DNA of 64,000 nucleotides. It comes from Thermoanaerobaculum aquaticum. GTDB lineage: Bacteria > Acidobacteriota > Thermoanaerobaculia > Thermoanaerobaculales > Thermoanaerobaculaceae. This document shows, one piece after another, positions 1 through 64,000 of the stretch. Position numbers and translations under genes: made by a program. A model generated the notes under the pieces. It was not told the DNA's origin and did not search any database. It saw only the letters and a program-made list of their open reading frames with translations. Each line of letters begins with the position of its first letter. Positions within the stretch are counted from its first letter, which is position 1. The stretch spans positions 128,880-192,879 of the forward strand of contig NZ_JMFG01000008.1 in NCBI RefSeq assembly GCF_000687145.1. Direction: 5' to 3'.

Positions 1-70
1 ATCAGCCGCCCGCCCCTACAGTTGGTGTTGTTCTGAGAGGCAAAGGCAAGGGGAGGGCCCTGCCAGCGGC

Positions 71-2023
71 CTACCCGTGGCAGGCTCCGCAGAACTCCCC
101 GCTCATGCCCCCAGCGTGGCACTTCTCGCAGGAATCCACACCGTTTTCCCGGGCAAAGGCCGGGTGGGTTTCGGCCCAATCGCCGGGGTGGGGCATGGCC
201 ACACCGCCGTGGCAGGCGGTGCACTGGGCTTTGCCCACCGTCACCCGGCCGTGATCCGGCCAAGCGCTGTGGCACGCCACGCAGCGCACCTCCGGGTGGG
301 AGAGGTGCTTGGCGTGGGAAAACCGCACGCCGTCCACCTCCTTGTCGGCCGGAGCGGTGGTGTGACAGGGCTGGCAGGCCTCGGCCCGCTCACCCTTGTG
401 GCAGGTAGCGCACGCCGCCACCCCTACCCGCTCCAGGGTGGCCTTGGCTTGCCGACGAAAACCAGCCGGGTGCGGCATCTCCACCCCACCGTGGCAGCGG
501 GCGCAATCCTCGGGCTTGAGGGTGGTCTTCCCGTGGTCCGAGCGGGGGGTGTGGCAGGCGGTGCACTGCTCCACCGCCCGGGCATGGGGGCCGTGGGGGA
601 ACGGCTTGCCGGCAAAGCTCAAAGTTGCCGTGGGAGGCTCCAGGTGGCAAAGCCGGCACTCGTTGGCCTTCATCACCTGGGCCTCGGGCACCCCGGAAAC
701 CTCCAGCTTGAGGCCCGCCGCCTTGGCTAGCTTGAGCGCCTCATTTTGCGCTTCCGCCAAAAGCGCCATGGCAAAGCCAATGTTGTGCACGCCGTGGCCA
801 GCCTTCACCTCGTCCACCTTGCCCAGGGCAAGCTTGAGGCTCTCCTGCAGCTCGGCGCGCCCCTTAACGGCGGGTGTTACTGCAGCTAAAGCCCTTTCGG
901 TTTCCGGCAAGCGCTGGGCGAGAAGCGCCCGCCACCCCTGGAGGATCTGGCCGTAGCCGGGGCTATGGCAGGTATCGCAGGATTCCGGCGTGGTGGCCCG
1001 CACTTTGCCGCCCTCCGCCAGCTCCCGTTCGCTGGTGTGGCAGCCCACGCAGTGGACGTTCACCTGGTACATGGGGCTGGGCTCAGGGCTGCGGTGGGGC
1101 TCCACCGCCGAAGCCCCCACGTAAAGCCGCAGCTGGTTTTCATGGGTCCCCGAGTGGCAGTCCCGGCAGTTAAGGCCTTCCGCCAAGCTCACCTTGCGAA
1201 TGGAGTGGGTGATTTCGATATGGCATTCGGAGCACTCCACCTTGTGCTTGGTCACGTGGGTGGAATGGACGAGGTCCAAATCCTCGTACTTGGCCAGGCG
1301 GTCAGCTTCGTTGTGGCAGGAAAGGCAGTGCTGGCGGGGAACCTCCCCGGTACCACGGGTAATGTCGCCGTGGCACCGCTTGCAGTCCACTTTGTTGGCC
1401 AAGATGTGGCGGTGGTCAAAGCGGTTGGCTGGGATTTTGGTGACGTCGTGGCAGGTCTGGCAGCGAGAAAGGTCCTGCTGCCAAGACACGCTCTTAAAGT
1501 GGCACAGGAAGCAGGTGGAGGGAGTCACCGTAAGGTGCTGTCCTTGCACGATTTGAGCGTGGCAGGAGGTACAGCGCAGTTGCTTGCCGCGCTTGAGATC
1601 CTTGAGGTGATGGGAGTGGTCAAAGCGAATGGTGCCGTCGGGGCCAAAGGGCACCGTGCCGGCTAAAAGCCGGGTCTCATGGCAACCGGAACGCAAGCAC
1701 GCCGCATCTTCCACCTCCGCCCAGGGTTTGGTGCCGTAGGTCTTGGTCACGTATTGCACCACCTGCGAGATCGCAACGATTTTCGCGCGAATAACCGACT
1801 TGAAACCGGGAGGGTAATGGCACTTGAGGCAGCTCACCTGGTTGTGGGAAGATTGCTGCCAGGACTGGTAGTAAGGCTCCATGTAGTGGCAGGTAACGCA
1901 GAACTGTGGCCGCTGGGTGTATTCCAAAAACCCGAAAAACACCGCAGCCAGGACCGCGACAGCGATTGCAATAATTTGCAATCGTTTGGCCCAACTCATT
2001 TTACGCAAGGTTCCTTCGGCCAT
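71..2023 (-). CDS. 21-haem NapC-anchored c-type cytochrome
   Basis: Predicted periplasmic electron-transfer protein of 650 residues. A membrane helix at about residues 14-34 is followed directly by the first haem site (C42), the layout of NapC/NirT quinol dehydrogenases. I count 20 CxxCH motifs and one CX4CH (residues 109-115), so 21 possible haems. Twelve precede and nine follow a haem-free helical stretch (354-455) holding GHGVHN (409-414). It shares this plan with the 18-haem protein upstream. A GGGGGGAGC ribosome site precedes the ATG. It is the last gene of the cytochrome cluster in the window and lies beyond a strong terminator, so its expression may be lower or separately driven. Substrate and partner are not visible; no CxxCK catalytic haem site is seen. 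Confidence 0.93.
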   Translation of the reverse strand: MAEGTLRKMSWAKRLQIIAIAVAVLAAVFFGFLEYTQRPQFCVTCHYMEPYYQSWQQSSHNQVSCLKCHYPPGFKSVIRAKIVAISQVVQYVTKTYGTKPWAEVEDAACLRSGCHETRLLAGTVPFGPDGTIRFDHSHHLKDLKRGKQLRCTSCHAQIVQGQHLTVTPSTCFLCHFKSVSWQQDLSRCQTCHDVTKIPANRFDHRHILANKVDCKRCHGDITRGTGEVPRQHCLSCHNEADRLAKYEDLDLVHSTHVTKHKVECSECHIEITHSIRKVSLAEGLNCRDCHSGTHENQLRLYVGASAVEPHRSPEPSPMYQVNVHCVGCHTSERELAEGGKVRATTPESCDTCHSPGYGQILQGWRALLAQRLPETERALAAVTPAVKGRAELQESLKLALGKVDEVKAGHGVHNIGFAMALLAEAQNEALKLAKAAGLKLEVSGVPEAQVMKANECRLCHLEPPTATLSFAGKPFPHGPHARAVEQCTACHTPRSDHGKTTLKPEDCARCHGGVEMPHPAGFRRQAKATLERVGVAACATCHKGERAEACQPCHTTAPADKEVDGVRFSHAKHLSHPEVRCVACHSAWPDHGRVTVGKAQCTACHGGVAMPHPGDWAETHPAFARENGVDSCEKCHAGGMSGEFCGACHG

Positions 2024-2061
2024 GCTCCCCCCGCCGGAAAATCTTTTTTTGCGTTTTCAAC

Positions 2062-2085
2062 AAAAAAGGGGCCGGAACCGGCCCC
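2062..2085 (-). terminator. rho-independent terminator after the tetrahaem gene
   Basis: On the minus strand GGGGCCGG and CCGGCCCC form a perfect 8-bp stem with a two-base gap, followed by six T. It lies 12 bases beyond the tetrahaem stop codon and before the 21-haem gene, so it should end or attenuate the cytochrome transcript. Confidence 0.85.
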
Positions 2086-2096
2086 CCGTTTCGCCA

Positions 2097-2531
2097 CTAC
2101 TTCTTGTGGGCGTGCACCAGCTCGCGGTCAAACTTCACCGGCTTGTGGTGGTCCTTCCCATCGTGGCAGCTGTTGCAGGTTTCCTGAGTGGGAATGATGA
2201 GGCCGTTGGCAACGGCCTTTTCCCGGTCCTTCATGATGGACATGGTCTTGTAATCCGAACCCGGGCCGTGGCACGCCTCGCACTGCACACCCGAAAGCGC
2301 CTCGTCCTTGTTGGTGGCGTGGCAAGAAAGGCAGGACGCATCAAACTTCCACTTGGTGCTGGCCTTAGCGGTTTCCGTGGCTTTGGCATGCCTGGTGGTA
2401 AGCCACGAATCGTACTGCAGCTTGTGGCACATTTTGCACTTCTCCGCCCCAATGTAGCTGTGCTGCGCGTTGCTCGAGCCCACCGCTGCTAACAAAAAAG
2501 CACCCGCAACCAGTCCGTAGCTTGCTTTCAT
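2097..2531 (-). CDS. Small tetrahaem periplasmic cytochrome c
   Basis: A 144-residue exported electron carrier. The ATG at 2531 follows GGAGGAACGGAG; a longer reading to 2555 lacks such a site. A cleavable-looking signal peptide ends near SSNAQ. Four CxxCH motifs (CKMCH, CLSCH, CEACH, CNSCH) resemble the small cytochrome c554-like family, and further His residues near the end (DHHKP, HAHKK) could act as axial ligands. It is 87 bp downstream of the 18-haem gene and followed by a terminator. A soluble shuttle between the membrane modules and a distal acceptor is the simplest role, but this is inferred. Confidence 0.9.
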   Translation of the reverse strand: MKASYGLVAGAFLLAAVGSSNAQHSYIGAEKCKMCHKLQYDSWLTTRHAKATETAKASTKWKFDASCLSCHATNKDEALSGVQCEACHGPGSDYKTMSIMKDREKAVANGLIIPTQETCNSCHDGKDHHKPVKFDRELVHAHKK

Positions 2532-2618
2532 CTCCGTTCCTCCCTGCGGGGCCACCCCCCGAGACCATACTAACCCCTTGTGAAGGAGTTTGCAAGCTAT
2601 CGTGTTTTCGTTTACAAA

Positions 2619-4577
2619 TCAACGGCTTGTGGGAATTGCCTGTCCCACCAGCGAACGTATCCTGGCTGCAGCCTTGGCCGCCAGGTCCATGTTGTGCACC
2701 CCTTTGGCCTTGAGCAAGGCGTTGTAAAGAGCCTCGGCTTCCCTGAGGGCTTCGGGATTAACCTTAGCCGCCTTGGCTTTGGCCAAAAGCACCGCCAGCT
2801 CCTGCAGCCTATTTTGGTCCTCGTTGATCCACTCCACCAGCATGGCGTCGTAGCCTTCCTCGTGGCAGCTCACGCAGGCCTTTTGGACGCTGGCTACCAG
2901 CGGTTCTTGGCGCTTCAAGTCGTGACACCCGCTGCACTCCACGCCGGCAGCAGCCATGGGGTCAGGGTCCCCCTTAAAGCCGGTACCCACCGCCTCACCC
3001 GCAGCCAAACTGGCCTGGGCTTGGTGACAACGGCTGCAGGGTTGAGCCTGCTTGGGGCTGTGATGGCAGGACATGCAGCCTTCAGCCACAATCGTGGTTT
3101 TCCCGTGTTCCTCCACACTGTGGCAGCTGTCGCAGGACAATCCAGCGCCTAAGTGGCGGCTGTGCTCAAAGCCCATGTTGGCAAACTCCAGCCGCAAAGC
3201 CAGGTGGCTGGTGGAATGGCAAACCCGGCAGTACCCGCTTTCCGAAGCCAAAATCGGCGAGCTAGGCACCGCTACCCCAGGAACCCGCCGGGCTTGCTCC
3301 AGGGCGTAGCGTAGCAGCTCCACCGCGTAGCGGACGTTGTGCTCCCCATGACCCCGGGTCACAAAGCGCACGTTGTGCCACGCCTCTTCGAGACCGCGAC
3401 GGTACTGCTGGCCCCGGGTGCCCATGCGGGTTACGTTGTTTTCCGCTTGGGCAAGAGCCCGCTCCACGAGGCCCCGCAGCTCGCCCAGCTCCCGAATCCA
3501 GTCGTCCACCATGCGGTCGTAGCCGGCGCCGTGGCAGTGGACGCAGGAAGCCCGCAGCTTCTCCGCCCCCACCCGGGGATCAGAGCCAGGTTCCGCGTGG
3601 CAGGAATCGCACGCCACCCGCGCCAAAAACATGGTGGACGGCATATCGGGAACGCCCTTGCCGCCAATGCCCACGTACATTTGCTCCTGGGCGGTGTGCT
3701 CCGGCTTGTGGCAGTTCTCACACCGCTCGCCCAACGCCGCCGCCATGGCAATCTTGCCGTGCTCCATGCGGTTGTGGCAGCGCTTGCAGTCAATGGCGTG
3801 CTTTCGCAAATGAATTTCGTGAATCCGCTGGCTGTCGCCAATGGCTTCGGCTCGCGATACGTGACAGGCCGCGCAGCGCTCCACCGGAACGTTGGCATCT
3901 CCGCGGGTGACCTCGGTGTGGCAGGTTTCGCAGCGCACACCCCGCTGCAAGTAGGTGCCATGATCAAACTGGAAGCCCTGGTGGGTGACCACCACTTTCG
4001 GCGGCCCGTGACACACCAGGCACCCCGTTACCGCCTGCCCCTGTTCGGCCCCCTTGAAGTGGCAGGTAAAGCACACCGCTTCGTCCACCCCCACGTGGGT
4101 GGCGGCCTCGGTTTCGCCCATGACAAGGCCTGAGTGACAGGAGGTGCAGTGCAAACGCTTGCCCCGGCGCATCTCACCCAGGTGGTCCTGGTGCGAAAAG
4201 TGAATGTCCTTCAAAAACACCTTATCGGTGTCGAGGTTTTGCTTTTCGTGGCAGGCCAGGCAGCGGCCGTCGGGGACTTCCGCCCGCAACTGGGTCGTAT
4301 AAATCCCCAACGCGTATTTGAGGTACGTGCGGGAAAGCACGTAGCGGTATTCGGTATGGCAGTAAACGCAAGCCACATCCCGATGGGTAGATTGCCGCCA
4401 CATTTCCACGTACGGTTTCATGATGTGGCAGGATTCGCAAAGCGAAGAGGAGGAAGAAGCAAAGAAGAACACCGCGTGAAAAACAAAAACCACAGCTGCA
4501 ATCCACGCCAGAAGCAGGAGGAGAGCGCGGCGATGCTCGATGATGCCTTCCCAAATGGCGAGCAGCAGGTGCCTCAC
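2619..4577 (-). CDS. 18-haem NapC-anchored c-type cytochrome
   Basis: 652 residues with one N-terminal membrane helix (about 17-40) and the first haem site at C47, as in NapC/NirT. There are 18 CxxCH motifs. The first twelve precede a haem-free helical module (350-449) with GHGEHN at 409-414; six more follow; a second such module with KGVHN (625-629) ends the protein. Each module is introduced by CxxCHxxGYxxxxxxW. The gene starts inside the stop of the upstream cytochrome b gene (ATGA overlap), so the two are probably co-translated and work together. Quinol oxidation via that cytochrome b, with transfer along the haem chain, is inferred. Confidence 0.93.
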
Positions 4578-5485
4578 GCCTCACCTCCTTGCCCTGAACG
4601 CGTCTTCATCAGGCGTTCGTACTCCAGGGGGTGTTCTTCCTTCATTTGTCGCTCGCTGATTTTCCCGGTAATAAAGGTTTTGTTCATGGGGAAAGAATGC
4701 GGGTTTAGGTGGACGTTGTAAAAATGCCAGATGATGATGGCCAACGTTGCCAGCAAAGCCTCATCCGAATGGGCTTCTTTGGCAATGTCGGTGACCCATT
4801 TGGGGACGTATTTCAAAAACCACTCGGTAAACCACAGGACCGTGCCAGAGCCGATCATGATGACCATGCCCCAGTACACCGCCCAGTAGTCGAACTTCTC
4901 CACGTAGCTGAATTTATCGAACTTCGGTTTGGTGTCGGTGAGGCCCAGGTAGTACTTGATCTGCTGCGCCGCGTCTTTGGCGTCCTGCCACCGGGGCAAA
5001 AGCAGTCGGAAATTCTCCCTCCCCTCACGGGTAAAGGCAATATAAAGCAAATGCCAAAAGCCAACGAAAGCCAGCAACGTAGCTGCCACCCTATGGATAA
5101 TGGGTGTGACATCGGGTCCACCCAAAAACGCGATGAGTTCTTTAGCCCAGAAGCTCTCGTGGAACTTAAGGGGAAGGCCGGTGATGATCAGGACGATCAC
5201 CGAAAGCGCCATGAGCCCATGCTGCAAACGCACGTTTAAGGAAAGCCGTTCGAAGAACTCCCCTTCCTCCTCCATTGGGGCGGCTTGGGCTTGAACCGCA
5301 GCCTTTTTCTCGGTCTTTTTTTTATGCCAGTAAAGCTCGCGGCGCACCCAGGTGGAAAAGCGCTTCTCCACCTCTGGTTCAAGCTTGGCGGCAAGCTTTT
5401 GCGCTTCCTCAAGCTCAAGCTTGTGAACCTGAATAAGTTCCTCAACGATGGCTTGCTTCAAGGCGGCTTTGGGTTTTTCAGTCAT
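4574..5485 (-). CDS. Cytochrome b-type membrane subunit with charged N-terminal extension
   Basis: 303 residues from ATG 5485, which overlaps the stop of the 9-haem gene by 8 bp; the longer open frame to 5683 is only read-through in that gene. The first ~85 residues are a charged helical cytoplasmic extension rich in Lys/Glu. About four membrane helices follow, with His residues placed like the b-haem ligands of FdnI/HydC-type cytochromes ([28 protein letters not shown]). The C-terminal stretch [13 protein letters not shown]...EHPLEY recurs in the other two b subunits here. Likely quinone-reactive anchor for the 9-haem or 18-haem partner. Confidence 0.85.
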
Positions 5486-6542
5486 GGGCCGTCCTCTTCC
5501 TGAGCTTGGCTCGGAGGTCCAGGAGAATATGCAGGAACAGCGCTGCCAGCGTGCCCGCGGTAAGGTACTTGAAGAACAGCGCCACCCAGTACACAACGCC
5601 TGCATCTCTCTGGCTCGGATCAATGTGAAAACGACCGCGAGCGTAGTTGACGTTGGCGCCGGGGTGGCAGCCTGCCTTGCCACAGGTTTTGGGGATGTTT
5701 TCCGGGTTCACCGAAGAAGCCGGATCAGACGGTGGCAAAACGGCGTGGGACGTATGACACGAGGCGCAGTTGGCCACCTTTACCGACCCCAACTCATTGG
5801 CAATTCCGTGGAAAGAGTGCTTAAAGGTCTTCACCGGGTTCACGGGAATTTCGTACTTCCGGTTGAACTCCAAAGACCCGTGGCAACGCCCGCAGGTTTC
5901 GGGAATATGGGAGGCAGAAATTTCTGAGGCCTTTTCTTTTTTGGGGAGGATCTGGTGCTCACCGTGGCAGTCGGTGCAGGAAGGGGCGTCCAAGTTTTGC
6001 TTGAGAAGGAGCGCTTGGCCGTGAACCGACCGGCGGTAGACGTCGAGCACTCCCTCATGGCAACGCCCGCAAGTCAACGGCACATGGCTTTTGTATACCT
6101 TTGAATTGGGAGCCTTCGCCTTCTGCACGTCGTGACTGCCGTGGCAGTCCTGACAGAGAGGTGCTTTGGGGTTGCCCGCCCGCTGCAAACGCCCGTGCAC
6201 CGACTCCACGTAGCCCTGGTAGTTCACGTCCTCAGGTGCGCCCACCGGGTTGCCGGGAAAGTGACAGCGCTGGCACCTGACCTTTTCCAGCCGTGGAGGG
6301 TGGGGAATAGCGGTGATATCGGCGTGGCAGTCCAAGCAGTGCCACTTGGCGTGAACCGACTGGGCAAGCTCGCGCTCGTCCACAAACAGCGCTCGTACCG
6401 AGCCGTCCGGCTGCACCTTCTTGAACTCACGCCTACCGTGACAGATGCTGCACTGGCGAACTTCTGAACCCGTTTGCTGGGCCCCCGCCGCCACTGCCAA
6501 TGCGCAACCAAGCATCCACCAACCAACCCACCGCCTCATCAT
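5478..6542 (-). CDS. 9-haem cytochrome c with C-terminal membrane anchor
   Basis: 354 residues from ATG 6542, which overlaps the upstream stop as ATGA (ATG 6539 is the alternative). A signal peptide ends near AAGAQQ. Eight CxxCH motifs and one CX4CH (CGKAGCH) give nine haem sites. A single membrane helix close to the C-terminus ([18 protein letters not shown]) with a basic tail keeps the haem domain on the periplasmic face. It has the same design as the 11-haem protein at 8204 and is flanked by cytochrome b genes, which points to a quinone:cytochrome c oxidoreductase module. Confidence 0.9.
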
Positions 6543-7243
6543 TCCTCCACCGGTGGCTCGTCGCCAAAAAGCGCCCGGTACTCCGCCCGATGGTCGCGCC
6601 AAAGCTTTTCTGCCGTGATTTTTCCGGTCAAAAAGGTTCGGGACATGGGGAAGTTTCCCGGACTGAAGTGAACGATGTAAATGTGCCAGACAAAGAGCAC
6701 CAAAAACAGCAAAAGCCCTTCGTAACCGTGAATGACCGCGGTGATGTCGAAAAACCATTTAGGAAGCACCGCCATGGCCTCGGTGTGAAACCAAAGCAAA
6801 AGCCCCGTGAGGATCATCAAAAGCGAGCCCAAACCGGCTCCCCAGTACTGGAGCTTTTGCAGCGGGGTAAATCGGCCAAACTCCGGGAGTTCCTGCTGCT
6901 TTCCACGGTAATAGCGCAGCATACCTATCACGCCCTGGATGTCAGCCCCTCGCGGCACCATGGCCCGCAGTTGCTCATTCCCCCTTGGGGAAAACAAAAC
7001 GTAGCCGAAGTGCCACAAGGTCAACGCCATCAAAATCACGGCAAAAACCCGATGCAAAATGCCCCGGGATTCCATGCCGCCTTCTAGCGCCACGAGCACC
7101 TTCCCCACCCAGGTCCCATGGGCAAAGAGGGCCAGCCCGGTGAGCGCCAGGCCCAAAAGCGTCACCATCAACACCCAATGCTGGACAAGCTCTACCTTCG
7201 TAAACCGGATCACTTCCTGACCCTTTTTCGGTGGTGTGGTCAT
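6539..7243 (-). CDS. Cytochrome b561/FdnI-like membrane subunit
   Basis: 234 residues from ATG 7243 (MTTPPKKG), preceded by GGCGGAGG at a good distance; the longer frame to 7267 runs into the small upstream gene. Four hydrophobic helices carry candidate haem-ligand His residues (VQHWVLM, ILHRVFA, LWHFGYV, VIHGYEG, VWHIYIVHF). The tail FPMSRTFLTGKIT matches the other b subunits. It starts one base after the 54-residue gene and overlaps the 9-haem gene by 4 bp, so it probably anchors that protein and exchanges electrons with the quinone pool. Confidence 0.86.
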   Translation of the reverse strand: MTTPPKKGQEVIRFTKVELVQHWVLMVTLLGLALTGLALFAHGTWVGKVLVALEGGMESRGILHRVFAVILMALTLWHFGYVLFSPRGNEQLRAMVPRGADIQGVIGMLRYYRGKQQELPEFGRFTPLQKLQYWGAGLGSLLMILTGLLLWFHTEAMAVLPKWFFDITAVIHGYEGLLLFLVLFVWHIYIVHFSPGNFPMSRTFLTGKITAEKLWRDHRAEYRALFGDEPPVEE

Positions 7244-7244
7244 G

Positions 7245-7409
7245 TCAAGGCCTCCGCCGGCTGCCAATTTGCTCCACGATCACGTAAAAAAGCATCCCCG
7301 CAATTAAAAGCCCAAGAAAAATTCGGACGGCAAGCCGAAGCCCACGGGGTAACAGGGGCAGGGTTTCTTCTACCTGTGCCACGCTGGCCAAAAGAGCCTG
7401 CATCCTCAT
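7245..7409 (-). CDS. Small single-helix membrane protein of the cytochrome operon
   Basis: A 54-residue frame lying between two cytochrome b genes and easy to overlook. ATG 7409 follows GGAGG at 6 bases; a second in-frame ATG is at 7403. The protein has a soluble N-terminus (QALLASVAQVEETLPLL), one strongly hydrophobic segment (RIFLGLLIAGMLFYVIV) and a basic tail ending SRRRP. It starts 15 bp after the upstream stop and ends one base before the next ATG. Size, topology and tight packing resemble small accessory subunits of respiratory complexes; no family was recognised and its role is inferred from position. Confidence 0.72.
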   Translation of the reverse strand: MRMQALLASVAQVEETLPLLPRGLRLAVRIFLGLLIAGMLFYVIVEQIGSRRRP

Positions 7410-7424
7410 GTTGCCTCCATAGGA

Positions 7425-8207
7425 TCAAAGCAAACCGGGGGACCAACGCATCCACCACAAAAGCCACAGGCTCCCCAAAACAAATAAGGCTGTGACCACA
7501 ATGAAAACCAGCACCCTCGCCAGCGCTGGCGGCTCCGGTTTTGGCACTTCCCCTCGGCGGATTTGCTCCAGCTCCAGCGGGTGTTCCTCGGCGTAAAGCT
7601 CTTCTTCCAAGTAACCGGTGAACATGGACCTGTTGAAATGCCGCAGGTGCACAAAATAGCTGTGCCACGTAAGAATGGACAACACCGCGAGAATAGCCTC
7701 CCCACCGTGGGCGGTTTTGGCGGCAATCACGCCTTGGCCGGTGATGACCTCCGCCCAACGGATGGGGTAAAGCAGCATGAGACCGGTGCCCACCATCAAC
7801 ACGGTCCCCCAAATAAGCGCCAGGTACTCGATTTTTTCCGCAAAGGTGTAGCGCTCCATACGGGGAGGCTCGGCAACCAACCCCAGGTTGTAGCGCACCT
7901 GCTGGAGGAAATCCTGGATATCTTTGAGCCGTGGAAGCATTGTGGTGGGATAGCGCCGGACCATGTGCAACCACAGGAGCTCCAAAAGGTGCACCACCAG
8001 CTGGATCGCCATGATGGTGCCGCAGAGGTGATGGAGCCAGCGGGCCCGTTCAACGCTGCCAAAGATGAGGATGAGACCCTTAGCCCAAGCTTGCTCCGGG
8101 TACTTTTGCGGCAGCCCGGTCAAGGCCAAGAGCGTAAAGCACACCACCATGATCGCGTGGCTCACCACTTGCCATGTGGAAAACCTGCGGATCCGTCCCG
8201 GGTTCAT
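7425..8207 (-). CDS. Cytochrome b-type membrane subunit
   Basis: 260 residues from ATG 8207, overlapping the 11-haem stop as ATGA; ten extra residues in the open frame are read-through. Helices with paired His (VVSHAIM, WLHHLCGTIMA, VVHLLELL, LTWHSYFVH) match the diheme b cytochromes of formate dehydrogenase and Ni,Fe-hydrogenase. An added hydrophobic segment at the C-terminus (VLVFIVVTALFVLGSLWLL) is absent from the two sister b subunits. The conserved MFTGYLEEE...EEHPLE tail is kept. Probably the quinone-side partner of the 11-haem protein. Confidence 0.86.
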   Translation of the reverse strand: MNPGRIRRFSTWQVVSHAIMVVCFTLLALTGLPQKYPEQAWAKGLILIFGSVERARWLHHLCGTIMAIQLVVHLLELLWLHMVRRYPTTMLPRLKDIQDFLQQVRYNLGLVAEPPRMERYTFAEKIEYLALIWGTVLMVGTGLMLLYPIRWAEVITGQGVIAAKTAHGGEAILAVLSILTWHSYFVHLRHFNRSMFTGYLEEELYAEEHPLELEQIRRGEVPKPEPPALARVLVFIVVTALFVLGSLWLLWWMRWSPGLL

Positions 8208-9424
8208 TGTGGCCTCCGCTGCCGACGCCGGGCCCACACATCAAGGGCAATGTAGGCCAGGAAAAACCCAACCGTTGACGGGATTACCACTTGGTAAAAC
8301 AGCCGCACGTAGTAAATCAGCGGGTAACGCTCCCGATCCGGTACGTAGTGCGCCGTCCACGCCGACAAAAACTTCTTGCTGGCCCGCGGATGACAGACCT
8401 GACAGCGCTTGAGGAGGCGCTCCTCCACCTTTTCGGTTCCCAGCTTTCGCACCGATTCCACATCATGATAGCCGTGACAGTCATAGCAGACGGCCTTATT
8501 CAAAGGTTGATCGGGGCTGGTGGCGACGAAAAGCTCAGCCGTGGTCCCGTGAAAATCGGCAACGTAGGTATCAAAAACCTCGGCGCGCAGCCCGTATTTG
8601 CCGGCAACCTTGGGGTCGGCGTGGCAACGGGCGCACATTTCCGGCGAAACGTTGCGAAAACGCGGCAAACGCGGGTCCAAAGTGGCGTGGGCGGCATGGC
8701 AATCGGTGCAGGTTGGAACGTCCGCGTTCCCCGCGCTTAAGCTCCGTCCGTGCACCGAGGCTAGGTAAACCTCCGTAACCCGCCGGTGGCAGGTCCCGCA
8801 CGTTGTGGGCACGCTTAGGCGATGCACGTGAGAAGCTGGGTCCTTGGCCGGCAAGATGTCGTGGCCGCCGTGGCAAGAGACGCAGGTGGCCGCGAGATCA
8901 AGCCCCGCCAGCTGCACCCCGTGACCGTGCACGCCCACCAGGTACTCCTGCTTGTTGTGGCAGTGAAGGCAGGTGCCGGCCACGTTGGCCGGCGCCAGGC
9001 TCGATTTGGGATCCTGGCTCGGCCGGACATCGTGAGCGCCATGACAGTGCCAGCACTGGGCGCGGAAGCTCCCCTGGCCCAAGGGGTCTTTGTGCACCGA
9101 GCGGCTCACCGCGGCGGCGGCATCCCCGTGACACCCCAGGCACGGGTTTTCCCGGCTCATGCCCTTAGGATGGGGAACTTGGGAAGCCCTGGGGTGACAG
9201 TCGAGGCAGGCCAAGGAATCGTGCACCGAATCGGGGCCCACGGCCACCACCAGCGCCGAAAGCCGCCCCGGAGCGAGGTGGGCACCCAAGCTCTCTGCGG
9301 CCGCCTGGACGTCTTCCACACTCCCGTGGCAGGAAAGGCACTCGTCCCGGGGAGCAGAGGTGGCTGCGGTAGCCACCAAAAGGCCTAAAACTGCAAACCA
9401 CCGGCGGTCGCTTCGAAGGCTCAT
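8204..9424 (-). CDS. 11-haem cytochrome c with C-terminal membrane anchor
   Basis: First gene of the cytochrome operon, 406 residues. The signal peptide (FAVLGLLVATAATSA) is followed by 11 CxxCH motifs and one C-terminal membrane helix (VVIPSTVGFFLAYIALDVW) with an Arg-rich tail, the same design as the 9-haem paralogue. Repeating SVHG and GxHD segments between haems are typical of this family. The start follows a GGAGGGGAGG ribosome site, and a good promoter lies just upstream (9446-9474). Likely accepts electrons from the adjacent cytochrome b and passes them outward. Confidence 0.91.
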   Translation of the reverse strand: MSLRSDRRWFAVLGLLVATAATSAPRDECLSCHGSVEDVQAAAESLGAHLAPGRLSALVVAVGPDSVHDSLACLDCHPRASQVPHPKGMSRENPCLGCHGDAAAAVSRSVHKDPLGQGSFRAQCWHCHGAHDVRPSQDPKSSLAPANVAGTCLHCHNKQEYLVGVHGHGVQLAGLDLAATCVSCHGGHDILPAKDPASHVHRLSVPTTCGTCHRRVTEVYLASVHGRSLSAGNADVPTCTDCHAAHATLDPRLPRFRNVSPEMCARCHADPKVAGKYGLRAEVFDTYVADFHGTTAELFVATSPDQPLNKAVCYDCHGYHDVESVRKLGTEKVEERLLKRCQVCHPRASKKFLSAWTAHYVPDRERYPLIYYVRLFYQVVIPSTVGFFLAYIALDVWARRRQRRPQ

Positions 9425-9445
9425 CCGGTCCTCCCCTCCGCCGTC

Positions 9446-9474
9446 AATTTAAGAAAGAATTCACAATTTGTCAA
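9446..9474 (-). promoter_or_regulatory. Sigma70-like promoter of the cytochrome operon
   Basis: On the minus strand TTGACA (9469-9474), a 17-bp spacer and TAAATT (9446-9451), 22 bp before the first cytochrome start. The -35 is perfect and the -10 matches four of six. The AT-rich tract stands out from the GC-rich surroundings. Confidence 0.75.
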
Positions 9475-9484
9475 TTGATGACAA
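9468..9484. promoter_or_regulatory. Inverted repeat over the -35 box, candidate operator
   Basis: TTGTCA and TGACAA form a perfect 6-bp inverted repeat with a 5-bp centre, and one arm coincides with the -35 element of the cytochrome promoter. The placement suits a dimeric repressor or redox regulator. The regulator is not identifiable from this window. Confidence 0.45.
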
Positions 9485-9489
9485 AAACA

Positions 9490-9843
9490 CTACTCTTCAT
9501 CGAAACTTTCACCGCTCCAGTACGCTTCACCCAAGAGCTTTTGGAGGGTTTGGCGCAACCGCGGGTGCACCTCGGGATCCCCGAGCTCCTGCGCCAGACG
9601 CTGGTACTCGGCCAAAACAGCCTCCTCCAGCTGCCGGCGGGCATCGGTGGAAAGAAAGTGCACCACGTCTTTGAAAGAGCCGTTGCGCAGCCTGCGGGAA
9701 GGCATGGCCACGTACAGCGTTCCTTCCTTGCCTTCCATGACCCTGAGATCGCCAATCAGCAGGGCGTTATCAATAACGACTTGCACAAAAGCCTTGACCC
9801 GCCCTTGGCGGTTGAGGTTAACCCGCACTTCCGTGATTTCCAT
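9490..9843 (-). CDS. spoVG: SpoVG family protein
   Basis: 117 residues that align with SpoVG over the first ~85: MEITEVRVNL, the DNALLIGDLRVMEGK segment, VAMPSRR and the HFLSTDARRQLEEAVLAEY helix. SpoVG proteins are small nucleic-acid-binding regulators. The C-terminal ~35 residues are an acidic extension of the kind that varies in the family. It follows ispE by 11 bp with an AAGGAGG site, so it is in that operon rather than the cytochrome one. In Gram-positive bacteria spoVG acts in septation and sporulation; here the target is unknown. Confidence 0.9.
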   Translation of the reverse strand: MEITEVRVNLNRQGRVKAFVQVVIDNALLIGDLRVMEGKEGTLYVAMPSRRLRNGSFKDVVHFLSTDARRQLEEAVLAEYQRLAQELGDPEVHPRLRQTLQKLLGEAYWSGESFDEE

Positions 9844-9854
9844 AACAAGCCTCC

Positions 9855-10790
9855 TTACTCAGCGTGAGCCAAAAGCTGGGACTCCTCCCGGCGAAGCAGC
9901 GGCACCGCCACCGCCTGCCGAGGGGAAAGCTCAGCGGCGACCCGCACCGCTTCCCCCTCATCCCGAAACAGCCCAAAGACCGTTCCCCCACTCCCAGAAA
10001 CCATGGCAGTAAGCGGCGAAAAGCGAGCCAAAAGCGCCAGGTTCTCGCCAATCCATGGGAAGAGAGCAATGGCCGCAGCTTGCAAGTCGTTGCGCAATTT
10101 GGCAAACGGCAGCTCGCCTTTCCCCACCAGCCAATCATAGAGGAAAAAGCCCTCACCTTCGTGCCAGCCAGCTCCGGGCCTGGGCAACCCGGGAGCAGGC
10201 TCGAAAGACGGCAGCGCACTCTCCTGCTGGGCCTCATCCCAGGCCCTGTACACCGCCGGTGTGGACACCGGTTCCTGCCCGGGGATCACCACCACCCCGT
10301 AACGGGGAAGATCGGGAAGCGGCAACACCTGCTCCCCCCTTCCGGTGGCCCAGCAGGCACCCCCAAAGAGGAAAAACGGCACGTCCGAGCCGATTTCGGA
10401 GGCCATGGCCACCAGCTGCCCCGGCTCCACCGGAAGGCCCCAGAGCTTGGCCAACGCCACCAGCGCTGCAGCGCCATCCGCCGAGCCACCCCCCAGGCCG
10501 GCCGCGGCCGGGATGCCCTTGCGCAGCACTACCCTTGCGCCACCGGCATCCGGAAAGGCGGAAAGCAGAAGCTTGGCCGCCCGCCACACCGTGTTGTCCG
10601 CCGGAAGGCTCACCCCGCCCTCCACCCGCAGCTCCCAAACCCCCGGCGGCGCCGCTTCCACCTCCAGCTCATCCCAGAGCCCCACGGCGGCCAAAAGCGT
10701 CCGCACCTCGTGGTAGCCATCGGGGCGCAAGCCCAAAACCTCCAGGTGGAGGTTAACCTTGGCCGGGCAACGCACCACCATCCGCGTCAT
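9855..10790 (-). CDS. ispE: 4-diphosphocytidyl-2-C-methyl-D-erythritol kinase
   Basis: 311 residues from ATG 10790, overlapping the upstream lipoprotein stop as ATGA. The enzyme phosphorylates CDP-ME in the MEP isoprenoid pathway. The start CPAKVNLHLEVLGLRPDGYHE and the GHMP-kinase ATP loop GIPAAAGLGGGSADGAAAL are diagnostic, and a second GHMP motif (MVSGSGGTVFGLF) is near the C-terminus. Length is slightly over the usual 280-300. The neighbourhood TPR protein, lipoprotein, ispE mirrors the proteobacterial TPR-lolB-ispE order. Confidence 0.95.
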   Translation of the reverse strand: MTRMVVRCPAKVNLHLEVLGLRPDGYHEVRTLLAAVGLWDELEVEAAPPGVWELRVEGGVSLPADNTVWRAAKLLLSAFPDAGGARVVLRKGIPAAAGLGGGSADGAAALVALAKLWGLPVEPGQLVAMASEIGSDVPFFLFGGACWATGRGEQVLPLPDLPRYGVVVIPGQEPVSTPAVYRAWDEAQQESALPSFEPAPGLPRPGAGWHEGEGFFLYDWLVGKGELPFAKLRNDLQAAAIALFPWIGENLALLARFSPLTAMVSGSGGTVFGLFRDEGEAVRVAAELSPRQAVAVPLLRREESQLLAHAE

Positions 10791-11446
10791 GGCACCGCGC
10801 AGCGGGGAAGCCCCAACCAGGGAGGTTCCGGAACGCCTAACACCGGCTGGAACTCCACCAGGGAAAGCCTTACCTCGCCGAAGGGACCCAAAACCTGAAT
10901 TTCCCCCGGCACCCGGCCGTGGTGGCTCCGGGCGGCAAGGCGCACCGGCTCCGCGCTTCCCGAAGGCCAAAGCCAACCCCGCACCCAGCGGGTGGGCCCC
11001 CCGGCCAGCTCCAGCTCCAGACGACCGCCGCCAACCACACCCGACCACCGATGGGCAGCCACTGCCTGTCCCCCGGCCGGTAATCTCCCCGAAAGCAAGC
11101 TGGCGAAGGCCTTCTCGGCAATAGGCAGCGCCGAGCCGTCGGGAAGGGGAAGCCCTCCTGTCCGGGTGGCTGCCAAACACCTGCCCTCTACCCGCTGCAC
11201 CACCTCATCCCCCTCCACCCACGCGGCAAAACCCACCCCCCCAGGACCTCCCACCACTTCCAGCGAGGTTCCCCTTGCCCCGTGGGCCACTACCAGCTGA
11301 AGCCCCCGCAAACCACAGCACTCCAGCCGGTAGAGGGCGCGGAAGAACGGCGGGTCTCCGGCAACTTCCGAAAGGTTCGGCAGCGGTCCCGGGGCCGTGC
11401 TGCATCCCAGCGTGGCCAGCAGCACAAGCTTAAGGAGCTGGCGCAT
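10787..11446 (-). CDS. Outer-membrane lipoprotein, LolB-like by position
   Basis: 219 residues with a short lipoprotein signal ending LLATLGC, so Cys15 would be lipidated. The body has alternating beta-type segments (LQLVVAHGARGTSLEVV, GRLELELAGGPTRWVRG), compatible with the LolB/LolA half-barrel but too divergent to assign by eye. It overlaps the TPR gene by 17 bp and ispE by 4 bp. The same gene order in pseudomonads places lolB here, so insertion of lipoproteins in the outer membrane is a reasonable but unproven role. Confidence 0.72.
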   Translation of the reverse strand: MRQLLKLVLLATLGCSTAPGPLPNLSEVAGDPPFFRALYRLECCGLRGLQLVVAHGARGTSLEVVGGPGGVGFAAWVEGDEVVQRVEGRCLAATRTGGLPLPDGSALPIAEKAFASLLSGRLPAGGQAVAAHRWSGVVGGGRLELELAGGPTRWVRGWLWPSGSAEPVRLAARSHHGRVPGEIQVLGPFGEVRLSLVEFQPVLGVPEPPWLGLPRCAVP

Positions 11447-13361
11447 GGGGAAGCCCCGCCAGCTTGGCCTTAATGCGCTCCTCCTGCCCCTCTTCGTCGG
11501 GCTTCAGCTCCAAAGCCCGCTGCCAGGAAGCCCTGGCTTTTTCCACCTGGCCCCGGGCCTGGAAAAGGTCGCCCAGGTGCTCGTGCACCGTGGGGTCGAA
11601 GGGCTCCAGGGTAGCGGCTTCGGTGAGGTACTTTTCGGCGCGATCCCAATCCCCCAGGCGGAAGTAAACCCAGCCCAGGGAGTCGAGATAGGCACCGGAA
11701 AGGGGATCCAAAGCCACCGCCTTTTCGATGAGCTCCTTAGCCTCGGTGAGGTTTTCGCCGCGGTCGGCAAACATGTAACCCAGATAGTTAAGCGCCGAAG
11801 CGTTTTCCGGATCGCTGGCTAAAAGCAGGCGAAAGGTCTTTTCAGCTTCGGCAAACTGGCCCGAGCGCTCCAGGGCGGCAGCCAGGGAAAAGGTGAGCTC
11901 GCCATCCCCTGGGAAGCGCTCCAGCGCTTTCTTAGCCCAAGCCACCGCTTCTTTGTAAAGCTTGCTGCGCATGGCCGTTCCCACCGCCGCCCGCGCATCC
12001 TCCAGCTCGCCACCGGCCATTGCGGCAAGCTCAGCAAGCGCCTCCTCGCGGCTGCCGGCAAAAAGCAAAAACTCGGCTTTGATGGAGCGGAGAAGGCGCA
12101 AGGTCTGGGGATCTTCGACGGCACTGGCGTTCTTGAAGAACGCCAAACCCTCGCTCCACCGCTCCTGGGCTCGAAAGTACTCAGCCCACAGCGCCAGACC
12201 CCGGCGCTCCAGCGGTTTTTTGGCCAGCTCCTGCAGGAACGGCAGCGCCCGGTCGTAGGCCCGCGCCACCAGCTCCAGAGCCGCCTGCTCCTCGGCCACC
12301 TCGGCTATCGCCCCCGGTAGCGCGTCCTCGTGTTGCTGCACCACCTCTCGCGCCTTGACCAGAAGCGGCCGGGCTTCATCAAAGCGCCGCAACTCCAGGT
12401 AAAGACGGGCCAGGCCCAAAAGGGCATCGGGGTCATCGGGGGAGGCCGCCAGCGCTCGTCGGTAGAAGTGCTCGGCCTCGTCGGCCTTTCCCTGGCGGAA
12501 CGCCACCGCCGCCCGCAGGATCAGCGCATCGGTGAAGTTGGGGTCGCGGGATAAAGCCTCATCCAAAACCTCCACCGCTTTGGCTTCCTCCCTGGCCCGC
12601 ACCAGCAGCGTCGCCCAACGCACCAGGCCCGGCAGGGTGGGCGCCCCTCCCTGCCGCACCGCTTCTCCCACCAAGGCCGCCGCTTCCTTGAACTTCCCCT
12701 GCTGGGCCAGCACCTCCACCAGCTCCCCTGTGGCTTGCGCGGAAAACTCCGGAACCCCCCGGGCCTTTTGCAGGTGCCCTTCCGCTTCCGAAAAGCGCCC
12801 CAACTGCCGCAGCGCTTGCCCAGCTACCAGGTGCAGCCAGGGGCTTTCCGGGTGCTCCGCCAACAGCGGCTCCACCTGCGCCCAGGCTTTGGCACCCTGC
12901 CCCAGTCTGAGGTAAGCCTCGATGAGGCTCTGTCGCACCCGATCGGCGTAAGGGGCAAAGGCCTGCCCTTTTTCCAGGTGAACCACCGCTTCCTGCAAAT
13001 CCTCCCGGGATCCCGCGCCCTGAGCCGCCAAAAGCCCCAGCACCGCTTCCCCCTCGGACGAAAGCGTGGCGGCCTTTCGCAACTCGGAAAGGGCCTGCTC
13101 CCGCAGGCCCGCGCTGGCCAAAGCCAAGCCGTACTCCTCCCGCAGCTCCGCCGACCGGGGGTCCAGACGCACGGCTTCGGCAAAAAGCGCAAGCCCCTTT
13201 TCCACCCGCCCCTCGGCCAGCTCAAACTGCGCCTGTGCCACCAAACTTAAAACCTTCTCGCCCTGGTCAACGGCTCCCGGTGCCACCGTCTGGCACGCCG
13301 AGAGCACAAGAACCAGCGCCACCACTGCCCAGGCTTTTCCCACAAACACCTCCGCCGTCAT
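11430..13361 (-). CDS. TPR-repeat lipoprotein
   Basis: About 640 residues. A lipoprotein signal ends VLVLSAC. Tandem tetratricopeptide repeats fill the rest, clear in FTDALILRAAVAFRQGKADE, DPDALLGLARLYLELRRFDE and AYLDSLGWVYFRLGDWDRAE. ATG 13361 is one start; a GTG at 13343 has a better ribosome site (GCGGAGG seven bases upstream) and gives a more typical signal peptide. Overlap with the LolB-like gene implies coupling. TPR lipoproteins of this type are envelope scaffolds; no catalytic motif is seen. Confidence 0.9.
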   Translation of the reverse strand: MTAEVFVGKAWAVVALVLVLSACQTVAPGAVDQGEKVLSLVAQAQFELAEGRVEKGLALFAEAVRLDPRSAELREEYGLALASAGLREQALSELRKAATLSSEGEAVLGLLAAQGAGSREDLQEAVVHLEKGQAFAPYADRVRQSLIEAYLRLGQGAKAWAQVEPLLAEHPESPWLHLVAGQALRQLGRFSEAEGHLQKARGVPEFSAQATGELVEVLAQQGKFKEAAALVGEAVRQGGAPTLPGLVRWATLLVRAREEAKAVEVLDEALSRDPNFTDALILRAAVAFRQGKADEAEHFYRRALAASPDDPDALLGLARLYLELRRFDEARPLLVKAREVVQQHEDALPGAIAEVAEEQAALELVARAYDRALPFLQELAKKPLERRGLALWAEYFRAQERWSEGLAFFKNASAVEDPQTLRLLRSIKAEFLLFAGSREEALAELAAMAGGELEDARAAVGTAMRSKLYKEAVAWAKKALERFPGDGELTFSLAAALERSGQFAEAEKTFRLLLASDPENASALNYLGYMFADRGENLTEAKELIEKAVALDPLSGAYLDSLGWVYFRLGDWDRAEKYLTEAATLEPFDPTVHEHLGDLFQARGQVEKARASWQRALELKPDEEGQEERIKAKLAGLPHAPAP

Positions 13362-13413
13362 TCTACCCGCCAGCCAACCCTGCTTTCGGCAAACTGATGT
13401 AAAAGGCTGCAGA

Positions 13414-14325
13414 TCAAGGCTGGGAGTCACTCCAGGGTACCGCACCCGAAATCGGCCGGGATGGGATGACCCCCAGGGCGTAACCTCCCGCCACCGCCCC
13501 CTGGCCCAGCTCCCGCCCCTTCGGGCTCAGCAAGTGCACCGATTGGTCTTCCAAAACTAAAAGCCCCTCCTCGGTGAGCGCCAGCGCTCGAGGCTCCCCT
13601 TCACCTTGCCAAACCCGCTTGGGTTTGGGCACCCGCGAGGCCTTCTTGGGTACCGGGACCCGCCACACCTCGCTTCCCGGGGCAGCCAAAAGCAGGAAAA
13701 GCTCCCGGCCGTCCGGGGACCAGGCCATGCCCGCCACCGTTCCCGGCACGTTCACCTGTACGCCTTCGCTAAATCCCAGCGGCCAAAGCCCCACCCGGCC
13801 CTCCCCGCCCACCGCCAAGAATCCATCGCTCAAAGCTAAAAGGCGAGGAGAGGGAAAGCCGGAAAGCGGGACCGTGGCCGTTTGTCCCTGGTCGAACGGG
13901 AAAACCAGCACCACCTGGGCGGGCGGCGCCGTGGTCAAAACCGCCACCACCCGCCCGTCGTGGGAACACGCGGCAAAGGTAGGTGAAAGCCCCCGGGGCA
14001 AGGGCCAAGAGGCAATGCGAACCCGCTCAGGGTAAGCGAGAGCCACAAGCTCTCCCGGAAACACCGCGTACAGCCGATCGGGCTCGCGGAAGAAGAGCGG
14101 CACCAGCCGCCCACCGATGGTTTCCCCTGCCTGGCCCAAACGCGCCACCACGGTTTCCTCACGTTCAGCAGAAGGAAGCCACAGCGCCCCATCGGGAGCC
14201 ACAAACACGCCCATAGTGTGGCTGGCAAGGGGAAAACGGCCCAATTCCCTCCCGGCGGGGAGCTCCACGGTGACCACACCGCCCGTTTGCACCACCGCCA
14301 CCACCACAAGCAGCGCGGGAAGCAT
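13414..14325 (-). CDS. Secreted beta-propeller-like protein
   Basis: 303 residues with a hydrophobic N-terminus that may be a signal peptide (ALLVVVAVVQTGG). Repeated blade-like segments (VFVAPDGALWLPS, ACSHDGRVVAVLT, AWSPDGRELFLLL, ALTEEGLLVLEDQ) resemble WD40/TolB-type propellers, about five to seven blades. It diverges from queG with an 17-bp gap and precedes the TPR lipoprotein gene. Binding or scaffolding outside the cytoplasm is likely; no family-specific function is visible. Confidence 0.72.
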   Translation of the reverse strand: MLPALLVVVAVVQTGGVVTVELPAGRELGRFPLASHTMGVFVAPDGALWLPSAEREETVVARLGQAGETIGGRLVPLFFREPDRLYAVFPGELVALAYPERVRIASWPLPRGLSPTFAACSHDGRVVAVLTTAPPAQVVLVFPFDQGQTATVPLSGFPSPRLLALSDGFLAVGGEGRVGLWPLGFSEGVQVNVPGTVAGMAWSPDGRELFLLLAAPGSEVWRVPVPKKASRVPKPKRVWQGEGEPRALALTEEGLLVLEDQSVHLLSPKGRELGQGAVAGGYALGVIPSRPISGAVPWSDSQP

Positions 14326-14342
14326 GGGGCTATTCTAGCCCT

Positions 14343-15290
14343 GTGGAGCGCGCTCACCACGAAGCAAAGGAGGCCCTGCGAGCTTACGCCCTAAAAACCC
14401 TGGGCTTTGACCTCTTTGGGGTAGCTCCCGCCGAACCCCTGGAAGGCCAACGCCACCTGGCAGCGTGGCTGGCGATGGGGTTCCACGGCGAGATGGCCTA
14501 CATGGCCCGCACCGCAACCCTCCGCGGAAACCCCGATGCCCTCCTCCCCGGCGCCCGCTCGGTGATTTGCGTCGCATGCGCCTACCACGATCCCCCCGAT
14601 GGGCCGCTTCCCTCCGGGCATGTGCGGGTGGCCCGCTACGCTCGCCGCCGGGACTACCACAAGGTCATCCGCAAAAAGCTCCTCAAGCTCGGTGAGCATC
14701 TTGTGGGGCTGTTTCCCGAAGCACAGTTCAGGATCGTAGTGGACTCCGGGCCGCTTTTGGAAAAAGAGGTAGCGCAAAGGGCTGGGCTGGGGTGGATCGG
14801 CAAAAACACCTGCCTCATCAACCGCCGACTGGGGTCCGAGCTGCTTTTGGGGGAGCTCATCACCACCGTGGCTTTACCTCCCGATTCACCGGAAACTGAC
14901 CACTGCGGCTCCTGCACCGCCTGTCTTGCCGCCTGCCCCACGGAAGCGCTGCGGGGGCCTTACCAGCTGGACGCCCGCCGTTGCATTTCGTACCTGACCA
15001 TCGAGCACAAATCCGCCTTTGATGCCGACCACCCTCCCCAGCTTTCCGGATACCTCTTCGGCTGCGACCTCTGCCAAACCTGCTGCCCCTGGAACCGCCA
15101 CGCCCCGCTCCAGGTCAACCCCCATCTCCCCACCCGTGCCCATCTGGCGACCCTAAGCGTCAGCGAGCTTGCCGGGCTTGACGCCGAGGCCTGGGCCAAG
15201 CTTGCGGAAGGCAGCCCCCTGCGCCGGCTGACCTACGAACGCCTCCGCCGCAACCTGGGTGCCCTTGACAGCACCGCAAAACAGGAGTAA
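14343..15290 (+). CDS. queG: Epoxyqueuosine reductase
   Basis: 315 residues, GTG start. QueG reduces epoxyqueuosine to queuosine in tRNA, the last step of queuosine synthesis, using cobalamin and two 4Fe-4S clusters. The conserved N-terminal region (GFDLFGVAPAEPL, MGFHGEMAYM, GARSVICVACAYH) is present, as is GLGWIGKNTCLI. The cluster ligands lie in CGSCTACLAACPTEAL and CDLCQTCCPWN. It stands alone on the plus strand. Confidence 0.95.
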   Translation: MERAHHEAKEALRAYALKTLGFDLFGVAPAEPLEGQRHLAAWLAMGFHGEMAYMARTATLRGNPDALLPGARSVICVACAYHDPPDGPLPSGHVRVARYARRRDYHKVIRKKLLKLGEHLVGLFPEAQFRIVVDSGPLLEKEVAQRAGLGWIGKNTCLINRRLGSELLLGELITTVALPPDSPETDHCGSCTACLAACPTEALRGPYQLDARRCISYLTIEHKSAFDADHPPQLSGYLFGCDLCQTCCPWNRHAPLQVNPHLPTRAHLATLSVSELAGLDAEAWAKLAEGSPLRRLTYERLRRNLGALDSTAKQE

Positions 15291-15354
15291 AAGCAAGGTC
15301 CCGGGGGAAGCCCCGGGGAGGTGATGCCCACCCCAGTCGGAAGACCATGGACTC

Positions 15355-15383
15355 TTGTCACGCTGAAAATTTTGGCGTAGCAT
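15355..15383 (+). promoter_or_regulatory. Promoter of the DUF4398 lipoprotein gene
   Basis: TTGTCA (15355-15360), a 17-bp spacer, and TAGCAT (15378-15383), 59 bp upstream of the ATG. Both boxes match consensus at five and four of six bases and the spacer is ideal. Confidence 0.6.
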
Positions 15384-15442
15384 TACAAACCAGCACCGCA
15401 AACGGTGCGAACCTCTATAGGAGGAGGAAAGGAGAGGAGACG

Positions 15443-16051
15443 ATGCGTAAGAACGTTGTGGTTGGGTTGTTAGTGTTGGTCGTGGCGATTTTGGCCGTGG
15501 GTTGCGCCAAGCCGCCCCAGCAGGAACTGGACGCCATGAAGGCGGCCCTGGCTGCTGCTGAGCAGGCTGAGGCCCCCAAGTACGCCGCTGCTGAGTGGGA
15601 CAAGGCCCAGCAGGCGGTGAACGCTGCCAACGCCGAGGTGGAAGCTCAGAACGCCAAGTTCGCTTTGTTCCGTTCCTACACCAAGGCCAAGCAGCTGATT
15701 GCTGACGCCACCGCGGCAGCCAACGCGGCCAAGGAAGCTGGCATTGCTGGTAAGGAGAAGGCCAAGAACGAGGCTCGCGCGGCTATTGACGCTGCCAAGG
15801 CTTCTCTCACCGCTGCCCAGCAGGCCCTGGCGGACCTCGAGAAGTGCCGCCGGAAGCCCAAGGACCTCAAGAAGGACCTGGAGCTCCAGAAGGGCAACTT
15901 GGACGGTCTGGCCAACCAGGTGAACCAGCTTGAGGATACCTTCAACCGCGAGGACTTCTTCGGCGCCAAGGCTCAGGCCGAGAGCCTCAAGGGCCAGCTG
16001 GACAACTTGGCCACCGAGCTTGCCAACGCCAAGACCAAGATCAAGTGCTAA
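15443..16051 (+). CDS. DUF4398-like Ala-rich coiled-coil lipoprotein
   Basis: 202 residues from ATG 15443, after an AGGAGGAAAGGAG site. The signal peptide ends ILAVGC, so Cys would be lipidated. The rest is a long Ala/Lys/Glu-rich coiled coil with the AxxYAAxEWDKAQQAV pattern of DUF4398 envelope lipoproteins. It precedes two L,D-transpeptidase genes. Codon choice is strongly biased (GCC/GCT Ala, AAG Lys), and the strong promoter, strong ribosome site and terminator suggest an abundant peptidoglycan-associated spacer, by analogy with Braun lipoprotein; this is inferred. Confidence 0.82.
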   Translation: MRKNVVVGLLVLVVAILAVGCAKPPQQELDAMKAALAAAEQAEAPKYAAAEWDKAQQAVNAANAEVEAQNAKFALFRSYTKAKQLIADATAAANAAKEAGIAGKEKAKNEARAAIDAAKASLTAAQQALADLEKCRRKPKDLKKDLELQKGNLDGLANQVNQLEDTFNREDFFGAKAQAESLKGQLDNLATELANAKTKIKC

Positions 16052-17151
16052 CTGAAGTGGTAGGGTTTTCCTTCGGGCCGGCGGCAGGCTTATGCCGCCG
16101 GCCCCTCTTTTTGGCGCTGGTGGTGTTGGCGCTGGGCTGCGGGTCTCGCCCGGCGCCGCCGGCGGTGGAGCCTGCCCGAACGGCCGTCAAAAAGGCCATT
16201 TCCGAGCTGCGCGCCAGCCAGCCGCAATCTGCGAGGATGCTGGAGCGGCTGCTGGCCGATGCTGAAAGCATCACTGCTTTTGAGCGGGAGGCCCCGTTCT
16301 GGGACCACACCCCCGGTCGAACAGAAGCGGCTTGGTTGCGTCTTGCCAAGTTGGCCTCGGTGACGGTGCGGGAAAAGCGAGAAAGGCAGCTTGCCGCTCG
16401 CCAGCAGTTCGAGCAGGTCTTCGCCAAAGCCACCAACGAGCTCTCTCGCGCCCAGCAGGAGCTTTCCGAAACCGGCATGGGCCGGCGCGAGGCCGCAGCG
16501 TTCCAACGCGCCAAGGGTGCCCTGGGCCGGGCCCAAGCCCTAGCCCGCCTGGGCCAATGGGGCGAAGCCAGCGATTTGGCCCGGGCTGCCATCAGCGACC
16601 TGGCCATCGTCCACCGGGAGTTTGGAGCCCTCCACGCCCGCTTTTCGGACCCCAACCTCCGGCGCCAGTGGCGGGATTGGGTGGAGCAAACGCTGCGGGA
16701 ATCCCGCGAGCAAGGGATCGTGGTGATCATCGTAGATAAGCTCAAGCGCCGGCTGTCCGTTTACCGGGACGGCACGCTCCTCGCCAGCTTCCCCGCCGAG
16801 CTGGGAGCCAACGGCTTGCGTCCCAAGCAGCACGCCGGCGACCGCGCCACCCCCGAGGGTCGGTACAAGGTGGTGCAGAAAAAGCAAGGCGCAGCCACCA
16901 AGTACTACAAAGCACTGCTCATCAACTACCCCAACGACCAGGACCGCGCCCGCTTCCTGCAAGCGAGAAGCCAGGGTAAGATACCCTGGCGCGCCGGCAT
17001 CGGCAGCCTCATCGAAATTCACGGTGACGGCGGCGAAGGGCGAGATTGGACCGACGGCTGCGTGGCCCTGCGCAACGCCGATATGGATAAAGTGTTCGCC
17101 TGGGCGCAAGTAGGCACACCGGTCACCATCGTGGGCACCTATGAGCACTGA
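16045..17151 (+). CDS. L,D-transpeptidase (YkuD family), lipoprotein form
   Basis: 368 residues. A lipoprotein signal (RRPLFLALVVLALGC) leads into a helical N-terminal domain (about 40-220) and a C-terminal YkuD domain. The catalytic region IEIHGDGGEGRDWTDGCVAL contains the His and Cys of the YafK/ErfK-like branch. These enzymes make 3-3 peptidoglycan crosslinks or attach lipoproteins. The start is not certain: GTG 16045 overlaps the upstream gene, GTG 16057 is next, and the first part of the signal peptide is encoded within a terminator hairpin. It overlaps the next transpeptidase gene by 11 bp. Confidence 0.86.
   Translation: MLTEVVGFSFGPAAGLCRRPLFLALVVLALGCGSRPAPPAVEPARTAVKKAISELRASQPQSARMLERLLADAESITAFEREAPFWDHTPGRTEAAWLRLAKLASVTVREKRERQLAARQQFEQVFAKATNELSRAQQELSETGMGRREAAAFQRAKGALGRAQALARLGQWGEASDLARAAISDLAIVHREFGALHARFSDPNLRRQWRDWVEQTLRESREQGIVVIIVDKLKRRLSVYRDGTLLASFPAELGANGLRPKQHAGDRATPEGRYKVVQKKQGAATKYYKALLINYPNDQDRARFLQARSQGKIPWRAGIGSLIEIHGDGGEGRDWTDGCVALRNADMDKVFAWAQVGTPVTIVGTYEH
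16075..16112 (+). terminator. Terminator hairpin inside the transpeptidase leader
   Basis: A perfect 12-bp stem (GGGCCGGCGGCA and TGCCGCCGGCCC) with a 6-base loop is followed by CTCTTTTT. It ends the DUF4398 transcript but lies in codons for the signal peptide of the next gene, so it acts as a partial terminator between them. Confidence 0.8.
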
Positions 17152-17836
17152 ACCCGACCTTTCCACTCCCGAGAGCACACCCCGGAAATCCTTTCCGCTT
17201 CTTCTGGTGCTGGTGCCGCTGGTGCTGCTAGTGCTCACCGTGGGCGGCGCCCTGGTCTTGGCCCGCTTTGGCAACCCCTTGACGCTGATGCCCCTGGTCA
17301 CCGTGACCGACCCACAACTGGCGCAACTTTCCCCGAACGTCTTGAAGTCCCGGGCCGCCAAGGCCAGAACCACGCTGGAGCGGGTGCGTCCCCAGGGGCT
17401 TTACATCGTGGTGGACACCTACCGCAACCGCTTGCGTCTGGTCGAGGACGGCAAGGTGGTGCGGGAGGCTTTGTGTTCCACCGGTACCGGCATCGTGCTC
17501 ATTGATCCCCGTAACAAGCGAAAATGGGTGTTTGACACGCCCCTGGGCGAGCGGATCATCGAGCGAAAACAGAAAAACCCGGTGTGGATGAAGCCGGACT
17601 GGGCTTTCATTGAGGAAGGAGAAGAGCCGCCTCCCCCGGGTTCGCCCGACCGCGTGGACCCCTATTCCCTGGGGGATTACGGGCTTTACATGGGGGACGG
17701 CTACATCATCCATGGGACCCTGTTCAAGTCGCTTTTGGGCCGGCGGGTGACCCACGGCTGCATCCGGTTGGGAGACGAGGACCTTGAGTACCTTTACCAC
17801 CACGTGCCGATTGGCACTCGCGTGTACCTTTACTAG
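17141..17836 (+). CDS. L,D-transpeptidase (YkuD family), membrane-anchored
   Basis: 231 residues, with one N-terminal membrane helix (FPLLLVLVPLVLLVLTVGGAL) and a YkuD domain from about residue 85 (GLYIVVDTYRNRLRLVEDG). The active site has HGTLFKSLLGRRVTHGCIRL with catalytic Cys in HGC. It overlaps both neighbours, so the three genes are one operon. A second transpeptidase side by side suggests division of labour between crosslinking and protein attachment, which the sequence cannot settle. Confidence 0.92.
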   Translation: MSTEPDLSTPESTPRKSFPLLLVLVPLVLLVLTVGGALVLARFGNPLTLMPLVTVTDPQLAQLSPNVLKSRAAKARTTLERVRPQGLYIVVDTYRNRLRLVEDGKVVREALCSTGTGIVLIDPRNKRKWVFDTPLGERIIERKQKNPVWMKPDWAFIEEGEEPPPPGSPDRVDPYSLGDYGLYMGDGYIIHGTLFKSLLGRRVTHGCIRLGDEDLEYLYHHVPIGTRVYLY

Positions 17837-18515
17837 CCTGGCAGCGTGGGCCGGGGAAGCGCCCCTTTCCCCGGCCGCCGTGGCCGGGTTAGAGCTGGAG
17901 GCTTCCCTAGCCCGCAAGCCCAACGTGTACCTTAAGCTGGACCTCGGCGAGAGGCTCCTGCAAATCAAGGCCCGGGGGGTGGTGCTGGATCAGGTGGTGG
18001 TCAAGGCGGTGGAGGCCGCCACACGGCAGCCTTTTTACCAGCCTCCCGAACCCCTGGCGTTGGAGGTCCCTGTGATCCTGGAGGTCCTGCAGGGCCCGGG
18101 CGATACCGATCGCGAGGTTATTGCGCCGCCAAGCTTGCGCCCGGCAAGAAGCGCCGAGGAAGAAGAGGAGGAAGGGGCTGCAAAACCCACCCCTTCCCTC
18201 CAGGGCCCCACCCCAAACCCCACGCCGCGCCCGGAAACCCCAAGCCGGTACCGGGTGGAGCTCACCAAGAACGGAAGCAAAGGGGGCGAAGCTTCCCCGC
18301 TGGTTCTGTGGGTGGCCAACGACCTCCCCGCCCGCAGCTTATGGGAGCGCTTCCGCCAGGCGGTGAAGGAAGGCTGGGCGTTTTTGGCGCACCACGAAGA
18401 GGTTCCCCAGGAGCCGCCGGGCATCGTGCTGGTGGTGGACCCGGAAGACGCCCGCCGCCTGCACCACCTCTTCCGCCAGGGCATGGCGCTTTTGGTTACC
18501 GCCAACACTCCGTAA
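17784..18515 (+). CDS. Exported protein linked to L,D-transpeptidases
   Basis: 243 residues if the TTG at 17784 is used; GGAGACGAGG sits just before it. TTG 17811 is an alternative. A signal-like segment (LALACTFTSLAAWAG) is followed by a domain (NVYLKLDLGERLLQIKARGV) of the sort found before YkuD domains, a Glu-rich and Pro-rich linker (about 125-165), and a C-terminal helical part. No catalytic Cys is present. Overlap by 53 bp with the transpeptidase suggests an accessory role; no family was recognised. Confidence 0.65.
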   Translation: MSTFTTTCRLALACTFTSLAAWAGEAPLSPAAVAGLELEASLARKPNVYLKLDLGERLLQIKARGVVLDQVVVKAVEAATRQPFYQPPEPLALEVPVILEVLQGPGDTDREVIAPPSLRPARSAEEEEEEGAAKPTPSLQGPTPNPTPRPETPSRYRVELTKNGSKGGEASPLVLWVANDLPARSLWERFRQAVKEGWAFLAHHEEVPQEPPGIVLVVDPEDARRLHHLFRQGMALLVTANTP

Positions 18516-18566
18516 ATCCCACACCCGTGTCACCAGGTTTCGTAAAATGCCACCGGGAGGTGCGCT

Positions 18567-19235
18567 ATGGGCAAGGTAAAAGTGGGTGTCTTGCTTTCCG
18601 GCTGCGGTGTCTATGACGGTGCGGAAATCCACGAGGCGGTGATCACGCTTTTGGCCTTAGACCGGGCGGGGGCGGAAATCGTGGCCATGGCTCCCAACGT
18701 GGACCAGCTCCATGTCATCAACCACCTCACCGGTGACGTGGTCCCTGGGGAAAAGCGCAACGTGCTGGTGGAAGCGGCGCGCATTGCCCGCGGCAACATC
18801 CGCGACCTGGCCACGGTGGACCCCGCCGAGCTGGACGCTTTGATCCTCCCCGGGGGGTTCGGCGCCGCCAAAAACCTCTGCGACTTTGCCCTCAAAGGCG
18901 CCGACTGTCAGGTGCACCCGGAGGTGGCGCGGGTGGTGCAGGGCGTCCACCAGCAGGGCAAACCCATCGGCGCCATTTGCATTGCGCCGGCGCTCATTGC
19001 CAAGCTTCTGGGCCAGGAGCACCCCAAGCTCACCATCGGCACCGACAAGGACACCGCCGCGGCCTTGGAAAAGATGGGGGCCTGCCACGAAGCCTGCGGG
19101 GTGGAAGGCGTGGTGGTGGACCAAAAGGCCAAAATCGTGACCACGCCGGCCTACATGCTGGCCCGCTCCATTGCCGAAGCCGCCACCGGCATCGAAAAGC
19201 TGGTCAAAGAGGTTTTGGCCCTCTGCGGCCGGTAA
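18567..19235 (+). CDS. elbB: ElbB-like DJ-1/PfpI family protein
   Basis: 222 residues, full length for ElbB (about 217). The start VGVLLSGCGVYDGAEIHEAV is the family signature, and GAICIAPALIAKLL has the nucleophile-elbow Cys of the DJ-1/PfpI fold. ElbB has been called an isoprenoid-biosynthesis protein with amidotransferase-like domain and has glyoxalase activity in E. coli. A GGGAGG site precedes the ATG, and the gene is separate from the transpeptidase operon by 51 bp. Confidence 0.93.
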   Translation: MGKVKVGVLLSGCGVYDGAEIHEAVITLLALDRAGAEIVAMAPNVDQLHVINHLTGDVVPGEKRNVLVEAARIARGNIRDLATVDPAELDALILPGGFGAAKNLCDFALKGADCQVHPEVARVVQGVHQQGKPIGAICIAPALIAKLLGQEHPKLTIGTDKDTAAALEKMGACHEACGVEGVVVDQKAKIVTTPAYMLARSIAEAATGIEKLVKEVLALCGR

Positions 19236-19509
19236 AAGCTAAAAGCGCGCGTCTCAGCGGGGCCGCTCCCCCGAAAGCCGAACCTGCAACCACAGGGAGG
19301 GGGCCAGCGCCGCCGCCATCAGCATCAAGCTCGCGCTGACCCAGGAAGGCTGGGCGAGAGGCAAACGACCGTTAGAAGGATCGCCGGGCGACCAAAGCAG
19401 CGGGACCCAAGGACAGCAGTGGAGAAACGGAAGCTTGTTTGCCAAGACCCCTGACCCTGCGGCAAGGCCGGCGGGTGGCCGGCCCGGAAAAGCTTAGCAA
19501 GCTGAGCAG
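19236..19509. other. Intergenic gap, no supported gene
   Basis: 274 bp between two convergent genes. A 63-codon minus-strand frame (19254-19445) exists but has no clear ribosome site or family resemblance. A GGCCGGCGGGTGGCCGGCC hairpin near 19470 has no T tract. Nothing else stands out. Confidence 0.5.
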
Positions 19510-20277
19510 CTAGCGTGCGGCGTTTACGGGAAGATCAGCGTCCCCTGAGCGCTTGGTTGGTTTAGCCACCAGCTTGCTGGCAAGCCGGGAAAGCACCTTG
19601 TGGGCTACGGAAGCCACCCGCTGGGGTCGCGGCGGGCCTCGCCGCAGCCACTGGGCCAGCGGTCGCATTCCCTCGCCGGTTTTGCGGGCTATTTTCCCGT
19701 GCGCGGGAACCACCCAAAGCCGGATCACCACCGGGTCCAGGGTTCGGGAAGCAACCAAGGCCCCGCCAACCCAGGTGACGGTCTCCAGGAGGAACTCCCC
19801 GCCCCCCACGATCCAGCCATCCCGGGCCCGTCCGGTGACCTTGGCGGCAGCCACCCCATGCCCCACACCTGCCACTACGCCCTGCCCCAAAAGCACCCAC
19901 AACCACGAGCGCCGCACCTCGCCGTAAGCAACAAGCTCCGGCAGCACCACCGCGTCCACGTGGTCAGCCAGGGCCCGTTCCCGCAGGTTCGCGGGTTGAG
20001 GGGCAAGCGAGGCCGCTTCCAGCTCCCCCTCGCACACCTGCACCCCTTTTTTCGTCAAAGCGTCGGCCAACGCCCCCCGCAGGTTCACCAGCACCTGCTG
20101 CCGCTGACGATCGGCAGGACCCGGTGACGTGGACCAAACCCCGGGATCGCGCACCGGCACCCGATCCACGGGGGTGAGCACCTCCACCCGCATTCCAGGC
20201 TGGAGCGGCCTCACCGTGGCACAGGCCGAGGCCACGACAACCAAGAGCGCCGTAGCCGCCGCACGAGTGACCGCCAT
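19510..20277 (-). CDS. Lipoprotein of unknown function
   Basis: 255 residues from ATG 20277 (MAVTRAAATA). The signal ends LVVVASAC, giving a lipidated Cys. The mature part contains a segment like GNA1162/CsgG-type lipoproteins (DALTKKGVQVCEGE, DHVDAVVLPELVAYGEVRRSW), followed by a Gly-rich hydrophobic stretch (VLLGQGVVAGVGHGVAAA) and a basic tail. The similarity is weak and not an assignment. It is monocistronic. Confidence 0.72.
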   Translation of the reverse strand: MAVTRAAATALLVVVASACATVRPLQPGMRVEVLTPVDRVPVRDPGVWSTSPGPADRQRQQVLVNLRGALADALTKKGVQVCEGELEAASLAPQPANLRERALADHVDAVVLPELVAYGEVRRSWLWVLLGQGVVAGVGHGVAAAKVTGRARDGWIVGGGEFLLETVTWVGGALVASRTLDPVVIRLWVVPAHGKIARKTGEGMRPLAQWLRRGPPRPQRVASVAHKVLSRLASKLVAKPTKRSGDADLPVNAAR

Positions 20278-20404
20278 GCCGCCGAGTGTAAACCCAAGCG
20301 AAGAAGCCATTCAAAAGACAGCGGCCGTTGCGTTGGGAAGCGACAGGGCCACACGCCCAATCCGGTGGGCATTGAAAAGCGCCAGCTAAAAGCAGCGGTA
20401 GGTT

Positions 20405-23116
20405 TTAATTGGTCGCAGTGCGGAGGCGGGTGATGCGCTCCACCACGTCGCGGTAAGCTGGGTTCACGGCCAGCACCTCGGCGTAATGCGCCAGGGCGGC
20501 CGCTACGTTGCCGGCGGCTTCCCAGGCCCTGCCCAGCTCGTAGCGCAGTCCCAGCTCAGCTTCTGGCGGCAAGTTGGGCGTCTTGAGGGCCTTTTCGAAC
20601 CAAGAGGCAGCCTCTTCGGGGAGGCCTTTGTCCATGTAGCAGTTGGCAATTAGGGTCATGGCGTCCAGGGCAAGCTCCGGTGACTTCAAAACCAGCTGAA
20701 ACTCGCCAATGGCCTCGTCCAAAAGCCCCATCTCCCGGTACGCCAGCCCCAGGTCAAAGTGGGTGGCGTGGTCCTCCTCCCCCAGCTGTTCCGCCACGCC
20801 CCGCTGGAACTGCTTGAACAGCTCCTCGATGGACTCCTCCTGGGCCCCATCCTGGCCGCGGGCTTCCGCCACCATCTGCTTTTCCTCGTCTTCCGCCAGC
20901 TCCTTTTCGATTTCCGCGGCCAGGTTGAAGAAACCTTCCTCCTCGGCAAACAGCTCGGTCGCCGAGGTCTCGGCCACCGGTGCCGGCGCTGCGGAAAGCT
21001 CGGCCAGGCGATGGGCCCGCCGGCTGAGCTCGGTGCTTTGGGGAAAGCTTTCTGCCAGCCGCTGGTAGGTTTCTTTGGCCTGCTCTACCAGCCCTTGTTC
21101 TAACAGCAAATCCAGCTCCGCCAGCTGCTCGGGGCTCGGCTCGAAGAGCTCTTCCGCCAGCTCCACCAGCTCCACGGGTTCGGGTGCCAGCTCCACCGGC
21201 TCGGGCGCCACCTCCACGGGTTGCAGCTCCTCCACCACCGGAGGCGGAGCGACTACCTCCGGGGCTGGCTGGGAGGCTAGCTCCGGAAGCTCAAACTGGG
21301 GCACGGAAAAATCAGGGACTGCTAGCTCTGGACTGGCATTTCCCACAGCTACCCCCTCGCTGGAGGGCGGCGACGGGGGTTGGACGGGCGACCCGAAGTC
21401 GGCTGCAGGGGCCAACGGCTTTTTGGGGGTAAGCCCCAACAGCGATTCCAGCTCGTCTAAGGCGGCTGAAGACCGGGATGCAACGGAAGACGCAGCCGGC
21501 TGGGCCGGGGGGATGAAGGGTAAGGGCGCTGCGGGCTCGGGTTTGGGGGCAGGGGCCGGCGAAGGCAGAGGCTGCGCCGGAAGCTCCTCCACCTCCTCCA
21601 GCCGGCCACCCAGGGAAGCCAAAAGCTCCCTGCCCTTGGCGTGGTGCGGGTCTAAGGCCAGGAGCTGCTGCAGGTGAGCCAAGGCCTTGTCCACCAACCC
21701 GTACTTGGCTAGCACCGAGGCTTCGGTGTACAGCTCCTCCACGTTGGGCTGTGGGCCGGTGGCCGGCACCGGTGCTTCCTCGGCTGGCGCTGCAACTTCA
21801 GCTGCGGAGTCCCACTGGAAGCTGGCCGCCCCAGCTTCCTCGGCCGGCAGCCCCGCTTCCTCCAGGGGAATTTCCACCTCCAGCTCTTCCGCTTCCGCAG
21901 GGGGTGGTGTAATCGCAGGCTTGGTGTGGACGATTTCCACCCCCACCGGGCCTACCCCCAGCTCCTGCAGGCGCTGCTTGAAGAGGGTGTTGCCGGGCTC
22001 GCGTTGAGCCAGCTCCATGTACAATTCCGCAGCCTCCTGCCGTCGCCCCGCTTGGTAATAAGCATCGGCCAAAGCGCCTTCCAGCACCGAGAAGAACTCG
22101 CCGTCTTGACGCCGGTCGAAGACCTTAAGCCCCCGCTCCAGCACGTCAATGTCCCTGGGGTTGGCCTTCAAAAGGCGCTTGATGAGCTGACCGGCCCGCT
22201 CCAAATCCTTGGCAGCCATGAGCCGATCGATGGTGGGCAGGAGCTTTTCCTTGGCGGCTTCGGTTTCCCCCACCCGCAGCAGGATGTCGCCGTAAAGCTG
22301 CACCACCTCGGTGCGTTCCCCCACCTCGGGCAGGGCCCGCTCCACGAGATCCCGAGCTGCGCCAATGTCCCCGGCTTCCAGCAGCACCCGGCCCATGGCC
22401 ACCGCTAAATCGGGGGCTACCGCAGAGGGCTCCAGCTTGCGAACCAGATCCAAAGCGGTGGGGAGGCGACCGGTGGTCACCAGGGCGTTGAGCAAGGCCG
22501 GCCCGAAGCTGCCGAGGGAAAGCTGCATTTCCAGCGCTCGCTCCACCAGCTTCACCGACTCGTCCACGTGCCCGCGGCTTAACAGCAGCTGACCCAGGTG
22601 ATCCAGCTCGGCGCTGGCTGCAGCAATATCGCCGCTGCTGGCCAACAGGTCCACCAGCTTGGCACGGGCTTGAAAGTTGCTGGGCTCCAGCTCCGCCAGC
22701 TTGCGGTACACCTTGATGGCGTCGGCCACCTTGCGGTTGCGCAGGTACCAATCGGCCAGTGTAAGGAGCTGCTGCCGCCCCTCCACCGGCATCCCCAGCT
22801 TGTAGTAAAACTCCGCCAATCGTTCGTAGGTGTCGGTGCGCTGGGGATCGGCGCGGTTGGCCTTCTTTTCGGCGGCCACGGCTTTGAGCGTGAACCCCAT
22901 TTGCGCGTAGACATCGGCCGCTTGCTGGTAGGCGGCCACCGCTTCCCCCACGCGATTGGCTTTAAGCAGCAAATCCCCCAGCCGGTTCAAAAGCGCCCCG
23001 TCGGGAGCCCCCTGCTTGAGGGCTTTTTGGAACTGCTCGATGGCCGCATCCAGCCGGCCCTTGGCCGCTAGCTTTTCCGCTTCCTGAATGAGCTGTTCGC
23101 GCTTCGCCGTGGCCAT
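20405..23116 (-). CDS. Large TPR-repeat protein
   Basis: 903 residues without signal peptide, so probably cytoplasmic. The N-terminal half (1-380) and the C-terminal third (about 650-900) are tetratricopeptide repeats (AAIEQFQKALKQGAPDGALL, HFDLGLAYREMGLLDEAIGE). They are joined by a Pro/Glu/Val-rich low-complexity linker (about 390-640) with repeats such as EPVELAPEPVELVELAEEL. The design resembles FimV/PilF-like scaffolds of myxobacteria and acidobacteria. It starts 3 bp after rnhB ends and so is the last gene of the ffh operon. Confidence 0.9.
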   Translation of the reverse strand: MATAKREQLIQEAEKLAAKGRLDAAIEQFQKALKQGAPDGALLNRLGDLLLKANRVGEAVAAYQQAADVYAQMGFTLKAVAAEKKANRADPQRTDTYERLAEFYYKLGMPVEGRQQLLTLADWYLRNRKVADAIKVYRKLAELEPSNFQARAKLVDLLASSGDIAAASAELDHLGQLLLSRGHVDESVKLVERALEMQLSLGSFGPALLNALVTTGRLPTALDLVRKLEPSAVAPDLAVAMGRVLLEAGDIGAARDLVERALPEVGERTEVVQLYGDILLRVGETEAAKEKLLPTIDRLMAAKDLERAGQLIKRLLKANPRDIDVLERGLKVFDRRQDGEFFSVLEGALADAYYQAGRRQEAAELYMELAQREPGNTLFKQRLQELGVGPVGVEIVHTKPAITPPPAEAEELEVEIPLEEAGLPAEEAGAASFQWDSAAEVAAPAEEAPVPATGPQPNVEELYTEASVLAKYGLVDKALAHLQQLLALDPHHAKGRELLASLGGRLEEVEELPAQPLPSPAPAPKPEPAAPLPFIPPAQPAASSVASRSSAALDELESLLGLTPKKPLAPAADFGSPVQPPSPPSSEGVAVGNASPELAVPDFSVPQFELPELASQPAPEVVAPPPVVEELQPVEVAPEPVELAPEPVELVELAEELFEPSPEQLAELDLLLEQGLVEQAKETYQRLAESFPQSTELSRRAHRLAELSAAPAPVAETSATELFAEEEGFFNLAAEIEKELAEDEEKQMVAEARGQDGAQEESIEELFKQFQRGVAEQLGEEDHATHFDLGLAYREMGLLDEAIGEFQLVLKSPELALDAMTLIANCYMDKGLPEEAASWFEKALKTPNLPPEAELGLRYELGRAWEAAGNVAAALAHYAEVLAVNPAYRDVVERITRLRTATN

Positions 23117-23119
23117 CCG

Positions 23120-23689
23120 TTACCACTCCTGCTTTGATACTACCATGCGCACGGGCGCATAGCTTTTCCGATGCCAAGGGCTGGGTCCATGGTGACCCAA
23201 AGCCCGCAAATGTTGGGGCGTGGGGTAGCCCTTGTTCTCCGCCCAGCCGTATTCGGGAAACTGGCGGCCCAGCTCCTCCATGACCTCGTCCCTGGCCACC
23301 TTGGCGAGAATCGAAGCAGCGGCCACGCAAAGGTAGCGGGCGTCGGCCTTGGCCTCCACTATCACCGGCAGCGCCAGCCCCGGCAGCTTGACCGCGTCGG
23401 AAACCACACAGTGGGGCGAGGGTTTAAGCGCTAAAACCGCTTCCTCCATGGCTTGACGGGTAGCCTCGGCAACGTTGAGGCGGTCCACCTCAAAGGCTTC
23501 CCTCCGGACTATCGAAAACGCCACTGCGGCTTTTTTGATTTCCGCGGCCAGCTGCCGACGCCGGGCAGGCGCCAGTTTTTTGGAATCATCGATGCCGGAG
23601 ACTGCGCAGGGGAAAGGCAAAATCACCGCCGCCACAAACAGAGGTCCCGCCAGGGCGCCACGACCCGCCTCATCCACCCCTGCCACCAA
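23120..23689 (-). CDS. rnhB: Ribonuclease HII
   Basis: 189 residues. It removes RNA from RNA/DNA hybrids. The catalytic DEAGRG motif is at residues 6-11 (VAGVDEAGRGALAGP), followed by DDSKKL and the conserved SDAVKLPG and VAAASILAKVARDEVM segments. No ATG is available before the motif; TTG 23689 or GTG 23686 must start the protein, so the N-terminus is as short as the family allows. It lies 55 bp after rplS. Confidence 0.94.
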   Translation of the reverse strand: MVAGVDEAGRGALAGPLFVAAVILPFPCAVSGIDDSKKLAPARRRQLAAEIKKAAVAFSIVRREAFEVDRLNVAEATRQAMEEAVLALKPSPHCVVSDAVKLPGLALPVIVEAKADARYLCVAAASILAKVARDEVMEELGRQFPEYGWAENKGYPTPQHLRALGHHGPSPWHRKSYAPVRMVVSKQEW

Positions 23690-23744
23690 ACCAAAACGGT
23701 GGGCTAGAGCCCCGTCGCTGCTGCCATCCGGTGGCGTTTTTCCC

Positions 23745-24092
23745 TTACCTCCGGTTCAAGTCTTCGGTGAGGCGCGCTGCCTTCCCCTTCAGGTTGCGCA
23801 AGTAGTAAAGCTTGGCCCGGCGAACCTTGGCGTGCCGCACCACTTCGATCTTGTCAATGTGGGGGGAATGCACGGGAAACACCCGCTCCACACCCACACC
23901 GTAGGACACTTTGCGCACCGTAAAGGTTTCACGGATGCCACCGCCCCGCCGGCCCAGCACCACGCCCTCAAAAACCTGAATCCTCTCCTTGTCGCCCTCG
24001 CGCACCTTGACGTGGACCCGAACCGTGTCTCCGGGCCCGAACTCAGGAATGTCCGTGCGCAGCCAACTCTCCTCAAGCTTGCGGATATCCAT
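23745..24092 (-). CDS. rplS: Large ribosomal subunit protein bL19
   Basis: 115 residues from ATG 24092 (MDIRKLEES) after a GGAGGCGG site; the extra 30 residues upstream are non-coding. The L19 core is clear: [60 protein letters not shown]. It may have its own promoter in the 121-bp gap after trmD. Confidence 0.97.
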
Positions 24093-24135
24093 GACCGCCT
24101 CCAAAAGTACCGTCGCCCTTGCGGGGCGAAACGTG

Positions 24136-24164
24136 ATTCTACAGCAGCATCTCCCGTTTGCCAA
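24136..24164 (-). promoter_or_regulatory. Internal promoter before rplS
   Basis: Minus-strand TTGGCA (24159-24164), a 17-bp spacer and TAGAAT (24136-24141), 44 bp before the rplS start. Both boxes match five of six bases, giving rplS-rnhB-TPR an independent transcript. Confidence 0.65.
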
Positions 24165-24213
24165 GAGCAGGAAAACACGCAAGAAGCACGTAGGCTGGCA
24201 ACCCTGGGCTTAC

Positions 24214-24978
24214 TTAGGACGGCTCTTCGGGCAAGCCGGAAACCCCCAGCTCCTGGGCCAGCTTTCGGGCCTTTTGGCGAAGCTCTTTTGGCAGCTCAAA
24301 GAAGTGGCGGAGCAACAGCTCCGGGCGGCGTAAAAGCGTCAACCGCAAGGAGACCTCCGTGCGGTAGTCCGCGACCTTCTGATGATCCCCGGAAAGCAGC
24401 ACCTCCGGCACCGAAAGCCCCCGAAACTCCCGGGGTCGGGTGTACACCGGAAAGTCCAGAAGCCCCTGGGTAAAGGAATCCTGAACCACTGAATCGGGAT
24501 CCCCCACCACCCCCCGCACCTGTCGCGCCACCGCATCCAGGATGACCAGGGCCGGCAGCTCGCCCCCGGAAACCACGTAATCACCGATGGAGATTTCGTC
24601 CGCCTTGAGGACCTCGGCCACCCGGGCGTCAAAGCCCTCGTAGCGTCCGCACAAAAACACCAGCCGCCGCTCGCCTGCCAGTTCCTTGGCCACCTCTTGA
24701 GTAAAAACCCGCCCCCGGGGATCGGGGAGGATGACCCGAGCTTGCTCCCCGGCGGTGACCTCCTCCACTGCCCGCACCGCCACCGGAGCCATGATGGCCA
24801 TGCCGGGCCCGCCACCGTAAACCTCGTCGTCCACTTGCCCGTAGCGGTTGATGGCCCAACGGCGCAGGTCGTGGACGCGCACGTCGAGGATGCCGGCTGC
24901 TATCGCCTTGCCCAAGATCCCCACCGCCAGGTAGGCTTCTACCGGCGCTGGGAAAAGCGTGAGGATGTCACAGCGCAT
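24214..24978 (-). CDS. trmD: tRNA (guanine-N1-)-methyltransferase
   Basis: 254 residues from ATG 24978 (MRCDILTLFP). TrmD makes m1G37 in tRNA with S-adenosylmethionine. Diagnostic segments are YGGGPGMAIMAPV, the trefoil-knot motif CGRYEGFDARV, and SIGDYVVSGGELPALVILDA. It overlaps rimM by 11 bp, the standard order in bacteria. Confidence 0.97.
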   Translation of the reverse strand: MRCDILTLFPAPVEAYLAVGILGKAIAAGILDVRVHDLRRWAINRYGQVDDEVYGGGPGMAIMAPVAVRAVEEVTAGEQARVILPDPRGRVFTQEVAKELAGERRLVFLCGRYEGFDARVAEVLKADEISIGDYVVSGGELPALVILDAVARQVRGVVGDPDSVVQDSFTQGLLDFPVYTRPREFRGLSVPEVLLSGDHQKVADYRTEVSLRLTLLRRPELLLRHFFELPKELRQKARKLAQELGVSGLPEEPS

Positions 24979-25495
24979 CGCCAAAAAGGAGGCCTTCCGG
25001 GGGGTCCAGGAGCACACAGCCCTGCTCTAAGTCCACCCGCACCACGATGGGGGAAACGAACGGCACCAGCACCTCCCGTTCCCCTTGCAGCACCACCAGC
25101 CACGCCCCCGCCGGCCCCGCCTCCAGGCGCTGTACGGTGCCGGCCTCCCGACCGTCCAGCAACAGGCAACGCAAGCCGGCCAGCTCGTGCTCGTAGTAGT
25201 AGTTGGCCGGCAGGGCCTCCCGCTCTTGTTCGGGGAGAAACAGGTACTGTTCGCGAAAGCTATCCGCCTGCTCCCGGCGGGTGCACTCCGAAAGCTTCAA
25301 AAGCCAAGCGCCCTTGTGCAGGCGCACCGATTTGACGGTAAAGAACTGCTCGGGCTCTGCCTGGCCCACACCCACAGAAACCCCCACCGCTAGCCGCTGG
25401 GGGAAATCCGTGAGGATTTCCACCAGCAGCTCGCCGTGAACCCCGTGGGGTTTCCGCACCCGCCCCACGGCCAGAAAGCGAGTGGGGCGGGACAC
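24968..25495 (-). CDS. rimM: 16S rRNA processing protein RimM
   Basis: 175 residues. RimM aids maturation of the 30S head and binds S19. The N-terminal beta-barrel motif VGRVRKPHGVHGELLVE and the PRC-barrel region (YYEHELAGLRCLL, VPFVSPIVVRVDLEQGCV) are present. It lies 3 bp from the KH-protein gene. Confidence 0.96.
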   Translation of the reverse strand: MSRPTRFLAVGRVRKPHGVHGELLVEILTDFPQRLAVGVSVGVGQAEPEQFFTVKSVRLHKGAWLLKLSECTRREQADSFREQYLFLPEQEREALPANYYYEHELAGLRCLLLDGREAGTVQRLEAGPAGAWLVVLQGEREVLVPFVSPIVVRVDLEQGCVLLDPPEGLLFGDAL

Positions 25496-25498
25496 GGG

Positions 25499-25729
25499 CT
25501 ACTCGAGGATTTCCAGCATGTAGCGCTTGCGCATCTTCATGCCGGCGGCCGCCAAAATCGTGCGGATGGCGCGGGCCGTCTTGCCCTGCTTGCCGATGAC
25601 CTTGCCCAAGTCCTCCGGGGCCACGCGCAGTTCAAGAACGGTGGTTTGCTCACCCGTGACCTCGCGCACCTGCACCTTGTCCGGATTGTCCACTAACGAT
25701 TTAGCGATCTGCTCCACAAGCTGCTTCAT
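25499..25729 (-). CDS. khpA: KhpA-type KH-domain RNA-binding protein
   Basis: 76 residues, a single KH domain. The GxxG loop is in [19 protein letters not shown]. The gene sits between rpsP and rimM as in most bacteria. KhpA acts with KhpB in RNA binding in Gram-positive species; no khpB is in this window. Confidence 0.94.
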
Positions 25730-25760
25730 ACGACCTCCCGTGTGATGAGGAATTGGTGAC

Positions 25761-25997
25761 TCACGAACGAGCCCGCTTGTAAAGGCTAGCTACGGTTTCG
25801 GACATTTGCGCCCCCCGCGCCAGCCAGTACTCGACCCTTTCCTTGTTCAAACGGATCTCCGGCGGTTCCACCCGCGGGTTGTAAAAGCCCACCTCTTCCA
25901 GAAAAGCCGCCTGGGGTGTCCGGCGATCGTCGGAAACCACAATACGGTACGTTGGCCTCCTGTTCGAACCCATGCGCCGCAACCGAATCTTGATCAT
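25761..25997 (-). CDS. rpsP: Small ribosomal subunit protein bS16
   Basis: 78 residues, typical S16: [20 protein letters not shown], then [20 protein letters not shown] and [15 protein letters not shown]. It lies 66 bp after ffh. Confidence 0.97.
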
Positions 25998-26063
25998 CGA
26001 GCCCTTCCTCCGAACTCAAACCACATCTGCGCCTCAAGCGCCAAGGCATTGTAGCAAAAAACC

Positions 26064-27386
26064 TCAAAGCCCCAAACCGCGCAACACCCGCCTGGGGTCC
26101 TTACCCTGCATGCTGCGCATGAGCTTTTTGGTTTGCGCCCACTGACGCAGGAGGCGGTTGACCTCTTCCACGCTGGTCCCGGCGCCCCGGGCAATGCGCC
26201 GGCGGCGAGAGCCGTTGATGATTTCCGGCCGTCGGCGTTCCTCCCTGGTCATGGAGCAAATGATGGCTTCCATGCGTTTGAGCTGCCGCTCGTCGGGGGA
26301 AGCTTGCGCCTTGAGCTTCTTCACCCCGGGGAGCAGGTCCATCATGGCGGCAAAAAGCCCACCTTTCCTCAGTTCCCGCAGTTGCTCCAGGAAGTCCTCC
26401 AGATCGAAACCTTCCTTGGCCAGCTTGCGCTCGAGCTCGGCCGCCTTTTTGGCATCAAAGGCCTCCTGGGCCTTTTCCACCAGGGTGAGCACGTCCCCCA
26501 TGCCGAGGATGCGGGAAGCCATGCGGTCGGGGTGAAAGAGCTCGAAATCCCCAGGCTTTTCGCCGGTTCCGGCAAAGCGCACGGGTACATGGGTGATGCT
26601 GGCCACCGAAAGCGCGGCGCCTCCCCGGGCATCGCCGTCCAGCTTGGTGAGGATCACCCCCGTGAGCTTGAGCCTTCCGCCAAAAGCCTGCGCCTGCCGC
26701 ACGGCGTCCTGACCGGTCATGGCGTCGGCCACCAGGAAAAGCTCGCTGGGTTGCAGGATCTCGGCCACCCGCTCCAGCTCCGCCATGAGCTCCTCGTCCA
26801 CGTGCAGGCGCCCGGCGGTGTCCACCACCACCACCTCGAACCCCTTGCGCCGGGCTTCCACTAAGGCGTTGCGGACAATAGCTTCGGGGGAGGACTCCCC
26901 GTGGGTGGAAAGCACCGGCAGGCCCATCTGACGGCCCAGCTGCTCCAGCTGCTCGCGGGCCGCTGGCCGCTGCGTATCGGCCGGCACCAAAAGCACGTGT
27001 TTGCCCAGCTTCTGCCGGATGAAAAGCGCCAGCTTGGCCGCTGAGGTGGTCTTCCCCGTGCCCTGCAGCCCCACCAGCATGATGGGGGCGGGAAAGCCCT
27101 TAAGGCGAAGCGGTTGGGCCTCGCCTCCCAGGAGCCGGGTGAGCTCGTCGTGCACGATCTTGGTGATCTGCTGGCCTGGGCTCAGGGAGGTCAGCACCTC
27201 CTGTCCCAAAGCCTTTTCCCTCACCCTGGCCACGAAGTCCTTAACCACCGGCAGCGCCACATCGGCCGCCAAAAGCGCCCGACGGATTTCCCCCAGCGCC
27301 TCGTCCAGGTGGCGTTCGGTGATGTGCCCTTCGCCCCGTAGCTTCTTGAGAACGCTTTGTAAACGTTCGGAAACCGCTTCCAGCAC
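26064..27386 (-). CDS. ffh: Signal recognition particle protein Ffh
   Basis: 440 residues. It binds signal sequences and 4.5S RNA and targets nascent membrane proteins. The N domain is followed by GTPase motifs GLQGTGKTTSAAKL, DTAGRLHVDEEL and TKLDGDARGGAAL, then the M domain with GSRRRRIARGAGTSVEEVN. The 4.5S RNA gene was not found in this window. It is first in the operon running to the TPR gene. Confidence 0.97.
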   Translation of the reverse strand: MLEAVSERLQSVLKKLRGEGHITERHLDEALGEIRRALLAADVALPVVKDFVARVREKALGQEVLTSLSPGQQITKIVHDELTRLLGGEAQPLRLKGFPAPIMLVGLQGTGKTTSAAKLALFIRQKLGKHVLLVPADTQRPAAREQLEQLGRQMGLPVLSTHGESSPEAIVRNALVEARRKGFEVVVVDTAGRLHVDEELMAELERVAEILQPSELFLVADAMTGQDAVRQAQAFGGRLKLTGVILTKLDGDARGGAALSVASITHVPVRFAGTGEKPGDFELFHPDRMASRILGMGDVLTLVEKAQEAFDAKKAAELERKLAKEGFDLEDFLEQLRELRKGGLFAAMMDLLPGVKKLKAQASPDERQLKRMEAIICSMTREERRRPEIINGSRRRRIARGAGTSVEEVNRLLRQWAQTKKLMRSMQGKDPRRVLRGLGL

Positions 27387-27450
27387 GGTGTCACTCCCGG
27401 GGGCAGTCTAGCAAAATGCACCGCGAGCGTTTCCGGTTTACACTTAGCCC

Positions 27451-28365
27451 ATGGGCGACATTAGCTTGTTTTCGGCTGCGGGCCCCTTTTGGCTCAAAAA
27501 GCTCGACGAAACCCGGGTCTTGCTGCTCCTGGAGAACGGGGAAAAACTGGAGCTGGACTGCGAACCGCCGTTGCCTTCCCCTACCCCGCCGGGTTTTGCT
27601 GTCACCCTCATGCGCGGCGGGGAGCGCTACTCCCTGCACGTTTTTGCCGTGCCGGAAAACTCGGAGCTCCTTTTGGGGGTGAGCGCCGGCTGGGCCCTGC
27701 AGTGGTGCAGCGACTGCATCGAGGAGCTGGTCAACCACATTGCCCACGACCTCCGCAATCTGACCTTCACCGCTTCATTGCAAGCGGAAATTGCCCAGCG
27801 TCAAGCAAAAGAGGCAAGCCCCCACCTGGAAACCATCCTCTCCCAGCTGGGAAGAGTCCAGCAGTACCTGGAGCGTTTGCTTTTGTACGGGCGCAAACCC
27901 CGGGTTTCCCTTTCCACCCTCAACGTGGAGGCCTTCGTTCAGGAAAAGCTCCGGGCCCTCCGCCACCGCTGGCCGGCCAACCAGCCCCCCCTGAGCTTTC
28001 GGGTGCACACCGCTGCGGAAGCCGGGGTCGCCCGCTGGGATCCCCAGCTCATGGGCGCAGCGCTGGACGCCGTTTTGGAAAACGCGGCCCAGGCCAGCCC
28101 TCAGGGCACAGAAGTGGAGGTGATGGTTTCGGGGAGCGCCGATGAGGTGACGCTGGAGGTCCGCGACCACGGCCCCGGCATCCCTCCGGAGGTTTTGCCC
28201 AGGGTGTTTTTCCCCATGGCCGTGCGTCGCCCCCAGGGCATGGGCCTTGGTTTGGCCACCGCCAAAAAGCTGGTGGAAGCCCACGGCGGCAAGCTGGAGC
28301 TCTCCTCTTCCCCCCAAGGCACCACCGTCCGCCTGGTGCTGCCGCGGGAGGCTCGTCTTGCCTGA
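27451..28365 (+). CDS. Soluble sensor histidine kinase-like ATPase
   Basis: 304 residues, no membrane segment. An N-terminal region of unknown fold (1-90) leads to a dimerisation box with phospho-acceptor motif NHIAHDLRN and a C-terminal HATPase domain: N box (LENAAQASPQG), G1 (DHGPGIPPEV) and G2 (GMGLGLATAKKLVEAHGG). No receiver domain or response-regulator gene lies nearby. It is probably translated with the overlapping pseudouridine synthase gene, and diverges from ffh. Confidence 0.85.
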   Translation: MGDISLFSAAGPFWLKKLDETRVLLLLENGEKLELDCEPPLPSPTPPGFAVTLMRGGERYSLHVFAVPENSELLLGVSAGWALQWCSDCIEELVNHIAHDLRNLTFTASLQAEIAQRQAKEASPHLETILSQLGRVQQYLERLLLYGRKPRVSLSTLNVEAFVQEKLRALRHRWPANQPPLSFRVHTAAEAGVARWDPQLMGAALDAVLENAAQASPQGTEVEVMVSGSADEVTLEVRDHGPGIPPEVLPRVFFPMAVRRPQGMGLGLATAKKLVEAHGGKLELSSSPQGTTVRLVLPREARLA

Positions 28366-29320
28366 AGCTGGCGTCACCCGTTACCTGGTGGACCCAGGCC
28401 TTTCCGGCCTCCGACTGGACCAGGGGCTGGCGCAGCTTACCGGCCTTTCCCGGCGGCGGGCCAAAACGCTCGTGGCCGAGGGGTGGGTGTGGCTCAACGG
28501 CCGGGCGTGCCGGGTGGAGTCCAAGGTGCTGCAGGTGGGCGATGTGGTGGACGTTTTGCCCGTTCCCGACCCGCTGCGCCCTCCCCAGCCGCTGCCTCCG
28601 CCGCTACCGGTGCTCTATGAGGACGGCTGGCTGGTGGCGGTGAACAAACCCCCGGGGATGCTCACCCAGCCGGCCCCGGAGCGGCTCCCCGGGGAGCTTT
28701 CGACGGTGGAGCACCTGGCGCTGCAGCTCTCCTACCGGGAGGGGCACCGGGTGGAGCTCAAGGTGGTGCACCGCCTGGATCGCATTGCCAGTGGGTTGGT
28801 GCTGTTTGCCAAGCACCACGATGCTGCCGCCGCTCTTTCCCGCCTCTTTGCCGGGCGCTCGGTGGACAAGGTGTACCTGGCGGTGGTCAGCGGCCATCCC
28901 CCCGCGGAAACCACCATCAACGCCCCCATTGCTCCCGACCCTTTGCTTCCCGGACGCTTCCGGGTGGGAGCGGGGGGCAAGAAAGCCGCCACCAGGCTGC
29001 GGCTCGTGGCCCGCGGGGATGGCGTTTTTCTGGTTGAGGTGCGGCCCCTCACCGGCCGCACCCACCAGCTGCGGGTGCACCTGCAATCCATTGGCTGCCC
29101 CATCGTGGGGGACACCCTTTACGGCTCGCAAACCGAGGCCCCCCGGCCCATGCTCCACGCTTTCGGGCTTTCCCTGCCCCACCCCAGGGGTGGCCAAAAG
29201 CTGCAGCTTACAGCCCCAGTGCCTCTGGATTTTCTAGCCTTCTGTCGCTCCCATGGGCTTGCTCTGCCGGAGGCCGAGGAGGCCGTTACTCCAGCTCCTC
29301 TTTCAAGCTCCGGGTCATAA
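28358..29320 (+). CDS. RluA-family pseudouridine synthase
   Basis: 320 residues from TTG 28358, which follows GGGAGG by 6 bases and overlaps the kinase gene by 8 bp; the longer frame to 28247 is read-through. An S4 domain (GLRLDQGLAQLTGLSRRRAKTL) precedes the catalytic domain with HRLDRIASGLVLFAKH, where Asp is the nucleophile, and GRTHQLRVHLQSIGCPIVGD. The exact rRNA site (RluC or RluD type) is not clear. Its end overlaps convergent gpsA by 35 bp. Confidence 0.93.
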   Translation: MPEAGVTRYLVDPGLSGLRLDQGLAQLTGLSRRRAKTLVAEGWVWLNGRACRVESKVLQVGDVVDVLPVPDPLRPPQPLPPPLPVLYEDGWLVAVNKPPGMLTQPAPERLPGELSTVEHLALQLSYREGHRVELKVVHRLDRIASGLVLFAKHHDAAAALSRLFAGRSVDKVYLAVVSGHPPAETTINAPIAPDPLLPGRFRVGAGGKKAATRLRLVARGDGVFLVEVRPLTGRTHQLRVHLQSIGCPIVGDTLYGSQTEAPRPMLHAFGLSLPHPRGGQKLQLTAPVPLDFLAFCRSHGLALPEAEEAVTPAPLSSSGS

Positions 29321-30281
29321 GCGCGGTCACCGCCTCCCGGGGGGACAACCGCTGGTCCAGGATGGCTTCCACTGCAAATGTAATGGGCATCTCCACCTGG
29401 TTTTTCCGCGCCAAAGCCGCAGCCGCTCGGGCGGTGGGCACCCCCTCCGCCACCTCCCTGCCGGAGAGGACCTGCTCCAAAGGCTCGCCGCGACCCAAGC
29501 GCTCCCCCACCGCGCGGTTTCGGGATAACGCGCCAGTGCAGGTCAACACCAGGTCCCCCATGCCGGCAAGCCCGCGGAAGGTTTCCGGCTGGCCGCCCAA
29601 GCGCACGCCCAGGCGGGCAATTTCGTGAAGACCGCGGGTCAGCAGCGCCGCCAGGGCGTTGTGACCGAGCCCCAAGCCGGTGGCCATGCCACCGGCAATG
29701 GCAATAACGTTCTTCAGGGCTCCGGCCAGCTCCACACCCACCACATCGGCGGAACGGTACAGGCGGAAGGAGGGGGTGGAAAAAGCCTCCTGCAGCATCC
29801 TGAGCGATGACGGAGAGCGCCCCGCCAACACCGCTGCCGCCGGCAAACCCGCCGCCACCTCCCGGGCAAAGGTGGGACCGGAAAGCGCCACGAACCTTTC
29901 GGGTTCAAGACCCAGCTCCTGGGCCACCACTTCGTCCATGCGGGAAAGGCTCGCCACCTCAATGCCCTTGCTGGCTGAAACCAGCACCGCTTGCACAGGC
30001 AGGGCCGCTTTCATTTCCCGCAGCACCCCTCGGGCAAACTGCACCGGCACCACAAAAAAAACCACCTCGGCGGCGCTCACCGCCTGCGCCACATCGCCTT
30101 CAGCGGTAAGCCCTGGGGGCAGCGTCACCTCCGGGAGGAAAAGCGGGTTGCGCCTTTCCCGATTGACCCCCTCCACCACCTCAGGTTCCCGGGCCCACAG
30201 CACCACCTCATGGCCGGCCCGGGCACAGTGCACGGAAAGCGCGGTCCCCCAGGACCCGCCGCCCACCACCGCCACCTTCAT
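29286..30281 (-). CDS. gpsA: Glycerol-3-phosphate dehydrogenase [NAD(P)+]
   Basis: 331 residues. It reduces dihydroxyacetone phosphate to sn-glycerol 3-phosphate for phospholipid synthesis. The dinucleotide loop GGGSWGTALSV, the SASKGIE segment, SGPTFAREVA and catalytic ELAGALKNVIAIAGGMATGL are all present. It overlaps plsY by 4 bp, which uses its product. Confidence 0.97.
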   Translation of the reverse strand: MKVAVVGGGSWGTALSVHCARAGHEVVLWAREPEVVEGVNRERRNPLFLPEVTLPPGLTAEGDVAQAVSAAEVVFFVVPVQFARGVLREMKAALPVQAVLVSASKGIEVASLSRMDEVVAQELGLEPERFVALSGPTFAREVAAGLPAAAVLAGRSPSSLRMLQEAFSTPSFRLYRSADVVGVELAGALKNVIAIAGGMATGLGLGHNALAALLTRGLHEIARLGVRLGGQPETFRGLAGMGDLVLTCTGALSRNRAVGERLGRGEPLEQVLSGREVAEGVPTARAAAALARKNQVEMPITFAVEAILDQRLSPREAVTALMTRSLKEELE

Positions 30282-30868
30282 GGCTTCCCTCCCACCTTCG
30301 GCTCCTCACCCCGCACCCACCGGCGCAGGTTTGGGGCGTGCTTGAAAAGCAGCACCACGCTCAGCACCACCACCGGAAGCTCCGCCAGCAAGCTGGGCTT
30401 TTTCACGTACCAAAAGACCACCGGCAAAAGCGCCACGGTGAGGCTTGAAGCCACCGCCACCACGCGAAAGGCCAAAAGCCCCAAAAGCCAAACGCCAAAG
30501 CTCAAGGCCAGGCTCAAAGGGGAAAGCAGTAGCAGACCGCCGCCGGTGGTGGCCAGGCCCTTGCCCCCGTGGAACGAAAGCCAAAGAGGAAAGCAATGCC
30601 CTACTGCCGCCGAACACAGGGCCGCAGCGTGCCAAGCTGGATTCCCGGTAATTCGGGTGGCCAACCACACGGCCAAAAGCCCCTTGCCCACATCCAAAAG
30701 CATGACCGCCAGGCCCCAACCCAAGCCCAAAACGCGGCTGGCGTTGGTAGCCCCTACGGTTCCGGAGCCCTGAGTGCGGATGTCCATCCCAGCGCGCAAG
30801 CGCACCACAAGGTAGGCAAACGGGATGGAACCCAAAAGGTAAGCGGCCAGGAGCACCAGGCCCCTCAT
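30278..30868 (-). CDS. plsY: Acyl-phosphate:glycerol-3-phosphate acyltransferase
   Basis: 196 residues, an integral membrane enzyme that makes lysophosphatidic acid. Motif 1 is in GSIPFAYLVVRL...RTQGSGTVGATNASRVLG, motif 2 near FHGGKGLATTGG. About five membrane helices are visible. It overlaps thpR and gpsA by 4 bp each. Confidence 0.96.
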   Translation of the reverse strand: MRGLVLLAAYLLGSIPFAYLVVRLRAGMDIRTQGSGTVGATNASRVLGLGWGLAVMLLDVGKGLLAVWLATRITGNPAWHAAALCSAAVGHCFPLWLSFHGGKGLATTGGGLLLLSPLSLALSFGVWLLGLLAFRVVAVASSLTVALLPVVFWYVKKPSLLAELPVVVLSVVLLFKHAPNLRRWVRGEEPKVGGKP

Positions 30869-31425
30869 GGCCGCCCTACCGGAATCCTGGCTCTTTCGCT
30901 GTACACCGCCCCTCCGGGGCCCAAGGTGCTTTCAAAAAGCACCACCTCCCGGGCCACAAACGGGGCCAGTTGCCAGGAAGCCACCTCCTGAAGGAAGCGC
31001 TGACAGGCCACTTCCGGCCAGGGCCTTTCCAGGCGGGCCAGGGTCACGTGCAGGGAAAAGGGCCTTGCCTCCCGCGCCACGCCAATCAAAGAAGCCGCTT
31101 CCTCGCTGGCTTCCGCCCACGCCTCCAGACCCGGCGCCTGCCCCCCCAGCCACGCCACCCGTGGTCTTGCGGCGTTTGGGAAAAAACCGCCTCCGTGGAG
31201 GCTTACCTTTACTTCAGCGGGGACTTCCGTCAAAAGCTGGGTCAGGGCTTCCAGAAACGAAGCGGCCTGCGCTTCCGACTGCTCCCCCAAGAACTTCAAG
31301 GTGATGTGCAGGCCCTCCGGGCGCACCCAGCGCGCCGCCGGCAGCTTGCCCTTGAGCCTGGCCAGCCCCGCCATGACCGTGGCCTTTTGCGCCTGTGGAA
31401 GCTCCACCGCTAGAAAACACCTCAT
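30865..31425 (-). CDS. thpR: RNA 2',3'-cyclic phosphodiesterase
   Basis: 186 residues with the two HxT motifs of the 2H phosphoesterase fold, GLHITLKFLG and SLHVTLARLE. The start MRCFLAVELPQ is typical. It lies between cinA and plsY with 4-bp overlaps. Confidence 0.95.
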   Translation of the reverse strand: MRCFLAVELPQAQKATVMAGLARLKGKLPAARWVRPEGLHITLKFLGEQSEAQAASFLEALTQLLTEVPAEVKVSLHGGGFFPNAARPRVAWLGGQAPGLEAWAEASEEAASLIGVAREARPFSLHVTLARLERPWPEVACQRFLQEVASWQLAPFVAREVVLFESTLGPGGAVYSERARIPVGRP

Positions 31426-32642
31426 GCTGCCCCCTTCAGCACCCGCCGCAGCAAATCCAGGGCAAAGTTGGCCGCCAGCTCGCGGATGGTCTGCCGGCTT
31501 CCCCCGAAGAGAAAACGGCGGTGCTGCAGCTGGCCGGGGATGGCCACGGCCACGTGCACGGTACCCACGGGCTTTTCAGGGGTACCGCCGGCAGGGCCGG
31601 CAATGCCGGTAATGGCCAGACCGCACTGGGCCCCCAACCGGCAGGCCCCCAGCGCCATGGCTTCCGCCACCTCCCGGCTCACCGCCCCGTGGGTGGCCAA
31701 AACCTCCTCGGGCACCCCCAGAAGCCGCACCTTGACGGTGTTGGCGTAAGCCACCACCCCGCCCAGGTAGGCTTCGCTGGCCCCGGGCACCTGCGTTAAG
31801 GCCGAGCCCACCATCCCACCGGTGCAGGACTCGGCGGTGGCCAGCATCCAGCCCCGGCTTTTGAGGGCCTCCAGTACCACCTGCGGCAGCGTGGCTTCGT
31901 CCCGCCCGAAGATGTCGGCGCCCAGCACCTCGGCAAACGCCTGCTCCATAGCCGCAAGCTCCGAGGGGCCTTCGGCGTAAAGCACCAGCTCCACGGTCCC
32001 CCGCCCCGCCAAAATCGTGATCTTTTCCCGCCCAAACCGGCGGTAAAGGTCGGAAACCCGCTGCTCCACCTCCGATTCGAAGCGCCCGGCTACCTTCAAG
32101 GTACGCACCAAGATGGGCTTTCCTTGAATCCGGGGGAGCACGTGCAGGGCAAAGATGGTCTCCAGCTCCTCGGGAACGCCAGGGAGGAGCACCAGCGCCC
32201 GCGAGCCCACCTCCAGCCACTGGCCCGGGGCGGTGCCCCGCGGGTTGGGCAGCACCTGGGCGCCCTCCACCAGGTAGGCCATGCGTGCGGCAATGCTGGG
32301 CATGCTGCGGCCCAGGCGGCGGTAGCGCTCCTGGAGGAGGGCAAAAAGCTCCTGGTCAAGGTGCAGCTTCCGCTGCAAGGCGGCAGCCACCCCCTCCCGG
32401 GTGACGTCATCGGCGGTGGGACCCAGCCCCCCGGAGACCACCACCAGGTCCGCCCGGGTCAACAGGTCAGAAACCGCACCGGCAATGGCCTGGGCATCAT
32501 CCCCCACGCACCGCTTTTCGGTCATTTCGACCCCGCAAGCGGCCAGCTTGGCAGCCACAAAAAGGGAGTTGGTGTCCAGGCGGGAGGTGCGCAGCAGCTC
32601 CGAGCCCACCGCCAGGAAAGCCGCCCGCGAGAAGGCACCCAT
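31422..32642 (-). CDS. cinA: CinA-family nicotinamide-nucleotide amidohydrolase
   Basis: 406 residues from ATG 32642 (MGAFSRAAFLAVGSELL). The N-terminal molybdopterin-binding-like domain has SGGLGPTADDVTREGV; the C-terminal CinA domain has TAESCTGGMVGSALTQVPGA and GIAGPAGGTPEKPVGTV. The protein hydrolyses NMN to nicotinate mononucleotide in pyridine-nucleotide recycling. It is first in the cinA-thpR-plsY-gpsA operon. Confidence 0.96.
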   Translation of the reverse strand: MGAFSRAAFLAVGSELLRTSRLDTNSLFVAAKLAACGVEMTEKRCVGDDAQAIAGAVSDLLTRADLVVVSGGLGPTADDVTREGVAAALQRKLHLDQELFALLQERYRRLGRSMPSIAARMAYLVEGAQVLPNPRGTAPGQWLEVGSRALVLLPGVPEELETIFALHVLPRIQGKPILVRTLKVAGRFESEVEQRVSDLYRRFGREKITILAGRGTVELVLYAEGPSELAAMEQAFAEVLGADIFGRDEATLPQVVLEALKSRGWMLATAESCTGGMVGSALTQVPGASEAYLGGVVAYANTVKVRLLGVPEEVLATHGAVSREVAEAMALGACRLGAQCGLAITGIAGPAGGTPEKPVGTVHVAVAIPGQLQHRRFLFGGSRQTIRELAANFALDLLRRVLKGAA

Positions 32643-32725
32643 GGGTGCGATTCTAGAGCATGTGCGGTGGCTTCCGGCCAAACGAGGGGCTTGTGACCGG
32701 CGGCAAGCCCGGGCACAATGCCGCT

Positions 32726-33481
32726 ATGGACCGCGACGAGCTGGTTGCTTACCTGGACGAGTTTCTGGCGGTGGAAGACGTACCCGACGAAAGCCTCAAC
32801 GGCCTGCAGGTGGAGGGAAGGGCCAAGATCAGCCGGGTGGCCACTGCGGTTTCCTGTAGCGCGCGCTTCTTCACCGATGCCGCCCGCTGGGGAGCCGATG
32901 CCGTGCTGGTGCACCACGGCCTTTTGTGGCGGGGCCAGGTGGAGCGGGTGCGGGGGAGCTTGCGCCAGCGTTTGGCGGTTCTGCTGGCGGAAGAGCTTAA
33001 CCTCCTCGCTTACCACTTGCCCTTGGACCGGCACCCCGAGGTGGGGAACGCCGCCGTGCTGGCCCGCCAGCTGGGGCTGGAGGGGCTTGAACCCTTTGGG
33101 GTTTTTCACGGCTTCGCCATTGGCTGGGCAGGGGTTTTCAACCGGCCGCAAACGCTGGAAGAGCTGGCCCGGCGGCTGGAGCTGCTCACCGGACAAGAGC
33201 CCCTGGTCTTTCCAGGGCATGGCGAACGGGTGAGCTCGGTGGGGATCGTCACCGGCAGCGGTGCGGGAGCTTTTGCCGAGGCGGTGGAAACCGGCCTCGA
33301 TGCGCTGGTGGTGGGCGACCCCAAGGAGTGGGTCATGCACCGGGCCGAGGAAGAGGGGGTGCACGTGGTGGCGTGCGGCCACTACGCCTCCGAGCGGTTT
33401 GGCGTGCAAGCTTTGGGCGCGCACCTGGAAGAAAAGCTGGGGCTGGAGGTGCAGTTCTTCGACTACCCCAACCCCGCGTAA
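32726..33481 (+). CDS. Nif3-like dinuclear metal centre protein
   Basis: 251 residues from ATG 32726 (MDRDELVAYLDEFL), a Nif3/GTP cyclohydrolase I type 2-like protein. Metal-binding His and Glu residues are recognisable in VLVHHGLLW, YHLPLDRHPEVGN and CGHYASERFGVQALG. The biochemical role of this family is unsettled. It diverges from cinA and may be followed in one transcript by the next two genes. Confidence 0.92.
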   Translation: MDRDELVAYLDEFLAVEDVPDESLNGLQVEGRAKISRVATAVSCSARFFTDAARWGADAVLVHHGLLWRGQVERVRGSLRQRLAVLLAEELNLLAYHLPLDRHPEVGNAAVLARQLGLEGLEPFGVFHGFAIGWAGVFNRPQTLEELARRLELLTGQEPLVFPGHGERVSSVGIVTGSGAGAFAEAVETGLDALVVGDPKEWVMHRAEEEGVHVVACGHYASERFGVQALGAHLEEKLGLEVQFFDYPNPA

Positions 33482-33571
33482 AGGAGCCGGCGGCTTTCCT
33501 TGCCAATGGGGGCAACGGCTGGAGGGCGGGGACGCGGGGATTTCTTGCTATCATTGCAGCGGGAGGTAACC

Positions 33572-34108
33572 ATGGGGCGTTTCTGGAATCGCATCACCGT
33601 AGCAACCGGCGTGGTCCTGGCGGTGGCTTTGCTGCGGCTGGTGCCTCACCCTCCCAACGTGGCACCGGTGACCGCCCTCGCGCTTTTTGCCGGGGCAACG
33701 TTTGGACGGCGGCTGTTGGGGTTTTTCGTACCTCTCGCGGCCATGCTGCTTTCCGACAGCCTCCTGGAGCTCCTCACCGGCCAGGGTTTTCACCCGCACA
33801 TGCCGGTGGTTTACGGCACCTTTGCCCTGGTGGTGCTTTTGGGAAGCTTCCTTAAAGAGCGCCTCCAGGTGGGTCGGGTGGCTCTCGCTTCGGTGGCGGC
33901 CTCCACGCTCTTTTACCTCACCACCAACTTTGCCGTTTGGGCCTCCGGCACCATGTACCCCCACACCGCCGCCGGGTTGATAGCTTGCTACATCGCGGCG
34001 CTGCCTTTCTACGGCCTTTCCCTGGTGGGTGACCTGACGTTTGCGGCCCTGATCTTTGCCGCTTACAGCGCCCTCGTGCGCCACCTTCCCGCAGCTTCGG
34101 CGTCCTGA
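33572..34108 (+). CDS. DUF6580-type integral membrane protein
   Basis: 178 residues from ATG 33572 after GGGAGGT. About five hydrophobic helices and the pattern PHPPNVAPVTALALFAGATF, PLAAMLLSDSLLEL and LTTNFAVWASGTMYPHTAAG match the DUF6580 family, which resembles S components of ECF transporters. The substrate is unknown and no ECF ATPase is nearby. Confidence 0.85.
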   Translation: MGRFWNRITVATGVVLAVALLRLVPHPPNVAPVTALALFAGATFGRRLLGFFVPLAAMLLSDSLLELLTGQGFHPHMPVVYGTFALVVLLGSFLKERLQVGRVALASVAASTLFYLTTNFAVWASGTMYPHTAAGLIACYIAALPFYGLSLVGDLTFAALIFAAYSALVRHLPAASAS

Positions 34109-34126
34109 GGCGCCGGGAGAAAGCCC

Positions 34127-34843
34127 ATGGGCCGGCTTCTGGTTTCCTGGAGCGGCGGTAAGGACTCCCTCCTCGCCCTGGTCCGCGCCCGCCAAGCCGG
34201 CCACCACATCGTGGGGCTTTTGACCACGGTTTCGGAACCCTTAGGGCGCGTCACCATGCACGGCGTACGGAGGGAGCTGGTGCAGGCGCAGGCAAAAGCC
34301 CTGGGGCTCCCGCTTTTTGAGGCCAGCCTTCCCGTTCCCGATCCGGCCAACCCCAGGGACCGGTGCCCCCTTTGCCCGGTGGATGCTCCCCAGGCGGGCC
34401 TTGTGCCCAACACCACCTACGAGGAGGTCATGCGGGCCACCCTCAAACCTCTGGCCCAGACCGGCGTAGAAGGGGTGGTGTTTGGGGATATCTACCTGGA
34501 GGACTTGCGTTGCTTCCGCGAGTCCCTGCTGGCCCGGGCTGGCCTTGCGGGGGTTTTTCCGCTGTGGGGTGCGCAGCCAACAGAGCTTATTCGGGAGTTT
34601 TCAAACCAGGGCGGAAAAGCTCTGGTGGTTTGCTGCCGGCAGGACCTCGCCCCGCTTTTGGCGACCCAAACCGACAACGGCTTTTTGGCCAAACTGCCGC
34701 CCGGAGTTGATCCTTGCGGGGAAAACGGCGAGTTTCACACCTTCGTTTTTGCCCATGCCTCGTTTTCCGAACCCATAAGCTTCAAGTTGGGAGAAACAGT
34801 CACCCGTGATGGTTTTATTTGGCAAGACGTGCGACTGGCTTGA
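34127..34843 (+). CDS. PP-loop ATPase, diphthine-ammonia ligase family
   Basis: 238 residues. The start VSWSGGKDSLLAL holds the ATP-pyrophosphatase loop, and GVVFGDIYLEDLRCFRE and NGEFHTFVFAHASF are typical of COG2102 (Dph6-like). Bacteria lack diphthamide, so the substrate here is not diphthine; the family's bacterial role is not known. It follows the DUF6580 gene by 18 bp. Confidence 0.9.
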   Translation: MGRLLVSWSGGKDSLLALVRARQAGHHIVGLLTTVSEPLGRVTMHGVRRELVQAQAKALGLPLFEASLPVPDPANPRDRCPLCPVDAPQAGLVPNTTYEEVMRATLKPLAQTGVEGVVFGDIYLEDLRCFRESLLARAGLAGVFPLWGAQPTELIREFSNQGGKALVVCCRQDLAPLLATQTDNGFLAKLPPGVDPCGENGEFHTFVFAHASFSEPISFKLGETVTRDGFIWQDVRLA

Positions 34844-34863
34844 GCTCGCCTCAAGCCTTCCTC

Positions 34864-34898
34864 GCCCGGCAGCCACCGGGCGCGGCCGCGCGTTTTTC
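34864..34898 (+). terminator. Probable terminator before ilvE
   Basis: Stacked GC hairpins (GCCCGG/CCGGGC and the palindrome GCGCGGCCGCGC) end in GTTTTT. The placement between the PP-loop gene and ilvE is suitable for a terminator. Confidence 0.5.
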
Positions 34899-34945
34899 TT
34901 GCCAGCGAACGAAAGGCCGGTGAGGACCGGTAGAAAGGGGTAGCC

Positions 34946-36022
34946 ATGGACATTACGGATCGCTCGGTGGTACGGGCCCCAGATTTTCCCCTTGACCCGA
35001 ACAACTTACCGTTCGGGCGCACCTTTTCTCCCAACATGTTCCTCATGGACTACGACGAGGAAAGAGGCTGGCACAACCCCAGAATTGTTCCCTTTGGTCC
35101 CCTTTCCCTTTCACCGGCCACCATGGTTTTCCACTACGGGCAGGAGATCTTCGAAGGGCTAAAAGCGTTCCGCCACCCCGACGGTTCCGTTCACATCTTC
35201 CGCCCGGACCGCAACGCAGCGCGCTTCAACCGCTCGGCCCGGCGCATGTCCATGCCGGAAATCCCCGAATCGGTGCAGCTGGAGGCCATGCGGGCGTTGG
35301 TGGCGGTGGACCGCGAATGGGTCCCCCCAACTCCGGGTGCCCTTTACATCCGCCCCACCATGATTGCCACCCAGGAAAGCCTGGGTGTGAGCCCCTCCAC
35401 CCAGTACCTCTACTTCATCATCACCGGCCCCACGGGCCCCTACTTCCGCACCGCCGGAAAGACGCTGCGCATCATGATCGCCAGGGACTGGGTGCGGGCT
35501 GCCCCGGGCGGCACCGGCGCCGCCAAAACCGGCGGCAACTACGCCGCTTCGCTTTTGGCCCGCAAGATCGCCCGCGACCACGGCTGCGCTGAAGCTTTAT
35601 GGCTGGACGCGGTGGAGCGCCGCCACGTGGAAGAAGTGGGCGCCATGAACATCATGTTCGTTTTGGACGGCGTGGTTACCACCCCTCCCACCTCCGGAAC
35701 CATCCTCGAAGGTGTCACCCGGGAAAGCATTGGCGTCCTTTGCAAGGAACTGGGCATCCCCTTTGTCCAGCGGGCCATTCACATTGAGGAAATCATTCAG
35801 GGCCTGGAGGCCGGAGACTGCACCGAGGTTTTTGGCTGCGGCACCGCAGCGGTGGTGGCACCGGTGGGCGAGCTGGTGGATATCCTCCCCGACGGCAGCG
35901 AGCGCGTGTACAAGGTAGGCGACGGCAGCGAGGGGCCGGTCGCCAGGAAACTGCGGGAGGTGCTCACCGGCATCCAGTTTGGTACCCACCCCGACACCCA
36001 CGGCTGGCTAGTGCGGGTGTAG
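34946..36022 (+). CDS. ilvE: Branched-chain amino acid aminotransferase
   Basis: 358 residues, the class-IV PLP fold in its longer BCAT form. Key segments: FHYGQEIFEGLKAFRHPDGS, LYIRPTMIATQESLG, AAKTGGNYAASLLA (with the PLP-site region), CAEALWLDAVERRHVEEVGAMN reported here as EALWLDAVE and EVGAMNIMFV, and FGCGTAAVVAPVG. It makes Leu, Ile and Val from their keto acids. Transcribed alone. Confidence 0.96.
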   Translation: MDITDRSVVRAPDFPLDPNNLPFGRTFSPNMFLMDYDEERGWHNPRIVPFGPLSLSPATMVFHYGQEIFEGLKAFRHPDGSVHIFRPDRNAARFNRSARRMSMPEIPESVQLEAMRALVAVDREWVPPTPGALYIRPTMIATQESLGVSPSTQYLYFIITGPTGPYFRTAGKTLRIMIARDWVRAAPGGTGAAKTGGNYAASLLARKIARDHGCAEALWLDAVERRHVEEVGAMNIMFVLDGVVTTPPTSGTILEGVTRESIGVLCKELGIPFVQRAIHIEEIIQGLEAGDCTEVFGCGTAAVVAPVGELVDILPDGSERVYKVGDGSEGPVARKLREVLTGIQFGTHPDTHGWLVRV

Positions 36023-36160
36023 GTTCACCCAGTTTCGCCAGGGTTGCCAATGGCTCAAGGCGGGCGTCCCTCTTGTTGGGGCACGCAACGCCGAAAATCA
36101 GAAAGCCACGTCGCCCAACGAGGCCAAGCTGCCTCGAAAGACCCAAAAGCGCACAGAAGC

Positions 36161-37787
<1,627 letters not shown>

Positions 37788-38234
37788 TTAGCGAAGCAGC
37801 GCCAGCAGACCGCCCACGGCAGCCAACTGGCCAATCCAAAAAAGGAACATCCACTTGATGATTTCGGTCTTGAAGGCAGTCATGTCAGCGCGGAGTTTGG
37901 TGACCTCTTCGGTAATTCGATTATCCACCCTAGCAATTTGCAGCTCCAGCTTGGCCACTTCTTCGGTGATGCGGCTATCCACCCGGGCAATTTGCACCTC
38001 AAGCTTGGCCACCTCTTCGGTGACCCGGTTATCAAGCCGGGCTTCCGTTTCCAAAATGCGCTGGTTGAGCCGCGATTCGGTTTCCGCAAGCCTCCGGGCA
38101 AACCGCTCCTCCACCACCACCAGCGTGTCTTCCCGCGCCGCTTCCTCCACCGAAGACAAAAGCTTCGCCAAATCTTCGGCCCCCTCGTCGCCCAGCCGGT
38201 CCCGCAACGCCTTGGAAACCGCCACCACCGGCAT
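37788..38234 (-). CDS. Coiled-coil protein with C-terminal membrane helix
   Basis: 148 residues from ATG 38234 (MPVVAVSKAL). Residues 30-118 form a continuous coiled coil, including three near-identical 18-residue units (ARxDxRxTEEVAKLExQI). A hydrophobic segment at the end (WMFLFWIGQLAAVGGLLALL) anchors it. This is the plan of DUF1640/CCDC90-like proteins, common in mobile regions of bacteria. The frame runs open upstream into an integrase remnant, so the start rests on family length and the Met. Confidence 0.75.
   Translation of the reverse strand: MPVVAVSKALRDRLGDEGAEDLAKLLSSVEEAAREDTLVVVEERFARRLAETESRLNQRILETEARLDNRVTEEVAKLEVQIARVDSRITEEVAKLELQIARVDNRITEEVTKLRADMTAFKTEIIKWMFLFWIGQLAAVGGLLALLR
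37881..38042 (-). repeat. Three tandem 54-bp coding repeats
   Basis: Three consecutive 54-bp units code for the 18-residue coiled-coil repeat in the gene above. They differ at a few positions only, pointing to recent slippage or unequal exchange. Confidence 0.75.
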
Positions 38235-38249
38235 CGCTGCCTCCTCACC

Positions 38250-38625
38250 CCATGCTACCCAACCCCACCCCGCTGTCAAGGGCCGGGTATTCGTCCATAA
38301 CCTTTGGCACGCGTTGGTGGATTCGCGGAAAGCTTGGATGGGACGTGTGAGCTTGAGGGCGTGGTGGGGGAGCTGAGTGTTGGAGAGGATGAAGAAGTGG
38401 GCGAGCTTGCGGTTGAAAAGATCGGGGTCGGTGAAGAGCAAATCGAGGTGGAAGTTGACAAACATCTCCTGGAGGGTACGGTGGAAGCGCTCTACCTAAG
38501 GGTTTTCTTTTGGGGGGCGGGGGTGGGGGAAGAGGTGTGCCAAGCCAAAGGTTTCATGGCCTTTTCAAGCTCACCCGCAAACTCAGAGCCGTTATCCCTG
38601 ACAAAACAAAGAAGCGATAAAGGCG
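38250..38625 (-). pseudogene. Frameshifted integrase-core transposase remnant
   Basis: Minus-strand frames give the rve integrase signature in two pieces: VRDNGSEFAGELEKAMK (to about 38495) and, in another frame, VERFHRTLQEMFVNFHLDLL and FNRKLAHFFILSNTQLPHHAL (38483 to about 38330). A TAG and a one-base shift separate them (APQKKTLR stop versus NP stop VERF). The N-terminal half with the helix-turn-helix and the first catalytic Asp is missing. It is a dead IS481/IS3-type element. Confidence 0.75.
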
Positions 38626-38689
38626 GCTCGCTGGTGTCCGCCGAAGGACGGAAGAACGTGTGGACAGGTACCTTGAGGAACTTGCCCTG

Positions 38690-38922
38690 TTTGCCGTGAG
38701 GAGAGATTTTCGGAGGCCGTCCAGCCGTAGTGGAGGAGCTTGAGGACGCCGAGGGCAATCGGGATACACCGCGGGCCCTGCCCGCTAGGGTCGGTAGAGC
38801 ACAGCGGGTATTGAAGGGCATAGGCGTAGCGGTTGAGCGCCTGCGGGTTGCCCGGCCAGGGCACAATCGTATCCGGCTGCACGAACAGACCCACCAGCGG
38901 CTCGTAGAAACACGTCTGATAT
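38690..38922 (-). pseudogene. Rhs core-end remnant
   Basis: A minus-strand frame reads FYEPLVGLFVQPDTIVPWPG, NPQALNRYAYAL, then STDPSG, the closing motif of Rhs/YD-repeat cores. It opens after a stop at 38923 and has no start, so it is a severed tip. After DPSG the sequence runs into the integrase remnant. Confidence 0.75.
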
Positions 38923-38978
38923 CAGGGCTTCTTTAATCCTGATCGCTGAGTCATCACATCATAAGGATAATTCACAGT

Positions 38979-39422
38979 TTATCCAAAAACAATATCCGCT
39001 CGATCGAGCAAGACATCTTGTCCATATTTCCTCAACATCTGAGCATAATCGCGAATGCGCACCCTGATCTCGTCTTCAAAATTTGTGGTCTTCACTCGAG
39101 TGAACAAGGGGTCTTGGATTCCCAGTTTGCGAAGCCACGACGCTAAATACATCCTAATTTGCTCTCCTTGCTCATTGAGATATAATCCCGATGGCATTTG
39201 TCCATCTTCCAAGCGTACTACGAAGCACGAGAGATCCTGATCCCGCCACTCAAGCACCAACTCGACTCCCAAATTCTTTCCTACAAACCACACTTTATAT
39301 AGGTACATGAACTTTCCAGCCTCAAAATTGGAATAAGGTCCTGTGAATCCATATTCGTCTTTCAGAAAAGAAAATTCTTTTTGAACGGTCTCTAAAAACA
39401 ACTTGGCAATCTCGATAGCCAT
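38979..39422 (-). CDS. Candidate immunity protein for the first Rhs tip
   Basis: 147 residues, no signal peptide and no recognised family. It lies 18 bp downstream of the first Rhs gene, where immunity genes sit in Rhs and CDI loci. Base composition is clearly lower in GC than the surroundings. The protein has mixed alpha/beta segments (YLYKVWFVGKNLGVELVLEW, FEDEIRVRIRDYAQMLRKYG). Protection against the neighbouring toxin domain is inferred only from context. Confidence 0.7.
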   Translation of the reverse strand: MAIEIAKLFLETVQKEFSFLKDEYGFTGPYSNFEAGKFMYLYKVWFVGKNLGVELVLEWRDQDLSCFVVRLEDGQMPSGLYLNEQGEQIRMYLASWLRKLGIQDPLFTRVKTTNFEDEIRVRIRDYAQMLRKYGQDVLLDRADIVFG

Positions 39423-39440
39423 CCCGTACCCTCCTGCCTG

Positions 39441-41933
39441 TCAAGACTTGTCCAAGCCTGGCACACCTCCACGCCATTTGCCGAAGCGCCGAAACACTCG
39501 CTTATAGTTCCCATATCCCTTCAACTCCATTCGCTCCATGTTATAAACGTCAGACCAGGGCACCTTGCCTTTCTCCAGCCGCTCAACACGACGAGCAAAG
39601 TCGGGACCGGTATCAATAACCTGGCGTCCTTCCGCCTTCATCTGCCGGATCCATTCTCGATTGGCCCCGAAGCTCCACTCGGTTACAAAATCCTCAATGG
39701 TTTGGGCACCAATTTGTCGCGCATATTCACGTACGCGCTCCATATTCTCCCCGATCACTATCGGCGGCTTGGTGAATTGACCGGTCTGGAGATCGCGCCA
39801 GCGCTTCACTCTCGGATCGTATGCGACTGGAAGTTTCCAGCCTGGCAGCGCCTTTGGTGCGTGACCCGCCGGCAGCGCCTTCGCCACACGCCCAGGGGGG
39901 AGGGCGGGCTGGTCGGCGAGCTTCTTGAGGCCGGCAAGCTCCCGCAGGCCTTTGCCCGACACCACCGGCGCAAGGCCCGCCACCACCGTCGCACCCCGCT
40001 CCCACCACGCAAGCCTCTCCCCGGTGATGAGATCAACCCCGGTAATTGCCTCCTGCCAGTCCTTGATGTCCCCCACCACCGGCGTAAAGCCAAGCGCGGT
40101 GCTTTGGGCGTTGGGGTCGGTTACGATGTTCTTCCCAAACTCCTCCGCCACCCAGCCCCAGCATTCCCAGTCGTTCCAGCGGCAGGTCCCCATCGGGTCC
40201 CGGTACATCTGGGGTTGCCAGGAGACGTAGGCGTAGAGGTTGGGGGAGTCGAGGTCACGCAGGGGGTCTTCGGAAAGCCAGGACGCCGTGCGGGGGTCGT
40301 ACCAGCGGTTGCGGGCGTAAGCAAGACCGGTGGCAGGGTCCGTCCACAGCCCGTGGAAGAGCAGGGTTTGTCCACCCGGGATGGCCCCGCCCAAGGTGTC
40401 GCTGGCCGCTTGGATGGTGTCGTACGAAACGGGGAAGGTTTGTGCAAAGACAACTTCGTCCCGGCCTTCCGGAATGCTCCAGACAACGCTTTGTTCTTCC
40501 GCAAGAGGCCGGCCAGCAAGGTCAGCCAGCGCCTGGGTAAGCCGCACCCGGAAGCTTGCCCCCCGCGGCCAGCCGGCAAGGGCCAGGATGTCAATCCCGG
40601 GGGGAAGGTCCTGGGCCGTGTGGTCAGGCGGCGCCCGGGTGGGGGCCACCACGACCTCGCTTTGCGAAACTGGCTTCCACCCTTCCCCAGGCACCAGCTT
40701 TTCCACCATCACCCCCTCGCCCAGCGTGGCTGCATCCACCGGCAAGGCCATGGTGATGCGCAAGCCCCCTTTCGCCGCCTTCCCTTCATCCGCCACCACC
40801 CGCGTGACCGTCCCGCCGTCGGTGACCACAGCAGTGAGCTCCTTGTCAAAACGCACCTCCCGCACCTCCGGCCCCACCTCCCAATGAGCCTCAGCGTACG
40901 GGGTGTAGAGGTACCGCACGGGCATAGGAGGCCTTTCGGGACTACTTCCCGCCCTTTCCTCCACCAACCCCACGACGCTTCCCAGCTCGTCCTTCAACAC
41001 CGTGTACACCCGAACGCTTGTGGGCTTTGTGGGATCGGAAGCGGCAAAGGTCTCCACCTTGATTTGCACCACATCATCCAAACGTTGAGGCCCGGAAAGG
41101 TAGCTTTTCCGCCATAAAAGCCCGCCTTGGAAGTTCAACCCTTCTTCGGCAAGCAAGCGGTTGCCCTCCCAGAAAAAGCGCGTTTTGGCCACAAAGGGAC
41201 GCTTGGCCTCATCGCGTTCGCCTTGCGGAAGGGGCCCCAGGTGAATGCGGTGCAGGAGCCTGCCCAAGGCATCGTGCTCGTAAAGGATGCGGTGGCCTTC
41301 CAGGAGCCTGCCCGAAGCGTCCCTCACCCCCGAGCCCGGCTTGATGTCCACCTGCACGAGCCTCCCCCGCCAGTCCCACACGTAGGAAAACCGCTCGTCC
41401 TCCACCCTCCTGCCGGAACGGTCGTAGAGGTACGCCACACCTCCACGGGAGGCGATCCGCCCTCCCACACCCACCTCAAAGCCCACCGCTTCCCCAGCAC
41501 CTTCCCGCACCATGCGGGAAAGCCCATCCCCTTCCCCGTAAGCAAAACGGAAGCGCTCAAAGCTTTCCTGGCTGTCGCTTTCCCGAAGGCTGCCTGCCCC
41601 GGCAAAGGCACCGGCAAGGCGCTGCCCGGCGTCCAGCGCAAAGGACCACCCCATGCCGGAGATGAGCTCCGGCGTATGGGCCTGCACCCTTGCTTCGCAA
41701 AGGCGAAAGGTTGAACGCCTGGCAAGACGCTCCCCACCGTCCAACGGCGCCATGGACGAGGCCAGCGCCATGCCCGCAGCCAGCGCCGGTACCGCCGCAA
41801 TCATGCGATTCCCCGGGTCGGAAGTGTACCTGATGACCACCCCATCCCGGGTGGTCCAGGTTTTGATGGTGCCGTCGGGGTAGTAGCTGAAGGTTTCGCT
41901 TGTGGCATGCTGCCTTCCTGACGGCCTCGCCAA
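39441..41933 (-). CDS. 5'-truncated Rhs protein with C-terminal toxin tip
   Basis: 830 residues from a TTG at 41933, but the upstream YD-repeat shell is missing, so the gene is a truncated Rhs. YD-type repeats (YYPDGTIKTWTTRDGVVIRY, YLYDRSGRRVEDERFSYVWD) and an Ig-like insert lead to the core-end region (GLAYARNRWYDPRTASWLSE, NLYAYVSWQPQMYRDPMG). Next come a pretoxin PT-TG-like segment (TPVVGDIKDWQEAITGVDLI), a Pro-rich linker (PPGRVAKALPAGHAPKALPG) and a ~110-residue tip (VIGENMERVREYARQIGAQT ... KWRGGVPGLDKS) of no family I can name. The tip has lower GC. Confidence 0.82.
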   Translation of the reverse strand: MARPSGRQHATSETFSYYPDGTIKTWTTRDGVVIRYTSDPGNRMIAAVPALAAGMALASSMAPLDGGERLARRSTFRLCEARVQAHTPELISGMGWSFALDAGQRLAGAFAGAGSLRESDSQESFERFRFAYGEGDGLSRMVREGAGEAVGFEVGVGGRIASRGGVAYLYDRSGRRVEDERFSYVWDWRGRLVQVDIKPGSGVRDASGRLLEGHRILYEHDALGRLLHRIHLGPLPQGERDEAKRPFVAKTRFFWEGNRLLAEEGLNFQGGLLWRKSYLSGPQRLDDVVQIKVETFAASDPTKPTSVRVYTVLKDELGSVVGLVEERAGSSPERPPMPVRYLYTPYAEAHWEVGPEVREVRFDKELTAVVTDGGTVTRVVADEGKAAKGGLRITMALPVDAATLGEGVMVEKLVPGEGWKPVSQSEVVVAPTRAPPDHTAQDLPPGIDILALAGWPRGASFRVRLTQALADLAGRPLAEEQSVVWSIPEGRDEVVFAQTFPVSYDTIQAASDTLGGAIPGGQTLLFHGLWTDPATGLAYARNRWYDPRTASWLSEDPLRDLDSPNLYAYVSWQPQMYRDPMGTCRWNDWECWGWVAEEFGKNIVTDPNAQSTALGFTPVVGDIKDWQEAITGVDLITGERLAWWERGATVVAGLAPVVSGKGLRELAGLKKLADQPALPPGRVAKALPAGHAPKALPGWKLPVAYDPRVKRWRDLQTGQFTKPPIVIGENMERVREYARQIGAQTIEDFVTEWSFGANREWIRQMKAEGRQVIDTGPDFARRVERLEKGKVPWSDVYNMERMELKGYGNYKRVFRRFGKWRGGVPGLDKS
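40188..41000 (-). repeat. Rhs core repeat, copy 1
   Basis: About 810 bp nearly identical to 43237-44046. It begins at the MYRDPMG codons and extends to the VLKDELGSVVGLVEE codons. Differences are scattered substitutions and a short indel near 40440. Confidence 0.85.
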
Positions 41934-42048
41934 CCAAGCGCACGAGCCAACCCGTCACGCCGCCCGCCCGCAGCGCCCGCCCACGGGATTTTTGCGAAAC
42001 AAAGCGAACCCGAAGGACCTTGTTTGCAGACCGCCTTGTGGTCCCGTG

Positions 42049-42372
42049 TTATTGCTTCGCGAGGCGACGGCAAATCGCCAGGAATTGATTTTCGGCGCGA
42101 AGAAGGAGGTCTCCCAACTCCGATTCAAGCGGCCAAGAGTCCACAATCAGCCGCCCAAAACGAATTCCGCTCTCAGCAGCTTCGGCGAACCTTTGCGCAG
42201 CCAAGTCGGAAAGCATTTCAATAAGCTCCTGCCTTATGAAACGTAATTGCTCCTCAGTAATCCTCCCGTGCGCAGGTAGGTTACACCCGGCAAGCAGCTG
42301 GTCAATCCCAGCGATTCCCCTTCTGATAAGCTCTGCAACCTTCGCGAGTTGCCTACGGTCACTATCCTTCAT
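42049..42372 (-). CDS. Candidate immunity protein for the second Rhs tip
   Basis: 107 residues, largely helical, starting within the stop of the second Rhs gene (ATGA overlap), which fits a toxin-immunity pair made in coupled fashion. No known family. Its C-terminal part (GRLIVDSWPLESELGDLLLR) resembles the small protein at 44230 (GRLVTDSYAFSESPLGTELL), suggesting a family of related immunity proteins. Confidence 0.75.
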   Translation of the reverse strand: MKDSDRRQLAKVAELIRRGIAGIDQLLAGCNLPAHGRITEEQLRFIRQELIEMLSDLAAQRFAEAAESGIRFGRLIVDSWPLESELGDLLLRAENQFLAICRRLAKQ

Positions 42373-44024
42373 GGAAGTAGGTCCTCAGGATCTAAGATGA
42401 ATTTCTGAAGTTGGCCGCCGGGGTAACGGCCTTGTGGCGCTGCGCGTCCTTCGATGATCACGGTTCCGGGGCGGATACGCCATTGCTTAAAGTGTATCAT
42501 TCGATTCCATTCTGGCGGGAGCGCTAGAGATTCCCTCGAAGCCGGAAAAGTTTCAAACAAATAACTACCTTTCTCGAAGGCCTTCAGATTATCGTAGTAC
42601 CGGATGCCAAACTCATGGGCACCCGCAGGTCGGACTTTTACGGTTTCCACCACGAAGGATTGCAATATTTGCTGGCGCCTGGCACGCGGAACACCCTGAG
42701 CCCTGAGATACCTTGATGCATCTCGGACGCCTTGGTAAGGATCCACGAACGCGTTGGCAACCGGATTAGGCAGCGCCTCGGGCACGTGACCCGGCGGCAG
42801 CGCCTCTGCCACACGACCCGGGGGCAATGCGGGTCTATCTAAGATCCTGAGCTTTTGTAGCGCCTGAGCGCCCTCCGCGCTCTTCGCCGCAGCACCAAGG
42901 CCCGAAAAGAAAAGCGTCTCCCCAACAAACTCACCCACCTTGTCGGGGTCGGCGTTGACCACCGCGTTTCCAAGCCTTTGCATGCTGCCAGGGAAATCGG
43001 TGACCACTGACTTGCCAAATTCGTAAAGCCCAGTCGCGGTTTCAATCGGATGTGCAGCCACTTCGTAAAGGCCTTTTGCCATTCTCGGAATGGCCAGGGC
43101 CGCACCTTTCAACTCCGCCAGAGCAAACGAGCCCGATCGCTTTGCCGACCGCCACAGCTCCTCAGGAGAGCTAAACTGAGCAACGAACTCACTGGCGTAC
43201 ACCCCGCACGGTATGTCATCAAGGCCCAGGCAAAGGCCCATCGGGTCCCGGTACATCTGGGGTTGCCAGGCGACGTAGGCGTAAAGGTTGGGGGAGTCGA
43301 GGTCACGCAGGGGGTCTTCGGAAAGCCAGGACGCGCTTTTCGGGTCGTACCAGCGGTTTCGGGCATAAGCAAGCCCAGTGGCCGGGTCCGTCCACAGCCC
43401 GTGGAAGAGCAGGGTTTGTCCGCCCGGGAGGGCCCCGCCCAGGGTGTCGCTTGCCGCTTGGATGCTGTCGTACGAAACGGGGAAGGTTTGGTGGAAGACC
43501 ACCTCTTGGGAAGAATCCGCGGGAATGCTCCAGACAACGCTTTGTTCTTCCGCAAGAGGCCGGCCAGCAAGGTCAGCCAGCGCCTGGGTAAGCCGCACCC
43601 GGAAGCTCACCCCCCGCGGCCAGCCGGCAAGGGCCAGGATGTCAATCCCGGGGGGAAGGTCTTCGGCCGTGTGGTCAGGCGGCGCCCGGGTGGGGGCCAC
43701 CATGACCTCGCTTTGCGAAACTGGCTTCCACCCTTCCCCAGGCACCAGCTTTTCCACCCTCACCCCCTCGCCCAGGGTGGTTGCATCCACCGGCAAGGCC
43801 ATGGTGATGCGCAAGCCCCCTTTTGCCGCCTTGCCTTCATCCGCCACCACCTGCGTGACCGTCCCCGCTTCCGTGGTGAGGCTCGTAAGGCTTGCTTCAA
43901 ATTTGACCTCCCGCACCTCCGGCCCCACCTCCCCGTGGGCCTCACCGTACGGGGTGTAGAGGTACCGCGCGAGGACAGGAGGCCTTTCGGGACGGCTTCC
44001 CGCCTTTTCCTCCACCAACCCCAC
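42369..44024 (-). CDS. 5'-truncated Rhs protein with TNT-like toxin tip
   Basis: 551 residues from a GTG at 44024; the frame opens only after a TAG near 44100, so the Rhs shell is missing. The first ~260 residues duplicate the core of the other Rhs gene (core end at LYAYVAWQPQMYRDPMG). A helical pretoxin region, the PPGRVAEALPPGHVPEALP linker and a C-terminal tip follow. The tip (GSYLFETFPASRESLALPPE, then GTVIIEGRAAPQGRYPGGQ) has the layout of TNT-type NAD-glycohydrolase domains, but the match is by eye and weak. Its immunity candidate overlaps its stop. Confidence 0.8.
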   Translation of the reverse strand: MGLVEEKAGSRPERPPVLARYLYTPYGEAHGEVGPEVREVKFEASLTSLTTEAGTVTQVVADEGKAAKGGLRITMALPVDATTLGEGVRVEKLVPGEGWKPVSQSEVMVAPTRAPPDHTAEDLPPGIDILALAGWPRGVSFRVRLTQALADLAGRPLAEEQSVVWSIPADSSQEVVFHQTFPVSYDSIQAASDTLGGALPGGQTLLFHGLWTDPATGLAYARNRWYDPKSASWLSEDPLRDLDSPNLYAYVAWQPQMYRDPMGLCLGLDDIPCGVYASEFVAQFSSPEELWRSAKRSGSFALAELKGAALAIPRMAKGLYEVAAHPIETATGLYEFGKSVVTDFPGSMQRLGNAVVNADPDKVGEFVGETLFFSGLGAAAKSAEGAQALQKLRILDRPALPPGRVAEALPPGHVPEALPNPVANAFVDPYQGVRDASRYLRAQGVPRARRQQILQSFVVETVKVRPAGAHEFGIRYYDNLKAFEKGSYLFETFPASRESLALPPEWNRMIHFKQWRIRPGTVIIEGRAAPQGRYPGGQLQKFILDPEDLLP

Positions 44025-44046
44025 GACGCTGCCCAGCTCGTCCTTC
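43237..44046 (-). repeat. Rhs core repeat, copy 2
   Basis: Second copy of the ~810-bp Rhs core described at 40188-41000. Beyond its left edge the two genes share only the short PPGRVAxALP linker and otherwise diverge into different tips. Confidence 0.85.
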
Positions 44047-44229
44047 AGGACGCTATACGCCAGAACGGTTGTGGTCGTACTGGCACTACAAAAAAAGTGC
44101 TAGCGCCTTAGCCTATTGCGTTACCCAACACTCCGCTGTTGAGCTCGCGCTTCCCAGGTGGTCCGTGCGAAGCCGCGCAATTGCTGAAGTGCCCAGCCAA
44201 CGGGAGATTCATTGCTTCTTCCCTCGCTC

Positions 44230-44514
44230 TTAGCGAAATCGAGGAAATCGCCAGGCGTATTTCCGTACGACGTCATCCGCCAATTCCAGCAATTCAGTGC
44301 CCAAGGGGCTTTCGGAAAAGGCATAGCTATCCGTTACCAGCCGACCCAAACCCCGGGCCCATAACAATAAGCGCTCAGGGTTAGGTTGATCCTTCTCAAG
44401 CTCGCTTTTGATGTCTTCAAGCTCTCCAATGATGTCCGGAAGGAATCCATATGCGGCGGGTTGCTTAGCAGCCACTTTGCATTTGGCAATAAGCCCTTGG
44501 ATCTCGCCTTTCAT
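44230..44514 (-). CDS. Small helical protein, orphan immunity candidate
   Basis: 94 residues. Its C-terminal half aligns by eye with the immunity candidate at 42049 (GLGRLVTDSYAFSESPLGTE against RFGRLIVDSWPLESELGDLL). No Rhs tip is upstream, so it would be an orphan. It follows the next gene by 14 bp and is probably in its operon. Confidence 0.65.
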   Translation of the reverse strand: MKGEIQGLIAKCKVAAKQPAAYGFLPDIIGELEDIKSELEKDQPNPERLLLWARGLGRLVTDSYAFSESPLGTELLELADDVVRKYAWRFPRFR

Positions 44515-44528
44515 AGACCACCTCCACG

Positions 44529-45083
44529 CTACTTGGTCAGATCAACGGGACCAAGAGGAACTGCAACCTCAGAATTTGCAACGTAAATCTGTGTTCCGCC
44601 TCCAACTGCATAGGGCCCGAATTCTGGATGGCGCACCCGAGGGCCTACTTTACCAAGGATAATTGCCGCTCCTGCTGGAATTTTTAAGGCAGACACATTT
44701 TTCGCACACTGAAATCGATTATCGGGCGAGTGATAAACAATCGGTGCACCGCAGGTCGGGCACCAGATTTTTCCGGCGAAATCGTACAGGTGCCCTGAGG
44801 GGGCGGGATCGCAAACTACCCCTAGCACACGTCCGAAGCACTCGCTGGCGCCACGTTCACAATCCAGCAAGTCGGGCACGAGTTCGCTCACTTCATCAAA
44901 AACAGGATCTTCCCACGAATTGGACTCAGCCAATTCATGACGTGGCGTTCTGCTTAGCAATCGCCCGTGGGTGTCGCCGGCAAACACATAGGTGATGGCT
45001 TCACGTTCTCGGTGCAAGAGCTTCCCACAGAGCAAAATCACGCATGCTGCGACCGGGAGACACGGGGCAACGTCAGCGGCCAT
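44529..45083 (-). CDS. Unknown protein with zinc-ribbon-like motif
   Basis: 184 residues. A hydrophobic N-terminus (CLPVAACVILLCGKLL) may be part of the protein or of the wrong start. The middle has a CPTCGAPIVY...RFQCAK cluster resembling a zinc ribbon, followed by beta-rich sequence (AGAAIILGKVGPRVRHPEFG). Its ATG overlaps the upstream stop (TAATG), so the two are co-translated. Base composition is below the chromosome average. Function unknown. Confidence 0.65.
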   Translation of the reverse strand: MAADVAPCLPVAACVILLCGKLLHREREAITYVFAGDTHGRLLSRTPRHELAESNSWEDPVFDEVSELVPDLLDCERGASECFGRVLGVVCDPAPSGHLYDFAGKIWCPTCGAPIVYHSPDNRFQCAKNVSALKIPAGAAIILGKVGPRVRHPEFGPYAVGGGTQIYVANSEVAVPLGPVDLTK

Positions 45084-45610
45084 TAGTTGGGTCGCGTCAT
45101 CCTCTGGTGCGCGTATCGAACCTCGGACATCACTACGTGGCAGTTATTGAACAACGCAGCAAACGGGTGCCGGCGCTCTTTTAGCTCGATTTCCTTGGCG
45201 CGCTGGTGGTACACGCCGTGGATCGTCAGCAAATAGAAAAACACCTCACCATCTTCGGGCATGGGGAAATCCGAAACCGGATACGAAGCCCGTAAGAAGT
45301 CCTCGGCAAATTCATTCACAATTCCCAGCATTTCAAGGCACGCACTCCGTACATCCGCGTGCTGGCCGGCCCCAATGATGCCGCCACCGGTGGAAAAATA
45401 AAGGCTGACGGTGCCATCGCCCATGCACAGAAAAGTGGCTACCGCGTCTCCCATGCCGGTTTCCATAATCACGCCATAAACCGGGGCCTTGGGGTCGGGC
45501 GTCAGACCAAGCTCCTCGATGCGGACGTTCAGGGCCATGGACCGTATGCGGGAGTAGAGTTCTTCTGGGGATTTCGAAGAACGACCGAAAAGCTTCTTTA
45601 AAAGTCCCAT
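45083..45610 (-). CDS. Unknown conserved-looking protein
   Basis: 175 residues from ATG 45610 (MGLLKKLFGR) after GGAGAGGATGG; four more codons are open upstream. It shows a clear alpha/beta pattern: APVYGVIMETGMGDAVATFL, LYFSTGGGIIGAGQHADVRS, then GEVFFYLLTIHGVYHQRAKE. No signal or membrane segment. First gene of the three-gene unit leading to the Rhs cassettes, so it may be another effector-protection gene, but nothing in the sequence shows this. Confidence 0.68.
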   Translation of the reverse strand: MGLLKKLFGRSSKSPEELYSRIRSMALNVRIEELGLTPDPKAPVYGVIMETGMGDAVATFLCMGDGTVSLYFSTGGGIIGAGQHADVRSACLEMLGIVNEFAEDFLRASYPVSDFPMPEDGEVFFYLLTIHGVYHQRAKEIELKERRHPFAALFNNCHVVMSEVRYAHQRMTRPN

Positions 45611-45828
45611 CCTCTCCTCCATTCATGGCCGGTTTGAAGACACGCCATGCTTTGTGCTGTTCTGAGGGTCTGTGTTTTTCCCGGTCTTGCCATACTGTTG
45701 CCCACCGCTGCGTTCCAAACTAGGCCACATCATCCCGAATTGCTTGGGGTTCGTCAATGGGCGTATGCACCCCACTGAGGCTGGGTTGCCCGGTCAGAAG
45801 AGCGCCTGAGGGGGAAGGGCCTGCTGCT
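45611..45828. other. Intergenic gap, divergent promoter region
   Basis: Between two divergent genes. I saw no tRNA, hairpin with T tract or small gene. It marks the right border of the accessory island. Confidence 0.4.
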
Positions 45829-45857
45829 TTTAAAAAGCCAGCGCCGAGACGTATAAT
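45829..45857 (+). promoter_or_regulatory. Promoter of the aminotransferase gene
   Basis: A perfect -10 (TATAAT, 45852-45857) with a weak -35 (TTTAAA) at 17 bp spacing, 25 bp before the ATG. Confidence 0.6.
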
Positions 45858-45881
45858 GACGCGACTCGGAGGACCTCAGTG

Positions 45882-47054
45882 ATGGCTAGCGTTCATCCGG
45901 TGGATCGCATTGAGTTAGGCGGTATTGTGACGATTCGGGATGCGCTTTTGGCGCAGCAGCGCCAGGGGCGCAAGGTGTACCGGCTGGAAAGCGGGGACCC
46001 CTCGTTTTCCATCCCCGGGCACGTGGCGGAAGCGCTGGCCAAGGCCATTCGCGACGGGCACACCCACTACACCCCGGGGGCCGGCATTCCCGAACTGCGC
46101 CAGGCGCTTTTCGAAAAGCTGGTGAAAAAGAACCACCTTCCCCTCACCGGCCCGGACCAGGTGCTGGTGACCAACGGCGCCATGCACGGGCTCTACATCG
46201 CCTACCGGGCGCTGCTGGATCCCGGGGATGAGGTGCTGATGCCCGATCCCACCTGGACGGAAACCGCCGACAACGTGCTTTTGGCGGGGGGAGAGGTGGT
46301 CCGGGTGCCGCTCGGCCCGCAGCTCCGGTACCAGGCCGCGGCGATGGCGGAAAAAATTACGCCGCGAACCAAAGCCCTGGTGATCAACTCCCCCCACAAC
46401 CCCACCGGCACGGTGATGACCCGGGAAGAGCTGCAAGCCATGGTGGAGCTGGCAGCCCAGCACGGGCTTTGGATCATTTCCGACGAAGCGTACGAGGACA
46501 TCCTCTTTGACGGCCGAACCCACTTAAGCCCGGGAAGCCTGGGCTACGAGCGGGTGATTTCCCTGTACAGCTTTTCCAAAAGCTACGCCATGAGCGGCTT
46601 GCGCTTGGGCTACGTGGCCTGCACCGACCCCCAGCTTTTGGAGCGCATGACCAAGCTCCTGCGCTGCACCATCAACGGCGTGAACTCCGCCACCCAGCAC
46701 GCCGGTGTGGCTGCCGTAACCGGACCCCAGGACCACCTGGCAGCCATGGTGGCGGAATACCAAAAGCGGCGGGATGTGCTGTGGGGGGCCCTGGCCCATT
46801 GCCGGCTTTTGCACCCGTTTAAGCCGGAAGGGGCCTTTTACCTTTGGGCCACCATGGATGCAGCGTGGGAAGGCTACCAGGGCCAGCGGGACGGGTGGGC
46901 CATGACCCGCTACCTCATTGACGCCTTCGGCGTTGGCAGCTCTCCCGGAGAGGTTTTCGGCCCGCAAGGTAAGGGCTTCATCCGCTTTGCCTTTGCCTGT
47001 AGCAGCGAACAGGTGGCAGGGGCGGCCGAACTTTTGCGCCAGGCGTTTGCCTAG
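45882..47054 (+). CDS. Class I/II pyridoxal-phosphate aminotransferase
   Basis: 390 residues from ATG 45882 (GGAGG seven bases upstream). The fold type I signature is clear: LESGDPSFSIPGHVAEAL, NSPHNPTGTVMTREEL, and the PLP-Lys motif YSFSKSYAMSGLRLGY. It is in the AspC/aromatic aminotransferase group; substrate not evident. Stands alone, followed by the alkaline phosphatase gene. Confidence 0.92.
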   Translation: MASVHPVDRIELGGIVTIRDALLAQQRQGRKVYRLESGDPSFSIPGHVAEALAKAIRDGHTHYTPGAGIPELRQALFEKLVKKNHLPLTGPDQVLVTNGAMHGLYIAYRALLDPGDEVLMPDPTWTETADNVLLAGGEVVRVPLGPQLRYQAAAMAEKITPRTKALVINSPHNPTGTVMTREELQAMVELAAQHGLWIISDEAYEDILFDGRTHLSPGSLGYERVISLYSFSKSYAMSGLRLGYVACTDPQLLERMTKLLRCTINGVNSATQHAGVAAVTGPQDHLAAMVAEYQKRRDVLWGALAHCRLLHPFKPEGAFYLWATMDAAWEGYQGQRDGWAMTRYLIDAFGVGSSPGEVFGPQGKGFIRFAFACSSEQVAGAAELLRQAFA

Positions 47055-47092
47055 GGCTTGCCGGGCGGCTAGCATGACGTCAGGAGGGAACG

Positions 47093-48844
47093 ATGGGACG
47101 TCGGCTGCTTTCGGCTTTGGTGTGGTTGGTAACGTCGTTTTCGGCTTTTTCTGCAGGTCTCACGGTGCTCAGCCCAACCCCCCGCACCACCGTGGCCGTG
47201 GGGCAACGCTTTGATGTCCAGGCAGAGGCGGAAAACACCGCCGGGCTTTTTTGGGAGGTGACGCTGGACGGCCAACCCCTGGCCGGTGAGGTAAAGGGCA
47301 ACCGCTTTGTGGTGCCGGCCTTAAGCGTGGAAAAGCCCGGTACCCACGTTTTGGAGTTCCGGCTGCTGCAAAAGCTCGGGAAAAAAGGACAAACGCAGGT
47401 GGTGGCCAGCGCCCGCCAGGAGTTTGAGGCAAAAGCGTGGCCCCAAGGGGGCGGCCGGGTGCGCCACGTAATCCTGTTTGTGGGTGACGGCTTTGGCTTT
47501 GCCCACCGCACCGCGGCTCGGGCTTTCCTCTACGGCTTTGAAGGCGGCAAAAGCCGCGGTTTTCTGGCCATGGACACGCTGCCGGTGCAAAGCGCCATGG
47601 TGACCGCCTCCCTTTCCGGTTTCGTCACCGATTCGGCAGCCGGAGCCCACGCCTTTGCCACCGGCACCAAAACCGCCAACGGCATGATGGGCGTTTTCCC
47701 CGATACCACCGAGGACGACGGCGACAACCCAACGGTGGAAACCCTCCCCTGCTTGCTCTTCCGCACCCGGGGGATGGTTTCGGGGTTGGTGAGCACCGCC
47801 GACCTGACCGACGCCACCCCCGCGGCTTTTGTGGCCCATGTGGCGGACCGGGGGGAAGCCAGCCGCATTGCCCGGCAGATACTGGAAAGCAGCGAACCCT
47901 GCGGGGTCCGTGTGCTTTTGGGCGGAGGGAAGAAGACCTTTTCCAGCCCCGATCTTTTGCCGTTCTTCGCCGCCCAGGGCTTTTCCCAGGTGTTTTCGGC
48001 AAGCGAGCTGGAAACGGCTTTGCAAGCCAGGCCCCGCAAGCTCTTGGGTCTTTTTGCCGACCGCCACATGAACTCGCCCTTTGACATCCAAAAGCGGGGA
48101 GATGCTTCGGTGGTGGGTGGCTACCCCGATCAACCTTCGCTTTCGGCCATGACCCGCGCCGCTTTGCAGGTGCTTAAAGAAAACCCGGCAGGGTTTTTCC
48201 TCATGGTGGAAGGGGCGCTCATTGACAAGCAAGCGCACATGCTGGACGCGGAACGCATGCTCTGGGAGGTGTACAACCTCGACCAGGCGCTGAAGGTAGC
48301 CCTGGAATTTGCGGAAAAAACCAACTCGGATGGCGATCCCACCAACGACACCCTGGTGATCCTCACCGCCGACCACGAAACCGGCGGCTTGGTGCTCCCG
48401 GGGGTAACCGACCCGTCCCGCATGGGCACCCGGGACCAGGTGGGCACCTACGACCGCATGGGCTTCCCCGAGGCCGCCGATGCCAACGGTGATGGCTACC
48501 CCGACAACCCCGATCCCGAAAAGAAGCTGGTGCTCCACTTTGGCGGGGCTCCCGACCATTTTGACGACTTCCGCTCCCAGCCGCGGCCGGTGGCTCCCGC
48601 AAAAGCTGGCGATGACAGGAAGGTCCACGCCAACCCCGAAAAGGACGGGCAAACCGGGGTGCTGTACACCGGGGTGAGCGAGGTCACGGTGCCGGAACAC
48701 GGCTACGCCCCGGACCGCGGCGTTCACACCGGCGTGGACGTGCCGCTTTTGGCCCTGGGGCCTGGGAGCGAGCGCCTTACCGGCGTTCGCGACAACACCG
48801 AAATCTTCTTTGCCATCCTCCAGGCGCTGGCCCCAAAACCCTAG
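47093..48844 (+). CDS. Secreted alkaline phosphatase
   Basis: 583 residues with an N-terminal signal peptide (LLSALVWLVTSFSAFSAG) and an added beta domain before the catalytic domain. Alkaline phosphatase motifs: FVGDGFGFAH, nucleophile Ser in VTDSAAGAHAFATGTKT, metal ligands in EGALIDKQAH and TADHETGG. A DANGDGYPDN stretch resembles a calcium loop. It releases phosphate outside the cytoplasm. No Pho regulon genes are adjacent. Confidence 0.93.
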   Translation: MGRRLLSALVWLVTSFSAFSAGLTVLSPTPRTTVAVGQRFDVQAEAENTAGLFWEVTLDGQPLAGEVKGNRFVVPALSVEKPGTHVLEFRLLQKLGKKGQTQVVASARQEFEAKAWPQGGGRVRHVILFVGDGFGFAHRTAARAFLYGFEGGKSRGFLAMDTLPVQSAMVTASLSGFVTDSAAGAHAFATGTKTANGMMGVFPDTTEDDGDNPTVETLPCLLFRTRGMVSGLVSTADLTDATPAAFVAHVADRGEASRIARQILESSEPCGVRVLLGGGKKTFSSPDLLPFFAAQGFSQVFSASELETALQARPRKLLGLFADRHMNSPFDIQKRGDASVVGGYPDQPSLSAMTRAALQVLKENPAGFFLMVEGALIDKQAHMLDAERMLWEVYNLDQALKVALEFAEKTNSDGDPTNDTLVILTADHETGGLVLPGVTDPSRMGTRDQVGTYDRMGFPEAADANGDGYPDNPDPEKKLVLHFGGAPDHFDDFRSQPRPVAPAKAGDDRKVHANPEKDGQTGVLYTGVSEVTVPEHGYAPDRGVHTGVDVPLLALGPGSERLTGVRDNTEIFFAILQALAPKP

Positions 48845-48859
48845 CTTTTCGGAAAGCCC

Positions 48860-50251
48860 ATGAACACCCCGGTGCTGGTGGGTTTGGCGGTTTACGCCGG
48901 GGTGCTGTTCTTCCTGGACCGCCGGGCCCGCACCACCCGGCTTTTGGACTACCTCCTGGCCGGGCGGCAGCTCACGCTGGTGCCATTCGTGGCCACGCTG
49001 GTGGCCACCTGGTACGGCGGCGTGCTGGGGGTTGGGGAGTTTTCCTACCGCTTTGGCCTGGCCAACTGGGTGGTTTTCGGGGTGCCTTACTACCTGGCGG
49101 CTGTGCTCTTCGCCTTTGGTTTGGCTTCCCGCGCCCGCTCTTCGGCGGTGCTTTCCATTCCCGAGCAACTGCGGGCGGCCTACGGGCCGGTGGCCGCCAA
49201 AGTTGGCGCGGTGCTGGTGCTGCTCATGGCCACCCCGGCGGCTTACGTGCTGATGCTCGGGCAGCTGGTGGAGGTTTACCTGGGCGTATCCCGCCCCTGG
49301 GGGGTGGCGGTAACTACCGCCCTCACCGTGGCTTCCGTGGTTTTAGGCGGTTTCCGCACGGTGGTGCGCGCCAACCTCTTTCAGTTTGCCCTCATGTACC
49401 TGGCTTTTCTCATCCTCCTGCCGGTGGCCTTGAGGGAGCTCGGCGGTTTCAGTGGGCTCTGGGCGATGCTCCCGGAAACGCACAAAACCTTAAGCGGAGG
49501 GCTTCCCCTGCAGGCCATTGCCGTTTGGTACGTGATTGCCCTGCAGACGCTCGTTGAGCCCACCTTCTACCAGCGTTGCTACGCCGCCACCACTCCCAAG
49601 GTGGCTCGCAACGGCGTGCTTATTTCCGTGGCCTTTTGGGTGCTTTTCGACTTTCTCACCACCTTTTCCGGCCTGGCCGCGCGAGTGCTGGTGCCAAACC
49701 TGCAAGACCCCGGCCTGGCTTACCCGGCCTTGGGCAACCTTTTGCTTCCCCCCTGGCTTAACGCGGTTTTTGCCGTGGGCCTTTTTGCTACGGTCTCCTC
49801 TACCGCCCATTCGTACCTGTTTCTGGCCGCCGCCACCGTGGGGCACGACCTCTTGCCGTCCCGCTGGAAGGCCCGGGAACGCCCCTTCATTGCCGTTAGC
49901 CTGGCCGGACTGGGCCTGGCAGCAGCGGTGTTGGCCTTAGTCCTGGGCAGCGTGGTGCTCATCTGGCACGACGTGGGCAGCATCGTCACCTCGAGCTTGC
50001 TGTTGCCCTTAGTGCTGGCCCACTTCCCCAAGCGCTTTTGGTTTTCCCCCAAAGCGTGTCTTCTGGCCGTTACGGGCTCGGCGCTTTTGGCTAGCGGCTG
50101 GATTTTGGCCCGGGAAGGTGGGGTTTACCCGCTGGGTCTTGAGCCGGTTTTTCCGGCGCTTTTGTGGTCCTTGCTCGTTTGGGGCACCGACGTGCTGTTG
50201 CCAAAGGCAGGCTCAGGGTTTATTTGTTTGGGCAGAAGGAGGCAACCATGA
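48860..50251 (+). CDS. Sodium:solute symporter family protein
   Basis: 463 residues with about 12-13 hydrophobic helices. The N-terminal part (YLLAGRQLTLVPFVATLVAT with WYGGVLGVGEFSYRFGL) is typical of the SSS family, with Na-site region following. It could carry a small organic solute; the substrate is not readable. It follows the phosphatase by 15 bp and overlaps the next gene by 4 bp. Confidence 0.9.
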   Translation: MNTPVLVGLAVYAGVLFFLDRRARTTRLLDYLLAGRQLTLVPFVATLVATWYGGVLGVGEFSYRFGLANWVVFGVPYYLAAVLFAFGLASRARSSAVLSIPEQLRAAYGPVAAKVGAVLVLLMATPAAYVLMLGQLVEVYLGVSRPWGVAVTTALTVASVVLGGFRTVVRANLFQFALMYLAFLILLPVALRELGGFSGLWAMLPETHKTLSGGLPLQAIAVWYVIALQTLVEPTFYQRCYAATTPKVARNGVLISVAFWVLFDFLTTFSGLAARVLVPNLQDPGLAYPALGNLLLPPWLNAVFAVGLFATVSSTAHSYLFLAAATVGHDLLPSRWKARERPFIAVSLAGLGLAAAVLALVLGSVVLIWHDVGSIVTSSLLLPLVLAHFPKRFWFSPKACLLAVTGSALLASGWILAREGGVYPLGLEPVFPALLWSLLVWGTDVLLPKAGSGFICLGRRRQP

Positions 50252-51702
50252 GAGGCGTGCGCCCCCCGGCGGTAGCTGGCAGCTTCTACCCCTCTTCGCC
50301 CTTGCAGCTCAGCCAGGACGTGGAGCGCTACCTGCAGGAAGGCAGCAACGGCAGCTCCTGTCAGGCGGTCATTGCCCCACACGCCGGGTACATGTTTTCC
50401 GGGCGAACGGCTGGCTACGCCTTCGCCCGTTTGAGCCCTGAGGTTTCTCGGGTGATTCTCCTAGGGCCTTCCCATTTCCGCTCCTTTTCCGGGGGGGCGC
50501 TGCCCAGCCCCCACCTTGCCGCCTTTGCCACGCCGTTGGGCGAGCTTCCCCTGGACCAGGCGGCCCTGGCCCTTTTGCGCGAAAACCCGCTTTTTGCCGG
50601 CCCACCGCAGGCCCATGATCCCGAGCACTGCCTGGAGGTGGAGCTGCCGTTTATCCAGAAAAGGGCCCGGGAAGCGGCCATTGTCCCGGTGCTCATTGGC
50701 AACCAGACAAGCCTGCAGCAAACCGAGGAAATCGCCCAGGCGCTTTCGCCGCTTTTGACGGCGGACACCGCAGTGGTGGTTTCCTCGGACTTCACCCACC
50801 ACGGCCGGGCCTACGGTTACGTGGTTTTTCCCGAAAACGAAGACCTGGACCTGCACCTGAAAACCCGGGCGGAGCGCACCGCCGGCCGGGCCATTGCCTT
50901 GGACGTGCGGGGGTTCTGGCATCAGGTGGAGGTGAGCGACGACAGCGTCTGTGGTGCCAAGCCCATTGCCGTCTTGCTGCAGCTCTTGCAGCACGCCTTT
51001 AGCGGAGAGGGCAAGCTGCTCCACCTTTCCACCTCCGGCGAGGTGAGCGGCGATTGGCACCAGGTGGTGACCTACGTGGCCGCAGGTTTTTCCGGGCAGT
51101 GGACAGCGTGGCGGGAAGACGACGCGCCGAAACCTGCTCCCCTCACCCCCGACGAGCAAAAGGCGCTCCTGGCCCTGGCCCGGGCCACCATGGAAACCCA
51201 CCTCACCCGCGGCGAGCAGCTGGCGCTGTGGTTTGCCACCCACCCGCTCACGCCCACCATGCTCGCCCCCCAAGGAGCCTTTGTAACTCTCCACACGCTG
51301 CCAGAAAAAAAGCTGCGGGGTTGCATTGGGCTGTTGCAGCCGGCCGGCAGCTTGGTGGACACGGTCATTCACGCGGCGGTGCAGGTGCTTTACGATCCTC
51401 GCTTCCCGGCGGTGCGCCTTGCCGAGCTTGAGTCCCTGGAGGTGGAAATTTCCGTGCTTTCCCCACCGCAGGCGGTGCCCAATGCCGAAGCCATCCGCTT
51501 GGGTGAGCACGGGGTGATCCTGAAAAAAGCCGGGCACAGTGCGGTTTTTCTCCCGCAGGTGGCGGATGAAACCGGCTGGGATTTGGAGACGTTTCTGTCG
51601 CGCCTGGCGCAAAAGGCGGGGCTTCCCCCCGAGGCCTGGCGCAGCGCCGAGCTTTCGGTGTTCACCGCCCAGGTTTTTTCCGAACACACTTTAACCGCTT
51701 AA
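50248..51702 (+). CDS. Memo-AMMECR1 fusion (AmmeMemoRadiSam system B and A)
   Basis: 484 residues from ATG 50248, overlapping the symporter stop as ATGA. Residues 1-270 are a Memo-like domain (VRPPAVAGSFYPSSPLQLSQ, VIAPHAGYMFSGRTAGYA, LLGPSHFRSF); residues 310-484 are an AMMECR1 domain (FVTLHTLPEKKLRGCIG, ILKKAGHSAVFLPQVADETG). These proteins form a conserved trio with a radical-SAM enzyme of unknown role; that partner is not in the window. Confidence 0.93.
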   Translation: MRGVRPPAVAGSFYPSSPLQLSQDVERYLQEGSNGSSCQAVIAPHAGYMFSGRTAGYAFARLSPEVSRVILLGPSHFRSFSGGALPSPHLAAFATPLGELPLDQAALALLRENPLFAGPPQAHDPEHCLEVELPFIQKRAREAAIVPVLIGNQTSLQQTEEIAQALSPLLTADTAVVVSSDFTHHGRAYGYVVFPENEDLDLHLKTRAERTAGRAIALDVRGFWHQVEVSDDSVCGAKPIAVLLQLLQHAFSGEGKLLHLSTSGEVSGDWHQVVTYVAAGFSGQWTAWREDDAPKPAPLTPDEQKALLALARATMETHLTRGEQLALWFATHPLTPTMLAPQGAFVTLHTLPEKKLRGCIGLLQPAGSLVDTVIHAAVQVLYDPRFPAVRLAELESLEVEISVLSPPQAVPNAEAIRLGEHGVILKKAGHSAVFLPQVADETGWDLETFLSRLAQKAGLPPEAWRSAELSVFTAQVFSEHTLTA

Positions 51703-51812
51703 GGCCATAAAACCGCGAGCGTTTGATCGCCGCAAGATTTACACCTGGAACTTGCCCGGCGTTTTCACGTTTAATGTGCTGCCGGGGTATTGCCGGCCGA
51801 GAGGGAATGAGG

Positions 51813-54023
51813 ATGCGCACGAAGACCATCACGCTCGTTTTTTTGCCTTTGGCCCTAACTCTTGCTACCCACGCCCAGACCCTTGAGGTTCCCGAGGTGA
51901 ACGCTGAGTTTCGCATCGATGGGATCATGGACGAGCCCTCCTGGCAGAAGGCTTTGGTCCTGGAGCTCCCCTACGAAGTAGAACCGGGCGACAACACGCC
52001 GGCACCGGTGCGCACCACCTGTTACGTAGTGAGCACGCCGCACGCGCTTTTGGTGGGTTTTGAAGCCTTCGACCCTAACCCCAGCGAAATCCGCGCCCAC
52101 TACTCCGATCGCGATCGGCTTTTCCGCGACGACTTTGTGGGCTTCATGTTGGACACCTTTGCCGACAAACGGCGGGCGTACACCTTTGCCGTCAACCCCC
52201 TGGGGGTGCAAGCGGACGGGGTGCGCAGCGAAACCGCCGGTGACGAGGAAAACTACAGCTTCGACTTCACCTGGAACGCCGCCGGGCGCATCACCGCTTC
52301 CGGCTACCAGGTGGAAATTGAAATCCCCTTTTCCGCGTTGCGCTTTCCCGCTGGCAACGGCGCAAAAAAGTGGGGCTTTGGCGCGCTGCGCGCCTACCCG
52401 CGCTCGGTTCGCCGTATGTTGTTTTCGGCTCGCCTGGACCGTAACAACTCCTGCACCCTGTGTCAGCTCCCGGAAATCCAGGGCTTCGCCTCGGCCCGCC
52501 CCGGGCGCAGCCTGGAGGTGAACCCCACCTTTGCCGCCGCCCAATCGCAAACCCGCAAGGAGCTGGATCAGCCCACCATGAGCCAGCCATCCCGTCGTGG
52601 AGACGGCGGGCTTTCCCTGCTTTGGGGGATAACCCCCAACCTCTCCCTGGCTGCCACCTTAAACCCCGATTTTTCGCAGGTGGAAGCTGACGCCGCGCAG
52701 CTTTCGATCAACCGCACCTTTGCCCTGTTTTACCCGGAAAAGCGCCCGTTTTTCCTGGAGGGAGCCGACAACTTTTCTACCCCCCTGCCCGTGGTGTACA
52801 CCAGGAGCTTGGCCGACCCGCAATGGGGACTGAAGCTCACCGGCAAAGAAGGGCGAAGCACCTTGGGAGTTCTGGTCGTTCGCGACGAAATCACCAACCT
52901 GCTGCTGCCCGGGGTGCAGGAGTCCTCGCAAACCACGTTGGAACGCCCCTCCGATGCGGCGGTTTTCCGCTACCGCTACGATCTCGGGCAGTCCTCAGTG
53001 CTGGGTGCCATCGTCTCAAACCGACAAGCTGCCGGCTACTACAACCGCGTGCTGGGGGTGGATGGCATGCTGCGTTTCTCTGATGCCGACAGCCTGCAGT
53101 TTCAGGTTCTGCGATCGCAAACCCGTTATCCGGCCCTGGCCGATATTGAGCCCTCCCTCCAGGAGAAGGAGCTGGAGGAAAGCGCCTGGCAGCTGGCCGC
53201 AGGCCATTCGAGCCGTAACTGGGAAGGCTGGGTGTTCCTCCGCAACGTGGGGGAGGGTTTCCGCGCCGATTTGGGCTTCCTCCCGCAGGTGGGGATGCGC
53301 GGCGGTGAGGTGGGCGCCCAGCGCATCCTGTGGGGTGAAGAGGGGTGCTGGTACACCCGCTTGGCCTTTGGCACCGAGGTCAACTTCTGGGAAGACCAGC
53401 ACGGTCAGCTACTTCACCGCAACGCCGCGGTTATGGTGCGCTACTCGGGCCCCCTGCAATCCACGGTTTTCCTGCGGGCCACGCGCTTTACCGAAGCCTG
53501 GAACGGCCAGCAGTTCAGCGGAAAGCGTTTGCGGGTTTTCAGCAACGTGCGCTTTTCAGGAAGCCTTACCTCTTCGCTGGGGCTGGAGCTTGGCGATGCC
53601 GTGGACTACAGCAACTCCCAGCTGGCCAGGATCACCCGCGTAAGTCCCGGATTTACCTGGAACTGGGGGCGCCACCTTTACCTGCAGGGTGACTTTGTGG
53701 GCGAGCGGTTGGAAGTGGCCAGGGGCGAGCTTTACCGGGCGCTGGTGGCCGAGCTCCGCAGCTGGTACCACTTCAACGTGAGAAGCTACCTCCGCTTGAT
53801 CCTCCAGCGCACGCAGGTGACCTACCACCCCGAGCTTTACCAGGATCCTCCCAACCGCCGCAGCATCCGCACCAACACCCAGGTGCTCTTCGCCTACAAG
53901 CTCAACCCCCAGAGCCTGGTGTTTGTGGGCTACTCCAGCAACCTGCGGGGCGATGAACACACGGCCAACGTGACCATGGGCCGCACGCTGTTCCTCAAGC
54001 TCTCCTACAACTGGCTGGTTTAA
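51813..54023 (+). CDS. DUF5916 outer-membrane protein with CBM9-like domain
   Basis: 736 residues from ATG 51813, with AGAGGGA six bases upstream (ATG 51807 also possible). The signal peptide ends LATHAQT. An N-terminal CBM9-like domain (IDGIMDEPSWQKA, FRDDFVGFMLDTFADKRRAY) leads to DUF5916 (PDFSQVEADAAQLSINRTFA, LFYPEKRPFFLEG) and a beta-barrel-like C-terminal half ending TLFLKLSYNWLV with the aromatic terminal residue pattern. It is an outer-membrane protein with no assigned substrate. Confidence 0.9.
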   Translation: MRTKTITLVFLPLALTLATHAQTLEVPEVNAEFRIDGIMDEPSWQKALVLELPYEVEPGDNTPAPVRTTCYVVSTPHALLVGFEAFDPNPSEIRAHYSDRDRLFRDDFVGFMLDTFADKRRAYTFAVNPLGVQADGVRSETAGDEENYSFDFTWNAAGRITASGYQVEIEIPFSALRFPAGNGAKKWGFGALRAYPRSVRRMLFSARLDRNNSCTLCQLPEIQGFASARPGRSLEVNPTFAAAQSQTRKELDQPTMSQPSRRGDGGLSLLWGITPNLSLAATLNPDFSQVEADAAQLSINRTFALFYPEKRPFFLEGADNFSTPLPVVYTRSLADPQWGLKLTGKEGRSTLGVLVVRDEITNLLLPGVQESSQTTLERPSDAAVFRYRYDLGQSSVLGAIVSNRQAAGYYNRVLGVDGMLRFSDADSLQFQVLRSQTRYPALADIEPSLQEKELEESAWQLAAGHSSRNWEGWVFLRNVGEGFRADLGFLPQVGMRGGEVGAQRILWGEEGCWYTRLAFGTEVNFWEDQHGQLLHRNAAVMVRYSGPLQSTVFLRATRFTEAWNGQQFSGKRLRVFSNVRFSGSLTSSLGLELGDAVDYSNSQLARITRVSPGFTWNWGRHLYLQGDFVGERLEVARGELYRALVAELRSWYHFNVRSYLRLILQRTQVTYHPELYQDPPNRRSIRTNTQVLFAYKLNPQSLVFVGYSSNLRGDEHTANVTMGRTLFLKLSYNWLV

Positions 54024-54203
54024 GGCGATCCTTTTGGTGCGCCTTTACCAACGCGCTTTTCCGGTGGTTTCCTTAGCCTTCGCCACCCTCACCTCTTGGC
54101 ATTTGGGGGCACCTCGGCCAGCCACCACGACACGGCTGCAAAAAGCCGGCACCCTGGGAAAAACGCACGCGGGTTTCACCACCTCCGGGGAAAAAAACTA
54201 CCG

Positions 54204-54428
54204 TCACAAAAGCTTTAAAAGCTCTTCCGGCGTTATCTCGCAATCGGACAGGATCTTCCCCATTAACCCTGGGCCAATGGTCTCGCCACGGTGTACGGGA
54301 ACGACCGTGCGGCGACCGTCGGGATGTTGCAAGAAATGGTGGCTCCCTTTCACGCGGAGCACCTCAAAACCAGCTTTCCGTAGCGCAGCAATGAGCTCTT
54401 GCCCTTTGAGGCGTGGAAGCTTTGTCAC
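54204..54428 (-). CDS. hicA: HicA family mRNA interferase toxin
   Basis: 74 residues, YcfA/HicA fold. It has the catalytic His in KGSHHFLQHPDGRRTVVPVH and the typical start LKGQELIAALRKAGFEV. HicA degrades mRNA. Its start overlaps the antitoxin end by 4 bp. Confidence 0.92.
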   Translation of the reverse strand: MTKLPRLKGQELIAALRKAGFEVLRVKGSHHFLQHPDGRRTVVPVHRGETIGPGLMGKILSDCEITPEELLKLL

Positions 54429-54640
54429 ACTTCAACCCAGATCCGCTGGACACCAACGAACTCTTGAGGTATCGGTGCTTGCCCTTCCACTTCCAAACAC
54501 AGCTCGATGGCTTCACGGACCCGTTTCATTAAGGTGTCCAGCGACCTCGCTTGAGTGTGGCAGCCGCGGAGCTCCGGCACACTGGCTACGTAGTAACCTT
54601 CGGGGTCACGCTCAATGATCACGTTAAACGCTCTCCTCAT
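54425..54640 (-). CDS. hicB: HicB family antitoxin
   Basis: 71 residues, HicB partial RNase-H fold (FNVIIERDPEGYYVASVPEL, GCHTQARSLDTLMKRVREAI). The short form lacks a DNA-binding tail. Here the antitoxin comes before the toxin. Confidence 0.92.
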   Translation of the reverse strand: MRRAFNVIIERDPEGYYVASVPELRGCHTQARSLDTLMKRVREAIELCLEVEGQAPIPQEFVGVQRIWVEV

Positions 54641-54935
54641 CGTTCACCCCCCTTCTATTTTGCAACCCCCCGCCCTAAAAGTTGCAGCGCTTCGCGCTTC
54701 TGCGCTGGCCAGCTGCCGCTCGCAAACCCGTGTGGACCGCAGGTGCCCACAGCGCTTGGATGCTGAAATTTGAGCTCTTCCGAGAGGGCCCAGGCAACGG
54801 GTGAGGGGTTACAGCGCAGGGCCGCGTTACCGTCTGAAACCTGGAAGTTCAACGGGAACAGCATTGCGAATTCTCTTGCCGCCGCAAAAAATCGTTCTAA
54901 GCCGGCTGCCTGGCAAAGTAAAGCGCGCAAACGCC
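54641..54935. other. Intergenic gap upstream of hicBA
   Basis: 295 bp. It must carry the hicBA promoter, but no clear boxes were found. No tRNA or complete gene. A GC-rich short repeat (GCGCTTCGCGCTTCTGCGC) near 54690 is probably fortuitous. Confidence 0.4.
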
Positions 54936-56378
54936 TCACCTCCCGCGGAGGAGGGAGCCCAGGATGCCCCGCACGATTTGCCGGCCCAGGCTGGAACCCA
55001 CCGAGCGGGCCGCGCTTTTCAGGAGCGCCTCGGCCAGGGTATCCCCCCGCCTGGAAGGCTGGCTGGGCCGCGGTGGACCCCCACCCCAGCTCCATCCCCC
55101 CCAAACCGGCGTTTCCTGGGGTTTGGTGAGCACCTCGTAGGCGCTTTCCCGGTCAAGGCTTGCCTCGTACTTGCCGGCCAGGGGGCTGGCCGCCCGCACC
55201 TTGGCCCGCTCCTCCGGGGAAATCGCCCCCACCCGGGACACCGGTGGCGCGATCTTCACCCGCTCCACGGGGCTTGGGGTGCCATCCTCCTGCAGCACCG
55301 AAACCAGAGCTTCGCCAATGCCCAGCTGGGTAATCACCGCTGCTGTATCCAGCCTGGGGTTGGGGCGGAAGGTTTCCGCGGCTGTTTTCACGGCCTTTTG
55401 CTCCCGCGGGGTAAAGGCCCGCAGGGCGTGCTGCACCCGGTGGCCCAGCTGAGCGCTAATGCTGTCCGGAACGTCCAGCGGGTTTTGGGTCACGAAGTAA
55501 ACGCCCACGCCCTTGGAGCGCACCAGGCGCACCACCTGCTCGATCTTTTCCAAAAGCACCCGGGGGGCATCCTCAAAAATCACGTGGGCTTCATCAAAGA
55601 AAAGCACCTGCTTGGGCTTGGGCACATCGCCTACCTCGGGGAGGTTTTCGTAAAGCTCAGCCAAAAGCCACAGGAGCACCGTGGCGTAAAGGCGGGGGTA
55701 CTGGAAGAGCCTGTCGCAGGAGAGGATGTTCACGGCGCCGCGACCGTCGGGGGCGGTGAGCATGAGATCGTGAACGTCCAGCATGGGCTCGCCCAAAAAG
55801 CGCTCCACCCCCTGCTGCTGCAGCACCACCAAGCGCCTTTGGATGGCCCCCAGGCTGGTGCTGGGTACGCTCATGCCGGCCACGGCGTCCCTGTGGGTGG
55901 TCAGGTGCTGAAGGAGCGCTTGCAGGTCCTTGAAAACCAACAGCAGCAAGCCCTGCTCATCCGCCCACCGGAAAGCCACGTTGAGCGCCCCTTCTTGGGC
56001 TTCGGAAAGCTCCAAAAGCCGGGACAAAAGCAGCGGCCCCACGTCGGAAACCGTTGCTCGAAGGGGGTGGCCCTGTTCCCCCAGGGCGTCCCAGAAGATC
56101 ACGGGAAACGCCTGGGGACCGTAGGAGGTAAGCCCCAGCTCCTGGGCTCGCTTGAGGAAGGGTGCTTTGTCGGCCCCGGGGAAAGCCATTCCAGCTAAAT
56201 CACCCTTCACATCGGTAACCACCACCGGAACACCCGCACGGGAAAACCCTTCCGCCAAAAGCTGCAAGGTAATGGTCTTGCCTGTTCCCGTGGCCCCGGC
56301 AATGAGCCCATGCCGGTTGGCCCGGGAAAAAGGAAGAAAAACCGCCGTTTCCCCTTTGCCTAAAAAGATACCCTCCAC
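54936..56378 (-). CDS. HerA-like DUF853 ATPase
   Basis: 480 residues from GTG 56378, which follows AGGAGGG; the longer frame to 56438 lacks a better start. It has a Walker A motif (LIAGATGTGKTITLQLLAE), Walker B (VLFFDEAHVIFED) and VYFVTQNPLDVPDSISAQLG of the FtsK/HerA class. C-terminal region is basic and Gly/Arg rich. Lack of a NurA partner suggests it is not the archaeal HerA end-resection machine; role unknown. Confidence 0.9.
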   Translation of the reverse strand: MEGIFLGKGETAVFLPFSRANRHGLIAGATGTGKTITLQLLAEGFSRAGVPVVVTDVKGDLAGMAFPGADKAPFLKRAQELGLTSYGPQAFPVIFWDALGEQGHPLRATVSDVGPLLLSRLLELSEAQEGALNVAFRWADEQGLLLLVFKDLQALLQHLTTHRDAVAGMSVPSTSLGAIQRRLVVLQQQGVERFLGEPMLDVHDLMLTAPDGRGAVNILSCDRLFQYPRLYATVLLWLLAELYENLPEVGDVPKPKQVLFFDEAHVIFEDAPRVLLEKIEQVVRLVRSKGVGVYFVTQNPLDVPDSISAQLGHRVQHALRAFTPREQKAVKTAAETFRPNPRLDTAAVITQLGIGEALVSVLQEDGTPSPVERVKIAPPVSRVGAISPEERAKVRAASPLAGKYEASLDRESAYEVLTKPQETPVWGGWSWGGGPPRPSQPSRRGDTLAEALLKSAARSVGSSLGRQIVRGILGSLLRGR

Positions 56379-56462
56379 AATTCCCTCCTGCCCGAAAAGA
56401 GCCAAAAACCGCACCACCGTTCGCTGGGCGCCGTCCACCCCGGTGACGTTGCCCTGGTTCTT

Positions 56463-57032
56463 TCACTTCTTTTGCCGCACCCGCTCCAGGTACTTGCCGG
56501 TTTCGGTTTCAATGCGCACCGTGTCGCCGGTTTCAATGAACTGAGGCACCAAGACCTCCATGCCGTTTTCCAGAACCGCGGTTTTGTAGGTGGAGGTTTC
56601 CATATCCCGTAGCCCTGGTGGCGCCGAGGCCACTTTCAGCTCCACCACCTCCGGAAAGATCACGTTCACCGGTTGCTCCTCCCAGAACTCCACCGGCAGG
56701 CGGGCGTTAGGGGTCAAAAACACGCTCTTTTTCCCCAGCACGTCCTTGGGCAGGTTGTACTGCTCGTAGGTTTCGCTGTCCATGAACACGAAGCTTTCCT
56801 CGTCCTCGTAAAGGTATTCCAAATCCCGGCGGGTAAGCTCGACGTCTTCCACTTTTTCGTCGCTGGCCAGGCGAATTTCCTTGATGTGGCCCGTACGCAG
56901 GGACTTGAGCTTGAGTGCAATAAAGCCGGCAAACTGACCGCTCCCGCCGTGATGGGCCACCTCCAGAACCCGGAATAGCTCCCCTTCCCGCCGGATGACT
57001 GACCCCATCTTCAAGCTCGCAGCCTCCAGCAT
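56463..57032 (-). CDS. efp: Elongation factor P with Ser at the modification site
   Basis: 189 residues, three-domain EF-P (VIRREGELFRVLEVAH, LKLKSLRTGHIKEIRL, VFMDSETYEQYNLP, ALENGMEV region LENGMEVLVPQFIETGD). EF-P relieves ribosome stalling at polyproline. The domain-I loop reads HHGGSGQFAG where most EF-Ps have GKG or GRG, so Ser replaces the Lys/Arg tip that is usually beta-lysylated or rhamnosylated. No modification enzyme lies nearby. Confidence 0.95.
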   Translation of the reverse strand: MLEAASLKMGSVIRREGELFRVLEVAHHGGSGQFAGFIALKLKSLRTGHIKEIRLASDEKVEDVELTRRDLEYLYEDEESFVFMDSETYEQYNLPKDVLGKKSVFLTPNARLPVEFWEEQPVNVIFPEVVELKVASAPPGLRDMETSTYKTAVLENGMEVLVPQFIETGDTVRIETETGKYLERVRQKK

Positions 57033-57087
57033 GTTGCCCTCCGCTCGTTTTTTTATTATGCCTTAGGGCGGAAGCCCAGCAAAGCAT

Positions 57088-57115
57088 AAAAAAACGCGGG
57101 GCACGAAGCCCCGCG
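57088..57115 (-). terminator. Terminator after groL
   Basis: Minus-strand CGCGGGGC and GCCCCGCG form a stem with a short loop, followed by seven T, just after the groL stop. It separates groESL from efp. Confidence 0.85.
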
Positions 57116-57138
57116 CTTTGTCCTTTGCGAGAAGGAGA

Positions 57139-59078
<1,940 letters not shown>

Positions 59079-59126
59079 AACGTCTTCCTCCTTTCCTGTG
59101 GTGCTTCCTTGGGCGTCCGGAGCCGA

Positions 59127-59153
59127 TTAGCACTCCGGACCCGAGACTGCTAA
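59127..59153 (-). promoter_or_regulatory. CIRCE element (HrcA operator)
   Basis: TTAGCACTC, a 9-bp spacer and GACTGCTAA, one mismatch from the consensus TTAGCACTC-N9-GAGTGCTAA, placed right after the groESL -10 box. HrcA binding would block transcription. Confidence 0.9.
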
Positions 59154-59154
59154 T

Positions 59155-59183
59155 AGCATAAGCCTTGCGCCTCAACCCGTCAA
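59155..59183 (-). promoter_or_regulatory. groESL promoter
   Basis: Minus-strand TTGACG (59178-59183), a 17-bp spacer and TATGCT (59155-59160), immediately upstream of the CIRCE element. Confidence 0.8.
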
Positions 59184-59209
59184 GCCCCCAAAGGCGGTTT
59201 GTGCACATT

Positions 59210-59232
59210 CCTTTAGTGAAGCAGACTAAAGG
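59210..59232. promoter_or_regulatory. Inverted repeat before the glycosyltransferase gene
   Basis: CCTTTAGT and ACTAAAGG form a perfect 8-bp inverted repeat with a 7-base centre, 17 bp before the GTG start. It might be an operator or a small mRNA hairpin; no T tract follows. Confidence 0.4.
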
Positions 59233-59249
59233 TTCCCTTGGGATAGGAT

Positions 59250-60422
59250 GTGCCGGTGCGGCTGCTGTTTGTGACCCCCCGCCCCTTTTGGCCTCCCCGT
59301 CGAGGGGAGCAAGCTCGGCTTTCGGGCTTTTTGTCCCGTTTGGCCCCCCGCCACCAGGTGCTGGTGGTCTCTTTGGTTCCTCCGGGTTTTCACCCCACCC
59401 CCGCGCCGCTCCCCGTGGAGCAGCGGTACGTGACCACCCGCCCTTGGCGTCCGGTGACGGGGATCCTCACCCACCCCTGGGAACCGCTGCAGGTTGGTTT
59501 GCATCGAGAACCAGGCTTGCTCCGGGGGCTTCGCGAAAGCCTGGCGGTGTTTCGGCCGCAGGTGGTGGTGCTCATGCTTTCCAGGATGGCCTGGCTGCTC
59601 CCGCACCTCGAAGGGGCCCCCACCGTCGTGGATTTCGTGGACTCCCTTGCCCTCAACATGCGCATGCGGGCCCGTTTTGAACCGTGGCTTGCTCCGCTTT
59701 GGTGGTGGGAGGCCTGGCGTCTTTCAGTGTGGGACCGGCGGGTGCTGGCCCTGGCGGATGCCGGCACGGTGGTGGCTGAAAGGGACCGCGCAGCCATCCT
59801 CGGCGGCCAAGAAACGCTTGAGCCCAAGCTTCGCGTGGTCCCCTTTGGCATTCCCGTTCCTGAGGAGCCGCTGCCAAGAACAGCAAAAGCGCCCACCTTG
59901 CTTACCACCGGCAATCTGGGGTACTTCCCCACGGTGCAGGGGATCCTCTGGTTCGCCCGTTACGTGTGGCCCCGCCTCCGTCAAAAGGACCCCCACCTGC
60001 GGTGGGTGGTGGCGGGGACCCGCCCCAGCCGCCGCATCCGCGCGCTGGCACGGATGGGGGTGGAGGTCGTCCCCGAACCCGAAAACCTTACCCCCCTCCG
60101 GCAGCAAGCTACCGTGGCGGTGGCACCGTTGTTTGCCGGTTCGGGAACCCCCATCAAGGTGCTGGAGGCCATGGCCTGGGGATTGCCCGTTGTCACCACG
60201 CCCCATGCCGCCCAGGGGCTGGACGGCATTCCGCCGGGGTCCCTGGCTCAAGCCCAGGACCCCGCCGGCTGGTACGAAGCTGTTGCCGGGCTTTTGGACG
60301 ACCCCGCAAGAGCGCAAGCACAAGCGGTCACCGCCCACCAGTGGGTGAAGGGCCGGCACGAGCTTGGGCAGGTCGCAGAAGAGTTTGAGCGTTTGCTCTC
60401 GTCGCTGTCAGCTAACCGGTAG
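59250..60422 (+). CDS. Family-4-like glycosyltransferase
   Basis: 390 residues, GTG start. A GT-B fold: N-terminal LLFVTPRPFWPPRRGEQARL, and C-terminal GSGTPIKVLEAMAWGLPVVT with the EX7E-like motif of retaining glycosyltransferases. It probably adds a sugar during surface-polysaccharide assembly, together with the two convergent genes. It overlaps the end of the next gene by 15 bp. Confidence 0.9.
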   Translation: MPVRLLFVTPRPFWPPRRGEQARLSGFLSRLAPRHQVLVVSLVPPGFHPTPAPLPVEQRYVTTRPWRPVTGILTHPWEPLQVGLHREPGLLRGLRESLAVFRPQVVVLMLSRMAWLLPHLEGAPTVVDFVDSLALNMRMRARFEPWLAPLWWWEAWRLSVWDRRVLALADAGTVVAERDRAAILGGQETLEPKLRVVPFGIPVPEEPLPRTAKAPTLLTTGNLGYFPTVQGILWFARYVWPRLRQKDPHLRWVVAGTRPSRRIRALARMGVEVVPEPENLTPLRQQATVAVAPLFAGSGTPIKVLEAMAWGLPVVTTPHAAQGLDGIPPGSLAQAQDPAGWYEAVAGLLDDPARAQAQAVTAHQWVKGRHELGQVAEEFERLLSSLSANR

Positions 60423-61271
60423 CGGCCCTTGGGGAAGGCTTACCAAGGCCGCCCAATGCCCCCGCCATAGCGCCCGGGCTTGCTCCCTTTGACCACGCAG
60501 GGAGAACCCCAGCGATCGAAAGGCCACGTACAGCGAGTGGACCAAAGCCAGCCACAGGCGAAAGGCGAAAGGACGGAACGGTCGCAGGCGGGTTTTGGTC
60601 ATGTGCTCAAGGTAAAAAGGCGAAAACACGTGGGAGCCGGTGGCGCTGCCCAGGTGGTGCACCGCCGCCACCGCCGGCGAGTACCACAGCTTCCAGCCCG
60701 CTCGCCGCAGCCGCAGACACAAATCCAGGTCTTCGTGGTACATGAAGTAGCGAGGGTCAAAGCCACCCACCCGGGAAAAAGCCTCCCAGCGAAAGGCCAA
60801 AGCCGCCCCCGGCAAAAAACCCACCGGCCGGGAACGCCAGGCCCGGGCCAAGGAGCGGTACTGCATGACCACCCCCAGCGGCCAGAGCACCGCTCCACCC
60901 GCCGACCACAGGGATCTCCCGTCGGGAAAGAAAAGAGGGCCTCCTACCGCACCCACCTTTGGGCGCTCCAGGTTGCGCACCGCAGCTTCCAAGAACCCCG
61001 GGAGCAACTCCACATCGTGGTTTAAAGCCACCAGCACCTGCCCCGAATCCCCGCCAAGGAAGCGCGCCCCACGGTTGACCCCCTCGCCAAAACCGGGGTT
61101 GTCAGAAAACGGAAGCACATCGGCGCCGTCCAGGGCTGGCAAATTGCGGCTGTTGTCCACCACCACCACCCGCCGATCCACCGGCGAGGGGTCTTCCCAC
61201 ACCGAGCGGAGGCAACGCCAGGTGGGCTCGGCATCGCCGTAGTGCACGATCACCACACCCACGCGGGCCAT
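60408..61271 (-). CDS. GT2-family glycosyltransferase
   Basis: 287 residues. GT-A fold: VGVVIVHYGDAEPTWRCLRS, NPGFGEGVNRGARFL, ALNHDVELLPGF with the DXD-type region, and FDPRYFMYHEDLDLCLRLRR. It resembles rhamnosyltransferases. Its ATG overlaps the phosphotransferase stop (TAATG). Confidence 0.93.
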   Translation of the reverse strand: MARVGVVIVHYGDAEPTWRCLRSVWEDPSPVDRRVVVVDNSRNLPALDGADVLPFSDNPGFGEGVNRGARFLGGDSGQVLVALNHDVELLPGFLEAAVRNLERPKVGAVGGPLFFPDGRSLWSAGGAVLWPLGVVMQYRSLARAWRSRPVGFLPGAALAFRWEAFSRVGGFDPRYFMYHEDLDLCLRLRRAGWKLWYSPAVAAVHHLGSATGSHVFSPFYLEHMTKTRLRPFRPFAFRLWLALVHSLYVAFRSLGFSLRGQREQARALWRGHWAALVSLPQGPLPVS

Positions 61272-62602
61272 TACCCCCGCACCCCAAAGACCGCCGCACT
61301 CACCGTGCGCAGGAGGATCAAAAGGTAAAGGGAAAAGGACCGCTCACGGATGAAGTAAAGGTCAAACTCCAGCTTCCGCCGGTGCTCTTCCAGCGTCCTC
61401 GCGTAAGGCATGTTCACCTGCGCCCAGCCGGTGAGCCCAGGGGGGACTGCCAGGCGAAACGTGTAGTACGGGATTTGCTCGGCCAGCTCCCGCACAAACT
61501 CCGGCCTTTCCGGGCGGGGACCCACCAGCGACATGTCCCCCACCAGCACGTTAAAAAGCTGCGGCAGCTCATCCAGCCGAAAACGCCTCAAAATACGGCC
61601 AACCCTGGTTACCCTGGGGTCCTCCTCGCCGGCAAACTCCGGGCCGTTGACCTCGGCATCAGGCTTCATGGTGCGCAGCTTCCACAGCACAAAAGGCCGT
61701 CCAAACTGTCCCAACCGCACTTGCCGGTAAAAAACCGGTCTTCCGTCCCACAGCCACACCGCTAACGCCGACAAGGCCAAAAGCGGTAACGTCAGGACAA
61801 GCAAGAAGAGGGAAACCACCACGTCCACGACGCGGGTGGTGCGGTTGAACACCTCCCAGTGGATGCCGCCAAACTCCCGCTGGTGCAAAAAAGCTTCAGG
61901 CGGCAAAAAGCTCACCGGCAGGCGCCCCTCCACAAACGCCCAGAGCTCCGCCGCGGGAACCACCGGAACCCCCGAGAAATGCAGGGTCACCAGTTGCTCC
62001 GCCATGCGCCCGGGGTTGGCCACCGCCACCAGCGCCGTTTCCCCCTGCACCAGCGCCTCCTGAAGTCGCTCCGGAGCCACCGGTGCAAGCTCCCAGGGGC
62101 ATGCCGGGTGGTGGGCCAGGGCTAAAAGCGGGGCAAGCTCCTCCTCGCCCCCAACCACCAAAACCCGCGGTTTTTGCCGCCCCCGGAGCCAGCGGTCCCA
62201 AGCGGCGCGCACCCCCAAGGCCCCCAGAGCCCAGCCGGTGGTTGTCCCCAAAAGCAAACCGCGCCCAAACTTCCAGGTGGGAACCAGGTAGGTAGCTAAA
62301 GCCAGCAGCACACCCCAAGCCAAAGCGGCAAAGGACACCCGCAGCAAGCGCTCACCCGGCAAAAGGTGGGCCTTCTGGTACAGCTCGGCGGCAGTGGCCA
62401 CCAACCAAATCCCCAAGACTCCAGCCGCCGCCAGGCCGGGGTGTTCCGAAAGGCGGGCAAAGTGGGCCGCCCGGTCAACCGGGTTAAAGCGCACGTAGTG
62501 CGCCAACACCGCCGCCGCCACCAAGAGCAACCCATCCAAAAGCGGAAAGAGAACTCCCTCTCGGGGATGACGGCTGAGCCTTCCCAACATCCGCCCCATC
62601 AT
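61271..62602 (-). CDS. Undecaprenyl-phosphate sugar phosphotransferase
   Basis: 443 residues. Several N-terminal membrane helices and a C-terminal bacterial sugar transferase domain: VLWKLRTMKPDAEVNGPEFA, RLDELPQLFNVLVGDMSLVG and GPRPERPEF. It transfers the first sugar phosphate to undecaprenyl phosphate in exopolysaccharide or O-unit synthesis. Length and domain order match the EpsZ/WbaP-like group. Confidence 0.94.
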   Translation of the reverse strand: MMGRMLGRLSRHPREGVLFPLLDGLLLVAAAVLAHYVRFNPVDRAAHFARLSEHPGLAAAGVLGIWLVATAAELYQKAHLLPGERLLRVSFAALAWGVLLALATYLVPTWKFGRGLLLGTTTGWALGALGVRAAWDRWLRGRQKPRVLVVGGEEELAPLLALAHHPACPWELAPVAPERLQEALVQGETALVAVANPGRMAEQLVTLHFSGVPVVPAAELWAFVEGRLPVSFLPPEAFLHQREFGGIHWEVFNRTTRVVDVVVSLFLLVLTLPLLALSALAVWLWDGRPVFYRQVRLGQFGRPFVLWKLRTMKPDAEVNGPEFAGEEDPRVTRVGRILRRFRLDELPQLFNVLVGDMSLVGPRPERPEFVRELAEQIPYYTFRLAVPPGLTGWAQVNMPYARTLEEHRRKLEFDLYFIRERSFSLYLLILLRTVSAAVFGVRG

Positions 62603-62647
62603 GCCGCTCGTGGAACCCTACGTCAACGAGCTGGCATGCTCCGGCAA

Positions 62648-64000
62648 CTATCGCCTTGCCGGCTTAAGAACCCGGCGGGGGGTGCGCTGGCAAACGAAGC
62701 CAGTTTCCGCTTGTCCGGTGCGGTCCGAGGTGTCCACCTCCACCCGCACGCGGCCTTCGGGGGGAGCCCAAACAAACAGCCAGTACGTCTGCGGATCCTC
62801 CATGGCAAACTGCATGATGGCCGATTCCTGGTCGCCAAAATAAACGCGGAAGTTTTCAGGCTCCAGTTTGAAGCCCAAAATCCCCTCCGGGGTTTTCACG
62901 GAAACCTTAAGGGCCATGAAGGGACAGCCCCGGGTCTCAAGGATTTCCACCACAAGGGGATCCACCGGTGCAAGGCTCACCGTGAGCGCAAGCTCCCCAC
63001 CCACCGGCCGGCCGCTGCCGTACCGCCCTACGGCCAGCAGGTACGGCTCCCCCCGCCGCAGGGGAACTCCCCGGAGCTCGGAAGCACCGGTCTGATCCAC
63101 ATCGTCGTTGCAGGCCAAAGGGTGAAGGTTCCCACAGCTACCACCAAACAACTGGACCACGGTGTCGAACCCCTCGGCGCGGACGTTAAGCTTGCCGGTC
63201 CGCCGCGGGGTGATTTGCCAGAAAGCGGTTTTGGAAAAAGGCGCACAGGACGCCTCCACGTCGTCGCCCGTAGCCTGGGCCAGCCAGCCGCGCCACTGGT
63301 AGGTTTCGCCGGGAGAAAGCGCTACCGCCACCGCACCCTGGCATTGGTCGTGGGCCACGCCTGCAGGGTTGGGGGCGGTGATGGAGGTGGCAAGGGCGTT
63401 GTCTTCCCAAGCCACAGCCTCCACTGCGACGCCGGTGGTGGCGCCGTCGGTTTGGCGCCGGGAGGAAGGCGTGCTGTCGTCGGCAAAGCGGGAAAAGCTT
63501 CCGGGCCGGAACAGCATGTCAAAGGTGAAGTTGCTGTCTTTGCTGTTCAAAGGCTCGGTGCCGTTAGCTTCTTCCAGGTCCACCAGCCGCCGGTTTTCGT
63601 CGGCGTTGGAAGATTGGCTTTCGTCCACGTGCCAGAGGGCAAGGCCAGGGCGGCTCTCAAAGGCTCCGTCCCAGCGCAAAAGCCCACGATCGAAACCCTG
63701 AGCCCGTCGTTGCTCGAGAAGGAAGTACTCGTTCCCCAAACCGGTGCCCAGACGCACCACATCCCCGGCCGTCACCGCCGGCAAAAGGCGAACCACCTCC
63801 GCCCCCAGCCCATCCCGAGGGCGCGTAATTTCCGTGATCGTTCGTGCCCAGGCGGAAAGCAACACCGGCAGCTCTCCACCGTAGCAGGGCGGCTCACACC
63901 CCCAGGAGCCCGAGCCCATCAAGCAAAGACCCCCAACGCCCGCCGAAGAGCCATCGGTGTCGTAAAGATCGGGCAGGCCCAGGATGTCGTGACCCAGCTC
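62648..64000 (-). CDS. M6-family (immune inhibitor A-like) metalloprotease, partial
   Basis: The 5' end is outside the window. The visible 451 residues begin ELGHDILGLPDLYD, the second half of the HExxH zinc motif with its downstream Gly and Asp; then GVGGLCLMGSGSWG, EYFLLEQRRAQGFDRG, LALWHVDES, all hallmarks of M6 peptidases. The C-terminal ~250 residues are beta-rich (a pre-peptidase or CBM-like region with Cys pairs). It is probably secreted. The protein starts at about residue 1 beyond base 64000. Confidence 0.88.
   Translation of the reverse strand, partial: ELGHDILGLPDLYDTDGSSAGVGGLCLMGSGSWGCEPPCYGGELPVLLSAWARTITEITRPRDGLGAEVVRLLPAVTAGDVVRLGTGLGNEYFLLEQRRAQGFDRGLLRWDGAFESRPGLALWHVDESQSSNADENRRLVDLEEANGTEPLNSKDSNFTFDMLFRPGSFSRFADDSTPSSRRQTDGATTGVAVEAVAWEDNALATSITAPNPAGVAHDQCQGAVAVALSPGETYQWRGWLAQATGDDVEASCAPFSKTAFWQITPRRTGKLNVRAEGFDTVVQLFGGSCGNLHPLACNDDVDQTGASELRGVPLRRGEPYLLAVGRYGSGRPVGGELALTVSLAPVDPLVVEILETRGCPFMALKVSVKTPEGILGFKLEPENFRVYFGDQESAIMQFAMEDPQTYWLFVWAPPEGRVRVEVDTSDRTGQAETGFVCQRTPRRVLKPARR

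Follow-up and report, generated by a model that had tools for sequence, protein, structure and literature searches.

Thermoanaerobaculum aquaticum is a hot-spring acidobacterium with a genome of 2,660,928 bases on 68 contigs. The window analyzed here, a stretch of 64,000 nucleotides from contig NZ_JMFG01000008.1, contains nine genes on its minus strand between positions 71 and 9424, which read from 9424 to 71 in the order A-B-S-C-D-E-F-G-H. They encode five multihaem cytochromes, three dihaem cytochromes b of the FdnI type and one membrane protein of 54 residues. The c-haem motifs in A, D, F, G and H number 11, 9, 18, 4 and 21, for a total of 63 (61 CX2CH motifs and two CX4CH motifs, CGKAGCH in D and CLRSGCH in H). 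Shuffled controls of the same five proteins have means of 0.02-0.22 haem motifs and a maximum of 3, so the motif number does not arise by chance. A preliminary description of this DNA gave the same five haem counts, which are exact once the two CX4CH motifs are included, and correctly listed three b-type proteins (B, C and E) and a small membrane protein (S). It also reported gene overlaps of 4-8 bp. These are present at A/B (4 bp), C/D, D/E (8 bp) and E/F (4 bp) only, and the remaining junctions are gaps of 15 bp (B/S), 1 bp (S/C), 87 bp (F/G) and 73 bp (G/H). Its proposal to look for more genes beyond base 1 is settled by guaB, which lies downstream of H on the opposite strand and makes H the end of the operon. 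Upstream of A are the ordinary genes spoVG and ispE. The window has no Rfam match. A search of viral contigs found no match to F, which rejects viral origin or spread, and a plasmid search yielded no homologue of F and a single distant cytochrome b for E.

A putative promoter of A (9446-9474, minus strand; TTGACA-17-TAAATT) is a consensus match only and is conserved in a sister species (L020). The palindrome TTGTCA-N5-TGACAA (9468-9484) overlaps the -35 box and is an operator candidate; this is its sole copy in the genome, and sister species G002 also has it before A. The putative promoter of G(-H) (2567-2595, minus strand; TTGCAA-17-TAGTAT) was read by eye and is unscored by the scan, and promoter-like sequence before G is conserved in all three species, the window and two sisters. 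A terminator-like hairpin in the G/H gap (2066-2087, minus strand) is present in this species only. Promoter matches across the region are no more common than in shuffled sequence, so the argument for these sites is one of position and conservation.

Cytochromes b and multihaem cytochromes of the locus

Unit 1 consists of A, B and G. A (8204-9424) is a periplasmic c-type subunit of 406 residues with a signal sequence, 11 CX2CH motifs and one C-terminal transmembrane (TM) helix, and B (7425-8207) is a 260-residue FdnI-type cytochrome b. The third gene of the unit, G (2097-2531), encodes a soluble tetrahaem cytochrome c of 144 residues with a signal sequence that is similar to cytochrome c554 and scores above the PF13435 cut-off. 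Unit 2 begins with S (7245-7409), a 54-residue protein with a single TM helix that matches no Pfam or PHROGs family; an S homologue precedes C in another species of the genus and in three further genera of its family. The unit continues with the FdnI-type cytochrome b C (6539-7243, 234 residues), the 354-residue cytochrome D (5478-6542) with 8 CX2CH motifs, one CX4CH motif, a signal sequence and one C-terminal TM helix, the FdnI-type cytochrome b E (4574-5485, 303 residues) with an N-terminal extension, and the 18-haem cytochrome F. All of these genes are on the minus strand.

B, C and E score above the Pfam cut-off for PF01292 and account for three of the four proteins in the genome that do so; in the profile search they are below the TIGR01583 cut-off. 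The match to FdnI (1kqf_C) has an E-value of 2e-8 for C and is weaker for B and E. The alignment to 1kqf_C places FdnI His18, His57, His155 and His169, the known ligands of its two b haems, opposite His 17/59/167/182 of B, 22/64/172/187 of C and 89/131/239/254 of E. Each of these four histidines has an invariant counterpart across the B/C/E family (16 of 16 proteins).

F (2619-4577, minus strand, 652 residues) and H (71-2023, minus strand, 650 residues) are NapC-type giants. Each starts with an N-terminal TM helix (at position 12 in F and 15 in H) followed by the CxxCHxM signature of NrfH haem 1 (residues 47-53 in F and 42-48 in H); F has helical inserts, and the 21 motifs of H are 20 CX2CH and one CX4CH. 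H scores 50.5 bits against PF03264 (NapC/NirT; cut-off 24.1 bits), and the locus holds the best NapC-family match of the genome. F scores 19.0 bits, below the cut-off, although it aligns to NrfH. Both are below all curated NrfH and TorC cut-offs. The best solved match of H is NrfH (2j7a, E-value 1.8e-8), and H Lys81 aligns with NrfH Lys82; the counterpart of NrfH Asp89 is not conserved in H in this alignment. The CxxCHxM motif is kept in nearly all relatives of F and H in the phylum, and the H proteins of one other family (f2) are without the first haem. AlphaFold models of H and A, with mean pLDDT values of 46.6 and 39.9, were too poor for use. Of 297 Acidobacteriota genomes sampled, 31 encode giants of the F/H family, mostly as single genes, and two species of Thermoanaerobaculum have a pair in one operon, which bears out the earlier remark that two such proteins in one operon are unusual.

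Conserved distal histidines number 11 for the 11 haems of A, 11 for the 9 haems of D, 22 for the 18 haems of F and 20 for the 21 haems of H. These counts suggest that most or all of the haems are bis-His ligated and that the proteins are wire-like, without a catalytic site. G has 3 conserved distal histidines for its 4 haems, and judged by its sequence it may contain a five-coordinate haem. This feature, the likeness of G to cytochrome c554 and weak partial alignments of F to 6i5b and of H to octahaem nitrite reductase are what could be expected if G or the helical part of F or H were a hidden terminal reductase for a soluble substrate such as nitrite, a sulfur oxyanion or arsenate. We consider this highly improbable, given that the motif scan found no CxxCK in the locus proteins, the histidine counts fit bis-His haems in A, D and F and nearly so in H, and no curated reductase family scores above its cut-off. 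The preliminary description likewise saw no terminal reductase, and this still holds.

Modular composition of the locus in Acidobacteriota

The locus combines two older units, probably electron-export systems, one nested inside the other, together with H. Genes A-B-G are found in that order in ten related genomes from two families, and four further genomes have A-B only or are truncated by a contig end. Three further genera of the family have S-C-D-E-F by itself. H lies elsewhere in family f2, at three loci (L021, L022 and L024) beside a 23-haem protein with six TM helices and a cytochrome b domain. The arrangement with S-C-D-E-F between B and G and with H after G was found only in Thermoanaerobaculum, in the window and in a second species, G001. 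The G001 contig reads B-S-C-D-E-F-G-H in the same order with 58-80% identity and ends inside B and H. This independent assembly of another species excludes misassembly as the source of the gene order.

In G002, the third species, A-B and G-H are colinear with their window counterparts, and blastn aligns nothing from this genome to positions 2626-7421. The 440-bp gap between its B and G genes contains fragments that match S (z 8.1) and D (z 9.0 and 13.2) when compared with shuffled sequences. These relics indicate that the ancestor of the genus had the composite and that G002 lost the middle. A history of insertion only, with G002 as the ancestral state, is excluded by the same S and D relics between B and G. 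Three of the four intergenic gaps in the window (B/S, F/G and G/H) coincide with the module boundaries drawn from comparative genomics. The single plan that the preliminary description read from the gene overlaps is not upheld, given the separate occurrence of A-B-G, S-C-D-E-F and H, the gaps at the boundaries and the conserved promoter-like site before G. A single complex was rejected as the default reading since the three modules exist apart.

The order b-D-E-F is kept at six loci in relatives, where D is 47-53% and E 44-59% identical to the window proteins; at one of them (L101) the first b gene was recovered in the tree set only. In phylogenetic trees, the window F groups with the F proteins. 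B, C and E each cluster with the proteins from the matching gene position, in three distinct clades; the nearer nodes are well supported and the deeper ones weakly. Fusion proteins homologous to D+E and to A+B contain 10-23 haems, are predicted to have 4-6 TM helices and adjoin H or relatives of C-D-E-F. The recurrence of the C-D-E-F core in several Acidobacteriota families suggests that this major phylum has an under-described type of respiratory complex.

In other families, H adjoins a set consisting of a cytochrome b-like protein and a 9-haem protein (three loci) and not C-D-E-F. This changing company, together with the very high haem count, fits a redox hub or electron store in the periplasm whose haems would buffer electrons for several complexes, such as the Rieske/cytochrome b complexes, alternative complex III and hydrogenase, instead of a pathway dedicated to Fe(III). 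The tight overlaps between the b and c genes and the C-D-E-F order kept across families point to quinone-linked complexes and not to storage alone, and a hub of this kind is quite unlikely even with the non-strict occurrence of MtrC described below.

Relation to known quinol-linked systems

The pairs A+B and D+E correspond to the two halves of the CbcL/MtoC/MtrH proteins, single polypeptides that join an N-terminal c domain (3-23 CX2CH motifs) to a HydC/FdnI-like domain, mostly of six TM helices (PMC6295460). Both combine a multihaem c domain with a HydC/FdnI-like dihaem cytochrome b at the inner membrane, the motif numbers of A (11) and D (8 plus one CX4CH) fall within the published range, and B, C and E have the four invariant histidines that match FdnI. 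Unlike CbcL/MtoC/MtrH, the c and b domains are encoded by separate genes at the locus and are fused only in relatives, and the locus adds an extra b subunit (C) and the NapC-type giants. The Geobacter Cbc5 cluster (cbcEDCBA) encodes a 7-haem cytochrome c, a cytochrome b, a 12-haem cytochrome c (CbcC/OmcQ), a HAMP-domain dihaem cytochrome c and a small membrane protein, and is a predicted menaquinol:cytochrome c oxidoreductase (PMC7894505, PMC11434368). S-C-D-E-F similarly has b, c, large c and small membrane proteins in one cluster; it differs in having 9 and 18 haems instead of 7 and 12 and two cytochromes b instead of one, and a profile search found no counterpart of the HAMP dihaem subunit (CbcD of Cbc5) among the nine genes. 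In gene content S-C-D-E-F resembles Cbc5 more closely than CbcL alone, a likeness of architecture judged from published descriptions of the Geobacter systems. The comparison with Geobacter Cbc-type systems in the preliminary description was therefore right in naming a Cbc-type quinone oxidoreductase locus and imprecise as to which, because the locus has split CbcL/MtoC/MtrH pairs and a gene set closer to Cbc5.

F and H share the N-terminal TM helix and the CxxCHxM haem 1 with NrfH, NapC, CymA and TorC and differ from them in having 18-21 haems instead of 4-5, with extra c3/c7-like arrays and helical inserts. B, C and E belong to the fold family of FdnI and have all four of its b-haem ligands, whereas the locus has multihaem c partners and no formate dehydrogenase partner. 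G is a small, signal-bearing tetrahaem protein like the small periplasmic carriers (c554-type, and Geobacter PpcA as a functional analogue); it is not a triheme c7 like PpcA, and its gene is tied to A-B. By these comparisons the locus, which is well conserved, is most likely a composite form of an already known type of inner-membrane cytochrome bc-type electron exit.

A probable route for respiratory electrons to extracellular metals

T. aquaticum MP-01T is a chemoorganotroph that ferments and reduces Fe(III) and Mn(IV), with no evidence of nitrate or sulfate reduction (PMC4056298). A genome survey listed it as an iron reducer, yet found no omcA/mtrC-type cluster (PMC5900883). Contrary to that survey, an MtrCAB-type cluster is present on contig C20. 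It encodes an OmcA/MtrC-family protein (TIGR03507, 484.8 bits against a cut-off of 209.3), an adjacent DmsE/MtrA-family protein (TIGR03508, 217.4 bits against 192.2) and, in the same row, a 640-residue barrel candidate chosen by size and position that has no family match. A second MtrA-like protein (171.2 bits, below the cut-off) occurs at C7 with a barrel candidate and a 7-haem protein, and at C6 a peptidyl-prolyl isomerase and a further barrel candidate accompany a large cluster of cytochromes. In genome G017, H is located 0.5 kb from a cluster orthologous to that at C7 (7-haem protein 55%, MtrA 45% and barrel 28% identity). Strict co-occurrence of MtrC with the operon was not found, as G002, G003, G005 and the H-bearing f2 genomes have none at threshold. 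The genome also encodes other quinol-oxidizing complexes, namely Rieske/cytochrome b/multihaem sets (C2 and C9) and an apparent alternative complex III (C16). A genome-wide search for ImcH through the NapC family yielded no candidate with three TM helices; the match at C23 has 8 haems and just one TM helix.

The operon probably encodes inner-membrane menaquinol:periplasmic-cytochrome oxidoreductases that export respiratory electrons for extracellular Fe(III) and Mn(IV) reduction, and the locus is the best candidate for the site where respiratory electrons exit the inner membrane. This reading is supported by the conserved b-haem ligands, the bis-His-like histidine counts, the CxxCHxM motif, the c-b fusion proteins of relatives, the PF01292 and NapC matches concentrated at the locus, the metal-reducing host, the conduits and the linkage in G017. 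It is weakened by the non-strict MtrC co-occurrence, by FdnI-type b subunits that might just as well use periplasmic electrons to reduce menaquinone, and by the other quinol-oxidizing complexes, the non-conserved Asp89 counterpart in H and the f2 H proteins without the first haem. The extracellular electron-transfer or metal-reduction system proposed in the preliminary description stands in that the locus belongs to a metal reducer with outer-membrane conduits, and its acceptor and direction are inferred.

In unit 1, electrons would move from the dihaem cytochrome b (B) through the C-terminally anchored c domain with 11 haems (A) to the soluble tetrahaem carrier (G). In unit 2, the cytochromes b C and E would flank the anchored 9-haem D, which would deliver electrons to the 18-haem NapC-type wire F. 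H, the second NapC-type wire, added after G, would act as a periplasmic collector and pass electrons to porin-cytochrome conduits encoded elsewhere, the MtrCAB-type cluster at C20 and the second MtrA/barrel cluster at C7. Subunit contacts, quinol as the donor and the direction of flow are likewise presumed in this scheme, and the terminal acceptor is proposed from the physiology of the organism.

The cytochrome b fold alone leaves the direction unfixed. FdnI and Qrc conserve energy while reducing menaquinone, and among solved structures FdnI is the one most closely related to B, C and E. The complexes of the locus might by analogy take electrons from the periplasm or the cell exterior, reduce menaquinone and conserve energy in electron uptake or recycling. 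Such reverse flow is fairly unlikely, given the chemoorganotrophic, Fe(III)- and Mn(IV)-reducing metabolism of T. aquaticum, the NrfH/NapC quinol-dehydrogenase motif in F and H and the position of H next to an outer-membrane conduit in G017. Electron export remains the favored reading. Judging from motifs, a quinol-side function is possible at two kinds of site, in the FdnI-type b subunits close to the cytoplasmic face and at haem 1 of the NapC-type proteins on the periplasmic face. By general bioenergetic principles, quinol oxidation of the FdnI type would be paid for in proton motive force, and the NapC-type route would not.

Assembly of all subunits into one supercomplex of about 69 haems (63 c and 6 b) that uses both kinds of quinol site is unlikely. 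If it exists, the cell could use it to choose, by the potential of the acceptor, whether or not to expend proton motive force on electron export. A choice within one assembly would contrast with Geobacter, in which the separate ImcH, CbcL and CbcBA cover different potential ranges (PMC12307469).

The nested operon and its relic-bearing loss in a sister species illustrate how large multihaem loci are built up and lost module by module. With a candidate inner-membrane exit and an MtrCAB-type conduit in the same organism, the whole route of iron reduction in T. aquaticum, which was previously unexplained, becomes testable.

Upstream palindrome and relics of the middle module

The palindrome TTGTCA-N5-TGACAA is located at window positions 9468-9484, ahead of A, the 11-haem cytochrome gene that begins the nine-gene locus. 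There is one copy in the 2.66 Mb genome, it is kept upstream of A in a sister Thermoanaerobaculum species, and it is a possible operator. Relics of S (the 54-aa single-TM protein) and D (the 9-haem cytochrome) persist in that species (L020, 7664-8203) and mark the site where the middle module (S-C-D-E-F) went missing.

Cytochrome clusters elsewhere in the T. aquaticum genome

Two clusters combine Rieske-like, cytochrome b and multihaem proteins (L029, 7412-10198; L030, 9648-16884), the second being followed by a molybdopterin oxidoreductase. What looks like a [NiFe] hydrogenase operon (L108, 1604-9119; contig C8) includes a b-type cytochrome and may be where hydrogen feeds the quinone pool; the PF01292 match aside, its genes are named only from how the sequences look. 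Contig C20 carries an MtrCAB-type cluster (L031, 4723-9747) whose MtrC and MtrA both exceed curated cut-offs; a survey reported no omcA/mtrC-type cluster for this genome (PMC5900883). The second conduit-like cluster (L032, 4268-8872; contig C7) consists of a 621-aa barrel candidate, an MtrA-like decahaem that scores under the family cut-off and a 7-haem protein, and an orthologous set adjoins H, the NapC-type 21-haem giant, in a relative (L023). A large cluster on contig C6 (L025, 11072-20000, plus L026, 1-4395) encodes a 21-haem protein, a peptidyl-prolyl isomerase, a barrel candidate and 4-, 7-, 5- and 13-haem proteins.

H-type giants in other Acidobacteriota families

An open frame of 950 aa from one other Acidobacteriota family (L103, 9621-12473) carries 27 haem motifs and is apparently an H-type protein with an additional N-terminal cytochrome part. 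In L099, L102 and L106 the neighbours of the H-type giants are a 9-haem cytochrome and a membrane protein resembling cytochrome b, and these gene neighbourhoods suggest that H can serve different quinol-oxidising partners.

Follow-up and report, generated by a model that had tools for sequence, protein, structure and literature searches.

The cytochrome cluster and its small open reading frame

The stretch of DNA analysed here (the window) comprises 64,000 nucleotides from Thermoanaerobaculum aquaticum. Its minus strand carries a cluster of cytochrome genes in the order cA–bA–sORF–bB–cB–bC–cC, followed by a 4-heme cytochrome and by cD (20 hemes). The subject of this study is the small frame, sORF, which lies between bA and bB. 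The principal features are as follows.

8204..9424, minus strand: cA, an 11-heme DmsE-like cytochrome c, whose C-terminal anchor helix is among the tails resembling the sORF
7425..8207, minus strand: bA, a PF01292 cytochrome b with an additional C-terminal helix; the ATG at 8207 is the analysts' reading and overlaps the end of cA
7245..7409, minus strand: sORF, a 54-amino-acid single-helix membrane protein with a GGAGG ribosome site
6539..7243, minus strand: bB, a PF01292 cytochrome b and the proposed partner of the sORF
5478..6542, minus strand: cB, an 8-heme cytochrome c with a C-terminal anchor helix
4574..5485, minus strand: bC, a PF01292 cytochrome b; the start at 5485 is the analysts' reading
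2619..4577, minus strand: cC, an 18-heme cytochrome c with an N-terminal helix (NrfH/NapC-like start)

The ATG frame at 7409..7245 encodes the protein MRMQALLASVAQVEETLPLLPRGLRLAVRIFLGLLIAGMLFYVIVEQIGSRRRP. The plus strand of 7245–7409 is interrupted by stops, and the coding frame is that of the minus strand. The GGAGG motif lies 4 nt 5' of the ATG. Fifteen base pairs (7410–7424) separate the sORF from the end of bA at 7425, and a single base pair (7244) separates it from the bB ATG at 7243. The genes on either side score over the curated PF01292 cut-off of 30.1 bits (36.5 and 66.2), as does the third cytochrome b of the cluster at 60.4 bits. An earlier sequence-only reading, which named no strand, had described a 54-residue single-helix protein with a good ribosome site, packed with 15-bp and 1-bp gaps between two cytochrome b genes; that observation is confirmed. 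The only relative of bB among solved structures is the gamma subunit of FDH-N (1kqf_C, E 2e-8).

Single-sequence AlphaFold2 prediction places helices at residues 3–16 and 22–50, with a mean pLDDT of 78.8 that is highest in the long helix, and the hydropathy peak is 2.41. In its small size and single membrane helix the product has the form of a single-helix accessory subunit. None of the five sORFs found in this study contains the CXXCH heme motif, and the protein is therefore not a cytochrome c; the head domain is absent as well. Scans of all five members against Pfam and NCBIfam (E ≤ 1) returned no credible family, and no CydX or CydS family. DUF4229, AciT and other weak matches were rejected, being far under cut-off or confined to one or two members, as was ArcB (E 1.3), the sole solved-structure match of the sORF profile. 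A literature search found no paper on this small protein, which does not in itself establish that the protein is unpublished.

Two further features of the cluster are recorded. A gene of the SpoVG family (PF04026, E 3e-26) lies directly upstream at 9490–9843 on the same strand. The number of CXXCH motifs in cB is eight in the five family genomes described below, nine in seven distant relatives (L114, L115, L117–L120 and L123), and eight in genome G005 (L026); judged by these counts, one cB heme site evidently comes and goes among relatives.

Conservation, selection and linkage to bB

The family set comprises 17 genomes. Five carry bB at an identity of at least 63% (G000, which is the window's own genome, G310, G297, G300 and G301), and in all five the sORF lies directly upstream of bB. 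It was found in none of the 12 remaining family genomes, which have no such bB. Conservation of a frame in step with enzyme genes, across these 17 genomes, is the pattern of an accessory subunit. A purine-rich stretch precedes the sORF ATG in each of the five genomes, and the four other copies are 63, 39, 39 and 37% identical to that of the window. The sequence-only reading had proposed a search for conserved short frames at the same position in relatives, with a lack of conservation counting against it; the frame is present in every family genome with bB at this identity. Searches of the order (37 genomes, E ≤ 0.001) returned the identical five and none of the other 32. Searches of the class (147 genomes) returned the same five at E < 1e-25, and the sORF was absent from the other 142. 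The next class match (E 1.3e-4) lies opposite a long frame and was rejected. The window's own genome (2,660,928 bases in 68 contigs) contains no second copy, its one other match having an E-value of 0.52, and no copies were found in plasmids.

A phylum search with the sORF profile (396 genomes) gave matches in 64 genomes at E ≤ 0.05, of which only those in G000 and G297, the two family carriers sampled, are taken as real. Eleven loci behind weak matches were inspected and taken as chance: six are antisense to one gene, and the other five fall within long frames or opposite them. The antisense matches (L145–L148, L154 and L156) recur at one conserved gene within one family of the phylum, which the analysts read as an acyl-CoA dehydrogenase gene. 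Searches for small helices can thus meet the same false positive repeatedly.

The gene order narrows the choice of partner. The sORF follows bA in the window and in G310. In G297, G300 and G301 no cA–bA pair lies ahead of it, and the sORF stands first, followed by bB–cB–bC–cC. The constant neighbour is thus bB. In these three genomes bB likely begins at a GTG with which the sORF stop overlaps; this is again the analysts' reading.

The sORF is under purifying selection. The copies of the window and G310 differ at 61 of 162 bases and retain 34 of 54 residues. The differences fall 20, 8 and 33 at the first, second and third codon positions, and dN/dS is 0.19. Not one of 20,000 neutral simulations kept 34 residues, the maximum being 29. 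Thirteen columns are invariant in the alignment of the five sORFs, including R25, R29, Y42, E46, Q47, G49, R52 and R53. The tight packing and the stop–start overlap would also suit a leader frame that couples ribosomes to bB and whose peptide is itself irrelevant, but selection here acts on the amino acids, as the substitution ratio, the invariant residues and the simulations all indicate, and a leader function is highly improbable. The sORF is a real small membrane protein gene.

The history of a close relative adds to the linkage. L033, a contig of G311, a third Thermoanaerobaculum, has lost the sORF–bB–cB–bC–cC module. DNA aligned with the window ends at window position 7422 and restarts at 2625. 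About 4.8 kb of the cluster is missing at L033:6777–7218, where some 440 bp with stubs of the sORF and cB remain. The cA–bA pair and the 20-heme cD are retained. Read in one frame, the stub aligns with the sORF at a score of 56, which none of 500 shuffles reached, and then runs into the cB piece. The sORF is thus always found with bB and was lost together with its module. A frame truncated by deletion, as in L033, is what might be expected of a chance open frame or of a decaying cytochrome c remnant, but that explanation is refuted for the five genomes, in which the frame is intact and has its ribosome site and which include four copies diverged to 37–63% identity; it is scarcely conceivable.

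Resemblance to the anchor helices of multi-heme cytochromes

The closest likeness of the sORF is to the C-terminal anchor helices, or tails, of those multi-heme cytochromes c whose genes adjoin a PF01292 cytochrome b gene. These belong to cA, to cB and to cX, the multi-heme cytochromes c with a C-terminal helix that precede bB in some relatives. The sORF profile aligned with 19 tails (14 of cA and five cX-like) at an hhalign probability of 93 and a score of 35.0 over about 33–34 columns; hhalign E-values are for single comparisons and serve for ranking only. Permuting the helix columns in 300 copies gave no score as high, the maximum being 28.5. Against the cX-like tails alone one of 300 permuted copies reached the sORF score, and against the cA tails alone five of 300. 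As controls, 42 slices were taken over helices in the adjacent proteins, none of them C-terminal anchors; they scored 16.8 or less. The cB tails were rejected as nearest relatives on account of an hhalign probability of 0.4 when compared alone; the cA/cX tail profile nevertheless reaches them.

An open test used an alignment of 17 of the 19 tails to search the 17 family genomes in all six reading frames. The 22 matches at E ≤ 0.2, assigned by position, comprise 11 cA tails, five cB tails, three linkers of c–b fusions and three sORFs. The sORFs recovered are those of G000 (0.0102), G300 (0.0803) and G310 (0.184); those of G297 and G301 were not recovered from the whole genomes at this threshold. 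In G000 only three matches occur at E ≤ 1, by position the cA tail, the cB tail and the sORF, and in G300 and G310 the profile yields the cB tail, the sORF and nothing else. In the reverse search, with the sORF profile against 6,971 frames from 30 loci, the top non-member was the cA tail of G305 (L161, E 0.11), and further tails rank among chance matches. The sORF is thus of the C-terminal-anchor sequence type, though the fit is weak for the G297 and G301 copies, and the cB tails taken alone do not match.

A spacing of charged and aromatic residues, R/K-x16-[YFH]-x3-[DE], is found in all five sORFs and, in the ungapped alignment, in 15 of 17 tails. Taken singly, the basic residue (–17) occurs in 16 of the 17 tails, the aromatic or histidine position (0) in all, and the acidic residue (+4) in 16, the two exceptions being different rows. 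Among the cytochrome c tails of L110–L115, L117–L120 and L123, those of cX (L114, L115 and L117) and cB have histidine at one helix position, where most cA tails have Y or F and the sORF has Y. Located towards the inner membrane face, this histidine could lie near heme b or a quinone site.

Short hydrophobic helices with basic tails easily resemble one another, and homology suggested by about 33 hydrophobic columns is not proof. The similarity could have arisen by convergence, the sORF having emerged independently as a small accessory subunit for bB, like CydX, and come to share one docking helix with the anchors. A small single-helix product that is under purifying selection and strictly accompanies bB suits this explanation, the stretch of anchor similarity is short, and the first 20 or so residues match nothing in the cytochromes. 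Convergence is less readily reconciled with the open test, in which three of five sORFs came next-best after true tails in whole genomes, or with the residue spacing common to the two groups; an independent origin is a possible but doubtful explanation.

The position of the gene is a second point of resemblance. Multi-heme cytochromes c precede 32 of 45 stand-alone cytochrome b frames, small-helix genes precede four, and nine are classed as other; these frames are not all independent (L034 is counted twice), one of the nine, L111, is in fact an sORF enclosed by a longer open frame, and the count serves as context only. Within the clade that contains bB (15 tips, support 99/96), the gene before bB is the sORF in five cases, cX in three (L114, L115 and L117) and a c–b fusion in two (L121 and L122). 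No anchor gene was recognized before bB in the remaining five (L116, L118, L119, L120 and L123), and not all bB-like proteins therefore need one. In the c–b fusions of the phylum a tail-like helix directly precedes the cytochrome b within one chain, which suggests that a helix encoded separately likewise binds the cytochrome b it accompanies; the fused cytochromes b belong to clades other than that of bB. Ten- or eleven-heme cytochromes c fused to a cytochrome b with an extra junction helix were observed at L118:7609–9489, L119:5949–7865, L121:5564–7564 and L124:8485–10479. Most of these four adjoin the same operon, and they are presumably CbcL-like.

Proposed role and origin of the sORF

The favoured reading, held with moderate confidence, is that the sORF product is a heme-less anchor-helix subunit, made with and packing against bB in a quinol/multi-heme-cytochrome complex. 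The earlier proposal of a small subunit of a cytochrome b complex stays the best general reading; it had suggested a pull-down with the cytochrome b subunits, and the partner would specifically be bB, not both cytochromes b. The protein is predicted to cross the membrane once, with its N-terminus outside and its arginine-rich tail inside. It would be made together with bB, which is encoded directly after it, and packed against it. Lacking heme, it cannot carry electrons. Its position would be the one that other clusters give to a multi-heme cytochrome c anchor helix or to the joining helix of a c–b fusion. Given the kinship of bB with FDH-N gamma and the helix that precedes cytochrome b in the fusions, it should form a fifth helix alongside bB, where it may complete and stabilize the helix bundle and help to dock bB to the rest of the complex (cB–bC–cC). 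A structural or docking role, by analogy with CydX and CydS in cytochrome bd, seems likeliest.

A transient function is a further alternative, in which the sORF product helps with assembly or insertion of bB or of its hemes and is not a permanent subunit. Translation is likely coupled to that of bB through the 1-bp gap or the overlap, as would suit a helper, and the observations fit a helper and a subunit alike. The anchors that the protein resembles are, however, structural and remain with their complex, and a helper is considered unlikely.

The specific precedent for a permanent subunit would be the C-terminal anchor helix itself. The sORF and the anchors of cA, cX and cB are alike in helix length, in the R/K-x16-[YFH]-x3-[DE] spacing, in the basic tail and in being encoded immediately ahead of a cytochrome b; they differ in that the sORF is a separate gene with no heme domain. 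More distant parallels exist. In FDH-N the helix of the iron-sulfur subunit packs against FdnI (gamma). PMC10924467 describes C-terminal membrane helices in the iron-sulfur subunits of Escherichia coli FDH-N and hydrogenase, within iron-sulfur/cytochrome b modules. As in the sORF, a single helix there lies beside an FdnI-type cytochrome b, but it carries an iron-sulfur domain, whereas the sORF carries nothing. The same paper names HmcD as a hydrophobic peptide of the Hmc complex. HmcD, likened here by that description and not by sequence, is also small and hydrophobic, and its operon likewise encodes a cytochrome b together with a multi-heme cytochrome c; the Hmc operon otherwise differs from the sORF cluster. 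CydX/CydS, according to PMC8951039, is a single-helix subunit required for the assembly and stability of cytochrome bd. It shares with the sORF a single helix that accompanies a b-type cytochrome; the enzyme is different, and there is no credible family match.

The gene may descend from a multi-heme cytochrome c whose entire heme domain was lost, the anchor helix surviving as a gene because bB needs a fifth helix. The case for such an 'orphan anchor' is judged to be evenly balanced.

Complexes of multi-heme cytochromes c with cytochromes b move electrons from the quinone pool to metals and other acceptors. A conserved heme-less anchor would mean that the anchor helix functions as part of the cytochrome b in such complexes, and the small protein is a possible handle for purifying one. 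Its sequence pattern could find further overlooked small subunits. The host is a hot-spring bacterium; strain MP-01 of T. aquaticum reduces Fe(III) and Mn(IV) and is in culture (PMC4056298), which makes tests possible. If the proposed origin is true, it shows that the anchor helix has a job beyond the tethering of heme.
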